This document shows, one piece after another, positions 1 through 46,785 of a DNA stretch of 46,785 bases. Under the pieces are notes generated by a model. That model saw only the letters and a program-made list of their open reading frames with translations, was not told where the DNA came from and did no database searches. The position numbers and the translations under genes are program-made. Source of the DNA: a virus; IMG/VR virus record IMGVR_UViG_3300044995_000427, positions 1 through 46,785 of that record, one strand, 5' to 3'. Numbering within the stretch: position 1 is the first letter of the stretch; every line of letters begins with the position of its first letter.

Positions 1-2
1 AT

Positions 3-275
3 CCAAAACTTGCGTTTTTGTTGGAAGTATCCCGCGCACTAGGCCTGGACCTTAATAAACTGGTCGATATTATGGCTCGTTATGCTGCACGTAAAGCTGG
101 ACATATCCCCCCAGACGCTTTGATTAAGATGAATCTTCCCCCAGAGCTCCGTGCAGCGCTTAGCGATCCGAAGAAGGTTCAGAAGCTTGTTCAGTTTCTG
201 TCGTCAACTTCTCCTGCGCTGCCTGCAGCAACAGAATCAACGCCTGCCGACGCTCCAACGTCAGAATCACGTTGA
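3..275 (+). CDS. 3' end of an unknown gene (5' truncated by window edge)
   Basis: The frame is open from the first complete codon to a TGA at 273-275, giving about 90 C-terminal residues. There is no convincing start inside the window (only TTG codons near 18-23), so the gene very probably begins upstream. The visible part has a helical, charged segment (ALGLDLNKLVDIMARYAARK), then a LPPELRAAL segment, and ends in a Ser/Thr/Pro/Ala-rich tail that looks disordered. I do not recognise a family. Its last 85 bases overlap the 3' end of the converging GHKL-peptidase gene, so both strands are coding there. Confidence 0.55.
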   Translation, partial: PKLAFLLEVSRALGLDLNKLVDIMARYAARKAGHIPPDALIKMNLPPELRAALSDPKKVQKLVQFLSSTSPALPAATESTPADAPTSESR

Positions 276-1627
276 TTTGTTGGGGGTCGCTTACCAAGTT
301 CTGCCACAAGTTGATCGCGTATTGAATATTCACGTTCTAATACATGACACATAAGATCCATCATGGCAAATACATGTTCTACGCAGCCATCGGGTCCGCG
401 TTGATGGGCCACCTCGTGAATGGCTATAACTATTGTCTTTGCAAGGTTGTTTAGAATTTTCTTCGATATATAAGCAGTATTATTTTTGTAAAGACCTGTT
501 AAGTTGTACGTATGGAAATCTACGACTTTGATAGGTAAAGATTGAAGGTTTGCTTTGGCGGTAGCATACGAGAGAACATCTCTAACATATGAGATGTTTT
601 GTCGTTCTTCGGGTTGAAGATCTTCGTCGGCATATTCTACTTTGACGGAAGTACGTAATGCTTCTCGATACGCAACAATACTTGGGTAAAAATCTTTTAG
701 GACATACCAAAGTTCTGTAGAAACAATCACAGTTTTCAGTAGAAAATGCCCAAAAATATCTGCTTCTTCCGGCGATTTTACGGGAATTGCATCTCCGTGT
801 TTTTCGCAAAATACCGAGCGAATTGCCATTTTTAGTTTTGTGCTCGGGTTATCGGTAATAGCATCAGCTTCAAAACCGCCAGTTTCAAGGATTTTGTATA
901 CGGTATCTATATTTAGAGAATTTGCCACCCACTCTTCCCACAAAGTAGCTATAGCAGCTCTAAGCTCCCACGTATCTGGGACTCGGCGATCTCGTCCTGT
1001 TTCAATCTTTTTGACGTCATACCCATATAGTGAGTTTGGTATAGTAGCGCAAAATACCCCACGGACATAAATACGTCCGCGTTCATTCGGATCTAAAAGA
1101 ATTGAACCAGATGGTAAGGATGTGACTTTTTGCAGTTTATGTAGACGAATGAATTTTGATTTTACGTTTTCCCAGGTTTTTGGGTTTACGCCTTTAATAG
1201 TAACAACAAAATCTGTTTTTGGATCCTCTGTTTTGAAAGGAGTAACATTTACAGTAAATGTTTTACGCCCAATTTTGTCAAATTCTAATGAAGGGAGCCA
1301 TTTGTAATTTCCACTATAAATCTTGCATTGAATTGAAGGGTCTCGTGCAAATACCAGCATAGCGAGTTTTAGTCCTTCACCATGCTGCCCAATAAACCGA
1401 TTATCTTTACTTTTTTTCGTTTCACCAAAATAAAGTGCGTCAATTGACACTAACGTGTCTTTGTTTGTTACTGTTAGTGTCTGCTTTTCTTCATTATATT
1501 CGATTATTGCTTTAGATGACGTCTCTTCAGTTTCTTGGTCAAACGCATTAGCAATGATTTCTCGTATTGCGTCTTCCACTCCCCAATCTTGAACGTAATT
1601 AGCAAAAATAGGATATTGGATTTTCAT
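191..1627 (-). CDS. GHKL-type ATPase domain fused to HExxH metallopeptidase
   Basis: A 478-residue protein. The N-terminus has the Bergerat-fold pattern: N-box E23-x3-N27-x2-D30 in EIIANAFDQ, then a G2-type glycine loop GQHGEGLKLAM at about 80-90. This is how Hsp90/MutL/histidine-kinase ATPases bind ATP. The C-terminal third carries HEVAH at 404-408, a zinc metallopeptidase signature, with a further EH at 417-418 that could supply the third ligand. The last 30 residues are Ala/Gly/Asp-rich and probably disordered. The start is the ATG at 1625-1627, because a strong ribosome site (GGAGGT) lies just upstream; a longer frame would translate the 12-bp repeats into a basic repetitive leader. No signal peptide or membrane segment is seen, so it is probably cytoplasmic. 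ATP-gated proteolysis or a host-takeover role is inference. It is last in the leftward operon from 5186. Confidence 0.75.
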   Translation of the reverse strand: MKIQYPIFANYVQDWGVEDAIREIIANAFDQETEETSSKAIIEYNEEKQTLTVTNKDTLVSIDALYFGETKKSKDNRFIGQHGEGLKLAMLVFARDPSIQCKIYSGNYKWLPSLEFDKIGRKTFTVNVTPFKTEDPKTDFVVTIKGVNPKTWENVKSKFIRLHKLQKVTSLPSGSILLDPNERGRIYVRGVFCATIPNSLYGYDVKKIETGRDRRVPDTWELRAAIATLWEEWVANSLNIDTVYKILETGGFEADAITDNPSTKLKMAIRSVFCEKHGDAIPVKSPEEADIFGHFLLKTVIVSTELWYVLKDFYPSIVAYREALRTSVKVEYADEDLQPEERQNISYVRDVLSYATAKANLQSLPIKVVDFHTYNLTGLYKNNTAYISKKILNNLAKTIVIAIHEVAHQRGPDGCVEHVFAMMDLMCHVLEREYSIRDQLVAELGKRPPTNQRDSDVGASAGVDSVAAGSAGEVDDRN

Positions 1628-1642
1628 GGTACCTCCGATACG

Positions 1643-1690
1643 CAAATGTTTGTTCAAACGTTTATTCAAACGTTTATGCAAACGTTTGCG
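1643..1690. repeat. Four tandem 12-bp repeats with palindromic AAACGTTT core; candidate operator
   Basis: Four contiguous 12-base units (1643-1654, 1655-1666, 1667-1678, 1679-1690) of the form CAAACGTTTATT. The first unit varies (CAAATGTTTGTT). Units 2-4 contain the exact palindrome AAACGTTT, extended to GCAAACGTTTGC at 1678-1689. They sit 16-63 bases upstream of the start of the GHKL-peptidase gene, between its ribosome site and the stop of the upstream gene. A weak -10-like TATAAG is readable leftward at 1697-1702 without a clear -35. Period and symmetry fit an array of binding sites for a dimeric DNA-binding protein; the binder is unknown. Confidence 0.75.
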
Positions 1691-1724
1691 CGGAGTCTTA
1701 TACCTAAAAACCACCTGATATTTT

Positions 1725-2069
1725 TTACGCTTTTGAGCGCATCTTTACATAATACTCAAAAGCAGCATCGCGCGCTTCTTTGATTTGTTCTGGTGTAAGG
1801 GGAATATTGTCTGCGTTGAATACATTTAGTGCAGCTAGCTCTACACCAAACACAAATTGTTCGGGGGATCCCATCAATTCAGCAACGACCAACGCAAAAA
1901 TACGAGTGGCACGATCTGCTACTTCTTTACCTACAGCCCATCGATCGTTTTTTCGTCGGGGGTCACGGGCGATTTCTTTAAAGCCGAATGGGTCATTTGC
2001 TGATCGTTCTTCTGTTTCAATTCCTTCGATATAACGCTTTTCTCGAAGTTCGTGCCTTGTGTCGCTCAT
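1725..2069 (-). CDS. Hypothetical protein, 114 aa
   Basis: An unrecognised acidic/basic mixed protein beginning MSDTRHELREKRYIEG and ending EYYVKMRSKA. The middle has a hydrophobic helix-like stretch (RIFALVVAELMG), and a LTPEQIKEARDAA segment looks helical. The start is the ATG at 2067-2069, which overlaps the TGA of the upstream gene as ATGA, implying coupled translation. A TTG further upstream would add seven residues but is less likely. No catalytic motif, zinc site or membrane segment is visible. Its place in a compact run of four small genes between the DinG-like helicase and the GHKL-peptidase suggests an accessory, early-type operon; function unknown. Confidence 0.6.
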   Translation of the reverse strand: MSDTRHELREKRYIEGIETEERSANDPFGFKEIARDPRRKNDRWAVGKEVADRATRIFALVVAELMGSPEQFVFGVELAALNVFNADNIPLTPEQIKEARDAAFEYYVKMRSKA

Positions 2070-2305
2070 TTGGCAACCGCCTTTGTACAATGTTCTATAA
2101 CGCTATCACCTCTGACCAAAACGGGTTTGGCAGGACCATCGGTCACACGTTTAACACCTTCTGGTGCAATATGATCTGTTGTGTCTTTAGCGGGGTATTC
2201 TGATTGTGCTGCGCACCAACCATAAAAAAGAGGAATAGTGCGTCCTCCGCGAGTTTTTGTTCGCGGGTCAAAGTACCTACATTCACAACACTTTAGCTTG
2301 TTCAT
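2066..2305 (-). CDS. Small cysteine-containing protein, 79 aa, possibly metal-binding
   Basis: The protein starts MNKLKCCECRYFDP, with C6, C7 and C9 clustered, then has a Cys in YGWCAAQ and a His-Cys pair near the C-terminus (IEHCTKAV). This distribution is compatible with a small treble-clef or zinc-ribbon fold, but the ligands do not match a family I can name. The start ATG at 2303-2305 overlaps the stop of the upstream gene by one base (TAATG), and the TGA overlaps the start of the next gene. It is therefore a middle member of a translationally coupled operon. Function unknown. Confidence 0.6.
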   Translation of the reverse strand: MNKLKCCECRYFDPRTKTRGGRTIPLFYGWCAAQSEYPAKDTTDHIAPEGVKRVTDGPAKPVLVRGDSVIEHCTKAVAK

Positions 2306-2778
2306 TAGTCGGTGTTCCTTGCTAGCTTTACTTGGTAAAACTGGAATAAATCTTGCGCTTTTTTACCTGATTGTCTGACATCAAAGAGGGCTAGAAGTGT
2401 TCTATTTAGTAGCATATCGCTGTTGTCTCCATAGGTACTTACGGCTCCGTGAATAGTAACCGGGCCTAGAGTTAAACTAGCGGTGGGACCAAGTAATTCT
2501 TTGGGGTTTAGTGCTAGTGACTGACGCCTAAGACACGCACTGATATCTACCCCTGCTTTAATGAGGTCTTGAATAAGTTTACCAAGGATAACATAAATAG
2601 CCGCTTTAAGGCGTTCTTCGTTAGTTACAAATGTTTGTAGTGTTACGCGGGCGTGAATATGTTGGGTGCGCAGAGAGCCGGTCACATTTGGAGGTTGTTC
2701 CCCGTTCGCTAAACGAGCCTTAATTTCTTCTTCTTCAGAATATTTTGTTGATTCCCAGACATTGATAAGCGGTTTCAT
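2305..2778 (-). CDS. Hypothetical protein, 157 aa
   Basis: Begins MKPLINVWESTKYSEEEEIK, with an acidic N-terminal helix, followed by a predicted alpha/beta body (VTLQTFVTNEERLKAAIYVI, then TASLTLGPVTIHGAV) and a charged C-terminal helix. The start is the ATG at 2776-2778: it has an AGGTGG ribosome site just upstream and forms an ATGA overlap with the preceding gene. A start ten codons upstream would lie inside that gene. There are no cysteine clusters, nucleotide-binding loops or membrane segments. No family recognised; only its operon position between two cysteine-motif proteins can be stated. Confidence 0.6.
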   Translation of the reverse strand: MKPLINVWESTKYSEEEEIKARLANGEQPPNVTGSLRTQHIHARVTLQTFVTNEERLKAAIYVILGKLIQDLIKAGVDISACLRRQSLALNPKELLGPTASLTLGPVTIHGAVSTYGDNSDMLLNRTLLALFDVRQSGKKAQDLFQFYQVKLARNTD

Positions 2779-3230
2779 CTTCCACCTGTAAGATCTCTGT
2801 CTCGGCAATCAACGTGTACGACTTCAAATTCTGCTGAACATCGTACAGACTTAATGCCACGTTCGTCAGGAAAAATCCCTTCAACTAAGGCGCATGTAAT
2901 AATCCTATCTTCCCGTTTTAGCTTTTCTCGGCATCGCGCGCAGACAAAGTCGGGGGCTCTAGCAACAACTGGTTGTTGGTTAACGTCGATCAAGAGCGTA
3001 CTCCTTGCGGTATCCAAAAAAGGGCGTTCCAATTTTGGGTCTGCGCACTCAAAGTGCGCAAACTCCTCATAAATGGATAGATACACGCATTTCCCGACAC
3101 CACTAGGGTTTTGACCAATACCAGAAACCAGTTTTACATCGATGATTACATCACCGCGTGCAAACTGTTTGCGACATTTGGCACAATGTGTCGGGGGTGT
3201 TCTAGGTGGTACGTCGTAGAAGTAGTCCAT
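2775..3230 (-). CDS. Tandem-duplicated zinc-binding protein (two CxxC...HxxC modules)
   Basis: A 151-residue protein made of two similar halves. Module 1 has C16-x2-C19 and H59-x2-C62; module 2 has C97-x2-C100 and H139-x2-C142. Spacing between the two half-sites is nearly identical (39 and 38 residues), and flanking residues align (CAKCRKQFARGDVII with CARCREKLKREDRII, EEFAHFEC with FEVVHVDC). Each module should bind one zinc ion in a treble-clef-like fold, which suggests nucleic acid or protein binding. The start ATG at 3228-3230 lies 12 bases after the helicase stop and has no clear ribosome site. No enzymatic motif is present. Internal duplication is seen directly; the role is unknown. Confidence 0.7.
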   Translation of the reverse strand: MDYFYDVPPRTPPTHCAKCRKQFARGDVIIDVKLVSGIGQNPSGVGKCVYLSIYEEFAHFECADPKLERPFLDTARSTLLIDVNQQPVVARAPDFVCARCREKLKREDRIITCALVEGIFPDERGIKSVRCSAEFEVVHVDCRDRDLTGGR

Positions 3231-3242
3231 ATTTGGAGTATA

Positions 3243-5186
3243 TCACATTTCGCTACGGTGTCTAAGAACTTGTAGGAACTTGAGTACATTTGCTTTATCG
3301 TATGTTACAGGGTGTGGTATAGACTTGCGTACTATTGCGGCGTAACTTTTTGCATTTCTTGCAATTCGAGAGTCTAGCACAGCGACTACTCCTCGGTCTG
3401 ATTCGGAGCGGATAAGACGTCCTGCTCCTTGTTGGAAATCGATTAGCGCGCACTGCAGATCAAGGGTTTGCCATGACTGCAATGCAGCTTTTCGTTCATC
3501 TATTCCGGCGCGCATAAGCACCTCCTCAAGGTGTTTTTTACGCGCACGAAAAACAGGATCTTCAGGTGTTGGGAAGGGAAGACGTGGGATTACAACAAGG
3601 CGCAGTTTTAGCCCTGGTATATCTACGCCTTCCCACAAACTGCGCACACCTAGAAGCACGCTTCCAGGTGTTTCTTTGAATTGCGTTACACAACTTTCAA
3701 TACTTCCTTCTTGCGCGATAAGGTTTTTTACTCCTCGTTTTGAAAGTCGTTCATAGAATGCTTTTAGGTCTCGGAACGACGCACATAGAATAAATGCTCC
3801 TCCTCCGGAAGCGTTACAAAGGTCAGCTATCTCATTAGAACAACTGTCCCAAAACGCTTGCTCGTTTTGTTTGCTATAAGTTGGTATGGTTTCAGCTATA
3901 TACAAGCAAGAGAGCTGAGAATAATTGAACGTATGGGGTAGAATGTGTTTTTCTGTAATATCGGAGGGTCGAAGTCCAAATTCACGGGCGATATAATCGA
4001 AAGTGCCTGCTGTGGCGAGAGTGGCGCTAGTGATGATAACGCTTTTATGTTCTTTTAGGTGTTTTCCTACAATACCGCTAATTTCGATAGGCGCTGTGAT
4101 AACGCTTTTTGTTGTACCATTTCGGTCTTCTTCTATTTGTGTGTAGGTAACATAATGTTCTTCGTTAGAGTCGGTACGATTTTGCATAATATCGCAGGCT
4201 TTAAGTAGTTTTTTTGTCTGCGCCGCTACGGCCTTTAACCGTACAATTTCTTTTGCATCGAGGCGAATGTCTCGCGTTGTTGACTCAGACCAAACACCTA
4301 AATTCATAAGTGCGTTCTGTACGGGCATTAAAGCGTCGGCGACTTCTGCTGCCGCTTTTGCTAACGCAGCATTTGGTTGTACGATGTCCTGAGCAGGCAG
4401 AGACGCTAATAGCAGTGCTACTTTTGTATCAAGTTGTCTATCAATTTTTATACAAGTGTTTTGACTCATTTTGTGTAGCAGATCTACTTGTTGTGCGTTA
4501 ATTTTGTACGTATAGGCATCACGGAATGCAGCTGGGGCTTGATGTGCTTCGTCAATAATCAGTACATCAGGCTTCCCAAAAATAGCGCCTTGCATCGCAA
4601 AATTGAGTGCAAGTAGTGCGTGATTTACAATAATAATTTTGGCTCCGTTACAGCTGTCTTTGTGTTGTCGGTAGCCACAACGTCCAGCTAGTTCACATTG
4701 TCGCTGGGCGCATTCAGTTACACGGAAGTGGTGTGTGAAGGGAAACTCAGTAAGTGCTTCATCTAGATCTCCTAGGGGGTTTTCTTCGAACCACTTTTCG
4801 AAAAGTTCAATGTCTTGTTGTTTGTACCAATTTTTGGCGGTCACGTAGAATTCAGATAGTCTAATTTGACATACAAAATTTGACTTACCTTTCATTAACG
4901 CGAATTTCTTCGTGACACCGAGGCGATCACACAAAAAGGGAAGATCTTTTAAAAGGAGCTGTTTCTGTAGCGCCTTCTTCGCTGTAGAGATTACAACTGT
5001 CTTGTCTGTCAGTAGGGATGGGATAGTGTATGCATAGGATTTTCCTGTGCCTGTGGGTGCTTGGATAAAGGCAATCCCGCCGCGTTTGATGATGTCTTCT
5101 ACAGCATCGCACATAGCGACTTGTGAAGGGCGCACGGTCGGGACGACCCCGTTGTTTGGGTCTTTTAGCCAGTCAGATGCAGCCAT
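3243..5186 (-). CDS. dinG-like: DinG/XPD-type superfamily 2 helicase with Fe-S cysteines
   Basis: A 647-residue helicase. Visible motifs in order: R19-P-S-Q22 (Q-like motif), Walker A APTGTGKS at 43-50, an iron-sulfur cysteine set (C106, C159, C164, C170 and C179 are candidates), VNHALL after the cluster, DEAH at 212-215, then SATLATAG, LLGVRSLWEGVDIPG and QGAGRLIRSESDRGVV (motifs V and VI). This order is typical of DinG/Rad3/XPD 5'-3' DNA helicases, which unwind D-loops, R-loops and forks using a 4Fe-4S domain. Length is close to the usual 640-720. The start is the ATG at 5184-5186 with a strong AAGGAGG site. It is the first gene of the leftward operon, divergent from the tail operon. A role in replication fork processing is inferred. 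Confidence 0.9.
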   Translation of the reverse strand: MAASDWLKDPNNGVVPTVRPSQVAMCDAVEDIIKRGGIAFIQAPTGTGKSYAYTIPSLLTDKTVVISTAKKALQKQLLLKDLPFLCDRLGVTKKFALMKGKSNFVCQIRLSEFYVTAKNWYKQQDIELFEKWFEENPLGDLDEALTEFPFTHHFRVTECAQRQCELAGRCGYRQHKDSCNGAKIIIVNHALLALNFAMQGAIFGKPDVLIIDEAHQAPAAFRDAYTYKINAQQVDLLHKMSQNTCIKIDRQLDTKVALLLASLPAQDIVQPNAALAKAAAEVADALMPVQNALMNLGVWSESTTRDIRLDAKEIVRLKAVAAQTKKLLKACDIMQNRTDSNEEHYVTYTQIEEDRNGTTKSVITAPIEISGIVGKHLKEHKSVIITSATLATAGTFDYIAREFGLRPSDITEKHILPHTFNYSQLSCLYIAETIPTYSKQNEQAFWDSCSNEIADLCNASGGGAFILCASFRDLKAFYERLSKRGVKNLIAQEGSIESCVTQFKETPGSVLLGVRSLWEGVDIPGLKLRLVVIPRLPFPTPEDPVFRARKKHLEEVLMRAGIDERKAALQSWQTLDLQCALIDFQQGAGRLIRSESDRGVVAVLDSRIARNAKSYAAIVRKSIPHPVTYDKANVLKFLQVLRHRSEM

Positions 5187-5263
5187 GTGGCCTCCTTAGT
5201 GGACATAAACAGAACAACAACGTATACCAGGTTTCTCGCGAGTATTATCAAGGAGTGTAAACC
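5187..5263. promoter_or_regulatory. 77-bp divergent intergenic region between helicase and tail operons
   Basis: This is the only non-coding space between two oppositely oriented operons, so it should carry promoters for both unless transcription enters from elsewhere. Ribosome sites are clear on both sides (AAGGAGG leftward, AAGGAG at 5250-5255 rightward). A leftward TTGATA...TATACG pair with a 19-base spacer and a rightward TATTAT at 5243-5248 are weak candidates only. A perfect 8-bp CTCGCGAG palindrome lies in the middle. A phage-specific sigma factor could read non-canonical elements here. Confidence 0.4.
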
Positions 5264-5866
5264 ATGCCCGCAATTATTCGTCCAGCTGAACTTTCCCCAG
5301 CCGATAAACTTGCAGCTGCGATCACGGAGGAAGATACAACTACAACTTCCGTCTCAGCTTCTGCTCCAGCTAACGCCGCTGCTCCTGCTTCTGATGAGAA
5401 ACCCATGACGCCAGATGAACGTTGGCGTGCGGGTTTAAAAGCAGTAAATATGACGGAGGCTGAAGCTCTTGCGATCATCGATGCGATTATTACGAAGGGT
5501 TATTATGAAGAGTCCATGACGCTCTTTCGTGGGCGGCTTTCTGTGACTTTTAGGTCACGTGATGGAGCTTCATTGCAGCGTATTGCGTCAGCGCTTGATC
5601 AGTGCGCGACGAACGATCCTGCTGTACATCGGCAGGTAGCTGGACGTGTGATGCTAGCTTGTTCGTTGGTTCGCTATGGTAATAAGACACTTGAGCCGCC
5701 GACCGGAACGATGAATCCGGTGGATCGCGAAAAAGCTATGCAGGCTTCTTTGTCTTTTATTGACAGTTTGAGTGGTCCTGTCGTAGTTCAGTTGTACAAC
5801 GCTTTGGCGCGTTTTGATGCGAAGGTATATGCTGCGCTAGCAGATGGGAGTCTAGAGGGTTTTTGA
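5264..5866 (+). CDS. Putative tail assembly chaperone (G-type)
   Basis: A 200-residue protein immediately upstream of a second chaperone-like frame and the giant tape measure gene, the standard place for tail assembly chaperones. Residues 1-50 are low-complexity Ala/Thr/Ser; the rest is helical (MTPDERWRAGLKAVNMTEAEAL, then a C-terminal helical block ending ALADGSLEGF). The start ATG at 5264 follows an AAGGAG ribosome site. The last sense codons before TGA read G GGT TTT, a consensus -1 slippery heptamer, and the -1 frame continues directly into the next gene. That matches the lambda G/GT pattern and is the main support for the call. These proteins bind the tape measure and are absent from the finished virion. 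No sequence family is recognised. Confidence 0.65.
   Translation: MPAIIRPAELSPADKLAAAITEEDTTTTSVSASAPANAAAPASDEKPMTPDERWRAGLKAVNMTEAEALAIIDAIITKGYYEESMTLFRGRLSVTFRSRDGASLQRIASALDQCATNDPAVHRQVAGRVMLACSLVRYGNKTLEPPTGTMNPVDREKAMQASLSFIDSLSGPVVVQLYNALARFDAKVYAALADGSLEGF
5857..5863 (+). other. Predicted -1 programmed ribosomal frameshift site (G GGT TTT)
   Basis: In the frame of the 5264 gene the codons read GAG GGT TTT TGA, so bases 5857-5863 form X XXY YYZ with X=G and Y=Z=T, directly before the stop. After a -1 slip, both tRNAs re-pair on GGG TTT and translation continues TTG AGT ACC into the 5863-6231 frame. The fusion would have about 322 residues. GAGGG, which covers the first bases of the heptamer, could instead be a ribosome site for reinitiation at the overlapping TTG; the two explanations are not exclusive. 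Confidence 0.7.
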
Positions 5867-6231
5867 GTACCCCGTCAGGGTTGCTTCGAGCGCAGATGCT
5901 TCGCGCTGGGCTAGAAGCTCCTGCACGGGGGTCTATACGAGACCAATTGTTCCAAGAACTCGAACGTCGTTCGCAGAATCTGCGTTTAGCAGAAGTATGG
6001 TTGGTTGTCCAACTTTTGAGTGAGATTAATCAATCGCTTCTTATGTTGTTGGGTGCTAAAAGTGATGTTCTTCAAACATATATGGAATCGATAAAGCGGC
6101 GAATGATGGATTACGAAGCGGAGTTGTACCAGGATCGGTACGTACCTGCTTTTGAAGCCAAGCGTCGTGAGGAGGAAAGAAAGAAGAAAGCGGAGTACGA
6201 ACGCAAAAGAAAAGAGATTGAACAGTTCTAA
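5863..6231 (+). CDS. Putative tail assembly chaperone extension (T-type), -1 frame
   Basis: A 122-codon frame that overlaps the preceding stop as TTGA. It has no ATG near its beginning; the first possible start is TTG at 5863. The protein is helical, with a middle LAEVWLVVQLLSEINQSLLML segment and a highly charged C-terminus (FEAKRREEERKKKAEYERKR...) likely to form a long helix or coiled coil. In lambda-like tails the T part exists only as the C-terminal extension of the GT frameshift fusion and contacts the tape measure; the sequence arrangement here agrees. It ends 18 bases before the tape measure start. If frameshifting is wrong, it would be a separate TTG-initiated protein. Confidence 0.65.
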   Translation: MSTPSGLLRAQMLRAGLEAPARGSIRDQLFQELERRSQNLRLAEVWLVVQLLSEINQSLLMLLGAKSDVLQTYMESIKRRMMDYEAELYQDRYVPAFEAKRREEERKKKAEYERKRKEIEQF

Positions 6232-6249
6232 TCGCGTACACTTGGGGGG

Positions 6250-9200
6250 ATGGCTACGAACGATTCGATCACGCTACCAAGCTATAACTCTATGCAGGCG
6301 CAAGCAGGGTTGCTTCCACCAAGCTTTGCGCCCCCTATTTATACAAGTCAGGTCTCTTCTGCGATTGCGCAGGGAGGCTTTTCTGCTGTTGGTTCTATTA
6401 CTACTGCTGGTAGTCCTGGTACGAGTTTTGGTGCGGGTCTATTTGGCGCGCAGCAATTACAGAGCTTTACAACTGCACCTCCTATGGTTCAAGGCCCTAC
6501 AGGGGTCATGATGCCGCTTATGCCGGGTGCGTCAAATAGCCCTTACGCGTCTATGAACCCTTACGCAGGGTTAGCGGCCATGGGACTTTACGCCGGTCCT
6601 CCAGGTTTGTATACGCCTATGGCACCTGCCCCTCCTCCTGTATATGGAGGGCAATGGGGGCGTTTGCCTTTAGGTCCAGAGTTACCGGCGCCGCATTTCA
6701 ATACGGCGTATATGATGGAGCTTGATCGTGCACATCTGACCGAGAATGTTATGGAAGCTCAAACCTGGGCTGCTATGGGAGTTGGTGCACGTATTGGTAC
6801 TAATGCGTTTGCGGGTCTAGGCGGGGCGGCTTTAGGACGAAAGATCGGAGGGCTTTTTGGACCACGTGGACGTGCCGCGGGGGCATTTATTGGTGGTATT
6901 CTTGGTTTTTTAGGGTCTGAATATATAGGTTTAGGCAATGCTGGCCAAAATGCATTTATGAATTTTGTGGCTTCGCCGCACATTCATCAGCAGGCGATGG
7001 CCGGTTCTATTATGGAGTCGTCTCGTCATTACGTAAACATTGGTAGCGCACTCCATGATAGTGGTGCTGGATTTGATCATCATAGTGCGCTTTTAGCGGC
7101 GAATCGTATTAGAGATCTCGCCAATTCTCGTTCATTTAAGCATCAAACAGGCGATAGGTTTAACCAAGCTGATTTGTATCTAATTGCAAATGAAGCCGCC
7201 CACAATGACTTGCTATTTGGCGTACAATCGCCGGATCAATTGGTGGGGCGCGTACGAGATATTGCAAAGCAATTACATGCTTTCATGTCTCTTGCGCAAG
7301 AACCGGATGTGCGACGCGCAATTCAAACCATGGGGCAGCTTCAAAGCTCTGGTCTTGATTTAGCGCAGACAATGCAAGCGGTTCAAAATGGCCGCATATT
7401 TGCGCGTTTGGCGGGGACAACGTTTGCGGAGTTTTCTAATAGCGCTGGTGCAATGGGTTCGCAGACGTTTCAGTCCATGGGGCTGACACAAGGCCTGGGG
7501 CTGCAAACGGGTATGATGCATACAGGGCTTGCATACGCAGCCCGCGCAGGTGGGATGGACCCGCGTTTGTTGAACCTTGTTGGAGGTGTTCAAGGCCTTG
7601 GGGCGCTGAATACAATGTTTTCGGGCAGTATGTTGCAGATGCCCATGCTTGCGCCAAGCGTAATGTCTTCAGCAGCTGGCATTGACGCGAATGCATTGGT
7701 GCGGCTTCTTTCAGGTAACACAAATGCTTTTGCACAGACAGGTCAAGCCACTGCAGCGCTTCAAGCTATTGTGGCACGTCAGGGTGTAGCTGGGCTTGGC
7801 GCGGCTATCGCGATGCAGCCTTTGATTCAAGACACAATTGGTTCAATGCTGCATGCGCAAGGACCGTTCGCAATGCGAAATTTTGAGGATCAAAACATCC
7901 TCAACACAATGCGCCAAATGGGTCAATCTGGCTCAGCTGGGTTTATGACCATGGCTCAAATTATGGGTATGCAAGGACCTCAAGCAGTTGCGAGAGCTAG
8001 GGAGCTTGCATCACCTGCTTATTTTGAGCGACAACGTGCGCAAATTGAGGTAAATCGCCGTGAAGCAAGACGAGCCGAGCTTGATGCGCGTGAAGCAATG
8101 GCGCCATCGTTTGGTGAAACGATGATGCGTGAAATGGGGGTTGATCTAGCGTATCTCGGTCGTGATGTAAGCCGTGCTGTAGCACATACGTTGGGTGATG
8201 ATCATCACGCACATTATTCGTCTACAACCGACGAGGAACTTCGACGTGATCGAGCTGTTTATAACTCTCGGGCTTATGCTCGGTTTATGGAGAGGCTTTC
8301 CAGACAGGGAGCTGCACATAAAGAACACACGTCTTTTAGTCAATCAATAGGGGACCAATTGGATCTGGCGCGTGCAGAAGGGTTTAGCGGTCTTGGTGCT
8401 TATCTTGCCGTAGGGTTGGGTGTTGGGATTAAAAATACGCAGCGGCGTCTTTCTGATTATCGCGAAGGTTCGCGGATTGCCGGACTATTGGCCAGTACAA
8501 CTCTCGGAGAGTCAAACCAGGCTACGGATGCGCTGGAGCGGTTTTTTGGCCGTGAGCAGTCAGCTGCTGTGCAGCAGCGGCTATCTGAAGCTGTAGCTCG
8601 ACGACTTGGGGACACAGGGCCTTTTGGCAGTCTTACAGCTATGTCTATTTACAATACGGTTAGTAGCGCTGTTGGTGCAGGAGATTTGTTTCAGTCACGA
8701 CAATTAAGCGGCTCTTATTTCCGCGATGCGTTTATCCGCCAAGCGATGGCGGCAGGTAAGACGCGCGAAGAAGCGTTGGAGTATTATAGACAGAATGTAG
8801 ATACAGTGGTTCAAGGCATGTCCGCCACGCTGCAAACAATGCTTACGCCTGAGCAGCGTCAAGCCTTGTTTGAAAATGCGCGGAGAACGGCTGCGTCGGG
8901 GACTGGACGTGGAGGGTTTAGTGAGGCACTTGAGGAAGCAGAAAAAGACTTACGTGAGCGCTTGTTTGGTCGAGATAGCGCAGAAATTCAGGATGCGTTT
9001 TCTCATCATGCCGCAAATATTGAAGGTTTAGGGCGTGAAGGCACTGAAGAAAATCGTAAATCACGAAGTTATATCATCGCCGCGAGTATGCTTAGTGCGC
9101 GACTGCGCGCTGTGGGTATGAACACTCCGGAAGGAGAACGATTGTTGCGTCAGTTGCGCGAATTGCGTCAAGCTGCCGAACGGAGTGGCGTTAATACTTC

Positions 9201-9921
9201 GCGAGCACAAACGCAAATTACTGGAGCTGCCGATCGTCTTGCAGAAGGTGTTGGTGCGGATATGGCGAGGATGTTTGCGCAAACACATATGGCTGACAGT
9301 GGTAGAGCGTTGTTAGAAGCAGTAGAGCAAGGAGAAGAAAAAAGCAGAATGCTTCGAGGCGCTCGCCGGGAAGCCGCGGGATTTGCAGCTCTTGCTGCGG
9401 GTAGCGGAGAACTAGCTACAGCTCTTCGTGCAGCAGGTGCTGGGGATGTATCTACGTATAATCGCGAGCGCGTAATTGCGGCTATTGAAGGATTGTCGTT
9501 GGAGGCTGTAAACGCACTACCAGAACCCCAGCGTGCGTTAGTTCGTGCCATCCGCCGTGGGGGTGATGAAGGCGAGCGTGCATTAGCTCGTCTTGGCCAA
9601 GCTTATGGTCTTCGTGCAGAAGCATTGAGGCGTGAATACCACAAGCGCGGACAAATAAGTCGGTGGTGGAGTTCATTGTGGGGAGATACTGAAGACAAAT
9701 ACGTTAATGAAGGGTTGCAACGGCTTACGCTTGCGGATCTTCAAGCGGATAACCAATTGACTTCTACAAATGCTACAGAAAATGCAGCTCAGCAGGCAGG
9801 AATTGGAAGTAGCAATGACCCCATGCTTGATGCAGCACGAGAGCTTCGTCAGGCGGCACAAGCGCTTCAATCTATTGCCCAAGGGGCTCAGCTTGAATAT
9901 ATGATTAATGGAACACGCTAA
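6250..9921 (+). CDS. Probable tail tape measure protein
   Basis: A 1223-residue protein, the largest of its segment, directly after the chaperone pair. The N-terminal 150 residues are Gly/Pro/Met/Ala-rich. About residues 177-225 form a glycine-zipper hydrophobic region (GLGGAALGRKIGGLFGP, AAGAFIGGILGFLG), which resembles membrane-inserting segments of tape measures. The rest is mostly Ala/Arg/Glu-rich amphipathic helix with long charged stretches (RREARRAELDAREAM, RELRQAAERSG). In the family this protein sets tail length, fills the tail tube and is ejected with DNA. At roughly 0.15 nm per residue it predicts a tail near 180 nm. The ATG at 6250 is preceded by a run of G with poor spacing, so the exact start is less certain. 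No lytic domain is visible. Confidence 0.75.
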   Translation: MATNDSITLPSYNSMQAQAGLLPPSFAPPIYTSQVSSAIAQGGFSAVGSITTAGSPGTSFGAGLFGAQQLQSFTTAPPMVQGPTGVMMPLMPGASNSPYASMNPYAGLAAMGLYAGPPGLYTPMAPAPPPVYGGQWGRLPLGPELPAPHFNTAYMMELDRAHLTENVMEAQTWAAMGVGARIGTNAFAGLGGAALGRKIGGLFGPRGRAAGAFIGGILGFLGSEYIGLGNAGQNAFMNFVASPHIHQQAMAGSIMESSRHYVNIGSALHDSGAGFDHHSALLAANRIRDLANSRSFKHQTGDRFNQADLYLIANEAAHNDLLFGVQSPDQLVGRVRDIAKQLHAFMSLAQEPDVRRAIQTMGQLQSSGLDLAQTMQAVQNGRIFARLAGTTFAEFSNSAGAMGSQTFQSMGLTQGLGLQTGMMHTGLAYAARAGGMDPRLLNLVGGVQGLGALNTMFSGSMLQMPMLAPSVMSSAAGIDANALVRLLSGNTNAFAQTGQATAALQAIVARQGVAGLGAAIAMQPLIQDTIGSMLHAQGPFAMRNFEDQNILNTMRQMGQSGSAGFMTMAQIMGMQGPQAVARARELASPAYFERQRAQIEVNRREARRAELDAREAMAPSFGETMMREMGVDLAYLGRDVSRAVAHTLGDDHHAHYSSTTDEELRRDRAVYNSRAYARFMERLSRQGAAHKEHTSFSQSIGDQLDLARAEGFSGLGAYLAVGLGVGIKNTQRRLSDYREGSRIAGLLASTTLGESNQATDALERFFGREQSAAVQQRLSEAVARRLGDTGPFGSLTAMSIYNTVSSAVGAGDLFQSRQLSGSYFRDAFIRQAMAAGKTREEALEYYRQNVDTVVQGMSATLQTMLTPEQRQALFENARRTAASGTGRGGFSEALEEAEKDLRERLFGRDSAEIQDAFSHHAANIEGLGREGTEENRKSRSYIIAASMLSARLRAVGMNTPEGERLLRQLRELRQAAERSGVNTSRAQTQITGAADRLAEGVGADMARMFAQTHMADSGRALLEAVEQGEEKSRMLRGARREAAGFAALAAGSGELATALRAAGAGDVSTYNRERVIAAIEGLSLEAVNALPEPQRALVRAIRRGGDEGERALARLGQAYGLRAEALRREYHKRGQISRWWSSLWGDTEDKYVNEGLQRLTLADLQADNQLTSTNATENAAQQAGIGSSNDPMLDAARELRQAAQALQSIAQGAQLEYMINGTR

Positions 9922-9935
9922 ACTAATTTAGCGGA

Positions 9936-10133
9936 ATGCGAACGTACGTAAGAGAGACTATCCCAGCAAGCGCTCTGCATATCATGGATGTCCAGATTAG
10001 GGCGCTTATTACTTGTTTTCGTAATGATTTTACGCCCGATTTAGAGGATTGGCCTTCTCGTGTACGGTTAGCTAAGTATGTTGTTCATAAGGGTGGTCCG
10101 CTGCTGATTTTTCGTTATAAGGAGATGTCATGA
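9936..10133 (+). CDS. Hypothetical small protein, 65 aa
   Basis: A short frame starting MRTYVRETIPASALHIMD and ending LLIFRYKEMS, between the tape measure and the next virion gene. Its TGA overlaps the next start (ATGTCATGACG), which implies coupled translation and supports it as a real gene. There is no strong ribosome site. It is compact, with a mixed basic composition and no membrane segment or cysteine pattern. Genes of this size after the tape measure can encode small baseplate-hub or tail adaptor proteins, for example LysM-type, but no such motif is visible here. Confidence 0.55.
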   Translation: MRTYVRETIPASALHIMDVQIRALITCFRNDFTPDLEDWPSRVRLAKYVVHKGGPLLIFRYKEMS

Positions 10134-11383
10134 CGCGAGCTGTATTTGCACCAGGACGTGATCGCCCCGGAGAAGCAGCAAGACCAAATGTTGCATTTCG
10201 TCCAGGAAATGGGGCAGGTGGTTTTTATGCCCGTTTTTTTCCTGGGCAAACTCCTAAATATGCGATTAATCGAAATCCGCGCGGGGATCAGTGGCGTGAT
10301 ACACAAGCTCGTATTTTTTTGCGTGTGGATCTTGATGAGATGAATCTATTCCGCGCTTCTGTCGCGGATGTACATACTCGCAATTATTTGTTACCGCGTA
10401 TTGCGGGAGATCCTGCCCCTTCAGAAAATAGGACAACCGGGGGACCGAGTACGCATGACCCTTCAGTTAGAGCGAGGCACATTCCGAGTGGTACTGGGTA
10501 TTTGGATTTTCTGCTGCAAAGTGTGCAAATGCCACAACAAGAAATAACTCAGGTGGTACAGGGTTTATCGGACAATTATGTATTGTATACGTTTGGCGCA
10601 GCTCCGCCAATGTGGACGTTTTCCGGGGTATTGATCAATACAGTGCAGGACGATCAAGCCTCGAATATGTTTCGACTGTACACGCAGGTTCTTAGAGCGA
10701 CACAATTAGCTCGGCGTCAAAAAATTGTGAATATTTCGTTTGATTCTTATGTGGCTTCCGGGGCGATGATGAATCTCAATCTCGCCCTAACGGCGGGGCA
10801 AGAGACAGCTGTTCCATTTTCGTTCAATTTGCTCGTTAAACGCGTGGCAGTTGTCAATTACACCCAAAGTTGGGTCCCGACACGTGCGGGTACACCATTT
10901 GCGGCAGATCTTCATGCTATTGCGTATGATGGACGGCCACGTCCTGATACTACGCTTTCTCGTATTGCAGCTAGGACGCCTACAGGCACTGAACCTGTAC
11001 AAAATGAGGATCCTCGTGTACGAGAGGCGTTGTTTTCTCCATTACCTGCGGAGACACAACAGTCAGAAATATTGTTTACTCCAGCTTCCCCCTCATCTTC
11101 ATCGTTGTTTTCATCGTCGTCTACATCCTCATCCTCATCCTCATCCTCATCCTCATCCTCATCCTCATCCTCATCCTCATCCTCATCCTCATCCTCATCC
11201 TCATCCTCATCCTCATCCTCTGGGTCTCCTCAATCATCGGCACCAGCTTGGGTACCAAGATCTTTGCAAGAGGAACTTCAAGAGGCCCTTAGGCCTTCGC
11301 CGCTGCTGCCTACTCCGTTACCGGAAGAATATACTGTTGAAAATCGCGCACGTCCTGAAACGTACAGACAGACAAGGCCATGA
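10130..11383 (+). CDS. Putative baseplate/tail structural protein with 32-residue polyserine tract
   Basis: A 417-residue protein in the tail operon. Residues 1-310 look beta-rich and globular (WTFSGVLINTVQDD, MFRLYTQVLRATQLARRQK, FNLLVKRVAVVNYTQSW), in the style of baseplate proteins around the tail tube, but no named family is recognised. Residues 333-364 are 32 consecutive serines encoded by alternating TCC and TCA, followed by a Pro/Glu-rich C-terminus (SLQEELQEALRPSPLLPTP). The serine tract is probably a flexible, length-variable linker. The ATG at 10130 overlaps the preceding stop, and an ATGA overlap links it to the next gene. Confidence 0.6.
   Translation: MTRAVFAPGRDRPGEAARPNVAFRPGNGAGGFYARFFPGQTPKYAINRNPRGDQWRDTQARIFLRVDLDEMNLFRASVADVHTRNYLLPRIAGDPAPSENRTTGGPSTHDPSVRARHIPSGTGYLDFLLQSVQMPQQEITQVVQGLSDNYVLYTFGAAPPMWTFSGVLINTVQDDQASNMFRLYTQVLRATQLARRQKIVNISFDSYVASGAMMNLNLALTAGQETAVPFSFNLLVKRVAVVNYTQSWVPTRAGTPFAADLHAIAYDGRPRPDTTLSRIAARTPTGTEPVQNEDPRVREALFSPLPAETQQSEILFTPASPSSSSLFSSSSTSSSSSSSSSSSSSSSSSSSSSSSSSSSSSSSSGSPQSSAPAWVPRSLQEELQEALRPSPLLPTPLPEEYTVENRARPETYRQTRP
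11124..11220 (+). repeat. In-frame hexanucleotide microsatellite (CATCCT)n, about 16 units
   Basis: A perfect period-6 run of about 97 bases inside the gene at 10130-11383. Read in frame it gives TCC TCA codons only, so it encodes pure serine. The other two frames on this strand would give Ile-Leu and His-Pro repeats. Unit gain or loss keeps the frame, so the tract can vary in length by slipped-strand mispairing without inactivating the gene. The shorter surrounding run (TCATCTTCATCG...) is imperfect and suggests an older serine-rich linker that expanded. Confidence 0.9.
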
Positions 11384-12462
11384 GCATTTCGTTTATCAGC
11401 CCAGAACCTTACAGCGTTGTTGAGCCTAATTCTCGGACAATTGTATTTAATCCGGGAAATCTGGGTGAACATCCATCTCGAACGTTAGAAGTAAAAATTG
11501 GTAGTGTATTGCTTTTTACTGAAGTAGGCGGTGTTGTAACTTATTTGGACCCTGATTATACATATTCAGTTTCAGACGGTATTTATACTTTGACAAAAAT
11601 AAGTAATTGGTCAATTGGTGTACCTATTGTCGTAACGGTTATTGTACGACTAACAGGTGGGAATATATCAGATACTGCTGCTTTGGCTTTTTATTCAGCA
11701 TCTCCGACTTTACTTGACAGTGCTCCTAAAGACGGTGAAATTGATGTGCGAGATACTACATCTATTTCGTTTCGTCTTTCGTCTGTTATCCCAATTAGTT
11801 ATTTATCGTTAGCTATCAACGGGCAAAGTGCTCTTATTGAATCCCCGATTTTTAAGCCAGTATGGGCACGGCCGAATTTTTACGGGAAAATTTCTATACA
11901 CGGCAATGATATTCATTTGTTAGTCTTACCGCGTAGGCGTTTTTCTTATTTGAGTAAAGTCACCGTTGACGTTGGAGTGATGTATGAGGGTCAAGGCGAA
12001 ACTGAAGCATTTGTTCACTTCACAAAAATATTGCCATTTTCATTTCATATTCGTGGCCTAGCGTCGGATTCTAGTCAAGACAATGCAGATATGCCTGTAG
12101 TACAGGCTACGTCAAGTGGCGCGGCTGCTTTTGCTAGAGCCATTCTCGGTGTTATGAGTCCGTTGAATCCAGGCGTCGATACAGCAGCACTTTTTTATTC
12201 GCGGGTGCAGCGCTGTTCTCTTGCAGGTTTTTATCAAGACCGTCGATTGGAGCGTGCTGGTATTGTGCAGCCCGATTTGATGGAATTGGATGCTAAAGTG
12301 CGGGAAGCAGATATTTTTTGGGGGGTATTTCGTATGGAGGCTAGTGCGAAAGGTGTTGCCGATGACATGCTTGAACTGTTAGATAAAACATATCAAGCAC
12401 CTTTTCCTCAGGAACGGGTAGGTGCTGTAGCTGCGTTGCTTCTTCTTGGGTTTACCAAGTAA
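11380..12462 (+). CDS. Putative baseplate/tail protein with Ig-like beta domains
   Basis: A 360-residue protein, beta-rich in its first 230 residues. The segment DSAPKDGEIDVRDTTSISF, with the following strands, resembles bacterial Ig-like domains that begin with a P-x-D/N-G motif. The C-terminal 120 residues are helical (AAAFARAILGV; MELDAKVREADIFWGVFRM; QERVGAVAALLLLGF) and may be the assembly contact. No catalytic residues are visible. The start is the ATG at 11380 with AAGG upstream and an ATGA overlap with the polyserine protein. The surrounding baseplate genes argue for a virion component; the exact position in the baseplate is not known. Confidence 0.6.
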   Translation: MSISFISPEPYSVVEPNSRTIVFNPGNLGEHPSRTLEVKIGSVLLFTEVGGVVTYLDPDYTYSVSDGIYTLTKISNWSIGVPIVVTVIVRLTGGNISDTAALAFYSASPTLLDSAPKDGEIDVRDTTSISFRLSSVIPISYLSLAINGQSALIESPIFKPVWARPNFYGKISIHGNDIHLLVLPRRRFSYLSKVTVDVGVMYEGQGETEAFVHFTKILPFSFHIRGLASDSSQDNADMPVVQATSSGAAAFARAILGVMSPLNPGVDTAALFYSRVQRCSLAGFYQDRRLERAGIVQPDLMELDAKVREADIFWGVFRMEASAKGVADDMLELLDKTYQAPFPQERVGAVAALLLLGFTK

Positions 12463-12476
12463 ATGGAGTTTTCAAC

Positions 12477-15400
12477 GTGACGTACGATCCATCAGCGGCT
12501 AGAAGTTCTTCGGTTTTTTCTGATATCCCGTCTTATCAGGCTTCGTGGATTTGTTATATTAATGGAATTGAAGTGCCTATTCTTGGCTTTTCTACATCTT
12601 GTTCTGTAGGGCAAATTCCTTCTTTCACAATTAGTTTAGCGCCACATCCGTCTTTGGAGCGACTTGGTGTAGAGGACCGCGTTCCTGTAGCTATTTTTTA
12701 TTTGGATTATTGGCATACACCAGAAGCTCCAGAATTTCGTTTGTTGATTGATGGCGAGATTGTTGGGTGGAGTTATACAAATTACATGGGCCGCAGGGCC
12801 ATGACCTTTGATTGTTTGTCGCACATTCATGTGCTTCAGCAGCTGTATTTTTTCTATATGACAAATGTTGATGATGTTGTTGCTGCGCAATCCCCAACTG
12901 TTATGGCCCAAGGGTTTTCAACGCCTGGTCTCCTTTATCCTTATGCGCTTTTTCATAAGGGGCTTTTAGCGACTTCCGAACAAATTCAAGCAGCGCAGCC
13001 ACGTAGGCCTGGGGCGGTGGGACAAAGCGATCTTCCGGCACAAGACGATAATTCTGATGCGACAAAACTTATTCAAGCACCGTATGAACTACTTTACAAT
13101 GTTATTCGGGGGGTCATCGGCAAGAACGTGCCAGCAGAACGACGCTCTATTCCTATGTTGAATTTTTTTGCGCGTCATGTGCGTAAGACGCGTTTGTATA
13201 ATCGCTTTGTTCGTTTGCCGTTTTTAGAGGATCCTGCTGTAATTGGAGAACGGAAAGGCGTTTTTCCTATCTTCAATGCGGCTCGTAATGATGAAGCAAT
13301 GAATGCAATGCAGCGACAAGCTGCATCCCAAGTGGGGAATTCAGGCCCTGTTTGGAATCTTCTACAGCAATTGTTTTCTGATGTCTATATGGACATTGCG
13401 ATGATACCGAATCCTGCGGCGGTGACGGTATCACTTGGAAATGATGATGGTCAAATTGAAAGAGTGTTAGACGATAATACTCCGATTACGGCTCAGCGTC
13501 CGCCTGAAACTATTGATGATAACGCACTTCGCGAGCAAGCCGAACAGTTGGCGCGTGATTTACTTCGTGCGGTAGAGCAAAATGTTTCAGCGGATCCTGC
13601 GTTGCTTCGAGAAGCGGGGTTGTCAGAAGCGCCAACATCCGCTGAACAAATTAGTGTTAACACTATTTTTGAGAATCTACGGCAGCGTGCTGAGCTAGCA
13701 CAAGCTTCGCAAGTGCATGAGGGCGTTGATCCTATGCACCCAATTCGTTTGGCGCAGTATTTTGTGAAGCCGCCGATGTATTTCGGCATTCCACCACATT
13801 GTAATGTGGTGTTTCCGTCCCAGATTAAAGGATTTGGATTCAATGAAAATTATTTTGAGCAACCGACGCGAGTGTATGTAAATGATTCAGTACTAACTTC
13901 TCTGCTTCGTACTTCTGGACCTAATCGTCATTTTATGCTGCATGCGCTTACTGTTGCCTATCCCGACGAAGCTAATGCTTTGATGGAACATAAAGTAGGT
14001 GGTGATACAAATAGTGCCGAAACACCGGCAACACCGTCTATGTTGGAGACTGGCAAAAATTTACTTATCTGGCCTGTGGAGTTTTTTCAAGGCCCTGTGA
14101 CACATCGAGTTGCGCTGCCTACGTGGTTTCAATATCTTCGACAATTTAATAATGCGAGACCTACTAACGAAAGTACATCAGATACTCCGACAAATACAAC
14201 GACGGCAACAATACCGAATGTTCCTGGGGTTCCTGCACCCCCTCTTACAAATGTGACTATTCCTCCTACTATCACAGCAGAACGTAGAGGAATGGTATTT
14301 GAGCGTGAACGCGCTCGACCTGACTTTGCTTATCGGTGGCTTATCTCAGAAGAAGCACTTGCAGAAGGGAATCGTAAAACTGTTCGCTATTCAATGCCGA
14401 CTTATGCCCAGCTGACGCCGCATGGTCAGGTACGAAGTCGGCGCACTGGTCAGATGATACCTAATTATCAGCAGCCTATTAGTCCATCATTGCGTGTGTT
14501 TATTGAACATATACGATCACTTTTTCCGATTATTCATTCTGTAGGTCATGTAAGCGGCTACCACTCTGAGATTTTAGATCTCAGCCGTCCAGCGGATCCC
14601 CATAAAGCAGGACGTGCAGTAGATTTCATGATACGGACTGTTCGTCGTGGATCACAATACGGCTTACCTGATTTAGAACATGGAACACCGATCGCAGAGT
14701 ATTTGGTGCGTAATTGCGATGTATTTGGTGTGCAGTATTTGATTTGGGCCCGTAGTCAATGGAATAGCAGCAAACCGCCTGGTATTGGACCAGGAAAGAA
14801 GTTTTCCCATTACACGGTAAACCCGAATGACGAGCGGTTTGACCATTTTGACCATATTCACGTAGAGCTTAGTGAAGAAGCCGTTCAAGGGCTTTTGCCT
14901 TTCTATCAGAATCAGGTTTCGAGATCAGCTGCGCCAGTACCAAGGACTACGGTTCCGTTACGTCCAGGGCAAAACGCCCACACAAACACGATGACGACAG
15001 AACTTGCGCAACCTAGTACTGCTACTGCTCCACCAACGTTTCGAACAGTTACTAGACCTGTTGCGGCCGCACAGTCGTCGACTACAGAGGGTGAATCCAA
15101 TAGTGATCAAAGTTTTCGAGAACTTTATCGTTTGTACGCGCAACACAAAGCGCTACACGATAAATACATGGCCCGTCGTGCGGCGGCACAGTTGCTTTTT
15201 AATCCATATATTGTTGTAGGCTTCCCAGCAATGGTTTTTGACGCTATGTCGTCACGTTTCCATATGGTGGGTTATGTGCAGAGTGTAAGTCATTCGGGAT
15301 CGGCGGATGGAAGTTTAGAGACAGCAGTACAATACACTTGTTGTCGTACTTTTTCTGAGTTTATTGCAGATGTACGTACAGATGCTGAACGGTTTGCAGC

Positions 15401-16301
15401 GAGAGTTACGGCTGCTCCCGCTGAAATCATTGATGAGATTCGAGCTATTATCCAGGATGAGAACAACGCAGAAGCGTTTTATCGTCGGTTGTTTTACGGA
15501 AATGGTCCGCGTTATCAAAATGCCCCTACTGCATTTCGCTGGGATAAAGCGGTGGGCTATGCAAATGGGACATTAGGTGTAACCGATATTGAGGTCAACG
15601 GCATATCTGTAGCGGAAGATATTGCTCGGCGTAATCCGGCTGCTAGTCCTACTAGTACTACTGTAACTGGTGGGTTTAGTTCGGCAGCCGAAACTCAATC
15701 AACCCAAGTGTCTGAAGCGCCTAACCAAAGACAAACCGTAACGACTGCAGGTTCTAACTCAACGGAACAAACAGTTACATCAAATCTTGACCCTAATCAG
15801 GAGCTGTCGCCGCAGACTAACATTTATCAAGATGCGTTTGATAAGTATGACATTGCGATGCAGCTGAGCGCACGTGCTGTGTGCAGTCTTACTCAATACA
15901 TTCGATTTTGGCATGGTGGTCGTACTATTAATGATTTGATGGCTGAAGGAGAGGTGGGGCAAGAGCTCGATGGTTATGCATATGTAGAAGTGCCTACACA
16001 GGATGTAGTGGCTACTAGTGTTGATTCTTCGGGTCAACCTAGAAATATTCGATCTACGACAGTTAGAAAGTCGGCAATTTTTTACAGTCGAATTTTTAAG
16101 CTTCGCCCAGGCCCTGGACTTGGACCCGATCATTTGCAACCACCCACAGAGGCGGAACAAGGATATACAAATCCACCGAATATCCAGCCATCATCTACAC
16201 ATGCAGGTGTAGCAGCCAACTTTCCACAAACACGTGCAGACTGGGATGAGGTCCTTTTACGTTACCGTGAAATGATTCGTTCTCAGATCGCACCGAGGTG
16301 A
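12477..16301 (+). CDS. Large baseplate/tail hub-like protein with embedded M15-type peptidase domain
   Basis: A 1274-residue protein. The first 450 residues and the segment around 895-960 (YIVVGFPAMVFDAMSSRFH; VGYVQSVSHSGSADGS) resemble tail hub/baseplate proteins with gp27/gpD-like beta domains. About residues 640-800 hold a peptidase M15-like pattern: VSGYHSEILDL, then H709-KAGRAV-D716 and FDHIHVE with H795. These match the two His and one Asp zinc ligands of D-Ala-D-Ala carboxypeptidase/VanY-type enzymes, which cut peptidoglycan cross-links. Thr/Pro/Asn/Gln-rich linkers flank the domain. The start is GTG at 12477, spaced 8 bases from GGAG; an ATG at 12463 opens only five codons. A tail-borne wall-degrading role during infection is inferred. 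Confidence 0.7.
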   Translation: MTYDPSAARSSSVFSDIPSYQASWICYINGIEVPILGFSTSCSVGQIPSFTISLAPHPSLERLGVEDRVPVAIFYLDYWHTPEAPEFRLLIDGEIVGWSYTNYMGRRAMTFDCLSHIHVLQQLYFFYMTNVDDVVAAQSPTVMAQGFSTPGLLYPYALFHKGLLATSEQIQAAQPRRPGAVGQSDLPAQDDNSDATKLIQAPYELLYNVIRGVIGKNVPAERRSIPMLNFFARHVRKTRLYNRFVRLPFLEDPAVIGERKGVFPIFNAARNDEAMNAMQRQAASQVGNSGPVWNLLQQLFSDVYMDIAMIPNPAAVTVSLGNDDGQIERVLDDNTPITAQRPPETIDDNALREQAEQLARDLLRAVEQNVSADPALLREAGLSEAPTSAEQISVNTIFENLRQRAELAQASQVHEGVDPMHPIRLAQYFVKPPMYFGIPPHCNVVFPSQIKGFGFNENYFEQPTRVYVNDSVLTSLLRTSGPNRHFMLHALTVAYPDEANALMEHKVGGDTNSAETPATPSMLETGKNLLIWPVEFFQGPVTHRVALPTWFQYLRQFNNARPTNESTSDTPTNTTTATIPNVPGVPAPPLTNVTIPPTITAERRGMVFERERARPDFAYRWLISEEALAEGNRKTVRYSMPTYAQLTPHGQVRSRRTGQMIPNYQQPISPSLRVFIEHIRSLFPIIHSVGHVSGYHSEILDLSRPADPHKAGRAVDFMIRTVRRGSQYGLPDLEHGTPIAEYLVRNCDVFGVQYLIWARSQWNSSKPPGIGPGKKFSHYTVNPNDERFDHFDHIHVELSEEAVQGLLPFYQNQVSRSAAPVPRTTVPLRPGQNAHTNTMTTELAQPSTATAPPTFRTVTRPVAAAQSSTTEGESNSDQSFRELYRLYAQHKALHDKYMARRAAAQLLFNPYIVVGFPAMVFDAMSSRFHMVGYVQSVSHSGSADGSLETAVQYTCCRTFSEFIADVRTDAERFAARVTAAPAEIIDEIRAIIQDENNAEAFYRRLFYGNGPRYQNAPTAFRWDKAVGYANGTLGVTDIEVNGISVAEDIARRNPAASPTSTTVTGGFSSAAETQSTQVSEAPNQRQTVTTAGSNSTEQTVTSNLDPNQELSPQTNIYQDAFDKYDIAMQLSARAVCSLTQYIRFWHGGRTINDLMAEGEVGQELDGYAYVEVPTQDVVATSVDSSGQPRNIRSTTVRKSAIFYSRIFKLRPGPGLGPDHLQPPTEAEQGYTNPPNIQPSSTHAGVAANFPQTRADWDEVLLRYREMIRSQIAPR

Positions 16302-16304
16302 CCT

Positions 16305-17009
16305 GTGCCGTCCGTTAAAGATCGTGACCAAGAGCTTTGGTTAGAGTGGAAAAAATCACCTACGCAAGCAAATCTTGAGGCGCTTATGAAGCAAATGATG
16401 CCTGTTATTATGCGTGAGGTGAACAGGTGGAAAAATTTGGCTCCTAGTTTTTTGTTAGAAAACACGGCAAAGCAATTAGCTTTGGAAGCTTTCAAATCTT
16501 ACAACCCAAACGCAGGAACTTCTTTGAATACGCATCTTACGTGGCAACTACAAAAGCTATCGCGAGTTGCGTATTCTAACCAAAATACGTTGTCTGTCCC
16601 AGAGCATCAAAGGTTGACGTTTAATCAGTATATGAACGCAGCACGGCATCTAGAAGATCAACATGGAAAGCCCCCTACACACGAAGAAATTGCTGATTAT
16701 TTAGCGATTCCGCCTAAAAAACTACGTAAAATCATCGATAATGTTCAAACTCGTGAGTTGATGGAATCGGGTGAGGGTCCGCCTATTCAGAAGATGAATG
16801 ATGATGATTATGAGTTCATTCATCTTGCTTACAGTCAGATGACCCCGCTACAAAGGCGTATTTTTGAGCTAAGGACAGGCTATAACAATACGCCAATAGC
16901 TCCTAATGCCAAAGCCATCATGACTCAACTTGGTTTGAGCCAGGGGCAGCTAAGTTATCAACTAAACGCAATTAAGGACTTGTTGAAAAAGAGTCAAAAA
17001 TTACGATAA
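16305..17009 (+). CDS. Sigma-70 family RNA polymerase sigma factor (within baseplate operon)
   Basis: A 234-residue sigma-like protein. Residues 20-105 correspond to region 2 (AKQLALEAFKSYNPNAGTSLNTHLTWQLQKL, compare the usual YdP..G..F.tY). TLSVPEHQRL, followed by HGKPPTHEEIADYLAIPPKKLRKI, is a region 3 pattern. MTPLQRRIFELRTG, followed by the helix-turn-helix-like MTQLGLSQGQLSYQLNAI, is a region 4. It lacks regions 1.1 and 1.2, like alternative sigma factors. It would redirect host RNA polymerase to phage promoters. The GTG start at 16305 has a GAGGTG site, and the gene sits 3 bases after the hub gene and 8 before the amidase-like gene, so it is co-expressed with structural genes. Region 2 is divergent, so promoter specificity cannot be predicted. 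Confidence 0.8.
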   Translation: MPSVKDRDQELWLEWKKSPTQANLEALMKQMMPVIMREVNRWKNLAPSFLLENTAKQLALEAFKSYNPNAGTSLNTHLTWQLQKLSRVAYSNQNTLSVPEHQRLTFNQYMNAARHLEDQHGKPPTHEEIADYLAIPPKKLRKIIDNVQTRELMESGEGPPIQKMNDDDYEFIHLAYSQMTPLQRRIFELRTGYNNTPIAPNAKAIMTQLGLSQGQLSYQLNAIKDLLKKSQKLR

Positions 17010-17017
17010 TCTTCAGT

Positions 17018-18175
17018 ATGTCTGAATTGATCCGTGCTGCGCTTAACGGATTGGCTGCCGATAGACGTCGAACAGTTAACTCAGTACTAAATATTGCCCC
17101 GCGTTCCGGGAGTTCTAACGTCCCTCGTAGGACGTTGTCTGATATTGGGTTCATGACTCACGTTCAGGTCGGTTATCTGAATGTGAATCCTGTTCATTTT
17201 GCTTATACGGCTGAGGGGCAACGTGAGATTTCGCAAATTGTCTTTGTTGGGTATGGACATGTAGACGATTATCGACGTATTCGTAGCGGACAGCCACAGG
17301 ATGTAGTCTTAGGGGAGCAGTACATCATTTCATCTCGTACAAGTGCGCAAAAAACAGCACCGATTATTCAAGCAGCTGTAGGTATACGAGGGCCAGCACC
17401 ACATTTTATTGTAGACCGCAATGGGAACGTGTGGATTGGGCCTGGAATTGATGCGGAAACGTCTTATGTACCAGAGTATAGAGAGACTGCTGTTTTTATT
17501 GCTGTAGAGACCGCGCTTGCTGCATCTCGTACAACATCTCAGATTTTTGAGTTACCTTTTACAGCTGTACAAATAGATTCATTGTCTGTAATTTGTTCTA
17601 AGCTCCTTACGGCATTTGGCGGAGAATTCCCTCGTAGGTTTTTAGATACGTTACCAGTAACAGCAAAAGGCTTTACGTATATTTGTCAGCCGAAAATAGA
17701 AGGCGTATCTATTGTCAATTTTCAAAACACAAGACCTTCTACACCCGATATTTTTGATTATACCCGTAGCCAAAGTGAAGGGTTTTTTGATTTAGTCGCT
17801 AGACAGGGGCCTTTTGATTTAGCTACACAAGTATGGCGACCATTTGCTGCGCCGACACCTGTAGCGAGTCGAGCAGCTATCGCCACTGTTATTAGTACAA
17901 CAGACACTACTTTAGCCAATTCTGTTTATTTAGGAGCTTATGCAACAATAGCAGCGGAGGAACGCGCTAATGAGATGCAAACTGCTCCGCGTGCGCAGTT
18001 GTTTGTTCAGCGGCCGCGTGTTACGGCTGCTGCAGCCAATGAAGCAGACAGTGCTGCATCGCATGCGGCTAGCGTAGATAGTGCAAGTTTGCTACCGATT
18101 GAGATACCTGCGAACATGGGTCCGCATGTTTATGATTTTAACACCGGATTCTGGGGCGATAACAAAGTGGTATAA
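17018..18175 (+). CDS. Virion protein with possible degenerate amidase-like fold
   Basis: A 385-residue protein. The segment ISQIVFVGYGHVDDY ... PHFIVDRNGNVWIGPG ... ETAVFIAVETAL is laid out like Amidase_2/PGRP N-acetylmuramoyl-L-alanine amidases (first strand with His, then H-x-IVDRDG, then SIGIE). The PHFIVDRNG block is the best match. The first-strand zinc His is not where expected (VGYGH) and no convincing third ligand is found, so it may be an inactive binding fold or a coincidence. The C-terminal 120 residues are Ala/Thr/Ser-rich and helical, ending YDFNTGFWGDNKVV. The ATG at 17018 has no strong ribosome site. Tail operon context suggests a baseplate or tail-tip component. Confidence 0.5.
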   Translation: MSELIRAALNGLAADRRRTVNSVLNIAPRSGSSNVPRRTLSDIGFMTHVQVGYLNVNPVHFAYTAEGQREISQIVFVGYGHVDDYRRIRSGQPQDVVLGEQYIISSRTSAQKTAPIIQAAVGIRGPAPHFIVDRNGNVWIGPGIDAETSYVPEYRETAVFIAVETALAASRTTSQIFELPFTAVQIDSLSVICSKLLTAFGGEFPRRFLDTLPVTAKGFTYICQPKIEGVSIVNFQNTRPSTPDIFDYTRSQSEGFFDLVARQGPFDLATQVWRPFAAPTPVASRAAIATVISTTDTTLANSVYLGAYATIAAEERANEMQTAPRAQLFVQRPRVTAAAANEADSAASHAASVDSASLLPIEIPANMGPHVYDFNTGFWGDNKVV

Positions 18176-18177
18176 CC

Positions 18178-18618
18178 GTGGCAAAAGACCTTCATTTGCA
18201 CTTACTGATGCCAGACCAACAACGGTTTCGGGCAAATTTTTCTTTGAGTTTTGATGCACCTGTGGCTGTTGATGGGTTTCAGGCTTTGGTCAATCGGTGG
18301 GTTAAGACCTTTATGACTCCAAAAGGGAGTGATCCAATCAATAAGTCGCGAGGTACGGAATATCCTTATCTTGTCGGAGCGAACGTACCGGATATGGCTT
18401 ATATTCAAGCTGCTATTGTGGATTGTGTGGCTGATGCTACTGCGCAGGTGCAAGCAGTAGATCGAGCAAATCTTACGTTACCTGCGGTATCACGTTTGCG
18501 AGATGCGCAAGTAACGCGATTTAATGAGCTCGCTCCGGGGTTTATTGAATTTTGGGTGGAAATAACTAACTATGCTAGTCAACGTCTCGGTGTTCTCATC
18601 CCCTATAAGGTGCTTTGA
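18178..18618 (+). CDS. gp25-like baseplate wedge protein
   Basis: A 146-residue protein with the usual size and layout of T4 gp25/lysozyme-like baseplate wedge subunits. An N-terminal beta strand pair (FRANFSLSFDAPVAVDG) is followed by the conserved helix GFQALVNRWVKTFMTPKG with SDP after it, which joins inner wedge proteins. The C-terminal half, with VEITNYASQRLGVLIPY, supplies the final strands. These proteins nucleate sheath assembly in contractile tails. It lies directly upstream of the J/gp6-like gene, exactly as in contractile tails, which strengthens the call. The start is GTG at 18178, two bases after the preceding stop; the stop overlaps the next ATG as TGATG. Confidence 0.65.
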   Translation: MAKDLHLHLLMPDQQRFRANFSLSFDAPVAVDGFQALVNRWVKTFMTPKGSDPINKSRGTEYPYLVGANVPDMAYIQAAIVDCVADATAQVQAVDRANLTLPAVSRLRDAQVTRFNELAPGFIEFWVEITNYASQRLGVLIPYKVL

Positions 18619-20651
18619 TGGCTGAATATACAATTACTTCAGAGGATGTAAAAAACGCGAAAGAAGTGCTACGAGCTCTTATTAGAGCCAACAATCCGAA
18701 TATTGATGTTACAGAAGGTAGTATTCTTAGCGATCTTTTGGTTGACGGGCATGCCACTATTTTTGCGTATTTGTCTGCGCTTATTTCAAATGAACGTGCG
18801 CGACAATCGCTATTGACTTTACGCAATCTTCCTGAAAGTGAAGGCGTGGCCGATGCGGCAGACGCTTTGTTGTCTAATTTGTTTTTTACGCGTAGCCAAG
18901 GACAGTTCGCGCGGGGGGTAATTACGCTGTATTTCTCTAGACGTAAGGATGTTTTGGTTCCTAGAAATGCCCGATTTTTTAAGACACCTTCACATGTGTT
19001 TTATGTTGATAGTTCTACTGATGTATTTATTCCTGCAGCGGATCTTCGTCCTTATATAGATGGTACAGGTATAGTTGCAGGTTATACGGCTAATATTTTT
19101 ATTGTCGCTGCACGTACAGGAAGTGATTACAATTTCCCCCCTGGGCGATTTGTGGCGTTTGATCAATTTGACCCCTATCTAACATTAGTAGAAAATCCGC
19201 GTGCCATTCAGAACGGGGAGTCTGTTCAAAGTACGCAAGCGTTTATTGAAAGGTCTGCAAAAGCAATGTCTTTGCGGGCATTGATCAACGCGCGATCTAA
19301 CGCTAGTACGCTTCTAGATAAATTCCCCAATGTACAAGATGTCATCACAGTCGGTATGGGTGACCCCGAAATGCGACGCGACATGATTCGCGTTGCTGGT
19401 GCTACCAACTTGCATGTTGGTGGCCATATGGATGTGTTTGTTCGACTTCCTGTACAAGAAGTTAGTGAAAGACTAAAGCTTGGGCAAGCACAGCAGCGAA
19501 ATGACAATCGTGCTGTGATTTTACGGGATACGGGTACCACTCCGAGTGGTTCGTTTATTACAGCAGGTGTTAAAGTTGGCGATATTTTGCGAATTTTGAA
19601 CGGTATTCCAGAAGCTCCTGCGGATTTTCGCATTGTAGCAGTCAAGCCTACGGAACTTGAAGTTTCAACTGATGCTTGTTTTTCCGTTGCCACAGATACA
19701 TTAAATCCACCAGGAACGCTATCGTACTCTATTGGGAATAATTATCCGGACTTTAATAACCGTGCGGTAGTTTTGAATAGCGCCGCTGCGAAAACGTCCG
19801 CAGTATTTTCCGTGTATAATGCGGTTCAGCTGGCCCCTGGCCCAATTTACGCAGTAAAGCGTGTTGAGATTTTGCCTCCTCTTCCGCCTCAGCTTTTACC
19901 GTTTGCAGATCCGGCAACGGGAGGAGTGGTGCTAACAAAACGGCGTATGACTCCTGCGGGTAGGGACCCACACCCAGGGGAAGAACCATCGTACAGAATT
20001 TATGTATTGAATCCCAAAGAAGGTAATTCTGCTCTTGCTGTACATCTGTTGGACGTAGGTTGGCCGAGTGTTGATTTGTCAGACGTAACCGTAGAAGTTA
20101 CGTACGATACGGTGTCTGACTTTGCCGCTGTACATACATATACGCGTATAACAGACCGTACAAGTTGCAGTGATACGCTTTGTCGTTCACTGTATGGTGT
20201 GTATGTAAGCGGTATTGTACCGTATCGCCAACGCACTGCACCGGCTGGTTCTGTAGCAACAGTGCCTGTATTTGATCCGATTGCTGCAAGTAAAGCCGTT
20301 GTCTCCTTTATTCGAACTTATAAGAGTGCGGACCCGTTGGATGTAAATACGTTGCTTACAGTAGCGCGAGACACGAGTGAAGGCGCATCTGTGTTTTCAA
20401 CGGCACTGATGCGTTATGTACTCTATCTTCCTGATGGGCGGTATATTGAGTACGCCAGTGAAGACGTACTGACTATTTTGCCTGACGGTGTTACGTCAAG
20501 TGCTCGCGTAATCAATCTTACAGATTTGGGACTTCCTACTTCAGGATATTATCCAGCGCTACGAATGTTACTCCAAAATCTTGGAGTGTCTGAGCGACTG
20601 ATTCGATATTTTGCTGAAGACGGAGCCATTGTCTTTGAGCGGAGAAACTAA
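18618..20651 (+). CDS. Baseplate J/gp6-like wedge protein
   Basis: A 677-residue protein. The N-terminus (ITSEDVKNAKEVLRALIRANNPNIDVTEGSILSDLLVDG) is the typical opening of J-like/gp6 wedge proteins: a helix, then a short motif placing the protein on the wedge. QGQFARGVITLYFSRRKDVLVPRNARFFKT matches the central beta domain where fA.G.v.l.....v.ip.gt.f is conserved. These proteins form the ring that links baseplate wedges and triggers sheath contraction. The start is the ATG at 18618 with AAGGTG upstream; a TTG one codon earlier is less likely. It forms a TGATG overlap with gp25 and a TAATG overlap with the next gene. It is longer than P2 J (about 300), closer to T4 gp6 (660). Confidence 0.7.
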   Translation: MAEYTITSEDVKNAKEVLRALIRANNPNIDVTEGSILSDLLVDGHATIFAYLSALISNERARQSLLTLRNLPESEGVADAADALLSNLFFTRSQGQFARGVITLYFSRRKDVLVPRNARFFKTPSHVFYVDSSTDVFIPAADLRPYIDGTGIVAGYTANIFIVAARTGSDYNFPPGRFVAFDQFDPYLTLVENPRAIQNGESVQSTQAFIERSAKAMSLRALINARSNASTLLDKFPNVQDVITVGMGDPEMRRDMIRVAGATNLHVGGHMDVFVRLPVQEVSERLKLGQAQQRNDNRAVILRDTGTTPSGSFITAGVKVGDILRILNGIPEAPADFRIVAVKPTELEVSTDACFSVATDTLNPPGTLSYSIGNNYPDFNNRAVVLNSAAAKTSAVFSVYNAVQLAPGPIYAVKRVEILPPLPPQLLPFADPATGGVVLTKRRMTPAGRDPHPGEEPSYRIYVLNPKEGNSALAVHLLDVGWPSVDLSDVTVEVTYDTVSDFAAVHTYTRITDRTSCSDTLCRSLYGVYVSGIVPYRQRTAPAGSVATVPVFDPIAASKAVVSFIRTYKSADPLDVNTLLTVARDTSEGASVFSTALMRYVLYLPDGRYIEYASEDVLTILPDGVTSSARVINLTDLGLPTSGYYPALRMLLQNLGVSERLIRYFAEDGAIVFERRN

Positions 20652-23600
20652 TGGCCGAGTTTCCATATCCAGAAGATAACTTTATTCACAGTTTATCAGC
20701 TTTTTGGACTTCTTGTTTCGAGGATACTGATGTTATTCAAAGGTATTTTAGTGGTGTCCAGTTGAATATGGGACAGCTGTACCTTAATTTTCTTGAATAC
20801 GTATTGTCATCAAGCCTAGAAAACGCCCCAGCTTTTTCTAAACGTTATTACAAACTATTTCAAATTAGTGAAGATGAGCTGAATTACGAAGAAGGCCCAA
20901 GTTCGGCGGAAGATGTATTTGTTTATAAAGCAGAAGATTTGAATATTGTTGATGTTCCGGTATTGATGAATAACATCATTGAGCCGACTATTGTATTTGA
21001 ATCAGGTAACCAATATACAGTTACACCTGGAGCGTTACGATTCAAACACCTTCCATTCAATTCCCAATTCGCGCAACGTCATATAACAAAGATTTTTCCA
21101 GCATGCTACGTATCTCCAATTTCTTTGGATTTCAACGCATTTGGTGTTAAATCTGGCGATCGTTTACGTTTGCGTATTGCAGGGTCCGAGCGCGGTTACG
21201 ATTTGCCTATTGGCTATGTAAATACTGACCGCCTTTGCCTTCGCACAACGCGTAATGAACTTCGGCAGGACCTAACTCGGCGTAATTTTATTGTATCAAT
21301 TGTTCGAACTCCGTATGACCGCCAAAAGTCTGGAGTGTTGTTACCGGACCACCCGGTTGCTGTTTACACATACAGAGGAACACTTGTAGCGGCTAGTCCG
21401 AATATCGATTTTACGTCAGAACCTCGATTTCGCGGTGTGTGGACACCTGGAACAACGTATAACGCAGGTGATCTTATTAATACACCAGCAAATACATTAG
21501 CGATAGCCAAAGTAACCCATGTGGCTGGCGGCTTGTTTGATGTATCTTTTTGGCATGATTGGTCGAATGTAGCAGCTTATGTGGATGCGGATGATGAGGC
21601 CGATCGTGGGTTATTCTCTGTTGCAACTGCTATTTTGTCTGGACTAATTCTGCAACGTCCAGCATTTACGGTCTCAGCTACAGCCACGATCATTGTGGCC
21701 GTATATAATAACCCAATTGGAGCTCAACGCCCAACGTTAGAACTCCAACATACGGAATTAGACGATTTTTCATTAGTCGCACGCAGAGCACATCCGGTAC
21801 GTTATCGTGGGGAAGTTTATCCTACAGGCGGACAAGTTATTTCCGGTGTCGATTATGTAGTTGATGCGCGACAAGGAAAAGTAATTGCTTTGTCTGTTTG
21901 GGACCCGCTGTATCCAGCAAGAGCTACGTATACTTGGGATTTGGAAATTACTTCGTTTTCATACACTCATCGGGGTAATTTTGTAGCGGCTACATTTTAC
22001 GATATTGGCTCAACAGTTATTCATAATGGTGAAGCATATGTATGCACGGAAAGCCATTTTGCTGTTACCTTTGACCCTGCAAAATGGCGGAAAATAGTAA
22101 ATATTTTTCTTTTTGATTATGCTCAAGTATTACGTGAAGTTGCATGTTGGGCAGCGGATGTGCTTTATGACCGTGAGACTCTGTACAAGAATTTCGGTTA
22201 TCTTTTAGCCGCTAAACGCCCTTCCAGCGAACAGTATCGAGCTTTTCTTCGTGGAGTAGCGCGTCTTTTTGTCCTTGGGCCGACACTTGAGCGTTTTGAA
22301 AGTGCGCTCAATGTAATGGCTGGGCTTCCTGTTATTCGGGAGCAAAATGAAATTTTGCGTTCTTATTCATCGGGGATTCATGCATCAGGAAATGCAGGGC
22401 AAGTTTTTGAAACAAAAAGTGGCCGACTAGGCACTATTGACACTAGTGGTGTTTTTACAGCACCTAATGCTGGTTTTCTTGAGGATGATGTAGGTGCTGT
22501 TATCCACACAGATAACCAGGCTTACACTATTGTGAGTGTGCTTAACGCAACTCAAGCTGTAGTTACACCAGTGCCAAGCCTACCATTGAGTAATTTGCGT
22601 TGGTCGTACACCCATGTGCATATGCAGCGGCGGTTTCGTACTGGGGAATATGTATTTTCTGATGCAGATCGTGGTGGAGAGATTTGGATTTCTAATCCGA
22701 ATGAACCCGCTAATCGAGGTGCATTCAAAATTGTAGCAATTGAAAATGGCTCAACGGTTGTACTTGATGCACCGTTCCCTCTTGTAGATGAGAGTGGTTT
22801 GCAGTGGAAACTTTCTCGAAGCCTTGTTCAACAAGTCATTACGTCACGTCATACTTATACACTTCCTTACCGAGTGCCTATTCGTGCAGATATAGCAAAT
22901 ACCTCTAATTGGGATAAGCTGAAGTTTAAAGCGTTTGAAGCTATTAGTGCTGCCTTTTGGGTCAGTGATTACATCACAAACCCAACATGGTGGCACAATA
23001 TGACGATTCCAGAGGAGCTCTTAGAAGTCACCGGGAGTAGTGGGAGAAGAAAAGCTTTAGCAACGATGATCGAGCACATACTCGATCCGTTAGATGGCGC
23101 ATTGATTGGAGATCCAGGACTTGTTATTGATTGCGACGATCTAGGTAATCCAGGCCAAATAAGGTCCGGAACTGCGACATGGTTTGGTGGAGATACAATA
23201 GTACTGAATTTCGACGCACAACCAAGAGACACCGGGCGGTATGTGCAAATTGAATTTCCTGCGCTGAGATTGAAAGCCCAGTTTAGAATTCAAGCTACTG
23301 CTGCCGATAAACGGACGCTTAAACTTCAAAATTTCCCACCACCAGAATTTCAAGGAATTTCCGCGCCGCTTTCTGTTACCGCAACGCTACCACCGCTGGT
23401 ATTTCGACATTCTGTTGGTTATGTGATGGTCGATAGATTTTTGAAATACCATATGTTGCGTATTCAAGTAGACGAGCACGCTCAGTTAGACCCGGCTCTT
23501 GTAGGAGAAGCGGTACAACTAATTCGTGAGGCTAAACCGGCGTATACATATGTGCAATTTGAAACACCTTTGAATTTGCGAGAATCTATTATTAGCAGTG

Positions 23601-24115
23601 ATTCCGCTGTTTTTGGTGTAGGCGTGCCGTTTATCGAACCTATTACAGCAATCAACAATCAAATGGTTGTTGGTCCTCCGACTCTTTTGGATGTAAATGA
23701 CTCTTATCGATTTATTGAACACACGCAACTTATTCCTGATGTACCTGGCACTTACCCAATTGTTCCTGCCTTACCTCCAGCAGGGGCGCCACCGCGTACT
23801 GTTCGATTTTACTTGGTAAAGGGGCGATTTGACCCGTCAATGATTGTATCAGGTAGGCGTCTTTCAGAAGGTGTGGATTACACGTTAGATTATTTGAATT
23901 CTACGATTACGTTGCTGACACCTCTTCCGAGTCCTACAAATTTTCATTGTGTGTTTGTAATTTTACGCACACGTCTTCCTGGTGATCCTCTTGATCCTGG
24001 GGAGACACCTCTTTGTGTTAATGGTGCTGACCCCACACAATGGTCTGTACCAGGAGCTGCACCTGATCATACAGGTTTGATTGATCGTGCATTACAGATT
24101 ACGATTAGCCCATAA
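20651..24115 (+). CDS. Large baseplate/tail protein, gp7-like position, with carbohydrate-binding-like segments
   Basis: A 1154-residue protein after the J/gp6-like gene. The N-terminus (NFIHSLSAFWTSCFEDTD; MGQLYLNFLEYVLSS) is helical and probably joins the wedge. Two segments, WTPGTTYNAGDLI and YDIGSTVIHNGEAYVCTESH ... FDPAKWRKI, have the W/Y-x-G-D-x-V-Y pattern of carbohydrate-binding module 5/12-type repeats. The rest is beta-rich, with Ig-like strands and an arm-like middle. Such modules in phage baseplates are thought to touch cell-wall or surface sugars. The ATG at 20651 overlaps the previous stop by one base. Position suggests a gp7/gp10-type wedge or arm component, but sequence similarity to these is not visible. 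Confidence 0.55.
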   Translation: MAEFPYPEDNFIHSLSAFWTSCFEDTDVIQRYFSGVQLNMGQLYLNFLEYVLSSSLENAPAFSKRYYKLFQISEDELNYEEGPSSAEDVFVYKAEDLNIVDVPVLMNNIIEPTIVFESGNQYTVTPGALRFKHLPFNSQFAQRHITKIFPACYVSPISLDFNAFGVKSGDRLRLRIAGSERGYDLPIGYVNTDRLCLRTTRNELRQDLTRRNFIVSIVRTPYDRQKSGVLLPDHPVAVYTYRGTLVAASPNIDFTSEPRFRGVWTPGTTYNAGDLINTPANTLAIAKVTHVAGGLFDVSFWHDWSNVAAYVDADDEADRGLFSVATAILSGLILQRPAFTVSATATIIVAVYNNPIGAQRPTLELQHTELDDFSLVARRAHPVRYRGEVYPTGGQVISGVDYVVDARQGKVIALSVWDPLYPARATYTWDLEITSFSYTHRGNFVAATFYDIGSTVIHNGEAYVCTESHFAVTFDPAKWRKIVNIFLFDYAQVLREVACWAADVLYDRETLYKNFGYLLAAKRPSSEQYRAFLRGVARLFVLGPTLERFESALNVMAGLPVIREQNEILRSYSSGIHASGNAGQVFETKSGRLGTIDTSGVFTAPNAGFLEDDVGAVIHTDNQAYTIVSVLNATQAVVTPVPSLPLSNLRWSYTHVHMQRRFRTGEYVFSDADRGGEIWISNPNEPANRGAFKIVAIENGSTVVLDAPFPLVDESGLQWKLSRSLVQQVITSRHTYTLPYRVPIRADIANTSNWDKLKFKAFEAISAAFWVSDYITNPTWWHNMTIPEELLEVTGSSGRRKALATMIEHILDPLDGALIGDPGLVIDCDDLGNPGQIRSGTATWFGGDTIVLNFDAQPRDTGRYVQIEFPALRLKAQFRIQATAADKRTLKLQNFPPPEFQGISAPLSVTATLPPLVFRHSVGYVMVDRFLKYHMLRIQVDEHAQLDPALVGEAVQLIREAKPAYTYVQFETPLNLRESIISSDSAVFGVGVPFIEPITAINNQMVVGPPTLLDVNDSYRFIEHTQLIPDVPGTYPIVPALPPAGAPPRTVRFYLVKGRFDPSMIVSGRRLSEGVDYTLDYLNSTITLLTPLPSPTNFHCVFVILRTRLPGDPLDPGETPLCVNGADPTQWSVPGAAPDHTGLIDRALQITISP

Positions 24116-24603
24116 TGTCCTCGCAATCTGTTATTGAACAACCAATTAAGGCTCGTGGAGACCTGACACTCATCATTACGCATGTCGCTACAGGGCGACA
24201 ACGGCGTATTTCCACACGTAATTTGATTACGTATGATGGGTTGACGGCAATTTTACATTTACTTGCTCAAGATGGGACAACGCCGTCGGATTACCAGATT
24301 ACAGAGTTAGTACCAGGCACAAATGGCACCCCGCCTACTCGTGGGGATCTAGGAGCTTATTCTCCTGTTCCTGGGGCTGCTATTACGTTGTTGCCTGGAA
24401 GTCGTGTGGTAGTTCCGGCGACGGGAGAACTCATCATTACTGCTACCTTACCGCAGGTCAGCCCGGCAAATGGGTTTGTATTGACAGAAGCAGCACTCAT
24501 GCTTGCAAACGGAAAAGCGTTTGCTAGGCAGGTGCATCCAGCGTGGCAAAAACAAGTAGCATTTACACTTACGTATGAATGGCGAATTGCCCTAACTGTG
24601 TGA
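24115..24603 (+). CDS. Conserved fibre-associated protein
   Basis: A 162-residue protein with a layout frequent in phage fibre and collar-type proteins: an N-terminal strand with an N-L-I-T-Y-D-G start (RNLITYDGLTAILHLL), a middle ITELVPGTNGTPPTRGDLG loop, and a C-terminal LTEAALMLANGKAFARQVHP ... FTLTYEWRIAL segment. These proteins form a small beta-sandwich and often sit at the base of tail fibres. The ATG at 24115 overlaps the preceding TAA (TAATG), and the gene ends seven bases before the long fibre gene. It has no transmembrane or catalytic motif. The match is on layout only, so its role is probable rather than proven. Confidence 0.6.
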   Translation: MSSQSVIEQPIKARGDLTLIITHVATGRQRRISTRNLITYDGLTAILHLLAQDGTTPSDYQITELVPGTNGTPPTRGDLGAYSPVPGAAITLLPGSRVVVPATGELIITATLPQVSPANGFVLTEAALMLANGKAFARQVHPAWQKQVAFTLTYEWRIALTV

Positions 24604-24610
24604 GGTTCCG

Positions 24611-27526
24611 ATGCCGTTCTATGATCAGCTGACAAATTTCGCTCAAGGTGCTGATAATGGTCAAGATACGGAAGAGTCTATTCAGCCTCTTGTTGGCGGT
24701 GTTGATACAGTATCAGCACACTCTCTCAATCGTGCTGTAGAAAATCTACGAAAACGTATTGAGGTTCTTCGTCGTGGAGTAGACGATCTTCGGTATATGG
24801 CCGATTATGATCGAGCAATCATTCTTGATTGCGCTGGGACGTTTCAATTTGTTGAGGCTGACCCAATTGGAGATCCTGGCGCAATGCGTTTGAATCTTGT
24901 GGGAGATGACCTACGCATTATGCCAGCGCTTACACCTGGATTGCACAGCGGTGGTCGAGCGCGTGGCGCTAAGATGTTTACAAATCAAGCAGGTAATTGG
25001 GTACCTTATGCGGGGGTACTTGGTGTTAATGATATTTCGCTTGTTGCGTCAAGCCAATATACTGGACAGCGTGGATATGCTGATGCAGACAATTTTGCCA
25101 CTGATGTAACGGGTGTGTCTCTTGGCGCTAATCGGTTGCGCGTACAAGTAGTCGAGGATCCAGCGCTTCCAGGAGGGACGATCACTGCAACTGTTTCTGG
25201 TCATCCCGCTGTAAACGTCACCATCACTGTGGGGTCTGCAACACCTACGACTGTTGCGCAATTGGTTACGTGGATTAATTCTGATACGACTTCGCAAGGC
25301 AGCTACGGTCTTGCGAATTTGTTCCGCGCTTCTACCACTAGCAGTGGTACAGCACAAGTAGCGCCATTTACAGGTGGGGTTTTCCAGGGCGGCTACGATG
25401 CGGAAATGTACAAAATTACTCCCGCGATTTTGGCAGCGTTTTTTGACGCTATGGAGGGTGGGCAGTACCCAAATCGTTTGCGAGAAGGGGAGGGGCTTGC
25501 GATCGCTTTTACGCCAGGTCCAGTTGAACGTGGTACTCCAGGAGCCAAAGGTGGTCGGCGTCAATCGTTGGTAGATTTTCCAACGTCTAGAACTGGTACA
25601 TTTGTAGACAATACGGCCCCTAGTATTGGGTGGAATCTCTTTAATACGGGACGTGAGCCAGAGAAGATCCCAGGTTCAATTCCTATTGGAAAGATGATCG
25701 GGGGTGTTTTTGTTTTTATCGATGGTACCATTATTGGGTCCGCACCACTGTCGCTCACGGAAAGTGGCCGTCTTTTGGCGCGCCTTGGTTCTATTACTGG
25801 ACAGACTGGCGCGTCCTTGATTGGGTATGGAGGTTCGGAGCCTTGGCATGGTGATGCGGCAACAACTCCTAATCCTTCCGTCCCATTGGGTACGGTAGAA
25901 TCAGCAATTGACAATATTGTCAAACAGCTAGCAGACGATAATACTAATAACAGCGGTACACGACGTATTGGTTCTGAAGCTTTATCTGGATCTGCTAGTA
26001 CTCTCAATCAGGCTCATTCTGTACCTGCTGGTTCAATTCGACAGACGCTACTTGACTTGCTCAATGCCCCAGCTACAGACACTGATCCTGGTGGCATTAA
26101 CGCTCGTGTAAGCGAGCGTGGGCATGTGCTCAAAGGCAAAAACCCGATTACCAAAGATCTAAGCGTGCTCTCGTTGCCAGATGCTGGCGGGCAGCGCTTT
26201 GGAGCTTTGATGTCGGGGCATATTACTGAGTGGTTGCTACCACCGCTTCGAGCGGTGCGTGAAGAATTTGCCGATATTCAACTGCAGCCTTTGGCTGTTA
26301 AGTTTGCCGGTTTAGATATACTTTTGCCAATTGAGCCTATTGCGGCAGGATCTGCGGGTAACCGCTTTGTTCTGACAGGACCGTCAATCGCTACACGTTA
26401 TCCAGTGCTTATGTCGATATTGCCATCGATGGTTACGTACCGAGAGGCAAATCCGCTATCAACTGGATTTACTGGATGTTTGATTGTAGGTATCTACAAT
26501 ATCAGCGGGGCGGCAGATGGTCCTGGGTATTACTTCTTTGAAAAATTGACGAACTCTACTACTTTCGAATTTCAAGTACGAAAACTTGATGGCTCTGTGC
26601 CAGATTTTTCTGGCGCGACTATGACGAATGCGTTTGCTGTTTTCTTTCAAACATTCATTACTGGCACTAATGACGCAGGTATTCATGAGCGATCTTTTTT
26701 CCTTGGAGAAGGTCAAGCGAAAGAAGTGATCGCTCTAGGAAATGATTTAGCGCCATGGCTTGAAGTTTATCGCGCTAACGGGTCTGCTGCTGGCGCCCCT
26801 GCAATTAAGACTGCGGTTCATACAGCCAAGAAATCAGTATGGCGTCCTACTGAGCCTGTACCGCGGGATTCGGATCATATTTTGAGTCAAGATGATTTTA
26901 ACGCGCTTAGAGGTATTGAAACAGGTACTCCTGTAGATGCCGGACAACTAGGAAATCACCATCATGACAATACAATTGGGTTTTATGGCCCTACAGGTGC
27001 TGATCTCTATAAAGATCTTGTAGCTTATAATCCTGCCGACCCCCCGATCTCGCTTGACATAAATCCTACTTTACAACAAATTCAAACTTCAGGTGGGGGT
27101 CTCCAGCCTTCAGGAAGTGTCGTTTTTGTTATTCCTTCAACGCTACTTCCGGCCAATATGAAATTTAGTCATGTAATAGTTGATGTATACCACCAGCTTA
27201 TGGAGCAAGCGGCGCCGGCTGGGACTAAAATTTTAAGCGCGTCTTATAACATTGCTGCGGGGTCAACAGGATTTGCTGGGGTCTGGTCGGCTTTTTCAGC
27301 CCCTGCTGGAAACGTTTCTGAATCACAGAATCCGCATCTTGTGACTTATGGCGATGGGACTACTACTATTTCATACAAAACTAAATGTCGTTATACACTC
27401 CCAATTGGGAATTATAGCCCTACGGGAGAAATTGGCATACGCTATCATAACGCTGGATTTAGCGGTGACCCTAATAATAGCCGAGTGCGTATGCGTCTTG
27501 TGGGTCTTATTAAGACGCGTGTCTGA
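24611..27526 (+). CDS. Putative tail fibre/receptor-binding protein
   Basis: A 971-residue protein at the end of the rightward tail operon. The N-terminus has a short helical coiled segment (SAHSLNRAVENLRKRIEVLRRGVDDLR) that likely trimerises and attaches to the baseplate. The middle is Gly/Ser/Thr-rich with beta strands (NRLRVQVVEDPALPGGTIT; AQVAPFTGGVFQGGYDAEMY), typical of trimeric fibre shafts. The C-terminal part has a G-x-x-G-x-H-H-H-D segment (LGNHHHDNTIGFYGPTG) that could bind a metal ion, as in fibre tips, and ends SFNYHNAGFSG-like (IRYHNAGFSGDPNNSRVR). A ribosome site GAGG precedes the ATG at 24611. Host range is likely determined here; enzymatic activity is not visible. Confidence 0.6.
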   Translation: MPFYDQLTNFAQGADNGQDTEESIQPLVGGVDTVSAHSLNRAVENLRKRIEVLRRGVDDLRYMADYDRAIILDCAGTFQFVEADPIGDPGAMRLNLVGDDLRIMPALTPGLHSGGRARGAKMFTNQAGNWVPYAGVLGVNDISLVASSQYTGQRGYADADNFATDVTGVSLGANRLRVQVVEDPALPGGTITATVSGHPAVNVTITVGSATPTTVAQLVTWINSDTTSQGSYGLANLFRASTTSSGTAQVAPFTGGVFQGGYDAEMYKITPAILAAFFDAMEGGQYPNRLREGEGLAIAFTPGPVERGTPGAKGGRRQSLVDFPTSRTGTFVDNTAPSIGWNLFNTGREPEKIPGSIPIGKMIGGVFVFIDGTIIGSAPLSLTESGRLLARLGSITGQTGASLIGYGGSEPWHGDAATTPNPSVPLGTVESAIDNIVKQLADDNTNNSGTRRIGSEALSGSASTLNQAHSVPAGSIRQTLLDLLNAPATDTDPGGINARVSERGHVLKGKNPITKDLSVLSLPDAGGQRFGALMSGHITEWLLPPLRAVREEFADIQLQPLAVKFAGLDILLPIEPIAAGSAGNRFVLTGPSIATRYPVLMSILPSMVTYREANPLSTGFTGCLIVGIYNISGAADGPGYYFFEKLTNSTTFEFQVRKLDGSVPDFSGATMTNAFAVFFQTFITGTNDAGIHERSFFLGEGQAKEVIALGNDLAPWLEVYRANGSAAGAPAIKTAVHTAKKSVWRPTEPVPRDSDHILSQDDFNALRGIETGTPVDAGQLGNHHHDNTIGFYGPTGADLYKDLVAYNPADPPISLDINPTLQQIQTSGGGLQPSGSVVFVIPSTLLPANMKFSHVIVDVYHQLMEQAAPAGTKILSASYNIAAGSTGFAGVWSAFSAPAGNVSESQNPHLVTYGDGTTTISYKTKCRYTLPIGNYSPTGEIGIRYHNAGFSGDPNNSRVRMRLVGLIKTRV

Positions 27527-27565
27527 GCCAAAAAAAATCCCCCCCCAATTTTTTGATTTTAGGCT
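27526..27565. terminator. Candidate bidirectional terminator with A8-C8-T tract between convergent operons
   Basis: Between the converging fibre and ribonucleotide reductase genes lies AGCC-A8-T-C8-AATTTTTTG-ATTTTA-GGCT. The ends AGCC/GGCT pair, then A-rich faces T-rich with a bulge, leaving the C8 run as loop. It contains the stop codons of both genes. T-rich or A-rich arms on each side fit termination in either direction, but the stem is imperfect, so the call is moderate. The eight-C homopolymer is also a likely place for sequencing length error, though it is not within a coding frame. Confidence 0.45.
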
Positions 27566-29871
27566 TCGGACCGTGACGTAAGCTCGCACACGTCTCCAGA
27601 GCAGTAGCGTTCCTCTTGGTCGTGTTGAATCTCCTGTCCTTCCAAAGAGACCGGCTTTAGTTGTGCTACTGCTGCTTTGTACTCGTTTTCCGAGCAGGGA
27701 ATGTACGGAGCTTGCGCGTAGCCGTGCGTAGATAGTGGCAAGAAGCTTACAGTCTTCCACTGACCTTCATAGGCGCGTAGTACTCGTTCCACATCCGCAA
27801 CTTCGTGTGGCTGGAATGTAAGAGTAACGCTCACCATGTTGTCTGACCAGTGACGTTGAAGAGCGGTGAAGATTGCAGCTTGCTCCCACAATGACACTTC
27901 GGAAGCCAAACGAACGTCCGAAGCGACTGCACATGGGAAATACACCACTACCGTACGGGGTGCAGAGATATCTGGTTCAATTCGATATCCGGCTTCGCGA
28001 AGCGCTTCTACGAGGGGAGATTTGTAGTCAATACGAATTGTTCTGTAGTAGTATCTTGCTGTAGGTGCTTTCATACCTCCTTCAACACCTGCGAGTAGTG
28101 GTACGGTACCACCAGGTTTTACTGTGGTAATTTTGATGCTTTCGTTGACACCCAGCCATTGCGAGTAAGTGCGGTCCCAGTAACGAAGCAAACGGTATCC
28201 ATTGTCCCACCAACGGATACATTCGGTTAGACCAAGGCGACAATACATTTCAAAAATACCCGCCATTGAAATACCAATGCGGCGATTCCTTACCATGACC
28301 GCATTGGTTTTTGCGTTATGCGTAGGTACCAATGTAACTGCTTTTGCGTAGCGATAAGCAATTTTGAGTGTAGCCAAATACTCACTCAACGAGTTGTGAT
28401 GAGTTGGATAGGTTTCTACCAGGCAGCAAAGTTCATAGTTGTGAAGAGTTTGTTCACCACACGGATTGCAACCAATTGCGTCTACATCTCGCCAATTAGG
28501 CGGATCAGCAAGACGTCCGTATTTGCGCATGGTTTCAAGCCAAGCGTATCCAGGTTCCCCATTTGTGACTGTTTGTTTTGCAAGAGAGGTATAATCTGTC
28601 TTTCCAACAGTACAAAAGACACTGTTATTTGATGCCCAGCGGTGCGAAATTACTGGATGCGACGAAAAAGCACGACGAGCATTTTGATACGCTTCATTCT
28701 GCATTGCTTCTTTTTCCAATTCAGCGATACGAGCTCTTGCGCGTACAGCAGCTTTTATTGCTTCCTCGTTGAGTGCATCATTGGCAAGATCGCTAAGGCA
28801 TTTTCTTGCCTCATCTAGCTCTTTTACTTGCTCAGGTGTTAATGCTTCACGGAGGGTACGCTCTACTTCTGCAGAAAGTGGAGCGAGACTTGAGTAGTCC
28901 TTTAGCTTACGAAATGCTTCATCGTTAGAGTCACCAAGTGCAATTTCACTACTTCGACGTACGTTGCCCGCTACAACACAAACGCCGATAACATTCATAA
29001 TGTCCACAATAAGCGTACTGGAAATGCTTTTACCTACGTAATCTGAGCACAGCTCTACAAGTTTATTGAGGAGATTCTCAAGTGGTTTATACCCGCTAGA
29101 TGTGCCGCCAAATGTCTTGAGCGGTACACCTTCAGGGCGAATTTGTGAAAAATCCCAAGCCTTTGGCAAAGTTTCGCGCCCGACAAAGGCGTTCAATGTG
29201 CGGCGTACAGCATCGACCCACCCTTCACGTGTGTCTGGAACAATATGCACATCGGAGCTAGTAACTGGCGCTTGAAGCGTTACTTGCCCTGCACCTCTTG
29301 TATCAAAGCCCATACCTACGCCACACATGGAAAAATCCATGAGAACGCAGAAAGGTTCGGCAAAATCCTCAGCAATATTTGCTGTGGAGATCATGCCACA
29401 ATTTTGCAGCATGGCTGAACCTTTGATTTCCATAGCCTCCGTACCCATTGCGAATAGCCCGCGCCCGGGTAGGGAAAACTTGAAATCCCACAAAGCTTTG
29501 AACATTTCTTGTGCGTGTTTTTGCTCGTCTTCGTCGCTCCAAGGTAGACCTTGTGAGGTTACATGTTGCTTGAGAATGCTGCTGGTACCTTCAACACAAC
29601 GTACACAAGTTTGCCAGTATTCTTCGCTAGTCTGCGTTGATGCTTGCGCAAATGCTTTCGCTTCTTCTGGGCTCATACCGCGGTACAATTGCGCTTCCCG
29701 CTCAATTTGTTCTTTAGTGACAGGGCGTGCGTAAGTACGCTTAAATGTCACGTAACTCAGAATGCCGTAACCCCAGTTGGGCTGTTTGTCGACATATTTA
29801 GCGACAAACTTTGGGTCGAGCTTAAACCGGTTTTGAGGCAACAGATTGTAAACTTTCTTGACGGTACTCAT
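27559..29871 (-). CDS. Adenosylcobalamin-dependent (class II) ribonucleoside-triphosphate reductase
   Basis: A 770-residue monomer-type class II reductase that converts ribonucleoside triphosphates to deoxynucleotides for phage replication, using coenzyme B12 rather than a tyrosyl-radical subunit. C158 in LQNCGM, C471 in NPCGEQ and C482 in YELCC correspond to the Lactobacillus leichmannii enzyme's C119, C408 and C419; the 11-residue spacing of the last two is identical. The C-terminal redox pair C757-x4-C762 (CSGDVC) matches C731/C736. WGYGILSYVTFKRTYAR at the N-terminus also fits. It needs no NrdB partner, and none is seen. The ATG at 29869-29871 overlaps the resolvase stop (ATGA), so it is translated with it. 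Confidence 0.9.
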   Translation of the reverse strand: MSTVKKVYNLLPQNRFKLDPKFVAKYVDKQPNWGYGILSYVTFKRTYARPVTKEQIEREAQLYRGMSPEEAKAFAQASTQTSEEYWQTCVRCVEGTSSILKQHVTSQGLPWSDEDEQKHAQEMFKALWDFKFSLPGRGLFAMGTEAMEIKGSAMLQNCGMISTANIAEDFAEPFCVLMDFSMCGVGMGFDTRGAGQVTLQAPVTSSDVHIVPDTREGWVDAVRRTLNAFVGRETLPKAWDFSQIRPEGVPLKTFGGTSSGYKPLENLLNKLVELCSDYVGKSISSTLIVDIMNVIGVCVVAGNVRRSSEIALGDSNDEAFRKLKDYSSLAPLSAEVERTLREALTPEQVKELDEARKCLSDLANDALNEEAIKAAVRARARIAELEKEAMQNEAYQNARRAFSSHPVISHRWASNNSVFCTVGKTDYTSLAKQTVTNGEPGYAWLETMRKYGRLADPPNWRDVDAIGCNPCGEQTLHNYELCCLVETYPTHHNSLSEYLATLKIAYRYAKAVTLVPTHNAKTNAVMVRNRRIGISMAGIFEMYCRLGLTECIRWWDNGYRLLRYWDRTYSQWLGVNESIKITTVKPGGTVPLLAGVEGGMKAPTARYYYRTIRIDYKSPLVEALREAGYRIEPDISAPRTVVVYFPCAVASDVRLASEVSLWEQAAIFTALQRHWSDNMVSVTLTFQPHEVADVERVLRAYEGQWKTVSFLPLSTHGYAQAPYIPCSENEYKAAVAQLKPVSLEGQEIQHDQEERYCSGDVCELTSRSEA

Positions 29872-30431
29872 AGCGTTTTTGATGGTGTAGTTTTTAGTTT
29901 AGGTTTTTTTGAAGATTTGTGGATTTGGCGTGTTGTTTCCAACTCACAACGGCGGGTTGCATGCTGTGGTTGGTGAACTATACGGGCAAACATTGCAAGA
30001 GCCGCAGCATCTGCGGCATTGTCACTTCTTTTTGGAAGCGGAAACTTCCAGTGATGATTTACTGCGTAAATAATCTCTTCTTTTGTTGCAGCACCGTTGC
30101 CTGTGGCGAATTTTTTTAGTCTTGTTGGTTCGACGATGATTGGTTCCCGGCGTGTATGGCGGTATAGGTATTCGCGTACCACGCCGCTAATCTCTCCGAG
30201 ATCAAATTCTCTATGCGTACTGTTTAAGCTCGGGCCTTCCATCGCCGTGAGAACAATATTCGGCAGCCAATTTCCAATCGTGTCATTAATACGTGAGATG
30301 ATGTGTGATAGTCGTGCGCCCCCACGATAACTTTGAGCTATCTTTAGTTCGATCGCAAATATCAATCCTTCATCGTTGGCTAAAGCAACGCCAGGACATG
30401 TCAACGATTGATCGACTCCGAGATATAACAT
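29868..30431 (-). CDS. RuvC-like Holliday junction resolvase
   Basis: A 187-residue RNase H-fold nuclease. The opening MLYLGVDQSLTCPGVALAND has the first catalytic Asp (D7), E65 in LTAMEGPS matches the second acidic site, and KRSDNAADAAALAMF supplies the C-terminal acidic residues. These coordinate the metal ions that cut four-way junctions in recombination or before packaging. The start is the ATG at 30429-30431, because the conserved fold begins there; a longer frame to 30707 would add unrelated residues antisense to the next gene. It forms an operon with the reductase (ATGA overlap). No clear ribosome site precedes it. The start codon overlaps the divergent gene's ATG in CATG. Confidence 0.8.
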   Translation of the reverse strand: MLYLGVDQSLTCPGVALANDEGLIFAIELKIAQSYRGGARLSHIISRINDTIGNWLPNIVLTAMEGPSLNSTHREFDLGEISGVVREYLYRHTRREPIIVEPTRLKKFATGNGAATKEEIIYAVNHHWKFPLPKRSDNAADAAALAMFARIVHQPQHATRRCELETTRQIHKSSKKPKLKTTPSKTL

Positions 30432-31365
30432 GAGCGTTATTCGTCTGCGACAAAAAGGGTATATACGCTCTACAGGGATCCAAGCTGTAAATTGGGCCGT
30501 TACGGTACCGGTTTCGGACCCAGCATCAACACCCTTAATTGCAACGGCACCATTAAATTTGGCGCCATTTTTCGTTATTCGGGACGTTGGAGGTTCTGAT
30601 CGCTTAGAGCGTATTGCGACATTGGTAGACTTTGGGACCGTCCCACACGCAGAGCTTAGGTATCTTGATATACGCAGCCCAGAGGGTATTGCACTTTTTA
30701 GCCCCACTGTACCTGGTGGACCTCTTGGCCCATTCCCTGGGGATGAGTTGCGTTTTGAGGGGCCACAAACCGACCATTGGCTTGAAGATAATATACCATA
30801 TCACAATCGATCTTTTAGAGTCAAGGCCTGTGTTATTCGAGAGAGTGGAACTAATCCCCAACTTATTAGCGGGAATCGATTGATTTTACCGGGGTATACA
30901 TTGACCCAAGACGATGTAGGTCGCTGTGTCAATTTGTCAGGATTTACTACACCTGCATACAATGGCATATGTCGTATACTTTCAATCAATGGGCATGTAG
31001 CAACAATTAATAAACTCGTAACTGTATCTCAAACTGGCACAGCTTGGGCGTTTCCTTGGATAGAAATTGATACGCTTGTTAGCGGGAACGAACCTAGGTT
31101 CTTTCCTACAAACGAGCGTAATTTGCCATGGAGCTTGTATCGAGCAGGAGTAGAAATACTTCGTTCTAGTTATGGCGCTTACACGTCACGAGGGATTAAG
31201 GGGCCTTTGGCGCGATCACTTCGTTATACGGAAGTGTTGCCTTCCATTGATCAAGCTATGGAGCTGTTTTCCGTAATTCGTAATGGTGTATATAACCTAC
31301 AACGCGCAAGCGAAACAGTAGATACAGCGTTTACGACCCTTATGACAAGCACGTACGGTGTGTGA
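30430..31365 (+). CDS. Hypothetical beta-rich virion protein, 311 aa
   Basis: A predicted beta-strand-rich protein, with a start MSVIRLRQKGYIRSTGIQ and repeated short strands and loops (RSPEGIALFSPTVPGG, ISGNRLILPGYTLTQDDVG). The C-terminal 90 residues are helical (SLYRAGVEILRSSY; IDQAMELFSVIRNGVYNLQR). It heads the rightward operon leading to the terminase. The style resembles capsid decoration, head-tail adaptor or tail proteins, but no named family is seen. The ATG at 30430 has only a weak GAGA upstream. Its start codon overlaps that of the leftward resolvase in CATG, so the promoter region for this operon must lie inside the opposing gene. Confidence 0.55.
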   Translation: MSVIRLRQKGYIRSTGIQAVNWAVTVPVSDPASTPLIATAPLNLAPFFVIRDVGGSDRLERIATLVDFGTVPHAELRYLDIRSPEGIALFSPTVPGGPLGPFPGDELRFEGPQTDHWLEDNIPYHNRSFRVKACVIRESGTNPQLISGNRLILPGYTLTQDDVGRCVNLSGFTTPAYNGICRILSINGHVATINKLVTVSQTGTAWAFPWIEIDTLVSGNEPRFFPTNERNLPWSLYRAGVEILRSSYGAYTSRGIKGPLARSLRYTEVLPSIDQAMELFSVIRNGVYNLQRASETVDTAFTTLMTSTYGV

Positions 31366-31366
31366 T

Positions 31367-31759
31367 ATGGCCTACGCTGAAATCAAACAAACAAAAAGTA
31401 TTATTACTGGAAGAGAACCTCGGTATCGTGTGACAACAGAGGTAATAACTGCTGTTGATTTTCCTCCTGAAATTTTTGTTTTCAAAGTTGATGCGGAGAA
31501 TGCCTATCCGTATATGCATGTAGCGTCACTTAGTGACTTGGTTACTCTTCCCACCTCTCCCGCTCAGGCTCGTAGTGAGGATAAAATGTTTTTTCGAGCC
31601 AGATATGTAATACTTGAGTTTAATTCCCCTATTATCGCAAATGAGGCAGCAGAACATATTGCCCGTGAAGTGCGTAGGCTTGTTTCCGAGTATGGAGCTG
31701 CTGGTGCAAATTTTGAGTCAAATGTAACGATGATTTTTGATAGTGAGCGGTCAACGTGA
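31367..31759 (+). CDS. Hypothetical protein, 130 aa; paralogue of the next gene
   Basis: Short alpha/beta protein with a start MAYAEIKQTKSIITGREP. The body RYRVTTEVITAVDFPPEIFVF ... YMHVASLSDLVTL, and the final FNSPIIANEAAEHIAREVRRLV with the acidic tail, align with the first half of the 31756 gene. The ATG at 31367 is preferred over a GTG at 31358 that would overlap the previous gene. It ends in a GTGA overlap with the next gene, implying coupled translation. No catalytic motif is visible. Position between a virion-like gene and the terminase suggests a head or connector component, which is inferred. Confidence 0.55.
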   Translation: MAYAEIKQTKSIITGREPRYRVTTEVITAVDFPPEIFVFKVDAENAYPYMHVASLSDLVTLPTSPAQARSEDKMFFRARYVILEFNSPIIANEAAEHIAREVRRLVSEYGAAGANFESNVTMIFDSERST

Positions 31760-32724
31760 GCGATCCTAAACTGCGCCAAATTCGACGAGCTGTGCCATTG
31801 TCTAATGGCACCGTTAAGTTTGAAGTTACATCCCAGATTGTGGCAAAAGGTGATTTGCCGCACCCGCACGTTTTTGTTGTTGAAATTTCAGATTCGATTG
31901 ACCCGAAAGATGATGTTCTTGTACGTGTTGCGACACCTTTTGATTTACGGCGTAGCGATGAAGATGCGAAAGTTTATGTTCGTGTCGAAGCGTCAGATTT
32001 GACGCGTATTGGTGCAGATACTTTTGCCAAAGTCGCTTCACGTGATGAGTTTACACGTCTTTATAGAGATCGAGTTGTTGCTCAACGAAATGGGCAAAAA
32101 TACTATCTTACGACTACTGTATCAATGCTTTATGATGACGTTACGACTGCAGATGCTGCGGCAAAGCAGATTCGTGACCGAGTCTCTACGTTAGTTAAGG
32201 AGTGGCGTAGTGTATTTTCGTCGTTTGTTACAAACCCATATCAGGATTATGCACTTCCGCAGCTGCCATCAAGTGTAGAAGCAGAACGTGTAAAAATCTT
32301 CAATGAAAAACGAGCAGCTAGATTGAAGGCAGAAGCAGCACGGGACGAGGCTCTACGAGCTAAAGAGCGCTGCGAAATGCAATGTACTGCGGATAAGGTA
32401 ATTCATGCGTATTTAGTAGCTGATGTAGCGGCTCTTGAGCAAGCGGCTGCAGTTGTAGCAGGGCTTTCATCTAGTGATGCAAAAGATTTTGTGCTACGCC
32501 AAGGCGCGTTTGCAGCAGATAACCGTTCATATGCTTCTTTACTTTTGAAAAAACAAAATGAACTTGAAGATTATGCCGCTCGCGTACAGCGTTGTGCCGT
32601 TCAATGCGAACAACTAAAGAGATCACTCAATGCAGCACAAGAAGCTGTAGATGCTGCGAGAACTGCAGAACGTGCAGCGCTTGATGCTGTATTGCAAGTA
32701 TGCCCAACTTTTAACCCAACTTGA
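31756..32724 (+). CDS. Hypothetical protein, 322 aa, paralogue with long coiled-coil extension
   Basis: Residues 1-160 repeat the layout of the upstream 130-residue protein (FEVTSQIVAKGDLPHPHVFVVEIS; LVRVATPFDLR; TTADAAAKQIRDRVSTLVKEW). An added C-terminal half (about 185-315) is Ala/Glu/Lys/Arg-rich with Cys pairs (KERCEMQCTAD; RCAVQCEQLKR) and strongly helical, forming a likely antiparallel coiled coil. The four cysteines sit in two C-x3-C pairs on opposing helices and could clamp it by disulfides or metal. It begins with GTG at 31756 (GTGA overlap). The role is unknown; gene duplication plus extension is directly visible. Confidence 0.6.
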   Translation: MSDPKLRQIRRAVPLSNGTVKFEVTSQIVAKGDLPHPHVFVVEISDSIDPKDDVLVRVATPFDLRRSDEDAKVYVRVEASDLTRIGADTFAKVASRDEFTRLYRDRVVAQRNGQKYYLTTTVSMLYDDVTTADAAAKQIRDRVSTLVKEWRSVFSSFVTNPYQDYALPQLPSSVEAERVKIFNEKRAARLKAEAARDEALRAKERCEMQCTADKVIHAYLVADVAALEQAAAVVAGLSSSDAKDFVLRQGAFAADNRSYASLLLKKQNELEDYAARVQRCAVQCEQLKRSLNAAQEAVDAARTAERAALDAVLQVCPTFNPT

Positions 32725-32731
32725 GGAAATC

Positions 32732-33733
32732 ATGGATAAAGTTTCTGTTTGTTCCGATACCGCACATGGCGTATTGAAGCGCATGCTCTCTGTTCGTCCG
32801 TACGCCTATCAACATATCAAGACTGCTAATCTTGCAGAAGACCTTTCACAGCTCCCAGGGACTGCTTTTGCGGATCCCTCATCAAGAAACTACCCGTTGC
32901 ATTCCCCAGAGCATGCAGCGATTTCTTATCTTTACGCTATTCATAACCAGGAAGGGCCTGAGATCATGCAAAAGATTATCGAGGCCCTTGATGTTTATGG
33001 GATACCTATCGAAGATTTGAATGCCGTTGTAGCATCAGAAGAAGATGCGTCTTCTTCTGATGTATATTTATTTCCTGAAAGTAAAACCTATCCTGTGCGT
33101 GACGCAGCAGAAGTAAAGTTTGCTGAAACGCGATTACTTGCACAAGAGCGCTCACTACTTCCTGAAACTAAAGCTGCGTTGTTTTCAAAACTGGCCTACT
33201 ACGCGAATCTTTACGGAGTAAAGCTTACTGACAAATCTTATAAGTACGCGGCTTTGGCAGAAACAAATCCTCTTGAGCTTGCTGCAGCACTTTCTCATCG
33301 AGCACGTATTACGAAAGATGCCATTATTCAACAAAAGTTTGCTGCGCTTAGAGATGCGACCCTTCAAGATTATCGAGCGTTGCGTAATCGTAATGTGCAA
33401 ATCAAGCTTGCATCCGCGATTGCGAAGCTCGATGAGGAAGCAAATCTAGTTTCAAAGTACGCTTCTGAGCTTGAAGATCCGATGCTTGCTGTTTTTAGTG
33501 GTAAGAAGTACGCAAGTGGCGTTAGTGTCACTCTAGGTGATCATACTTTTGACGCGCAACAACTCGCTAAGTTGCCTATTACATTTTGGTCTGACGCACT
33601 TGGCCCAGAAGTTGTCCCGGAAATCACACATAAGGGACAAATTGATATTGAAGCGCTCAAGATTATTCTTGACACGCTTCCAGCAGATACAAAAGCCCGT
33701 CTTGGGGATCAGATCAAAGCTACGGGTTGCTAA
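32732..33733 (+). CDS. Hypothetical helical protein, 333 aa
   Basis: A mostly alpha-helical protein starting MDKVSVCSDTAHGVLKRM, with many Tyr-Ala and Leu-Ala helices (SKLAYYANLYGVKLT; YKYAALAETNPLELAAALSHR; KLASAIAKLDEEANLVSKYASELE). The end has a short beta/turn segment (SGVSVTLGDHTFDAQQLAKLP). The ATG at 32732 follows a GAGGAA ribosome site 7 bases after the preceding stop; a longer frame starting inside the previous gene is unlikely. There are no catalytic or nucleotide-binding motifs. It is a good candidate for an internal virion or scaffolding-type protein from its position and helical build, but this is inference. Confidence 0.6.
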   Translation: MDKVSVCSDTAHGVLKRMLSVRPYAYQHIKTANLAEDLSQLPGTAFADPSSRNYPLHSPEHAAISYLYAIHNQEGPEIMQKIIEALDVYGIPIEDLNAVVASEEDASSSDVYLFPESKTYPVRDAAEVKFAETRLLAQERSLLPETKAALFSKLAYYANLYGVKLTDKSYKYAALAETNPLELAAALSHRARITKDAIIQQKFAALRDATLQDYRALRNRNVQIKLASAIAKLDEEANLVSKYASELEDPMLAVFSGKKYASGVSVTLGDHTFDAQQLAKLPITFWSDALGPEVVPEITHKGQIDIEALKIILDTLPADTKARLGDQIKATGC

Positions 33734-33735
33734 CA

Positions 33736-34413
33736 ATGAGCGTGCAAGAATTGTTGCGAGATCCAAATGTTGTGGTCTCGGTAGCTCTTGAGGCTTGCAC
33801 TAAGTTATTTGGTCCTGGCGTATTGGTTTGGGAGCCTGACACGATCCGAATTGAATTGTCGCGGAAAAACATCGAGCCTACAGCTAGCTTGATGTCAAAA
33901 ATTCTTGGGGGGATCACGATATTGACTACGAATACGTGGACATATGACCACGATGTTCTTTTTGCTTTTGCTCTTACTTGTTCAGGCATTCCAGCAGCAT
34001 CAGATGCTTTTCATCATCCAACACCGGAACAACTATGCTGGGCTGTAGATGAAATAAGTGTAATTCACGAAAAAGAGATTACCGATGATGAAGGTTTTGA
34101 TCCTGATACGATCGATCCTGCCATTGCGGCAATACTTCATGACGAAGGTTACTTAGTTGCTCCTGATGAACTTTCATTTGCGCAAGATAAGCTTGATAAA
34201 ATGAATGTAGGTGCAGATCCTGAACAAGTTCGTCAGTTGAAAGCCTTGTGGAAACAAATGCCTTCAGACACGTCAGAAGTGCGTAAAATTCTTATGGAAC
34301 AAGGCGAGAATTTTGCCACGGTGCAAATAACTCGTCTTTTGAATTGCCGGGAGTATGTAACTCAGCACAAACTTTTGAGACAGGTGCAACGTGGGCTGGT
34401 TACACGGGGATGA
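33736..34413 (+). CDS. Hypothetical protein, 225 aa, upstream of terminase
   Basis: Starts MSVQELLRDPNVVVSVALEACTKLF and has a mixed fold with an acidic middle (EITDDEGFDPDTIDPAIAAI) and a helical, basic C-terminus (VQITRLLNCREYVTQHKLLRQVQ). The ATG at 33736 lies two bases after the previous stop; it has no strong ribosome site. The 3' end overlaps the terminase start by 23 bases. A gene directly before the large terminase is often the small terminase subunit, but no helix-turn-helix or DNA-binding domain typical of that subunit is obvious here, so the call remains hypothetical. Confidence 0.55.
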   Translation: MSVQELLRDPNVVVSVALEACTKLFGPGVLVWEPDTIRIELSRKNIEPTASLMSKILGGITILTTNTWTYDHDVLFAFALTCSGIPAASDAFHHPTPEQLCWAVDEISVIHEKEITDDEGFDPDTIDPAIAAILHDEGYLVAPDELSFAQDKLDKMNVGADPEQVRQLKALWKQMPSDTSEVRKILMEQGENFATVQITRLLNCREYVTQHKLLRQVQRGLVTRG

Positions 34414-36043
34414 CGGGGAGGTTTTACAAAAAACGCGTGCAGAATTAGCGCAAGCCCTGTTGCGGATTGATGGAAAGCCTTTTTCTTTTGAAAACTATCC
34501 TATGTTTCGCGATATTTATAATGATGGCAGTAAATCCATCATTTTGTTAACAAGCCGCCAAGTTGGAAAAAGCACATTTGTTAGTAATTTTTGTTGTATA
34601 GAAAGTATTGTAACCCCGCACTTCCGCACCCTTTTTGTTAGCCCTACACAAGAGCAAACACATAAATTTTCTACAGAACGTGTGGCTAAAACGATTCAAT
34701 ATTCCCCGCTTATACGAAAATATTTTATCGGGACACATGACTCTAATCGCGTCTTCGTTCGCTCTTTTCGTAACGGGTCAACAGTTTATTTTTCGTATGC
34801 TCAAGATGATCCTGACCGCGTTCGTGGTATCAGTGCCGATCGTGTATTTTATGATGAAGCCCAAGATATTTCACTGGAGTGTGTAGTTCCGGTTGTAAAC
34901 GAAACGTTAGCGAATTCCGAATATGGTTACGAAGCATTTACAGCAACGCCTAAGTCTTATGAGAACCCGATTGAGGCTAAATGGCGTGCAAGTACGATGA
35001 CCGAATGGGCGATAAAGTGTGGAAGCTGTGGTCGCTACTCAATTATTCGATCTGAAACACAGCTCACACCTGATGGCCCTATTTGTCGTGCATGTAAGGC
35101 TCTTTTGAACCCTCGCGAAGGGCGATGGGTAGATATGCACCCCAATGCTAAAGATGTCAAGCTTCGTGGGTACCATATCTCGCGCCCCATTATGATCAAT
35201 AGCGTTCCTGCCGCATGGCCAGAAGGACCTTTGCGTGATAAAGCCAAGGAAAAATGGGCTGACGTCTGGGCTAAATTAGACGGCCCCGAAGCGTACCCGT
35301 TGTCGTTGTTTCGCAACGAAGTGTTGGGTGTAAGTGATTCTGAAGGGACGCGGTTTCTTACACGTGAGGAATTACTTGCGTGCTGTCAAGGTCCGGATAT
35401 TTCGCCTATGCCAATTGCCACCAATATGGAAGGTGTACGTGCAGTGGCGGTGGGGATCGACTGGTCTGGTGGCGGTCAAGACATAAACTCACGAACAGTT
35501 ATCGTTGTATTGGGGCTTTTAGCTAATAACCGTATCAGGCTTCTATATTTCAAAATTTTTCCAGGTACGTCACCTTCTGAAGAGTTTGCTGAAATTCGTG
35601 GGATCATCGCTAATTACGATCGCGTGTTTCCAGTCATGGTTGGCGGAGATGCCGGAGAAGGCAATCTTGGCATGGATTTGCTCAAAAAGCAGATGACCAA
35701 TCCAAATCGCATTATGAAGATTCGCTATGTGGGTACGCAGGGGCCTTACATTCGCTGGAGTACAGAAAGTGGAGAATGGCACCTTCGGAAAACCCCCGCT
35801 ATTGATGCGATGATGACAAAGCTAAAGGCAGGTATCTTTCAGTTCCCTAAAAACCAAGCTGTTATGGCGACACCTTTTCAAGACATACTCAATGAGCACG
35901 TTGAAGTAAGCACGCAAACGGGTTTGAAGCGTTGGACACACGCTCCTTCAAAACCTGATGATTTTCTACATGCTTTGGTGTTTGGGACTGTAGCGTTAGG
36001 TTATTTCACGGGAGAGGTACGGCCTGAAGCGGTTCCGATATAA
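34391..36043 (+). CDS. terL: Terminase large subunit (packaging ATPase-nuclease) with zinc-ribbon insert
   Basis: A 550-residue protein with the classical bipartite layout. The ATPase has Walker A SRQVGKS at 55-61, Walker B RVFYDEAQD near 150, and a coupling segment EAFTATPKSYE. The nuclease has GIDWSGGG near 350 (first Asp), VGGDAGEGN (second acidic site) and PDDFLHAL (third). It moves DNA into the capsid and cuts it. Between the two domains is a CGSCG ... CRAC pair, a probable zinc ribbon not present in all large terminases. The start is GTG at 34391 with an AGGTG site seven bases upstream. A bidirectional terminator follows immediately. Confidence 0.9.
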   Translation: MGWLHGDDGEVLQKTRAELAQALLRIDGKPFSFENYPMFRDIYNDGSKSIILLTSRQVGKSTFVSNFCCIESIVTPHFRTLFVSPTQEQTHKFSTERVAKTIQYSPLIRKYFIGTHDSNRVFVRSFRNGSTVYFSYAQDDPDRVRGISADRVFYDEAQDISLECVVPVVNETLANSEYGYEAFTATPKSYENPIEAKWRASTMTEWAIKCGSCGRYSIIRSETQLTPDGPICRACKALLNPREGRWVDMHPNAKDVKLRGYHISRPIMINSVPAAWPEGPLRDKAKEKWADVWAKLDGPEAYPLSLFRNEVLGVSDSEGTRFLTREELLACCQGPDISPMPIATNMEGVRAVAVGIDWSGGGQDINSRTVIVVLGLLANNRIRLLYFKIFPGTSPSEEFAEIRGIIANYDRVFPVMVGGDAGEGNLGMDLLKKQMTNPNRIMKIRYVGTQGPYIRWSTESGEWHLRKTPAIDAMMTKLKAGIFQFPKNQAVMATPFQDILNEHVEVSTQTGLKRWTHAPSKPDDFLHALVFGTVALGYFTGEVRPEAVPI

Positions 36044-36050
36044 CCAAAAA

Positions 36051-36102
36051 AAAAAGCGCTGTGCGGCGCAAGTTTTTATACCTACGCCGCACAGCGCTTT
36101 TT
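36051..36102. terminator. Strong bidirectional rho-independent terminator
   Basis: An 18-bp perfect inverted repeat (arms 36051-36068 and 36085-36102, core AGCGCTGTGCGGCG) with a 16-base loop, bordered by a run of ten A at 36046-36055 on the left and T-rich sequence on the right. On either strand the GC-rich stem is followed by a U-rich tail. It sits between the converging terminase (ends 36043) and exonuclease (ends 36105) genes, as needed to stop both operons. Confidence 0.9.
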
Positions 36103-36104
36103 AT

Positions 36105-36695
36105 TTACGTGTTTTCAGAAGGTTGCGATAGTTTTAGCCATGATCTAAGCGCCTTATGAAAACAATCTATGATATAAATGGCTCTTTCTACGTCTGATAG
36201 TGCTCGATGAGCTACTTTTTCTGGGCCTTGAAGCAAGGGATAAACAGCATCTAGGCTCATCGATTTGATACCGTTAACCCCAGCCACTAACGCACTAAGC
36301 GCCATAACATCTATCGTGCGGCGTTGAAAATTCGGTTTAATATCATGAAGAATAAGCATGTCTTCGCAGAAATGAAGATCAAATTGTACGTTTTGCGCCG
36401 TGATCAGCGCATCTGCAGCCATATGTGAGAATTTTCGCCAATCGTTGGCAGCTGCTCTACTTCCGCTTACTGGCGCAGTTTTCCAGTCTGGGTGATCAGG
36501 ATAATACCCGTTAATCTCTAAGGCTTTAGGCTCGATTTTTCTTTTAGGGTGTGGATGGTGCCTGAACTCTAAGGGTTCGCCGATTTTTTTTACGCCTTCT
36601 GGAGTAAGTTTGATAAGTTGTGCTGCAAGTTCGATCACGCTGTGACTTTTTGGAAGAAGCCCAGTTGTTTCTACATCGATCACAAGAAGTTTCAT
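36105..36695 (-). CDS. DEDDh 3'-5' exonuclease (DnaQ/PolIII epsilon type)
   Basis: A 196-residue exonuclease with VIDVETTG (D7, E9) as Exo I, NVQFDLHF as Exo II and HRALSDVE as Exo III, the complete DEDDh set. It removes nucleotides from 3' ends with two metal ions, for proofreading, DNA degradation or recycling. Length fits stand-alone phage exonucleases. The start ATG at 36693-36695 has AAAGGA upstream and overlaps the polymerase stop as ATGA, so it is the last gene of the replication operon. The polymerase already has its own proofreading domain, which implies a different substrate or role. Confidence 0.85.
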   Translation of the reverse strand: MKLLVIDVETTGLLPKSHSVIELAAQLIKLTPEGVKKIGEPLEFRHHPHPKRKIEPKALEINGYYPDHPDWKTAPVSGSRAAANDWRKFSHMAADALITAQNVQFDLHFCEDMLILHDIKPNFQRRTIDVMALSALVAGVNGIKSMSLDAVYPLLQGPEKVAHRALSDVERAIYIIDCFHKALRSWLKLSQPSENT

Positions 36696-39600
36696 GGTTT
36701 TGTCCTTTCCGGTGCTGTGAACGCATCGGGGTCTCTTAGGTCTTCAAATTGTTCTTCTTCAACGTACCCAGTAAACTCCACGGGAACGAGGTTTGGCTTA
36801 CCTGCTAGATAATTTGCTACAGAAGATAGCTCCCCATAGCTAGGACCTACTTCTAGGTCCCAACGATAAGGAACTGGCATCCAAGGGAACGCTTTAGCTA
36901 CAGCGCGGGTCCCATAATGGACCATAGCTTCTTGTGCTTGAAGAACGTATTTAGCTGGAATTTCAAAGCCGATTGAATCGTGTACAGTCAATAAGAGTCG
37001 GCCACCCATATCGCGTTCAATCACTGGGGCAAGCCAACAAAGTACGCTAAGAACAATATCGGAGTTAGTCCCTTGAACACGAAAATTGATCGCACGTCGC
37101 TCAGCTTGAGCACGAAGCTCTGCAGGAGCGTTACGACCTAGAAGAAATCTGCGTTTTCGCCCATTAAACGCTTCTACAAAACCAAATGTCCGCAGCTCCC
37201 ACTTGGTCTGTTCCATAAAGGTGCGGATCGTAGGAAATTTTGCAAATAGAAGTTCTTGAATCTTTTTAGCGAAATTTGGGTTAATACCGGCAATCTCCGC
37301 AATTTTCGTAATACCAGCACCATAAAGCATACCAAAAACTAAGCGCTTTATGTTATCCCGAAGCGCTTTGAGCCGTTTGCAATAAGAGTGATCATTATGA
37401 ACGCAGACAGCCCCGTCTGCACCGCTGTTTCCGTAATTGCAGTCCTTACCTGCAAGAAAATCCTCATATGTCCATGCGTGGTCTTCATCGATACCCGCAC
37501 GTTCGAGGGCGATTCGCTTTGCTTCTCCAGTAAGACCTGCTGCTACAAGTGCCGGATTGAGACATTGTGAAGCGAAGAAACAATGAGGGTCTAGTCCATC
37601 TTTGAGCGCTTGAATCAGCGCTGGATCTTTAGCATATGCGGCATAAACGCTTACTTCAGCGTTCTTTGCGTCAGCGTTACAAAACACAAAATCGCTAGTT
37701 GATGGAATAAACAATTTTTTGCATTTGACACCTTCAAAGATGGGCTCGCCTTTGTCGTTACAAATAAGCTCTCCTTTGAAGTTGCGCATTGCGCCAATGT
37801 AGCCTTTAGGTACGTTCTGTGCGTTGAACCGGGCGTTACCAATTTTTACGCTTGAGCTCAAACGTCCTGTTGATGTGTTGACTAACCCGTAGCCAGCGTG
37901 CAGCCGTCCATCACCAAAGTACGTAGACAGTACTTCAATGTTGGCAAAGAATGTATTACGGGCTTTGTCCGCTTTTTTGTAAGCTAAGATTGCATTAGCT
38001 AAAGGACATCGAAAGCGTGCAATTAGACTTTTCAGCACGTTGTCTGAAGTTTGGATCGCGCCTTTTGCTGTGTATGCATGAGGTTTATATCGGATTCTGC
38101 CGTGTTCGTAAAATACTTCTCCTGGATTATCCCGAGCTAGTTGTTCTGCGACTTCGGGTTCAGGATGCGGGTAACCCTCGCTAAAAAGCAATTGCCCTAA
38201 ACGTTTACTTGAATTGATCTTGAATTCATAACCTCCTGCAAGCGTAAAGACTTGCTCTCTGCTATGGGCGATAGCACTTTTCAGTGACTCCATACCCCAA
38301 CGTAAGTAATCCTGATCAACACGAATACCGTTGTATTCGATTTTAGCCAATTCGACTTGGCGCGGTAAATAGTCGCGTTGTACAAGCGTAAACAACGGTT
38401 TTTGTATCGTACACCAACGTTGTACAGGGTATAGATGATCCTGCGGATTACGCGAAAAACGCCTTTTGTATTCCACTTCTCGACGCATTCTTTCTGTGCG
38501 CGCGGTTTCTTCAGCCATTCTACGCGCTTGTATTACAGCAATTCGTCGAGTGGCGTCTGCGTCCACGCAGCTGTAAAACAACAACTCTTGTAAGGGAATG
38601 TTTTCAAATCCGCCTTTAGTTTTTTGTTTTGCTAGCTCCTTTGCTTTGTTTGTTTTTCTGAACTCTCCTCCCCGCTTTGCTGCGAGAAGTAGTTTATATG
38701 TTGCGGCTAGTTCTGGGTCTTTATCTTCTATTGCTGCAATTGCTTTTTCAAGCGTTTTCGCTTGAAACTTCTCATTCTTGATTACTTTATTTTTGATAGC
38801 AATCTCAAGTGCTCGCTCTACAGCGTTTGAAGATGCCGCTTCTATTACTTCTTCAGTTTCGTTATCGCATGAGGTTTCCTCATTTTCTTGCTCCAACATG
38901 GCTTGCAGCACATCTTCATAACCAGCCAGTTGCGGAAGTAACTGTTTCGTTAGTACCTTTAGCGAATAGCCTTGTTTTTTGTCTTCTTCAAGAACATGCT
39001 CAGCCAACATAGTGTCCCAGTAGGTGTTACCTACAGGACCTTGCGGCCATCCAAGACGCCAAAATACCTTGAAGTCGTATTTACCGTTATGCCAGATAAG
39101 GCGTTTATTACTTAGCAAAAGCCGTTTAACTTCTTCATATGCCGCAGCAGGATCGTAAAACGTGTTTTCAGGATGCCATAGCGTAATGGCTGCAGCCTTC
39201 CCTTCATCCCAAGCAAATGAAACAGATAAAAGCTTTGTGCCTTCCCAATGTGGGTGAAGCGTGTTGGTCTCGGTGTCGAAAGAGATAGGCCATTCGGCTG
39301 GATTTACTCCGTGGTTGCTGTAGGCAATAACGCGATCTACAAGGTCTCGTACTTCATCTAATGTTTTAGGATACTCATAATTTGCTTCAATTTCGCGACG
39401 CGTGAGGACTTTGATATTCGTGCCTGTTGCGTATCGCGCTGCGCGTTCAACGTCAGCAACAAGCATATTGAATTTACCATCTTGGGCAGCGATCGCCTTT
39501 AGCGATCGCGTATAAACGACGTTAACGCGGATACCACTAACGTCCACATTTTCAAAACTGCGATTGAGCGCCTCATCTTCTGACCGTACATGGATGCCGA

Positions 39601-40093
39601 GGGCGTGAAGCGCCCAAACGCCACATGCCAGAATAGCTAAGGGAAGAGTGACACCTGCGTTTACCCTACGTTCATGAATGCGATGTATGGTCGCAATTAA
39701 GTGTTTAGAGCAACACTGCAGTGTTGCTTTGTTAACTTTATCTACTGCACATCGCACAGCGTAGGTGTAATAAGGTGCGACAAATGCGAACTCGCGTCGC
39801 ATCAATACTTGGTTTACCGCTGTTTTGAGAACGGTACCACCATTGTCGTCGAAAGCGTCATGCGCAGTTTTAGGCCTGCCCATTATGGTCGTTGTTTGAG
39901 TAGGAACGGACGGTGCTTCTGCGACGATGATCAACCCAGCACTTTCTGGCCCTGAATCGTGTGGGTAGTAATGTGTTCCAGAATACGCAGGACACGTCTG
40001 ACAGCTTAGGTCATGCTTTGTGATTCGTGTAGGATGTTGACATATAGCGCAGAAGAATGGCGCTGGTGGTTCTTTCAGTGTTACGGTAGGCAT
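36692..40093 (-). CDS. Family A DNA polymerase with N-terminal UDG-like domain and 3'-5' exonuclease
   Basis: A 1133-residue fusion. Residues 1-230 resemble family 4/5 uracil-DNA glycosylases: C15-x2-C18 and C31-x2-C34, IIVAEAPS with GRPKTAHD, and later RCAV and CCSKH cysteines suited to an iron-sulfur cluster; however, the usual final HPS is replaced (VVYTRSLKA). From about 265 a DEDDy exonuclease follows: FDTETN (I), HNGKYD (II), YSCVDADAT (III). The polymerase has NADAKNAE (motif A, Asp-x4-Glu), RDNIKRLVFGMLYG (motif B) and TVHDSIGFE (motif C). It replicates the genome. An insert of helical, charged residues sits between Exo II and III. The ATG at 40091-40093 overlaps the primase stop (TAATG). 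Confidence 0.9.
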   Translation of the reverse strand: MPTVTLKEPPAPFFCAICQHPTRITKHDLSCQTCPAYSGTHYYPHDSGPESAGLIIVAEAPSVPTQTTTIMGRPKTAHDAFDDNGGTVLKTAVNQVLMRREFAFVAPYYTYAVRCAVDKVNKATLQCCSKHLIATIHRIHERRVNAGVTLPLAILACGVWALHALGIHVRSEDEALNRSFENVDVSGIRVNVVYTRSLKAIAAQDGKFNMLVADVERAARYATGTNIKVLTRREIEANYEYPKTLDEVRDLVDRVIAYSNHGVNPAEWPISFDTETNTLHPHWEGTKLLSVSFAWDEGKAAAITLWHPENTFYDPAAAYEEVKRLLLSNKRLIWHNGKYDFKVFWRLGWPQGPVGNTYWDTMLAEHVLEEDKKQGYSLKVLTKQLLPQLAGYEDVLQAMLEQENEETSCDNETEEVIEAASSNAVERALEIAIKNKVIKNEKFQAKTLEKAIAAIEDKDPELAATYKLLLAAKRGGEFRKTNKAKELAKQKTKGGFENIPLQELLFYSCVDADATRRIAVIQARRMAEETARTERMRREVEYKRRFSRNPQDHLYPVQRWCTIQKPLFTLVQRDYLPRQVELAKIEYNGIRVDQDYLRWGMESLKSAIAHSREQVFTLAGGYEFKINSSKRLGQLLFSEGYPHPEPEVAEQLARDNPGEVFYEHGRIRYKPHAYTAKGAIQTSDNVLKSLIARFRCPLANAILAYKKADKARNTFFANIEVLSTYFGDGRLHAGYGLVNTSTGRLSSSVKIGNARFNAQNVPKGYIGAMRNFKGELICNDKGEPIFEGVKCKKLFIPSTSDFVFCNADAKNAEVSVYAAYAKDPALIQALKDGLDPHCFFASQCLNPALVAAGLTGEAKRIALERAGIDEDHAWTYEDFLAGKDCNYGNSGADGAVCVHNDHSYCKRLKALRDNIKRLVFGMLYGAGITKIAEIAGINPNFAKKIQELLFAKFPTIRTFMEQTKWELRTFGFVEAFNGRKRRFLLGRNAPAELRAQAERRAINFRVQGTNSDIVLSVLCWLAPVIERDMGGRLLLTVHDSIGFEIPAKYVLQAQEAMVHYGTRAVAKAFPWMPVPYRWDLEVGPSYGELSSVANYLAGKPNLVPVEFTGYVEEEQFEDLRDPDAFTAPERTKP

Positions 40094-43000
40094 TAGAAAT
40101 GTCCTGTGTCTTTTGTAGTTTCTTGTAGTAAGGCTATAGCGTCCGCTGCGGCCTTAGCTCCTCCTGGAGGTTTGCTTGCTCCTGGCGGAGCAGTTAGAGC
40201 GCTTGCGATGTACGTACTTACATCCAGCACAATCAAGTTGCTGGGAGCCCCTTTACCCATCTGCCAGAATCGATCTGGGATGTTGTAACGAGGCCATTGA
40301 GCTTGTGGTACGAGATTCGGACTTTGCGCTAATGCTGTACGCAGTGTGTATTGTGAAAATGTATCAGAGACTACGCTCTGATTGCCATCGTATTGTTTAG
40401 AGAAAAATCCACGATTCCCAAATGCTTGGGTCATGTCGATTGCAAGCAATTTCGCGTCAGCCGCGTAATAGATACCTAGATCGGCTTCCCTAAGTACCGA
40501 TTCAGCGTTTGGCTCTATAAGTACGGATAGTAAGCGTTTTGTTTGAAGTCCTGTTTCTGTAGGCACCTCAATCATAGTGCCTCGAAGCAATTGGTCAAGC
40601 GTACTTTTTGAGGCAGAATTATTGTCTTGCGCAAGAATGCGGTCCTTGCGCGTTTCAATCATTTTACGAATTTCAGCTAGTGCGTCATAACCCATAAGGT
40701 CAAGCACTGCTCCAATTGGAGCGAAATTTCGAAGGAAACGGCTAGGCACAGTAAATGACGCAATCTGCTTTTCGTTAAATAGCGTATAGAACTCTTTTTG
40801 TGATTTATGCAATCTTGGTAAGTACTTGAGAATACCGATCTGGATAATCCTACGTAGTTCTGGGAAATTAGCAGCGCCAAGAATTGCGTTTAGTGTGTGT
40901 TGCGGATCTCTTCTTCCTACCTCACGCACAGTTTCTAAAAAGTAACTACGATTGGACTCTTGATGATCGCGCGGTTCAGTCACCGTGGTCATCAATACAT
41001 TTGTATGAAGTCTGTATTTGACGACTTTTCCATTTGGGCCAACGCGATTAACTGAAACACCTCCTTCAAACGCGATTTGACGGATCATCTCATTGATGTC
41101 CTCCATCTGTCGCGTCTTTTGTGTTTGAATTTTGTGGTCCTGCGATGCTTCATCGAGGGCCATTGTCAAACGGGAGTCGTTAAATTCGTGATAAAGAGAT
41201 GCGGTAGTGTAATTTGAACTATATCCACTAGCCTCACAAAGAACAATAGATGGGTATTGTCCGCGACAATACAATGACATCAATGTAGATTTTCCACTAT
41301 TTGACTCACCGAGAATACGGACAATCAATTTGATGTCAAACGCACCTCCAGCGGCAATAACAAACAACAACGCAGTAGCAAACAGTGTATCAGCATCTTG
41401 ATGCCGAAACTTCCATGCAGCATCAATTGCGGCACGAATACGCCGAAATGTTGATTGCATCAACTCTAGTGGAATGTCATTAGTAGCTTCCAAAGAAGCT
41501 GCATCCACGATACATGAAGACCATGGTTGATCAGTAGGTCGAAATGCATATTCTCCGTCAACGGGACCCCCAAGTTCTTCGACCCTTACACGTTGTGTTG
41601 TATCGTGGGGAATGTACAACTTGAACCATTGATTAGCATTGTGAATTCTTGCGATTGAATAAGGCTCTCCATCTTTTGCTGGATAAAAATGAATACCAGG
41701 TCCAAGTTGGATACTGTCACGTTCGTCAAGAACGCCTTGATAGATAGACTGGAACGCAATGCGATAATAGTCAGCTAAGAATTTCTGACTGTCTCTAATT
41801 GTAGAGATGGAAGCTTTATTTTCATTTTCTTCTACACCCACTCCAGGTATACCAATATTGTTTACTACATAGCTATACATTTCCCCATAAAAATTTGATA
41901 ACGCTGTGACAATAGACGAGCCTTCATTAACGTTGATAGTTACGGACCTCCTTTGTTGCTTATGAAACAACGTTAGTGTTCCTGCTCGAATGCTATCGTT
42001 TTTATGAAGCACAACAAAATCGCTTTTTAGCGTTTCCACAATACGCGCTAAAAGACCTGCTTCATCATCTTTGACTGATACAATCGCAGCACGCAGTGGT
42101 CCTGGCGGTAGCCCAAGGGCGTTAGATACTTGTGTGACAAACGCAGATAAAAGTGTTGGTTGTCGAACACATTTACCATATTCAACTGCGCAAGATTGAC
42201 GAGCTAACAAGTTGGTTTCAGGTATCTGTACACCTGCTTCAATTGCGCGTTCTGCAGCCCATACATTTGAAGGGACAAACGTTTTATCTGCATCATCAAT
42301 GAGCAATTTTGCTACATGGTCCCAACCATGTGCCTGCAATGCATCATCAGGGTCTTTAACGGTAAACACACCTTTTTGCAGTGCGTCCCAAGCAATAAAC
42401 ACTCGTGGTTGAATACGCTGCGCACTGCTAAGCTTTAGCTTAACTTGGTCTTCCCCTTTTCCTAAGGCAGGATCAGGGTGATCCATAAGTAAATCTACAT
42501 TTTGATAACCTGCATCATATAACAGATCTGTTTCGTTATTAGCTCCAGCTGAAGCCACAACTGATACATTCGGAATGCCGCGTGCTAACAGTTCCTGTTG
42601 AAGAACGAGCATACTGATCTCGCTCTCTACCATAATGACTCGATGATCACCTGAAATACGGCGGTGTCCATGAGAGTTAGAAAACAGACCAAGATAACCA
42701 AGCGGTGCCCCGGACGTAACACCCGAAATATCAAAAAAGTTGTAATCAGTTCCAGTAGACCTGATTACTTTCCTCAAACGGATGCGGCCTACTGTAGATG
42801 GGCTGTATCCCATAGCAAATACAACTGCCCCTAGAAACTCTGGGGGCGCTTCTTGATACATTGCTAATCCTTGTGCGATTAGCTTTTCACGACGTTCTTT
42901 GGTGTACCGTGCTGGGATAACAGCTGCTTGTGCTGTAGCGCGTTCAAACTCACGATCAAGTTCTTCACCAAAAAGCTTCTTAAATAGTTCAAGTGTGGGT

Positions 43001-43596
43001 AGTACACCATACGGTAAATACTGTACGTAGTCTGGATTGAGTTTACGTTGTTGAAATAACCAATCTAGAACTGGATTTACCTGGTGAAGCACCGCAGGGG
43101 TGTAATAGCTAGCATCTTCTGGTGTTACAGGTACCCCACCAATTGAGTAGATTACAAGCTTTTGTAAGTACTCATTTGTAGCAGCAGCAAATAGTCTTGC
43201 CGCATGGTGATAAATATCAAGTTTATCAAGTTGTTTTGCGACAGCTTCTGTCGCAACTCGTACACCTGTAACTTCTTGAATCCTAATCAATGATTCGCTG
43301 TAACTCAGTCCAAGTGATACAGCGAGCATTTCAAGAAGATTACGTGTGCGGTAACCGCACGCTAAGCAAATCGCAAGGTTAGAGCTTGGATACACGTACA
43401 TTGATGGATTGCGATCAACATGATGCGGTGATACGCAATTCATCAAAATCGCTGTACTACCACGTTGTGTAATAGTTTTGCTCGGGTATAGGTGCTCAAA
43501 CAAGTTACGCAGTTTAGGGAGCTGAAGACGCTCAAACAGCGTAGACCCGTACTGATGAGAGATAGAAACTTCAACTGAACTCTTTTTACGTGCCAT
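40093..43596 (-). CDS. Primase-helicase: CHC2-like zinc finger, TOPRIM and AAA/SF3-like ATPase
   Basis: A 1167-residue protein. C54-x3-H58 ... C77-x2-C80 with NPSM is a CHC2-like primase zinc finger. A TOPRIM-like domain follows near 315-420, with VIMVESEISML as the acidic first motif, LLMDHPDP as the D-x-D motif and VKDPDDALQAHG as the typical primase end. The C-terminal ATPase has GESNSGKST near 760 (Walker A) and LTMALDEASQD near 810 (Walker B), more like SF3/phage D5-type helicases than DnaB. It would make primers and unwind DNA in one chain. The start is the ATG at 43594-43596 because GAGGAGG precedes it; a second ATG 12 bases upstream has no ribosome site. Confidence 0.8.
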   Translation of the reverse strand: MARKKSSVEVSISHQYGSTLFERLQLPKLRNLFEHLYPSKTITQRGSTAILMNCVSPHHVDRNPSMYVYPSSNLAICLACGYRTRNLLEMLAVSLGLSYSESLIRIQEVTGVRVATEAVAKQLDKLDIYHHAARLFAAATNEYLQKLVIYSIGGVPVTPEDASYYTPAVLHQVNPVLDWLFQQRKLNPDYVQYLPYGVLPTLELFKKLFGEELDREFERATAQAAVIPARYTKERREKLIAQGLAMYQEAPPEFLGAVVFAMGYSPSTVGRIRLRKVIRSTGTDYNFFDISGVTSGAPLGYLGLFSNSHGHRRISGDHRVIMVESEISMLVLQQELLARGIPNVSVVASAGANNETDLLYDAGYQNVDLLMDHPDPALGKGEDQVKLKLSSAQRIQPRVFIAWDALQKGVFTVKDPDDALQAHGWDHVAKLLIDDADKTFVPSNVWAAERAIEAGVQIPETNLLARQSCAVEYGKCVRQPTLLSAFVTQVSNALGLPPGPLRAAIVSVKDDEAGLLARIVETLKSDFVVLHKNDSIRAGTLTLFHKQQRRSVTINVNEGSSIVTALSNFYGEMYSYVVNNIGIPGVGVEENENKASISTIRDSQKFLADYYRIAFQSIYQGVLDERDSIQLGPGIHFYPAKDGEPYSIARIHNANQWFKLYIPHDTTQRVRVEELGGPVDGEYAFRPTDQPWSSCIVDAASLEATNDIPLELMQSTFRRIRAAIDAAWKFRHQDADTLFATALLFVIAAGGAFDIKLIVRILGESNSGKSTLMSLYCRGQYPSIVLCEASGYSSNYTTASLYHEFNDSRLTMALDEASQDHKIQTQKTRQMEDINEMIRQIAFEGGVSVNRVGPNGKVVKYRLHTNVLMTTVTEPRDHQESNRSYFLETVREVGRRDPQHTLNAILGAANFPELRRIIQIGILKYLPRLHKSQKEFYTLFNEKQIASFTVPSRFLRNFAPIGAVLDLMGYDALAEIRKMIETRKDRILAQDNNSASKSTLDQLLRGTMIEVPTETGLQTKRLLSVLIEPNAESVLREADLGIYYAADAKLLAIDMTQAFGNRGFFSKQYDGNQSVVSDTFSQYTLRTALAQSPNLVPQAQWPRYNIPDRFWQMGKGAPSNLIVLDVSTYIASALTAPPGASKPPGGAKAAADAIALLQETTKDTGHF

Positions 43597-43604
43597 GGGC
43601 CTCC

Positions 43605-44471
43605 TCATAACGTAGGCGGCTTAGGATCTTTTGTTTTTTTAGCTTCTCTGTTCGCGATTCTTAGTGTGACTTCTTCTTTACCTTCTGGACAATAGTCCAT
43701 GTATTCGCACCATTCACAGTGCCACCCTAATGATGGGGTTAGTACCCCCGTATCGATTTCACGTAATCGAGAAGCGTTATTGTTTAGATAATGTACTAGC
43801 CATGAGCGTAAGCCCAAAATGTCTTGTACAGACCATGCTCCGCTGTCGCCGTTCGGCTTAGGGAACCAATCAACACGTTCACTTCCAATATAGTTGATAC
43901 CACATTGAATTCCACGAAGACCCTCAAATGCCGCAAAACCTAACAACATATACGCGTAAAACTGTATCGCGTGCTCTTTAATAGGTTTCTTTTTGCCGCT
44001 TTTATGATCGATGATCACTAAGAAGTTATCCTGTGTGATCATCCCCAAATCAATAACCCCCCGCAGCAACGCTTGATTATCATCGAAATTTGTTTTTGCG
44101 AAGGACGTGTCGATTGCTAGTTTAGATTCAATCAAAGTGTGCGTGACACCATATGTTTTTTTAAAATTTTCAAGACGTGCGGCAAAAGATTCAATATCAT
44201 TTTGCCACTTTTCTAATGCTTCTTTTTCTTCATCCAAAAGTGGTTCGCTATCAGTTATAACTTTGAGATGCGTTTTGGCTGGAGTGTTTGGATCTTTAAG
44301 CTTTCGCTCAATAAGGTTGTGAGAAAGAACCCCTAAGCGGGTCTTATTTTGTTTATTACTAGCTTTCAAGTACTGTACATACTTAAATGCAAATTGCCTA
44401 GCACATGCATCTAATGCGTTTACTTTACTTACACTCCAAGGCCTGTACTTCAACGCTTCGACAGCGAACAT
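43605..44471 (-). CDS. PD-(D/E)XK nuclease, Cas4/RecB-like with Fe-S cysteines
   Basis: A 288-residue nuclease. WSVSKVNALDACARQFAFKY is the N-terminal motif with C23; GVLSHNLIE gives H51; LLRGVIDLG and LVIIDHKSGKKK provide the D...D-x-K active site; the C-terminus has C252, C255 and C261 (HCEWCEYMDYC). Four cysteines split between the two ends are the 4Fe-4S arrangement of Cas4/AddB/RecB-type exonucleases, which resect DNA ends. The start is the ATG at 44469-44471 with GGAGAA upstream, rather than the ATG four codons earlier. No Cas genes are nearby, so a recombination/replication role is preferred. The terminator at 44493 separates it from the next upstream gene. Confidence 0.85.
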   Translation of the reverse strand: MFAVEALKYRPWSVSKVNALDACARQFAFKYVQYLKASNKQNKTRLGVLSHNLIERKLKDPNTPAKTHLKVITDSEPLLDEEKEALEKWQNDIESFAARLENFKKTYGVTHTLIESKLAIDTSFAKTNFDDNQALLRGVIDLGMITQDNFLVIIDHKSGKKKPIKEHAIQFYAYMLLGFAAFEGLRGIQCGINYIGSERVDWFPKPNGDSGAWSVQDILGLRSWLVHYLNNNASRLREIDTGVLTPSLGWHCEWCEYMDYCPEGKEEVTLRIANREAKKTKDPKPPTL

Positions 44472-44492
44472 GATCTTCTCCATTCAAAAAAA

Positions 44493-44530
44493 AGCGCGCG
44501 CCTGCTTCTCCGACAAAACAGGCGCGCGCT
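44493..44530 (-). terminator. Strong rho-independent terminator (leftward)
   Basis: A perfect 12-bp inverted repeat (AGCGCGCGCCTG at 44493-44504 and its complement at 44519-44530) with a 14-base loop. Read leftward, it is followed by eight T. It lies seven bases after the stop of the 44537 gene and 22 bases before the nuclease start, so it would separate that gene from the replication operon downstream, acting either as a full terminator or as an attenuator. Confidence 0.9.
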
Positions 44531-44536
44531 AATATA

Positions 44537-45547
44537 TCACAAAGTATTTTTGCTGTAATCTGCGTTAGCTGCGCCGTCAGTCAATGCAGCCATGTCTGCC
44601 ATACCATTGTCAAGTGTAACAGGTTGACGCAAAGACGGATCGTAAACACGGGCAAACAAGTTCATTACCGGACCATTTATAATCATCCGCGACATTACGC
44701 GAATAACCGCTGATTCTGCCTCTGTAGGAGGCCCATCCGGTGAAATACTGAGCGTCAGCGTGTACCACTGCCCGTGCTTGTTTTCATTCTTCTTAGTGCC
44801 AACAGTGAAATAAATAGACGAAAGCGGTTTGGTTTGACGGCGCACTACTGCCACCGCACCAACAAGGGACGCGCCCTTTACGGTCATCATATAAATGTCG
44901 GAGAAATCGCGACGCAATAGGAACAGCGTGGCATCTGGCGTACACGAATTCTTATCAAAGCTTCCTGGCGTCTTATAGGGACGATGCGGACAAGCTTTAC
45001 ATGCGCCAAAACGTGTACCCATGTGCCTGTCAAAGGACTGGCAGATAACCCCCCTAGCATTCGCATCAACACCTGCCGGAGGAACCCATGCCGGATCACG
45101 AGGAACCCACCATGTGTTACCTTCCAGCATTGCAAGAACTGCGACATCAAAGGACGTAGGTACTTGGTTAAGACGAGCTAAACCAGGGTCAGGGATCATC
45201 AAAATTTGATCAGGCTTATAGATTGCCCCAGGAGGTGTTCCTGCAGGACGAGCTGTGTCTTGGCTTACCCCTTGAGCAATCGTAGCGCGTGGAATACGCG
45301 CGTCCAATTGTGTCGTCAGTACACCTTCACGTACTGGTGACAACGACTGCATCATGTTTCGAAAATTTGTTTGCAGTGCTTCGGGCAATTGTGCCACGCA
45401 TGCTTCAAGTTCACCTTCATTAGGTGGAGGAGAGAGCGTAAACGCTTGCCGAATGGCTAGAGGTAGTTGCGCGTGCCACTCAGGCACTGAAGGAGCATCT
45501 ACTTCTGCTTCGGAGATTTCGATTTCTGTAATTTCGTTGTCTTTCAT
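44537..45547 (-). CDS. Cysteine-motif replication-region protein; possible ssDNA-binding role
   Basis: A 336-residue protein starting MKDNEITEIEISEAEVDAPS with an acidic, disordered N-terminus. The middle has C169, then FGACKACPHRP (C183, C186) and C202, a four-cysteine set that likely binds zinc. It is followed by a beta-rich segment (LFLLRRDFSDIYMMTVKG; VAVVRRQTKPLSSIYFTVGT; QWYTLTLSISPDG), an OB-like arrangement. The C-terminus is acidic and ends DYSKNTL. Zinc plus beta barrel plus acidic tail, at the head of the replication block, is suggestive of a ssDNA-binding protein, but no family motif is certain. A strong terminator directly follows, so it can be expressed separately. Confidence 0.55.
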   Translation of the reverse strand: MKDNEITEIEISEAEVDAPSVPEWHAQLPLAIRQAFTLSPPPNEGELEACVAQLPEALQTNFRNMMQSLSPVREGVLTTQLDARIPRATIAQGVSQDTARPAGTPPGAIYKPDQILMIPDPGLARLNQVPTSFDVAVLAMLEGNTWWVPRDPAWVPPAGVDANARGVICQSFDRHMGTRFGACKACPHRPYKTPGSFDKNSCTPDATLFLLRRDFSDIYMMTVKGASLVGAVAVVRRQTKPLSSIYFTVGTKKNENKHGQWYTLTLSISPDGPPTEAESAVIRVMSRMIINGPVMNLFARVYDPSLRQPVTLDNGMADMAALTDGAANADYSKNTL

Positions 45548-45634
45548 GGTTTCTTTTGATTTTGTTGGTGGGTTGATAGGGATAGGCTAAAAAGCTAACA
45601 GGTTTTTACAATACCACAACTGGAGTACCAAGAA
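45548..45634. promoter_or_regulatory. 87-bp divergent intergenic region upstream of sigma factor
   Basis: Separates the leftward 44537 gene and the rightward sigma factor, so it should hold both promoters. TACAAT at 45607-45612 could be a rightward -10, but it lies only 22 bases before the start and has no matching -35 at normal spacing. A direct repeat GCTA-AAAA-GCTA is present near 45586-45597. The sigma gene has a GGAG ribosome site at 45622-45625. No conclusive promoter can be assigned by eye. Confidence 0.35.
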
Positions 45635-46465
45635 ATGCGTAAAGATTCAAGCAAGACTAAGAAGGAACTCAGTGTCTATTACCAAAATGTGGGTAAGTAC
45701 AAGCTCCCGACGAAGGAGGAGGAACGTGCCTTATTTGCACGTTATGCCGCCGCGCGAGAGCAGGCTAAGACTGGTGCTACCGAAGAAATTCGGAAACGTG
45801 CAAAAACCGAACAGATTGAATTGAAGCACAAGATAGCTCAAGGTTATCTTCGATTTGTTATTCGCCAAGCGTTACAGCGGACCCGAGACCCTGTATTACT
45901 CGCAGACTTGATAGGCTACGGTAACACAGGACTTATGGTGGCAATCGACAGATTTGATTTGGCAAAAGAGTCCAGGTTTCTCACATATGGCGCATACTGG
46001 ATAAGAGTCTTTATCCAGGAAGCTATTTATAAAAATCCTGTTGTTCATCTACCAGGGCATACACGAAAAGAGTTGAAACGAAAACGTCTTGCAGCTCTAC
46101 GAAATGGCACAGAACTGCCTTTGAATGAGAACGAAGAACCAGCAGTCTGCTCCATAGACGACATAGCGTATCTGTCCGACAGACAACCTACAGCCGATGT
46201 AACCACGGCTAAGAAGGAAGTAAGCGTACTAAAGCTGTTACAGCAAGCGAACCTTACACCTGCTGAACGGCTAATACTTTTTTACTCATATCACCCAGAT
46301 AACCGTAATATGTCTTCACGAAATTTGCGCATACTACTATTTGATCAACTCGGCTTAGGTTTGACTGGCGCAGAGCTAGACGCAATGCGACGAAGTGCGC
46401 TTCATTCTTTACGTGATGCCCTGGCAAAGCAGGGTATTACCTCCCTAGATGAAGTACTTCCTTAG
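45635..46465 (+). CDS. Sigma-70 family RNA polymerase sigma factor
   Basis: A 276-residue sigma factor closer to primary/group 2 type than the 16305 gene. LSVYYQNVGKYKLPTKEEERALFARY matches region 1.2; LADLIGYGNTGLMVAIDRFDLAKESRFLTYGAYWIRVFIQEAI is a well-kept region 2 (compare DLIQEGNIGLmrAv.kFD...G.rFsTYA.WWIRqAI), including the -10 reading helix; HLPGHTRKELKRKR begins region 3; and LTPAERLILFYSYHP with a following helix-turn-helix-like block is region 4, though this is divergent. It would direct host RNA polymerase to phage promoters. The ATG at 45635 follows GGAG. It stands alone, divergent from the replication operon, suiting earlier or independent expression compared with the baseplate-operon sigma. 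Confidence 0.85.
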   Translation: MRKDSSKTKKELSVYYQNVGKYKLPTKEEERALFARYAAAREQAKTGATEEIRKRAKTEQIELKHKIAQGYLRFVIRQALQRTRDPVLLADLIGYGNTGLMVAIDRFDLAKESRFLTYGAYWIRVFIQEAIYKNPVVHLPGHTRKELKRKRLAALRNGTELPLNENEEPAVCSIDDIAYLSDRQPTADVTTAKKEVSVLKLLQQANLTPAERLILFYSYHPDNRNMSSRNLRILLFDQLGLGLTGAELDAMRRSALHSLRDALAKQGITSLDEVLP

Positions 46466-46466
46466 A

Positions 46467-46784
46467 CTAGGCAATAGACTTGGGCAAACTCTTCAAACCG
46501 CAAGCTTCGCGCAGTCCGTAAAGTCGCCCCTTTTCAAATTCTAGTTTGATGGGGTCGGCATTTTTCGCTCGCAACCGTTCGATACGGCGATATACAAGTG
46601 TCATAAGATTGATAAGTGTAGTCTTTTTAACAGGTTTAATAGTGCTAGGGTCAAAATTTTCTGCTTCTGCTTCTGCTTCTGCTTCTGCTTCTGCTTCTGC
46701 TTCTGCTTCTGCTTCTGCTTCTGCTTCTGCTTCTGCTTCTGCTTCTGCTTCTGCTTCTGCTTCTGCTTCTGCTTCTGCTTCTGC
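46467..46784 (-). CDS. 3' part of unknown gene with 21 Ala-Glu repeats (5' truncated)
   Basis: Reading leftward from base 46784, the frame is open for 105 codons to TAG at 46467-46469. It opens with 21 consecutive Ala-Glu dipeptides, then NFDPSTIKPVKKTT, then LINLMTLVYRRIERLRAK, and ends CGLKSLPKSIA. The start lies outside the window. The (Ala-Glu) tract should form a long charged, flexible helix; the last 63 residues look like a compact helical domain with LEFEKGRLYGLREACGL. No family recognised. It ends one base after the converging sigma factor. Its frame stays open through the whole tract and beyond, and the alternative frames encode Ser-Arg or Gln-Lys; the Ala-Glu frame is the one with a sensible continuation. 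Confidence 0.6.
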   Translation of the reverse strand, partial: AEAEAEAEAEAEAEAEAEAEAEAEAEAEAEAEAEAEAEAEAENFDPSTIKPVKKTTLINLMTLVYRRIERLRAKNADPIKLEFEKGRLYGLREACGLKSLPKSIA

Positions 46785-46785
46785 T
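46659..46785. repeat. Hexanucleotide microsatellite (TTCTGC)n, about 21 units, at window end
   Basis: A perfect period-6 run of 127 bases reaching the last base of the window, so its full length is unknown. On the minus strand it is GCA GAA, encoding Ala-Glu within the truncated gene. Unit changes preserve the frame, as for the polyserine tract at 11124-11220. A sequence stopping inside such a repeat may also mark an assembly break. Confidence 0.9.

Follow-up and report, generated by a model that had tools for sequence, protein, structure and literature searches.

Does translation of the gene at 5264-5866 simply end at its TGA, or do some ribosomes slip back by one base at the stop and continue into the open frame beyond it? 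The question is raised by a 46,785-nucleotide stretch of viral DNA (hereafter the window), and comparison with related sequences indicates very probable programmed -1 frameshifting of the lambda G/GT type in this tail assembly chaperone gene, from which we infer production of a fusion protein. Xu, Hendrix and Duda (2004) reportedly described -1 frameshifting as a general feature of tail chaperones in dsDNA phages. The features of the locus are as follows.

5264-5866, plus strand: 0-frame gene of 200 aa, a tail assembly chaperone by HMM and AF2 fold, giving the 'G-like' product.
5845-5851, plus strand: weak Shine-Dalgarno-like UGGGAGU, a possible 5' stimulator ending 5 nt before the heptamer.
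5857-5863, plus strand: slippery heptamer G_GGT_TTT (X_XXY_YYZ), with A_AAT_TTY at the homologous position in all relatives read.
5864-5866, plus strand: 0-frame stop TGA, adjoining the heptamer on its 3' side; TAA in all relatives.
5863-6231, plus strand: -1 frame ORF, with 122 aa past the slip, the 'T-like' part of a predicted 322-residue fusion, matched by an HMM of the relatives' -1 domains.
5870/5871-5929/5930 (about 5870-5930), plus strand: predicted stimulatory hairpin of ~24 pairs, beginning after a spacer of 6-7 nt from the heptamer.
6250-9921, plus strand: probable tape measure protein of 1223 aa, the conserved downstream neighbour.

The sequence-only reading had placed GGGTTTT directly at the stop of the chaperone gene, and this is borne out at 5857-5863, with the 0 frame reading GAG GGT TTT TGA at 5855-5866 and the heptamer in the register X XXY YYZ. 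The -1 frame, bounded upstream by a TGA at 5815, runs open from 5818 to 6231, giving the 122 codons claimed past the slip. The accompanying remark that no ATG lies near its start is roughly right, the first ATG being at 5896, although TTG codons do occur at 5863, overlapping the stop, and at 5881. The predicted fusion has the junction E-G-F-L-S-T-P (junction peptide EGFLSTPSGLLR). Across the 32 window genes, in-frame X XXY YYZ heptamers occupy 65 of 14,955 codon positions (0.43%), with the chaperone gene the only one to carry such a heptamer 30 nt or less from a stop (none in the other 31 of 32). Given the residues E-G-F and the codon usage of the window, the heptamer has a probability of ~0.11. 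The strength of the UGGGAGU element lies at about the 15th percentile within the gene, with a Shine-Dalgarno-like element being strong in about half of the relatives. The window sequence by itself is suggestive evidence for a frameshift, and the comparison with relatives carries the case.

With P0001 as the query, three IMG/VR contigs were found at 35% identity, which led on to L011, Salmonella phage Arash, and Vibrio phages D69, D148, and D181; the -1 ORF alone retrieved no relatives as a query, and a search of genome contigs also found none. A profile built from five lineages yielded 31 loci, with the Arash terminase as query adding four contigs. The loci read comprise 34 IMG/VR contigs, Arash, and D69 (36), with the incomplete L048 left out. 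The slip site was not among the peptide patterns used in the homologue search.

Conservation of the heptamer in homologues had been set beforehand as a test by which the frameshift could be refuted; when run, it returned A AAT TTY TAA, closing the gene at the same codon, in 36 of the 36 related sequences. The codon preceding AAT encodes seven different residues in the relatives read (E, A, L, V, Q, G, and S), with its third base always A, whilst the Asn codon is invariably AAT and the heptamer invariably ends in a pyrimidine. The GGG of the window and the AAA of the relatives are separated by three A-to-G differences, which jointly keep XXX and the heptamer. For 13 relatives sharing ≤60% identity and taken to be independent, the joint chance is ~1e-9 given the amino acids and codon usage. 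Heptamers of the forms R_RR.U_UU.Y and A_AA.U_UU.Y shift in E. coli, where efficient Z=U heptamers have UUY in the A site and the top efficiency class is H_HH.U_UU.Y, a class outside which the G_GG.U_UU.U of the window falls (PMC4066793). The homopolymer runs at the junction (GGG and TTTTT) might be taken to indicate that a sequencing or assembly indel has split one gene into two frames; however, 36 other records, two of them isolate genomes, show the same frame relation at the same codon, by which such an artefact is refuted and left with practically no probability. Transcriptional slippage, in which RNA polymerase slips on a T5 run to give mRNAs in the -1 frame, could make use of the T5 run present at 5860-5864 of the window and in many relatives, yet this run is short, with such slippage usually needing about 8 or more A or T. 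Furthermore, Arash and D69, with TTTCTAA, have only T3 and show the same frame relation, and the phase-locked XXX-TTY and hairpin fit slippage by the ribosome, making slippage by the polymerase highly improbable.

Conservation extends into the -1 product. The first part of the -1 domain alignment is gapless from the first post-slip codon, with the pattern L-[KST]-x-P-W-A-x-x-R-x-x-L-x-x-x-G...G-S-x-x-D, and an HMM of the relatives' -1 domains, built with the window excluded, finds its best window match in this frame, a weak one (E 0.013) in which model position 1 falls on the slip codon. The window -1 ORF is divergent, with 11–22% identity to the relatives, and its structural model (pLDDT 77) gave no convincing structural match. 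The slip codon of all relatives reads CTA or TTA, neither a start codon, and the first possible start lies 6 to 49 codons past the slip (16–49 codons in L023, L027, L031, L045, and L055). With relatives lacking a start before the conserved PWAxxR stretch, this stretch is most simply translated by ribosomes arriving from the 0 frame.

These observations bear on termination followed by reinitiation, in which TGA 5864-5866 would end translation and the TTG 5863 that overlaps it would serve as a new start, giving two separate proteins and no fusion. The overlap of the two codons as TTGA, and the UGGGAGU element 11 nt upstream of the TTG, are in keeping with such a restart; however, this spacing is long for a start, the PWAxxR stretch is conserved right after a CTA or TTA in relatives, several of which have no start for 16–49 codons, and neither the kept XXX-TTY nor the hairpin 6-7 nt downstream has an evident role in reinitiation. 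The -1 domains of the relatives argue strongly against reinitiation as the ancestral route, and overall we consider this explanation improbable. Given the CTA or TTA of the relatives, the TTG at 5863 is probably incidental, arising from a Leu codon that overlaps the TGA. The suggestion that reinitiation at TTGA operates as a second route beside slippage is thus unsupported by the relatives, with the TTG of the window leaving a local route possible.

An element absent from the sequence-only reading is the strong hairpin predicted downstream of the heptamer, in the window and in nearly all relatives too. The window hairpin has an MFE of -40.6 kcal/mol over 75 nt, compared with a mean of -23.2 for synonymous recodings, 0 of 200 of which are as stable (z -4.7), and no other tested stretch of the two window ORFs comes close to this region in stability. 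In all 24 non-redundant loci the region past the heptamer exceeds the mean synonymous recoding in stability (z < 0), with z < -1.6 in 21. Among 12 relatives, a helix placed 6 nt past the heptamer shows pairing in 86.5% of cells, compared with 27–49% when slid, and double-sided changes in that helix occur in 8 cells, compared with 3.1 expected from shuffles; the number of pairs with double-sided changes, in the same 12 relatives, is not above that of shuffles. The spacer between heptamer and helix is 6-7 nt in three clades, with the Arash clade having a different structure whose outer stem begins at the same distance from the heptamer. The predicted 3' structure therefore falls within the 5-9 nt range expected of a -1 frameshift signal. 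In L034 and L042, ~65-75 nt past the slip, an AGAGAA apical loop is matched by a complementary UUCUCU further downstream, which may form a pseudoknot in that subclade only. This loop-downstream pseudoknot, seen by eye in these two loci, is absent from L047.

The identity of the 0-frame protein as a tail assembly chaperone is indicated by homology and predicted fold. It is matched by an HMM built from 23 relatives (E 1.4e-20), and its AF2 model, like the other structure predictions made with input loci from viral contigs only, has a core pLDDT of 90–96 and a disordered N-terminus. The top PDB match of this model is the HK97 tail assembly chaperone 2ob9 (E 0.014, prob 0.99), with annotated tail assembly chaperones also among its best viral-model matches, at moderate scores. 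Compared with 2ob9, to which it has 13% identity (TM 0.30/0.50, with partial overlap), the window protein is longer and has the disordered N-terminus. Towards known chaperone families the window protein has no significant sequence similarity, with no significant match in Pfam, PHROG, or NCBIfam and only chance matches in a PDB sequence profile search. Two relatives weakly match phrog_344 'tail assembly chaperone' (E 0.037), such families being highly diverse and membership in them not strictly defining.

The arrangement resembles that of lambda gpG/gpGT: two ORFs overlap immediately before the tape measure gene, the second in the -1 frame, and an X_XXY_YYZ slip site at the 3' end of the first ORF would give a short G-like and an extended GT-like product. 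The lambda heptamer is GGGAAAG; Y is thus A in lambda and T in the window. In the proposed mechanism, most ribosomes would terminate at TGA 5864-5866 to release the 200-residue G-like protein, whilst a minority, slowed by the hairpin at ~5870-5930, would slip one base back on GGGTTTT, with tRNA-Gly re-pairing from GGU to GGG and tRNA-Phe from UUU to UUU. The slipped ribosomes would go on through Leu-Ser-Thr-Pro in the -1 frame as far as 6231, and the resulting GT-like fusion would have 322 residues. If lambda is a guide, the part common to both products may bind the tape measure protein (6250-9921), the extension may recruit the tail tube subunit, and slippage efficiency may set the G:GT ratio. 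We infer from the sequence that the fusion is made, together with its ratio and its binding partners; the earlier expectation of a fusion of ~322 residues by -1 slippage gains support from the conserved heptamer, the -1 product conserved from the junction, the hairpin, and the chaperone fold.

The heptamer of the window adjoins the stop, whereas published chaperone sets average 26–36 nt to the stop (PMC10274946). Stops directly 3' of a -1 heptamer have precedents in Rous sarcoma virus and barley yellow dwarf virus, and an HIV site carrying a stop intercodon showed, in bacteria, competition between release factor and slippage (PMC4373837). A stop that is invariably the next codon after the heptamer, together with these precedents and the ability of U_UU.Y tetramers to shift in E. 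coli (PMC4066793), is consistent with single-site slippage after translocation, in which tRNA-Phe slips by -1 alone or with the E-site tRNA whilst the stop occupies the A site. This would be a mechanistic variant of the programmed -1 frameshift, with the same product and a yield set by release-factor competition. However, a slip confined to the P site needs just T_TTY before the stop, leaving the XXX of every relative and the GGG of the window unexplained, and single-site slippage appears rather unlikely. One tentative possibility is that the invariant stop is itself part of the signal in this clade, with release-factor competition and the hairpin together setting the ratio of short to long chaperone. 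No description of such a termination-coupled -1 frameshift was found for phage tail chaperones.

While the tail chaperone frameshift is itself well known, here it is kept across a whole group of poorly studied phages and is unannotated in the isolates checked. The gp2/gp3 pairs of Arash and D69 are homologous to the window pair; their junction reads A_AAT_TTC_TAA and the next gene is a large structural one, and unlike the fusion reading given here, both annotations list two separate hypothetical proteins with no frameshift. The present reading would correct these annotations, and adds a tail assembly chaperone and a probable tape measure protein for divergent large phages (the myovirus Arash, D69, and uncultured relatives) in which sequence libraries find nothing. 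The invariant stop-adjacent site also offers a natural system in which to study how termination competes with -1 slippage. In Arash (L017, 1622-2538) and D69 (L018, 1536-2395), the second protein is annotated as beginning at an internal ATG, by which its conserved first 7–9 residues are lost.

As the sequence-only reading had it, a tape measure gene appears to follow the -1 ORF: by HMM comparison, 6250-9921 is a homologue of the large ORF that relatives carry behind the chaperone pair (E 8e-16), no other match in the window being significant. Used as a query, this candidate gave no matches in phages or viral contigs, and its probable identity as the tape measure protein comes from its position and from the virion abundance of the syntenic Arash Gp004. 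In Arash virions Gp004 is abundant (1952 spectra), with Gp002 and Gp003 not among the 116 proteins found (PMC10585845). This absence fits chaperones that leave the tail, as do lambda gpG and gpGT, both absent from virions (PMC5009743).

On inspection of gene order and size, the tail module of the window (a small ORF, two structural-size genes, a hydrolase-like gene, and a 234-aa sigma factor) resembles Arash gp5-gp10. The large terminase precedes the chaperone in Arash, D69, and L003; in the window, where the terminase is at 34391-36043, the gene order is different, and the chaperone gene at 5264 is preceded by a helicase-like gene on the opposite strand (3243-5186). After the small ORF past the tape measure candidate, the gene at 10130-11383 has a long, near-unbroken serine run in its C-terminal part, specified by a simple short-unit repeat. 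Two sigma-70-like factors are encoded at 16305-17009 and 45635-46465, their best NCBIfam matches being RpoS-like and under the model cut-off, with the former sharing its length (234 aa) and gene neighbourhood with Arash gp10, a virion-associated sigma factor (PMC10585845). The presumed baseplate or tail protein of 1154 aa at 20651-24115 has a match to carbohydrate-binding module 5/12 (Pfam PF02839), just over the cut-off.
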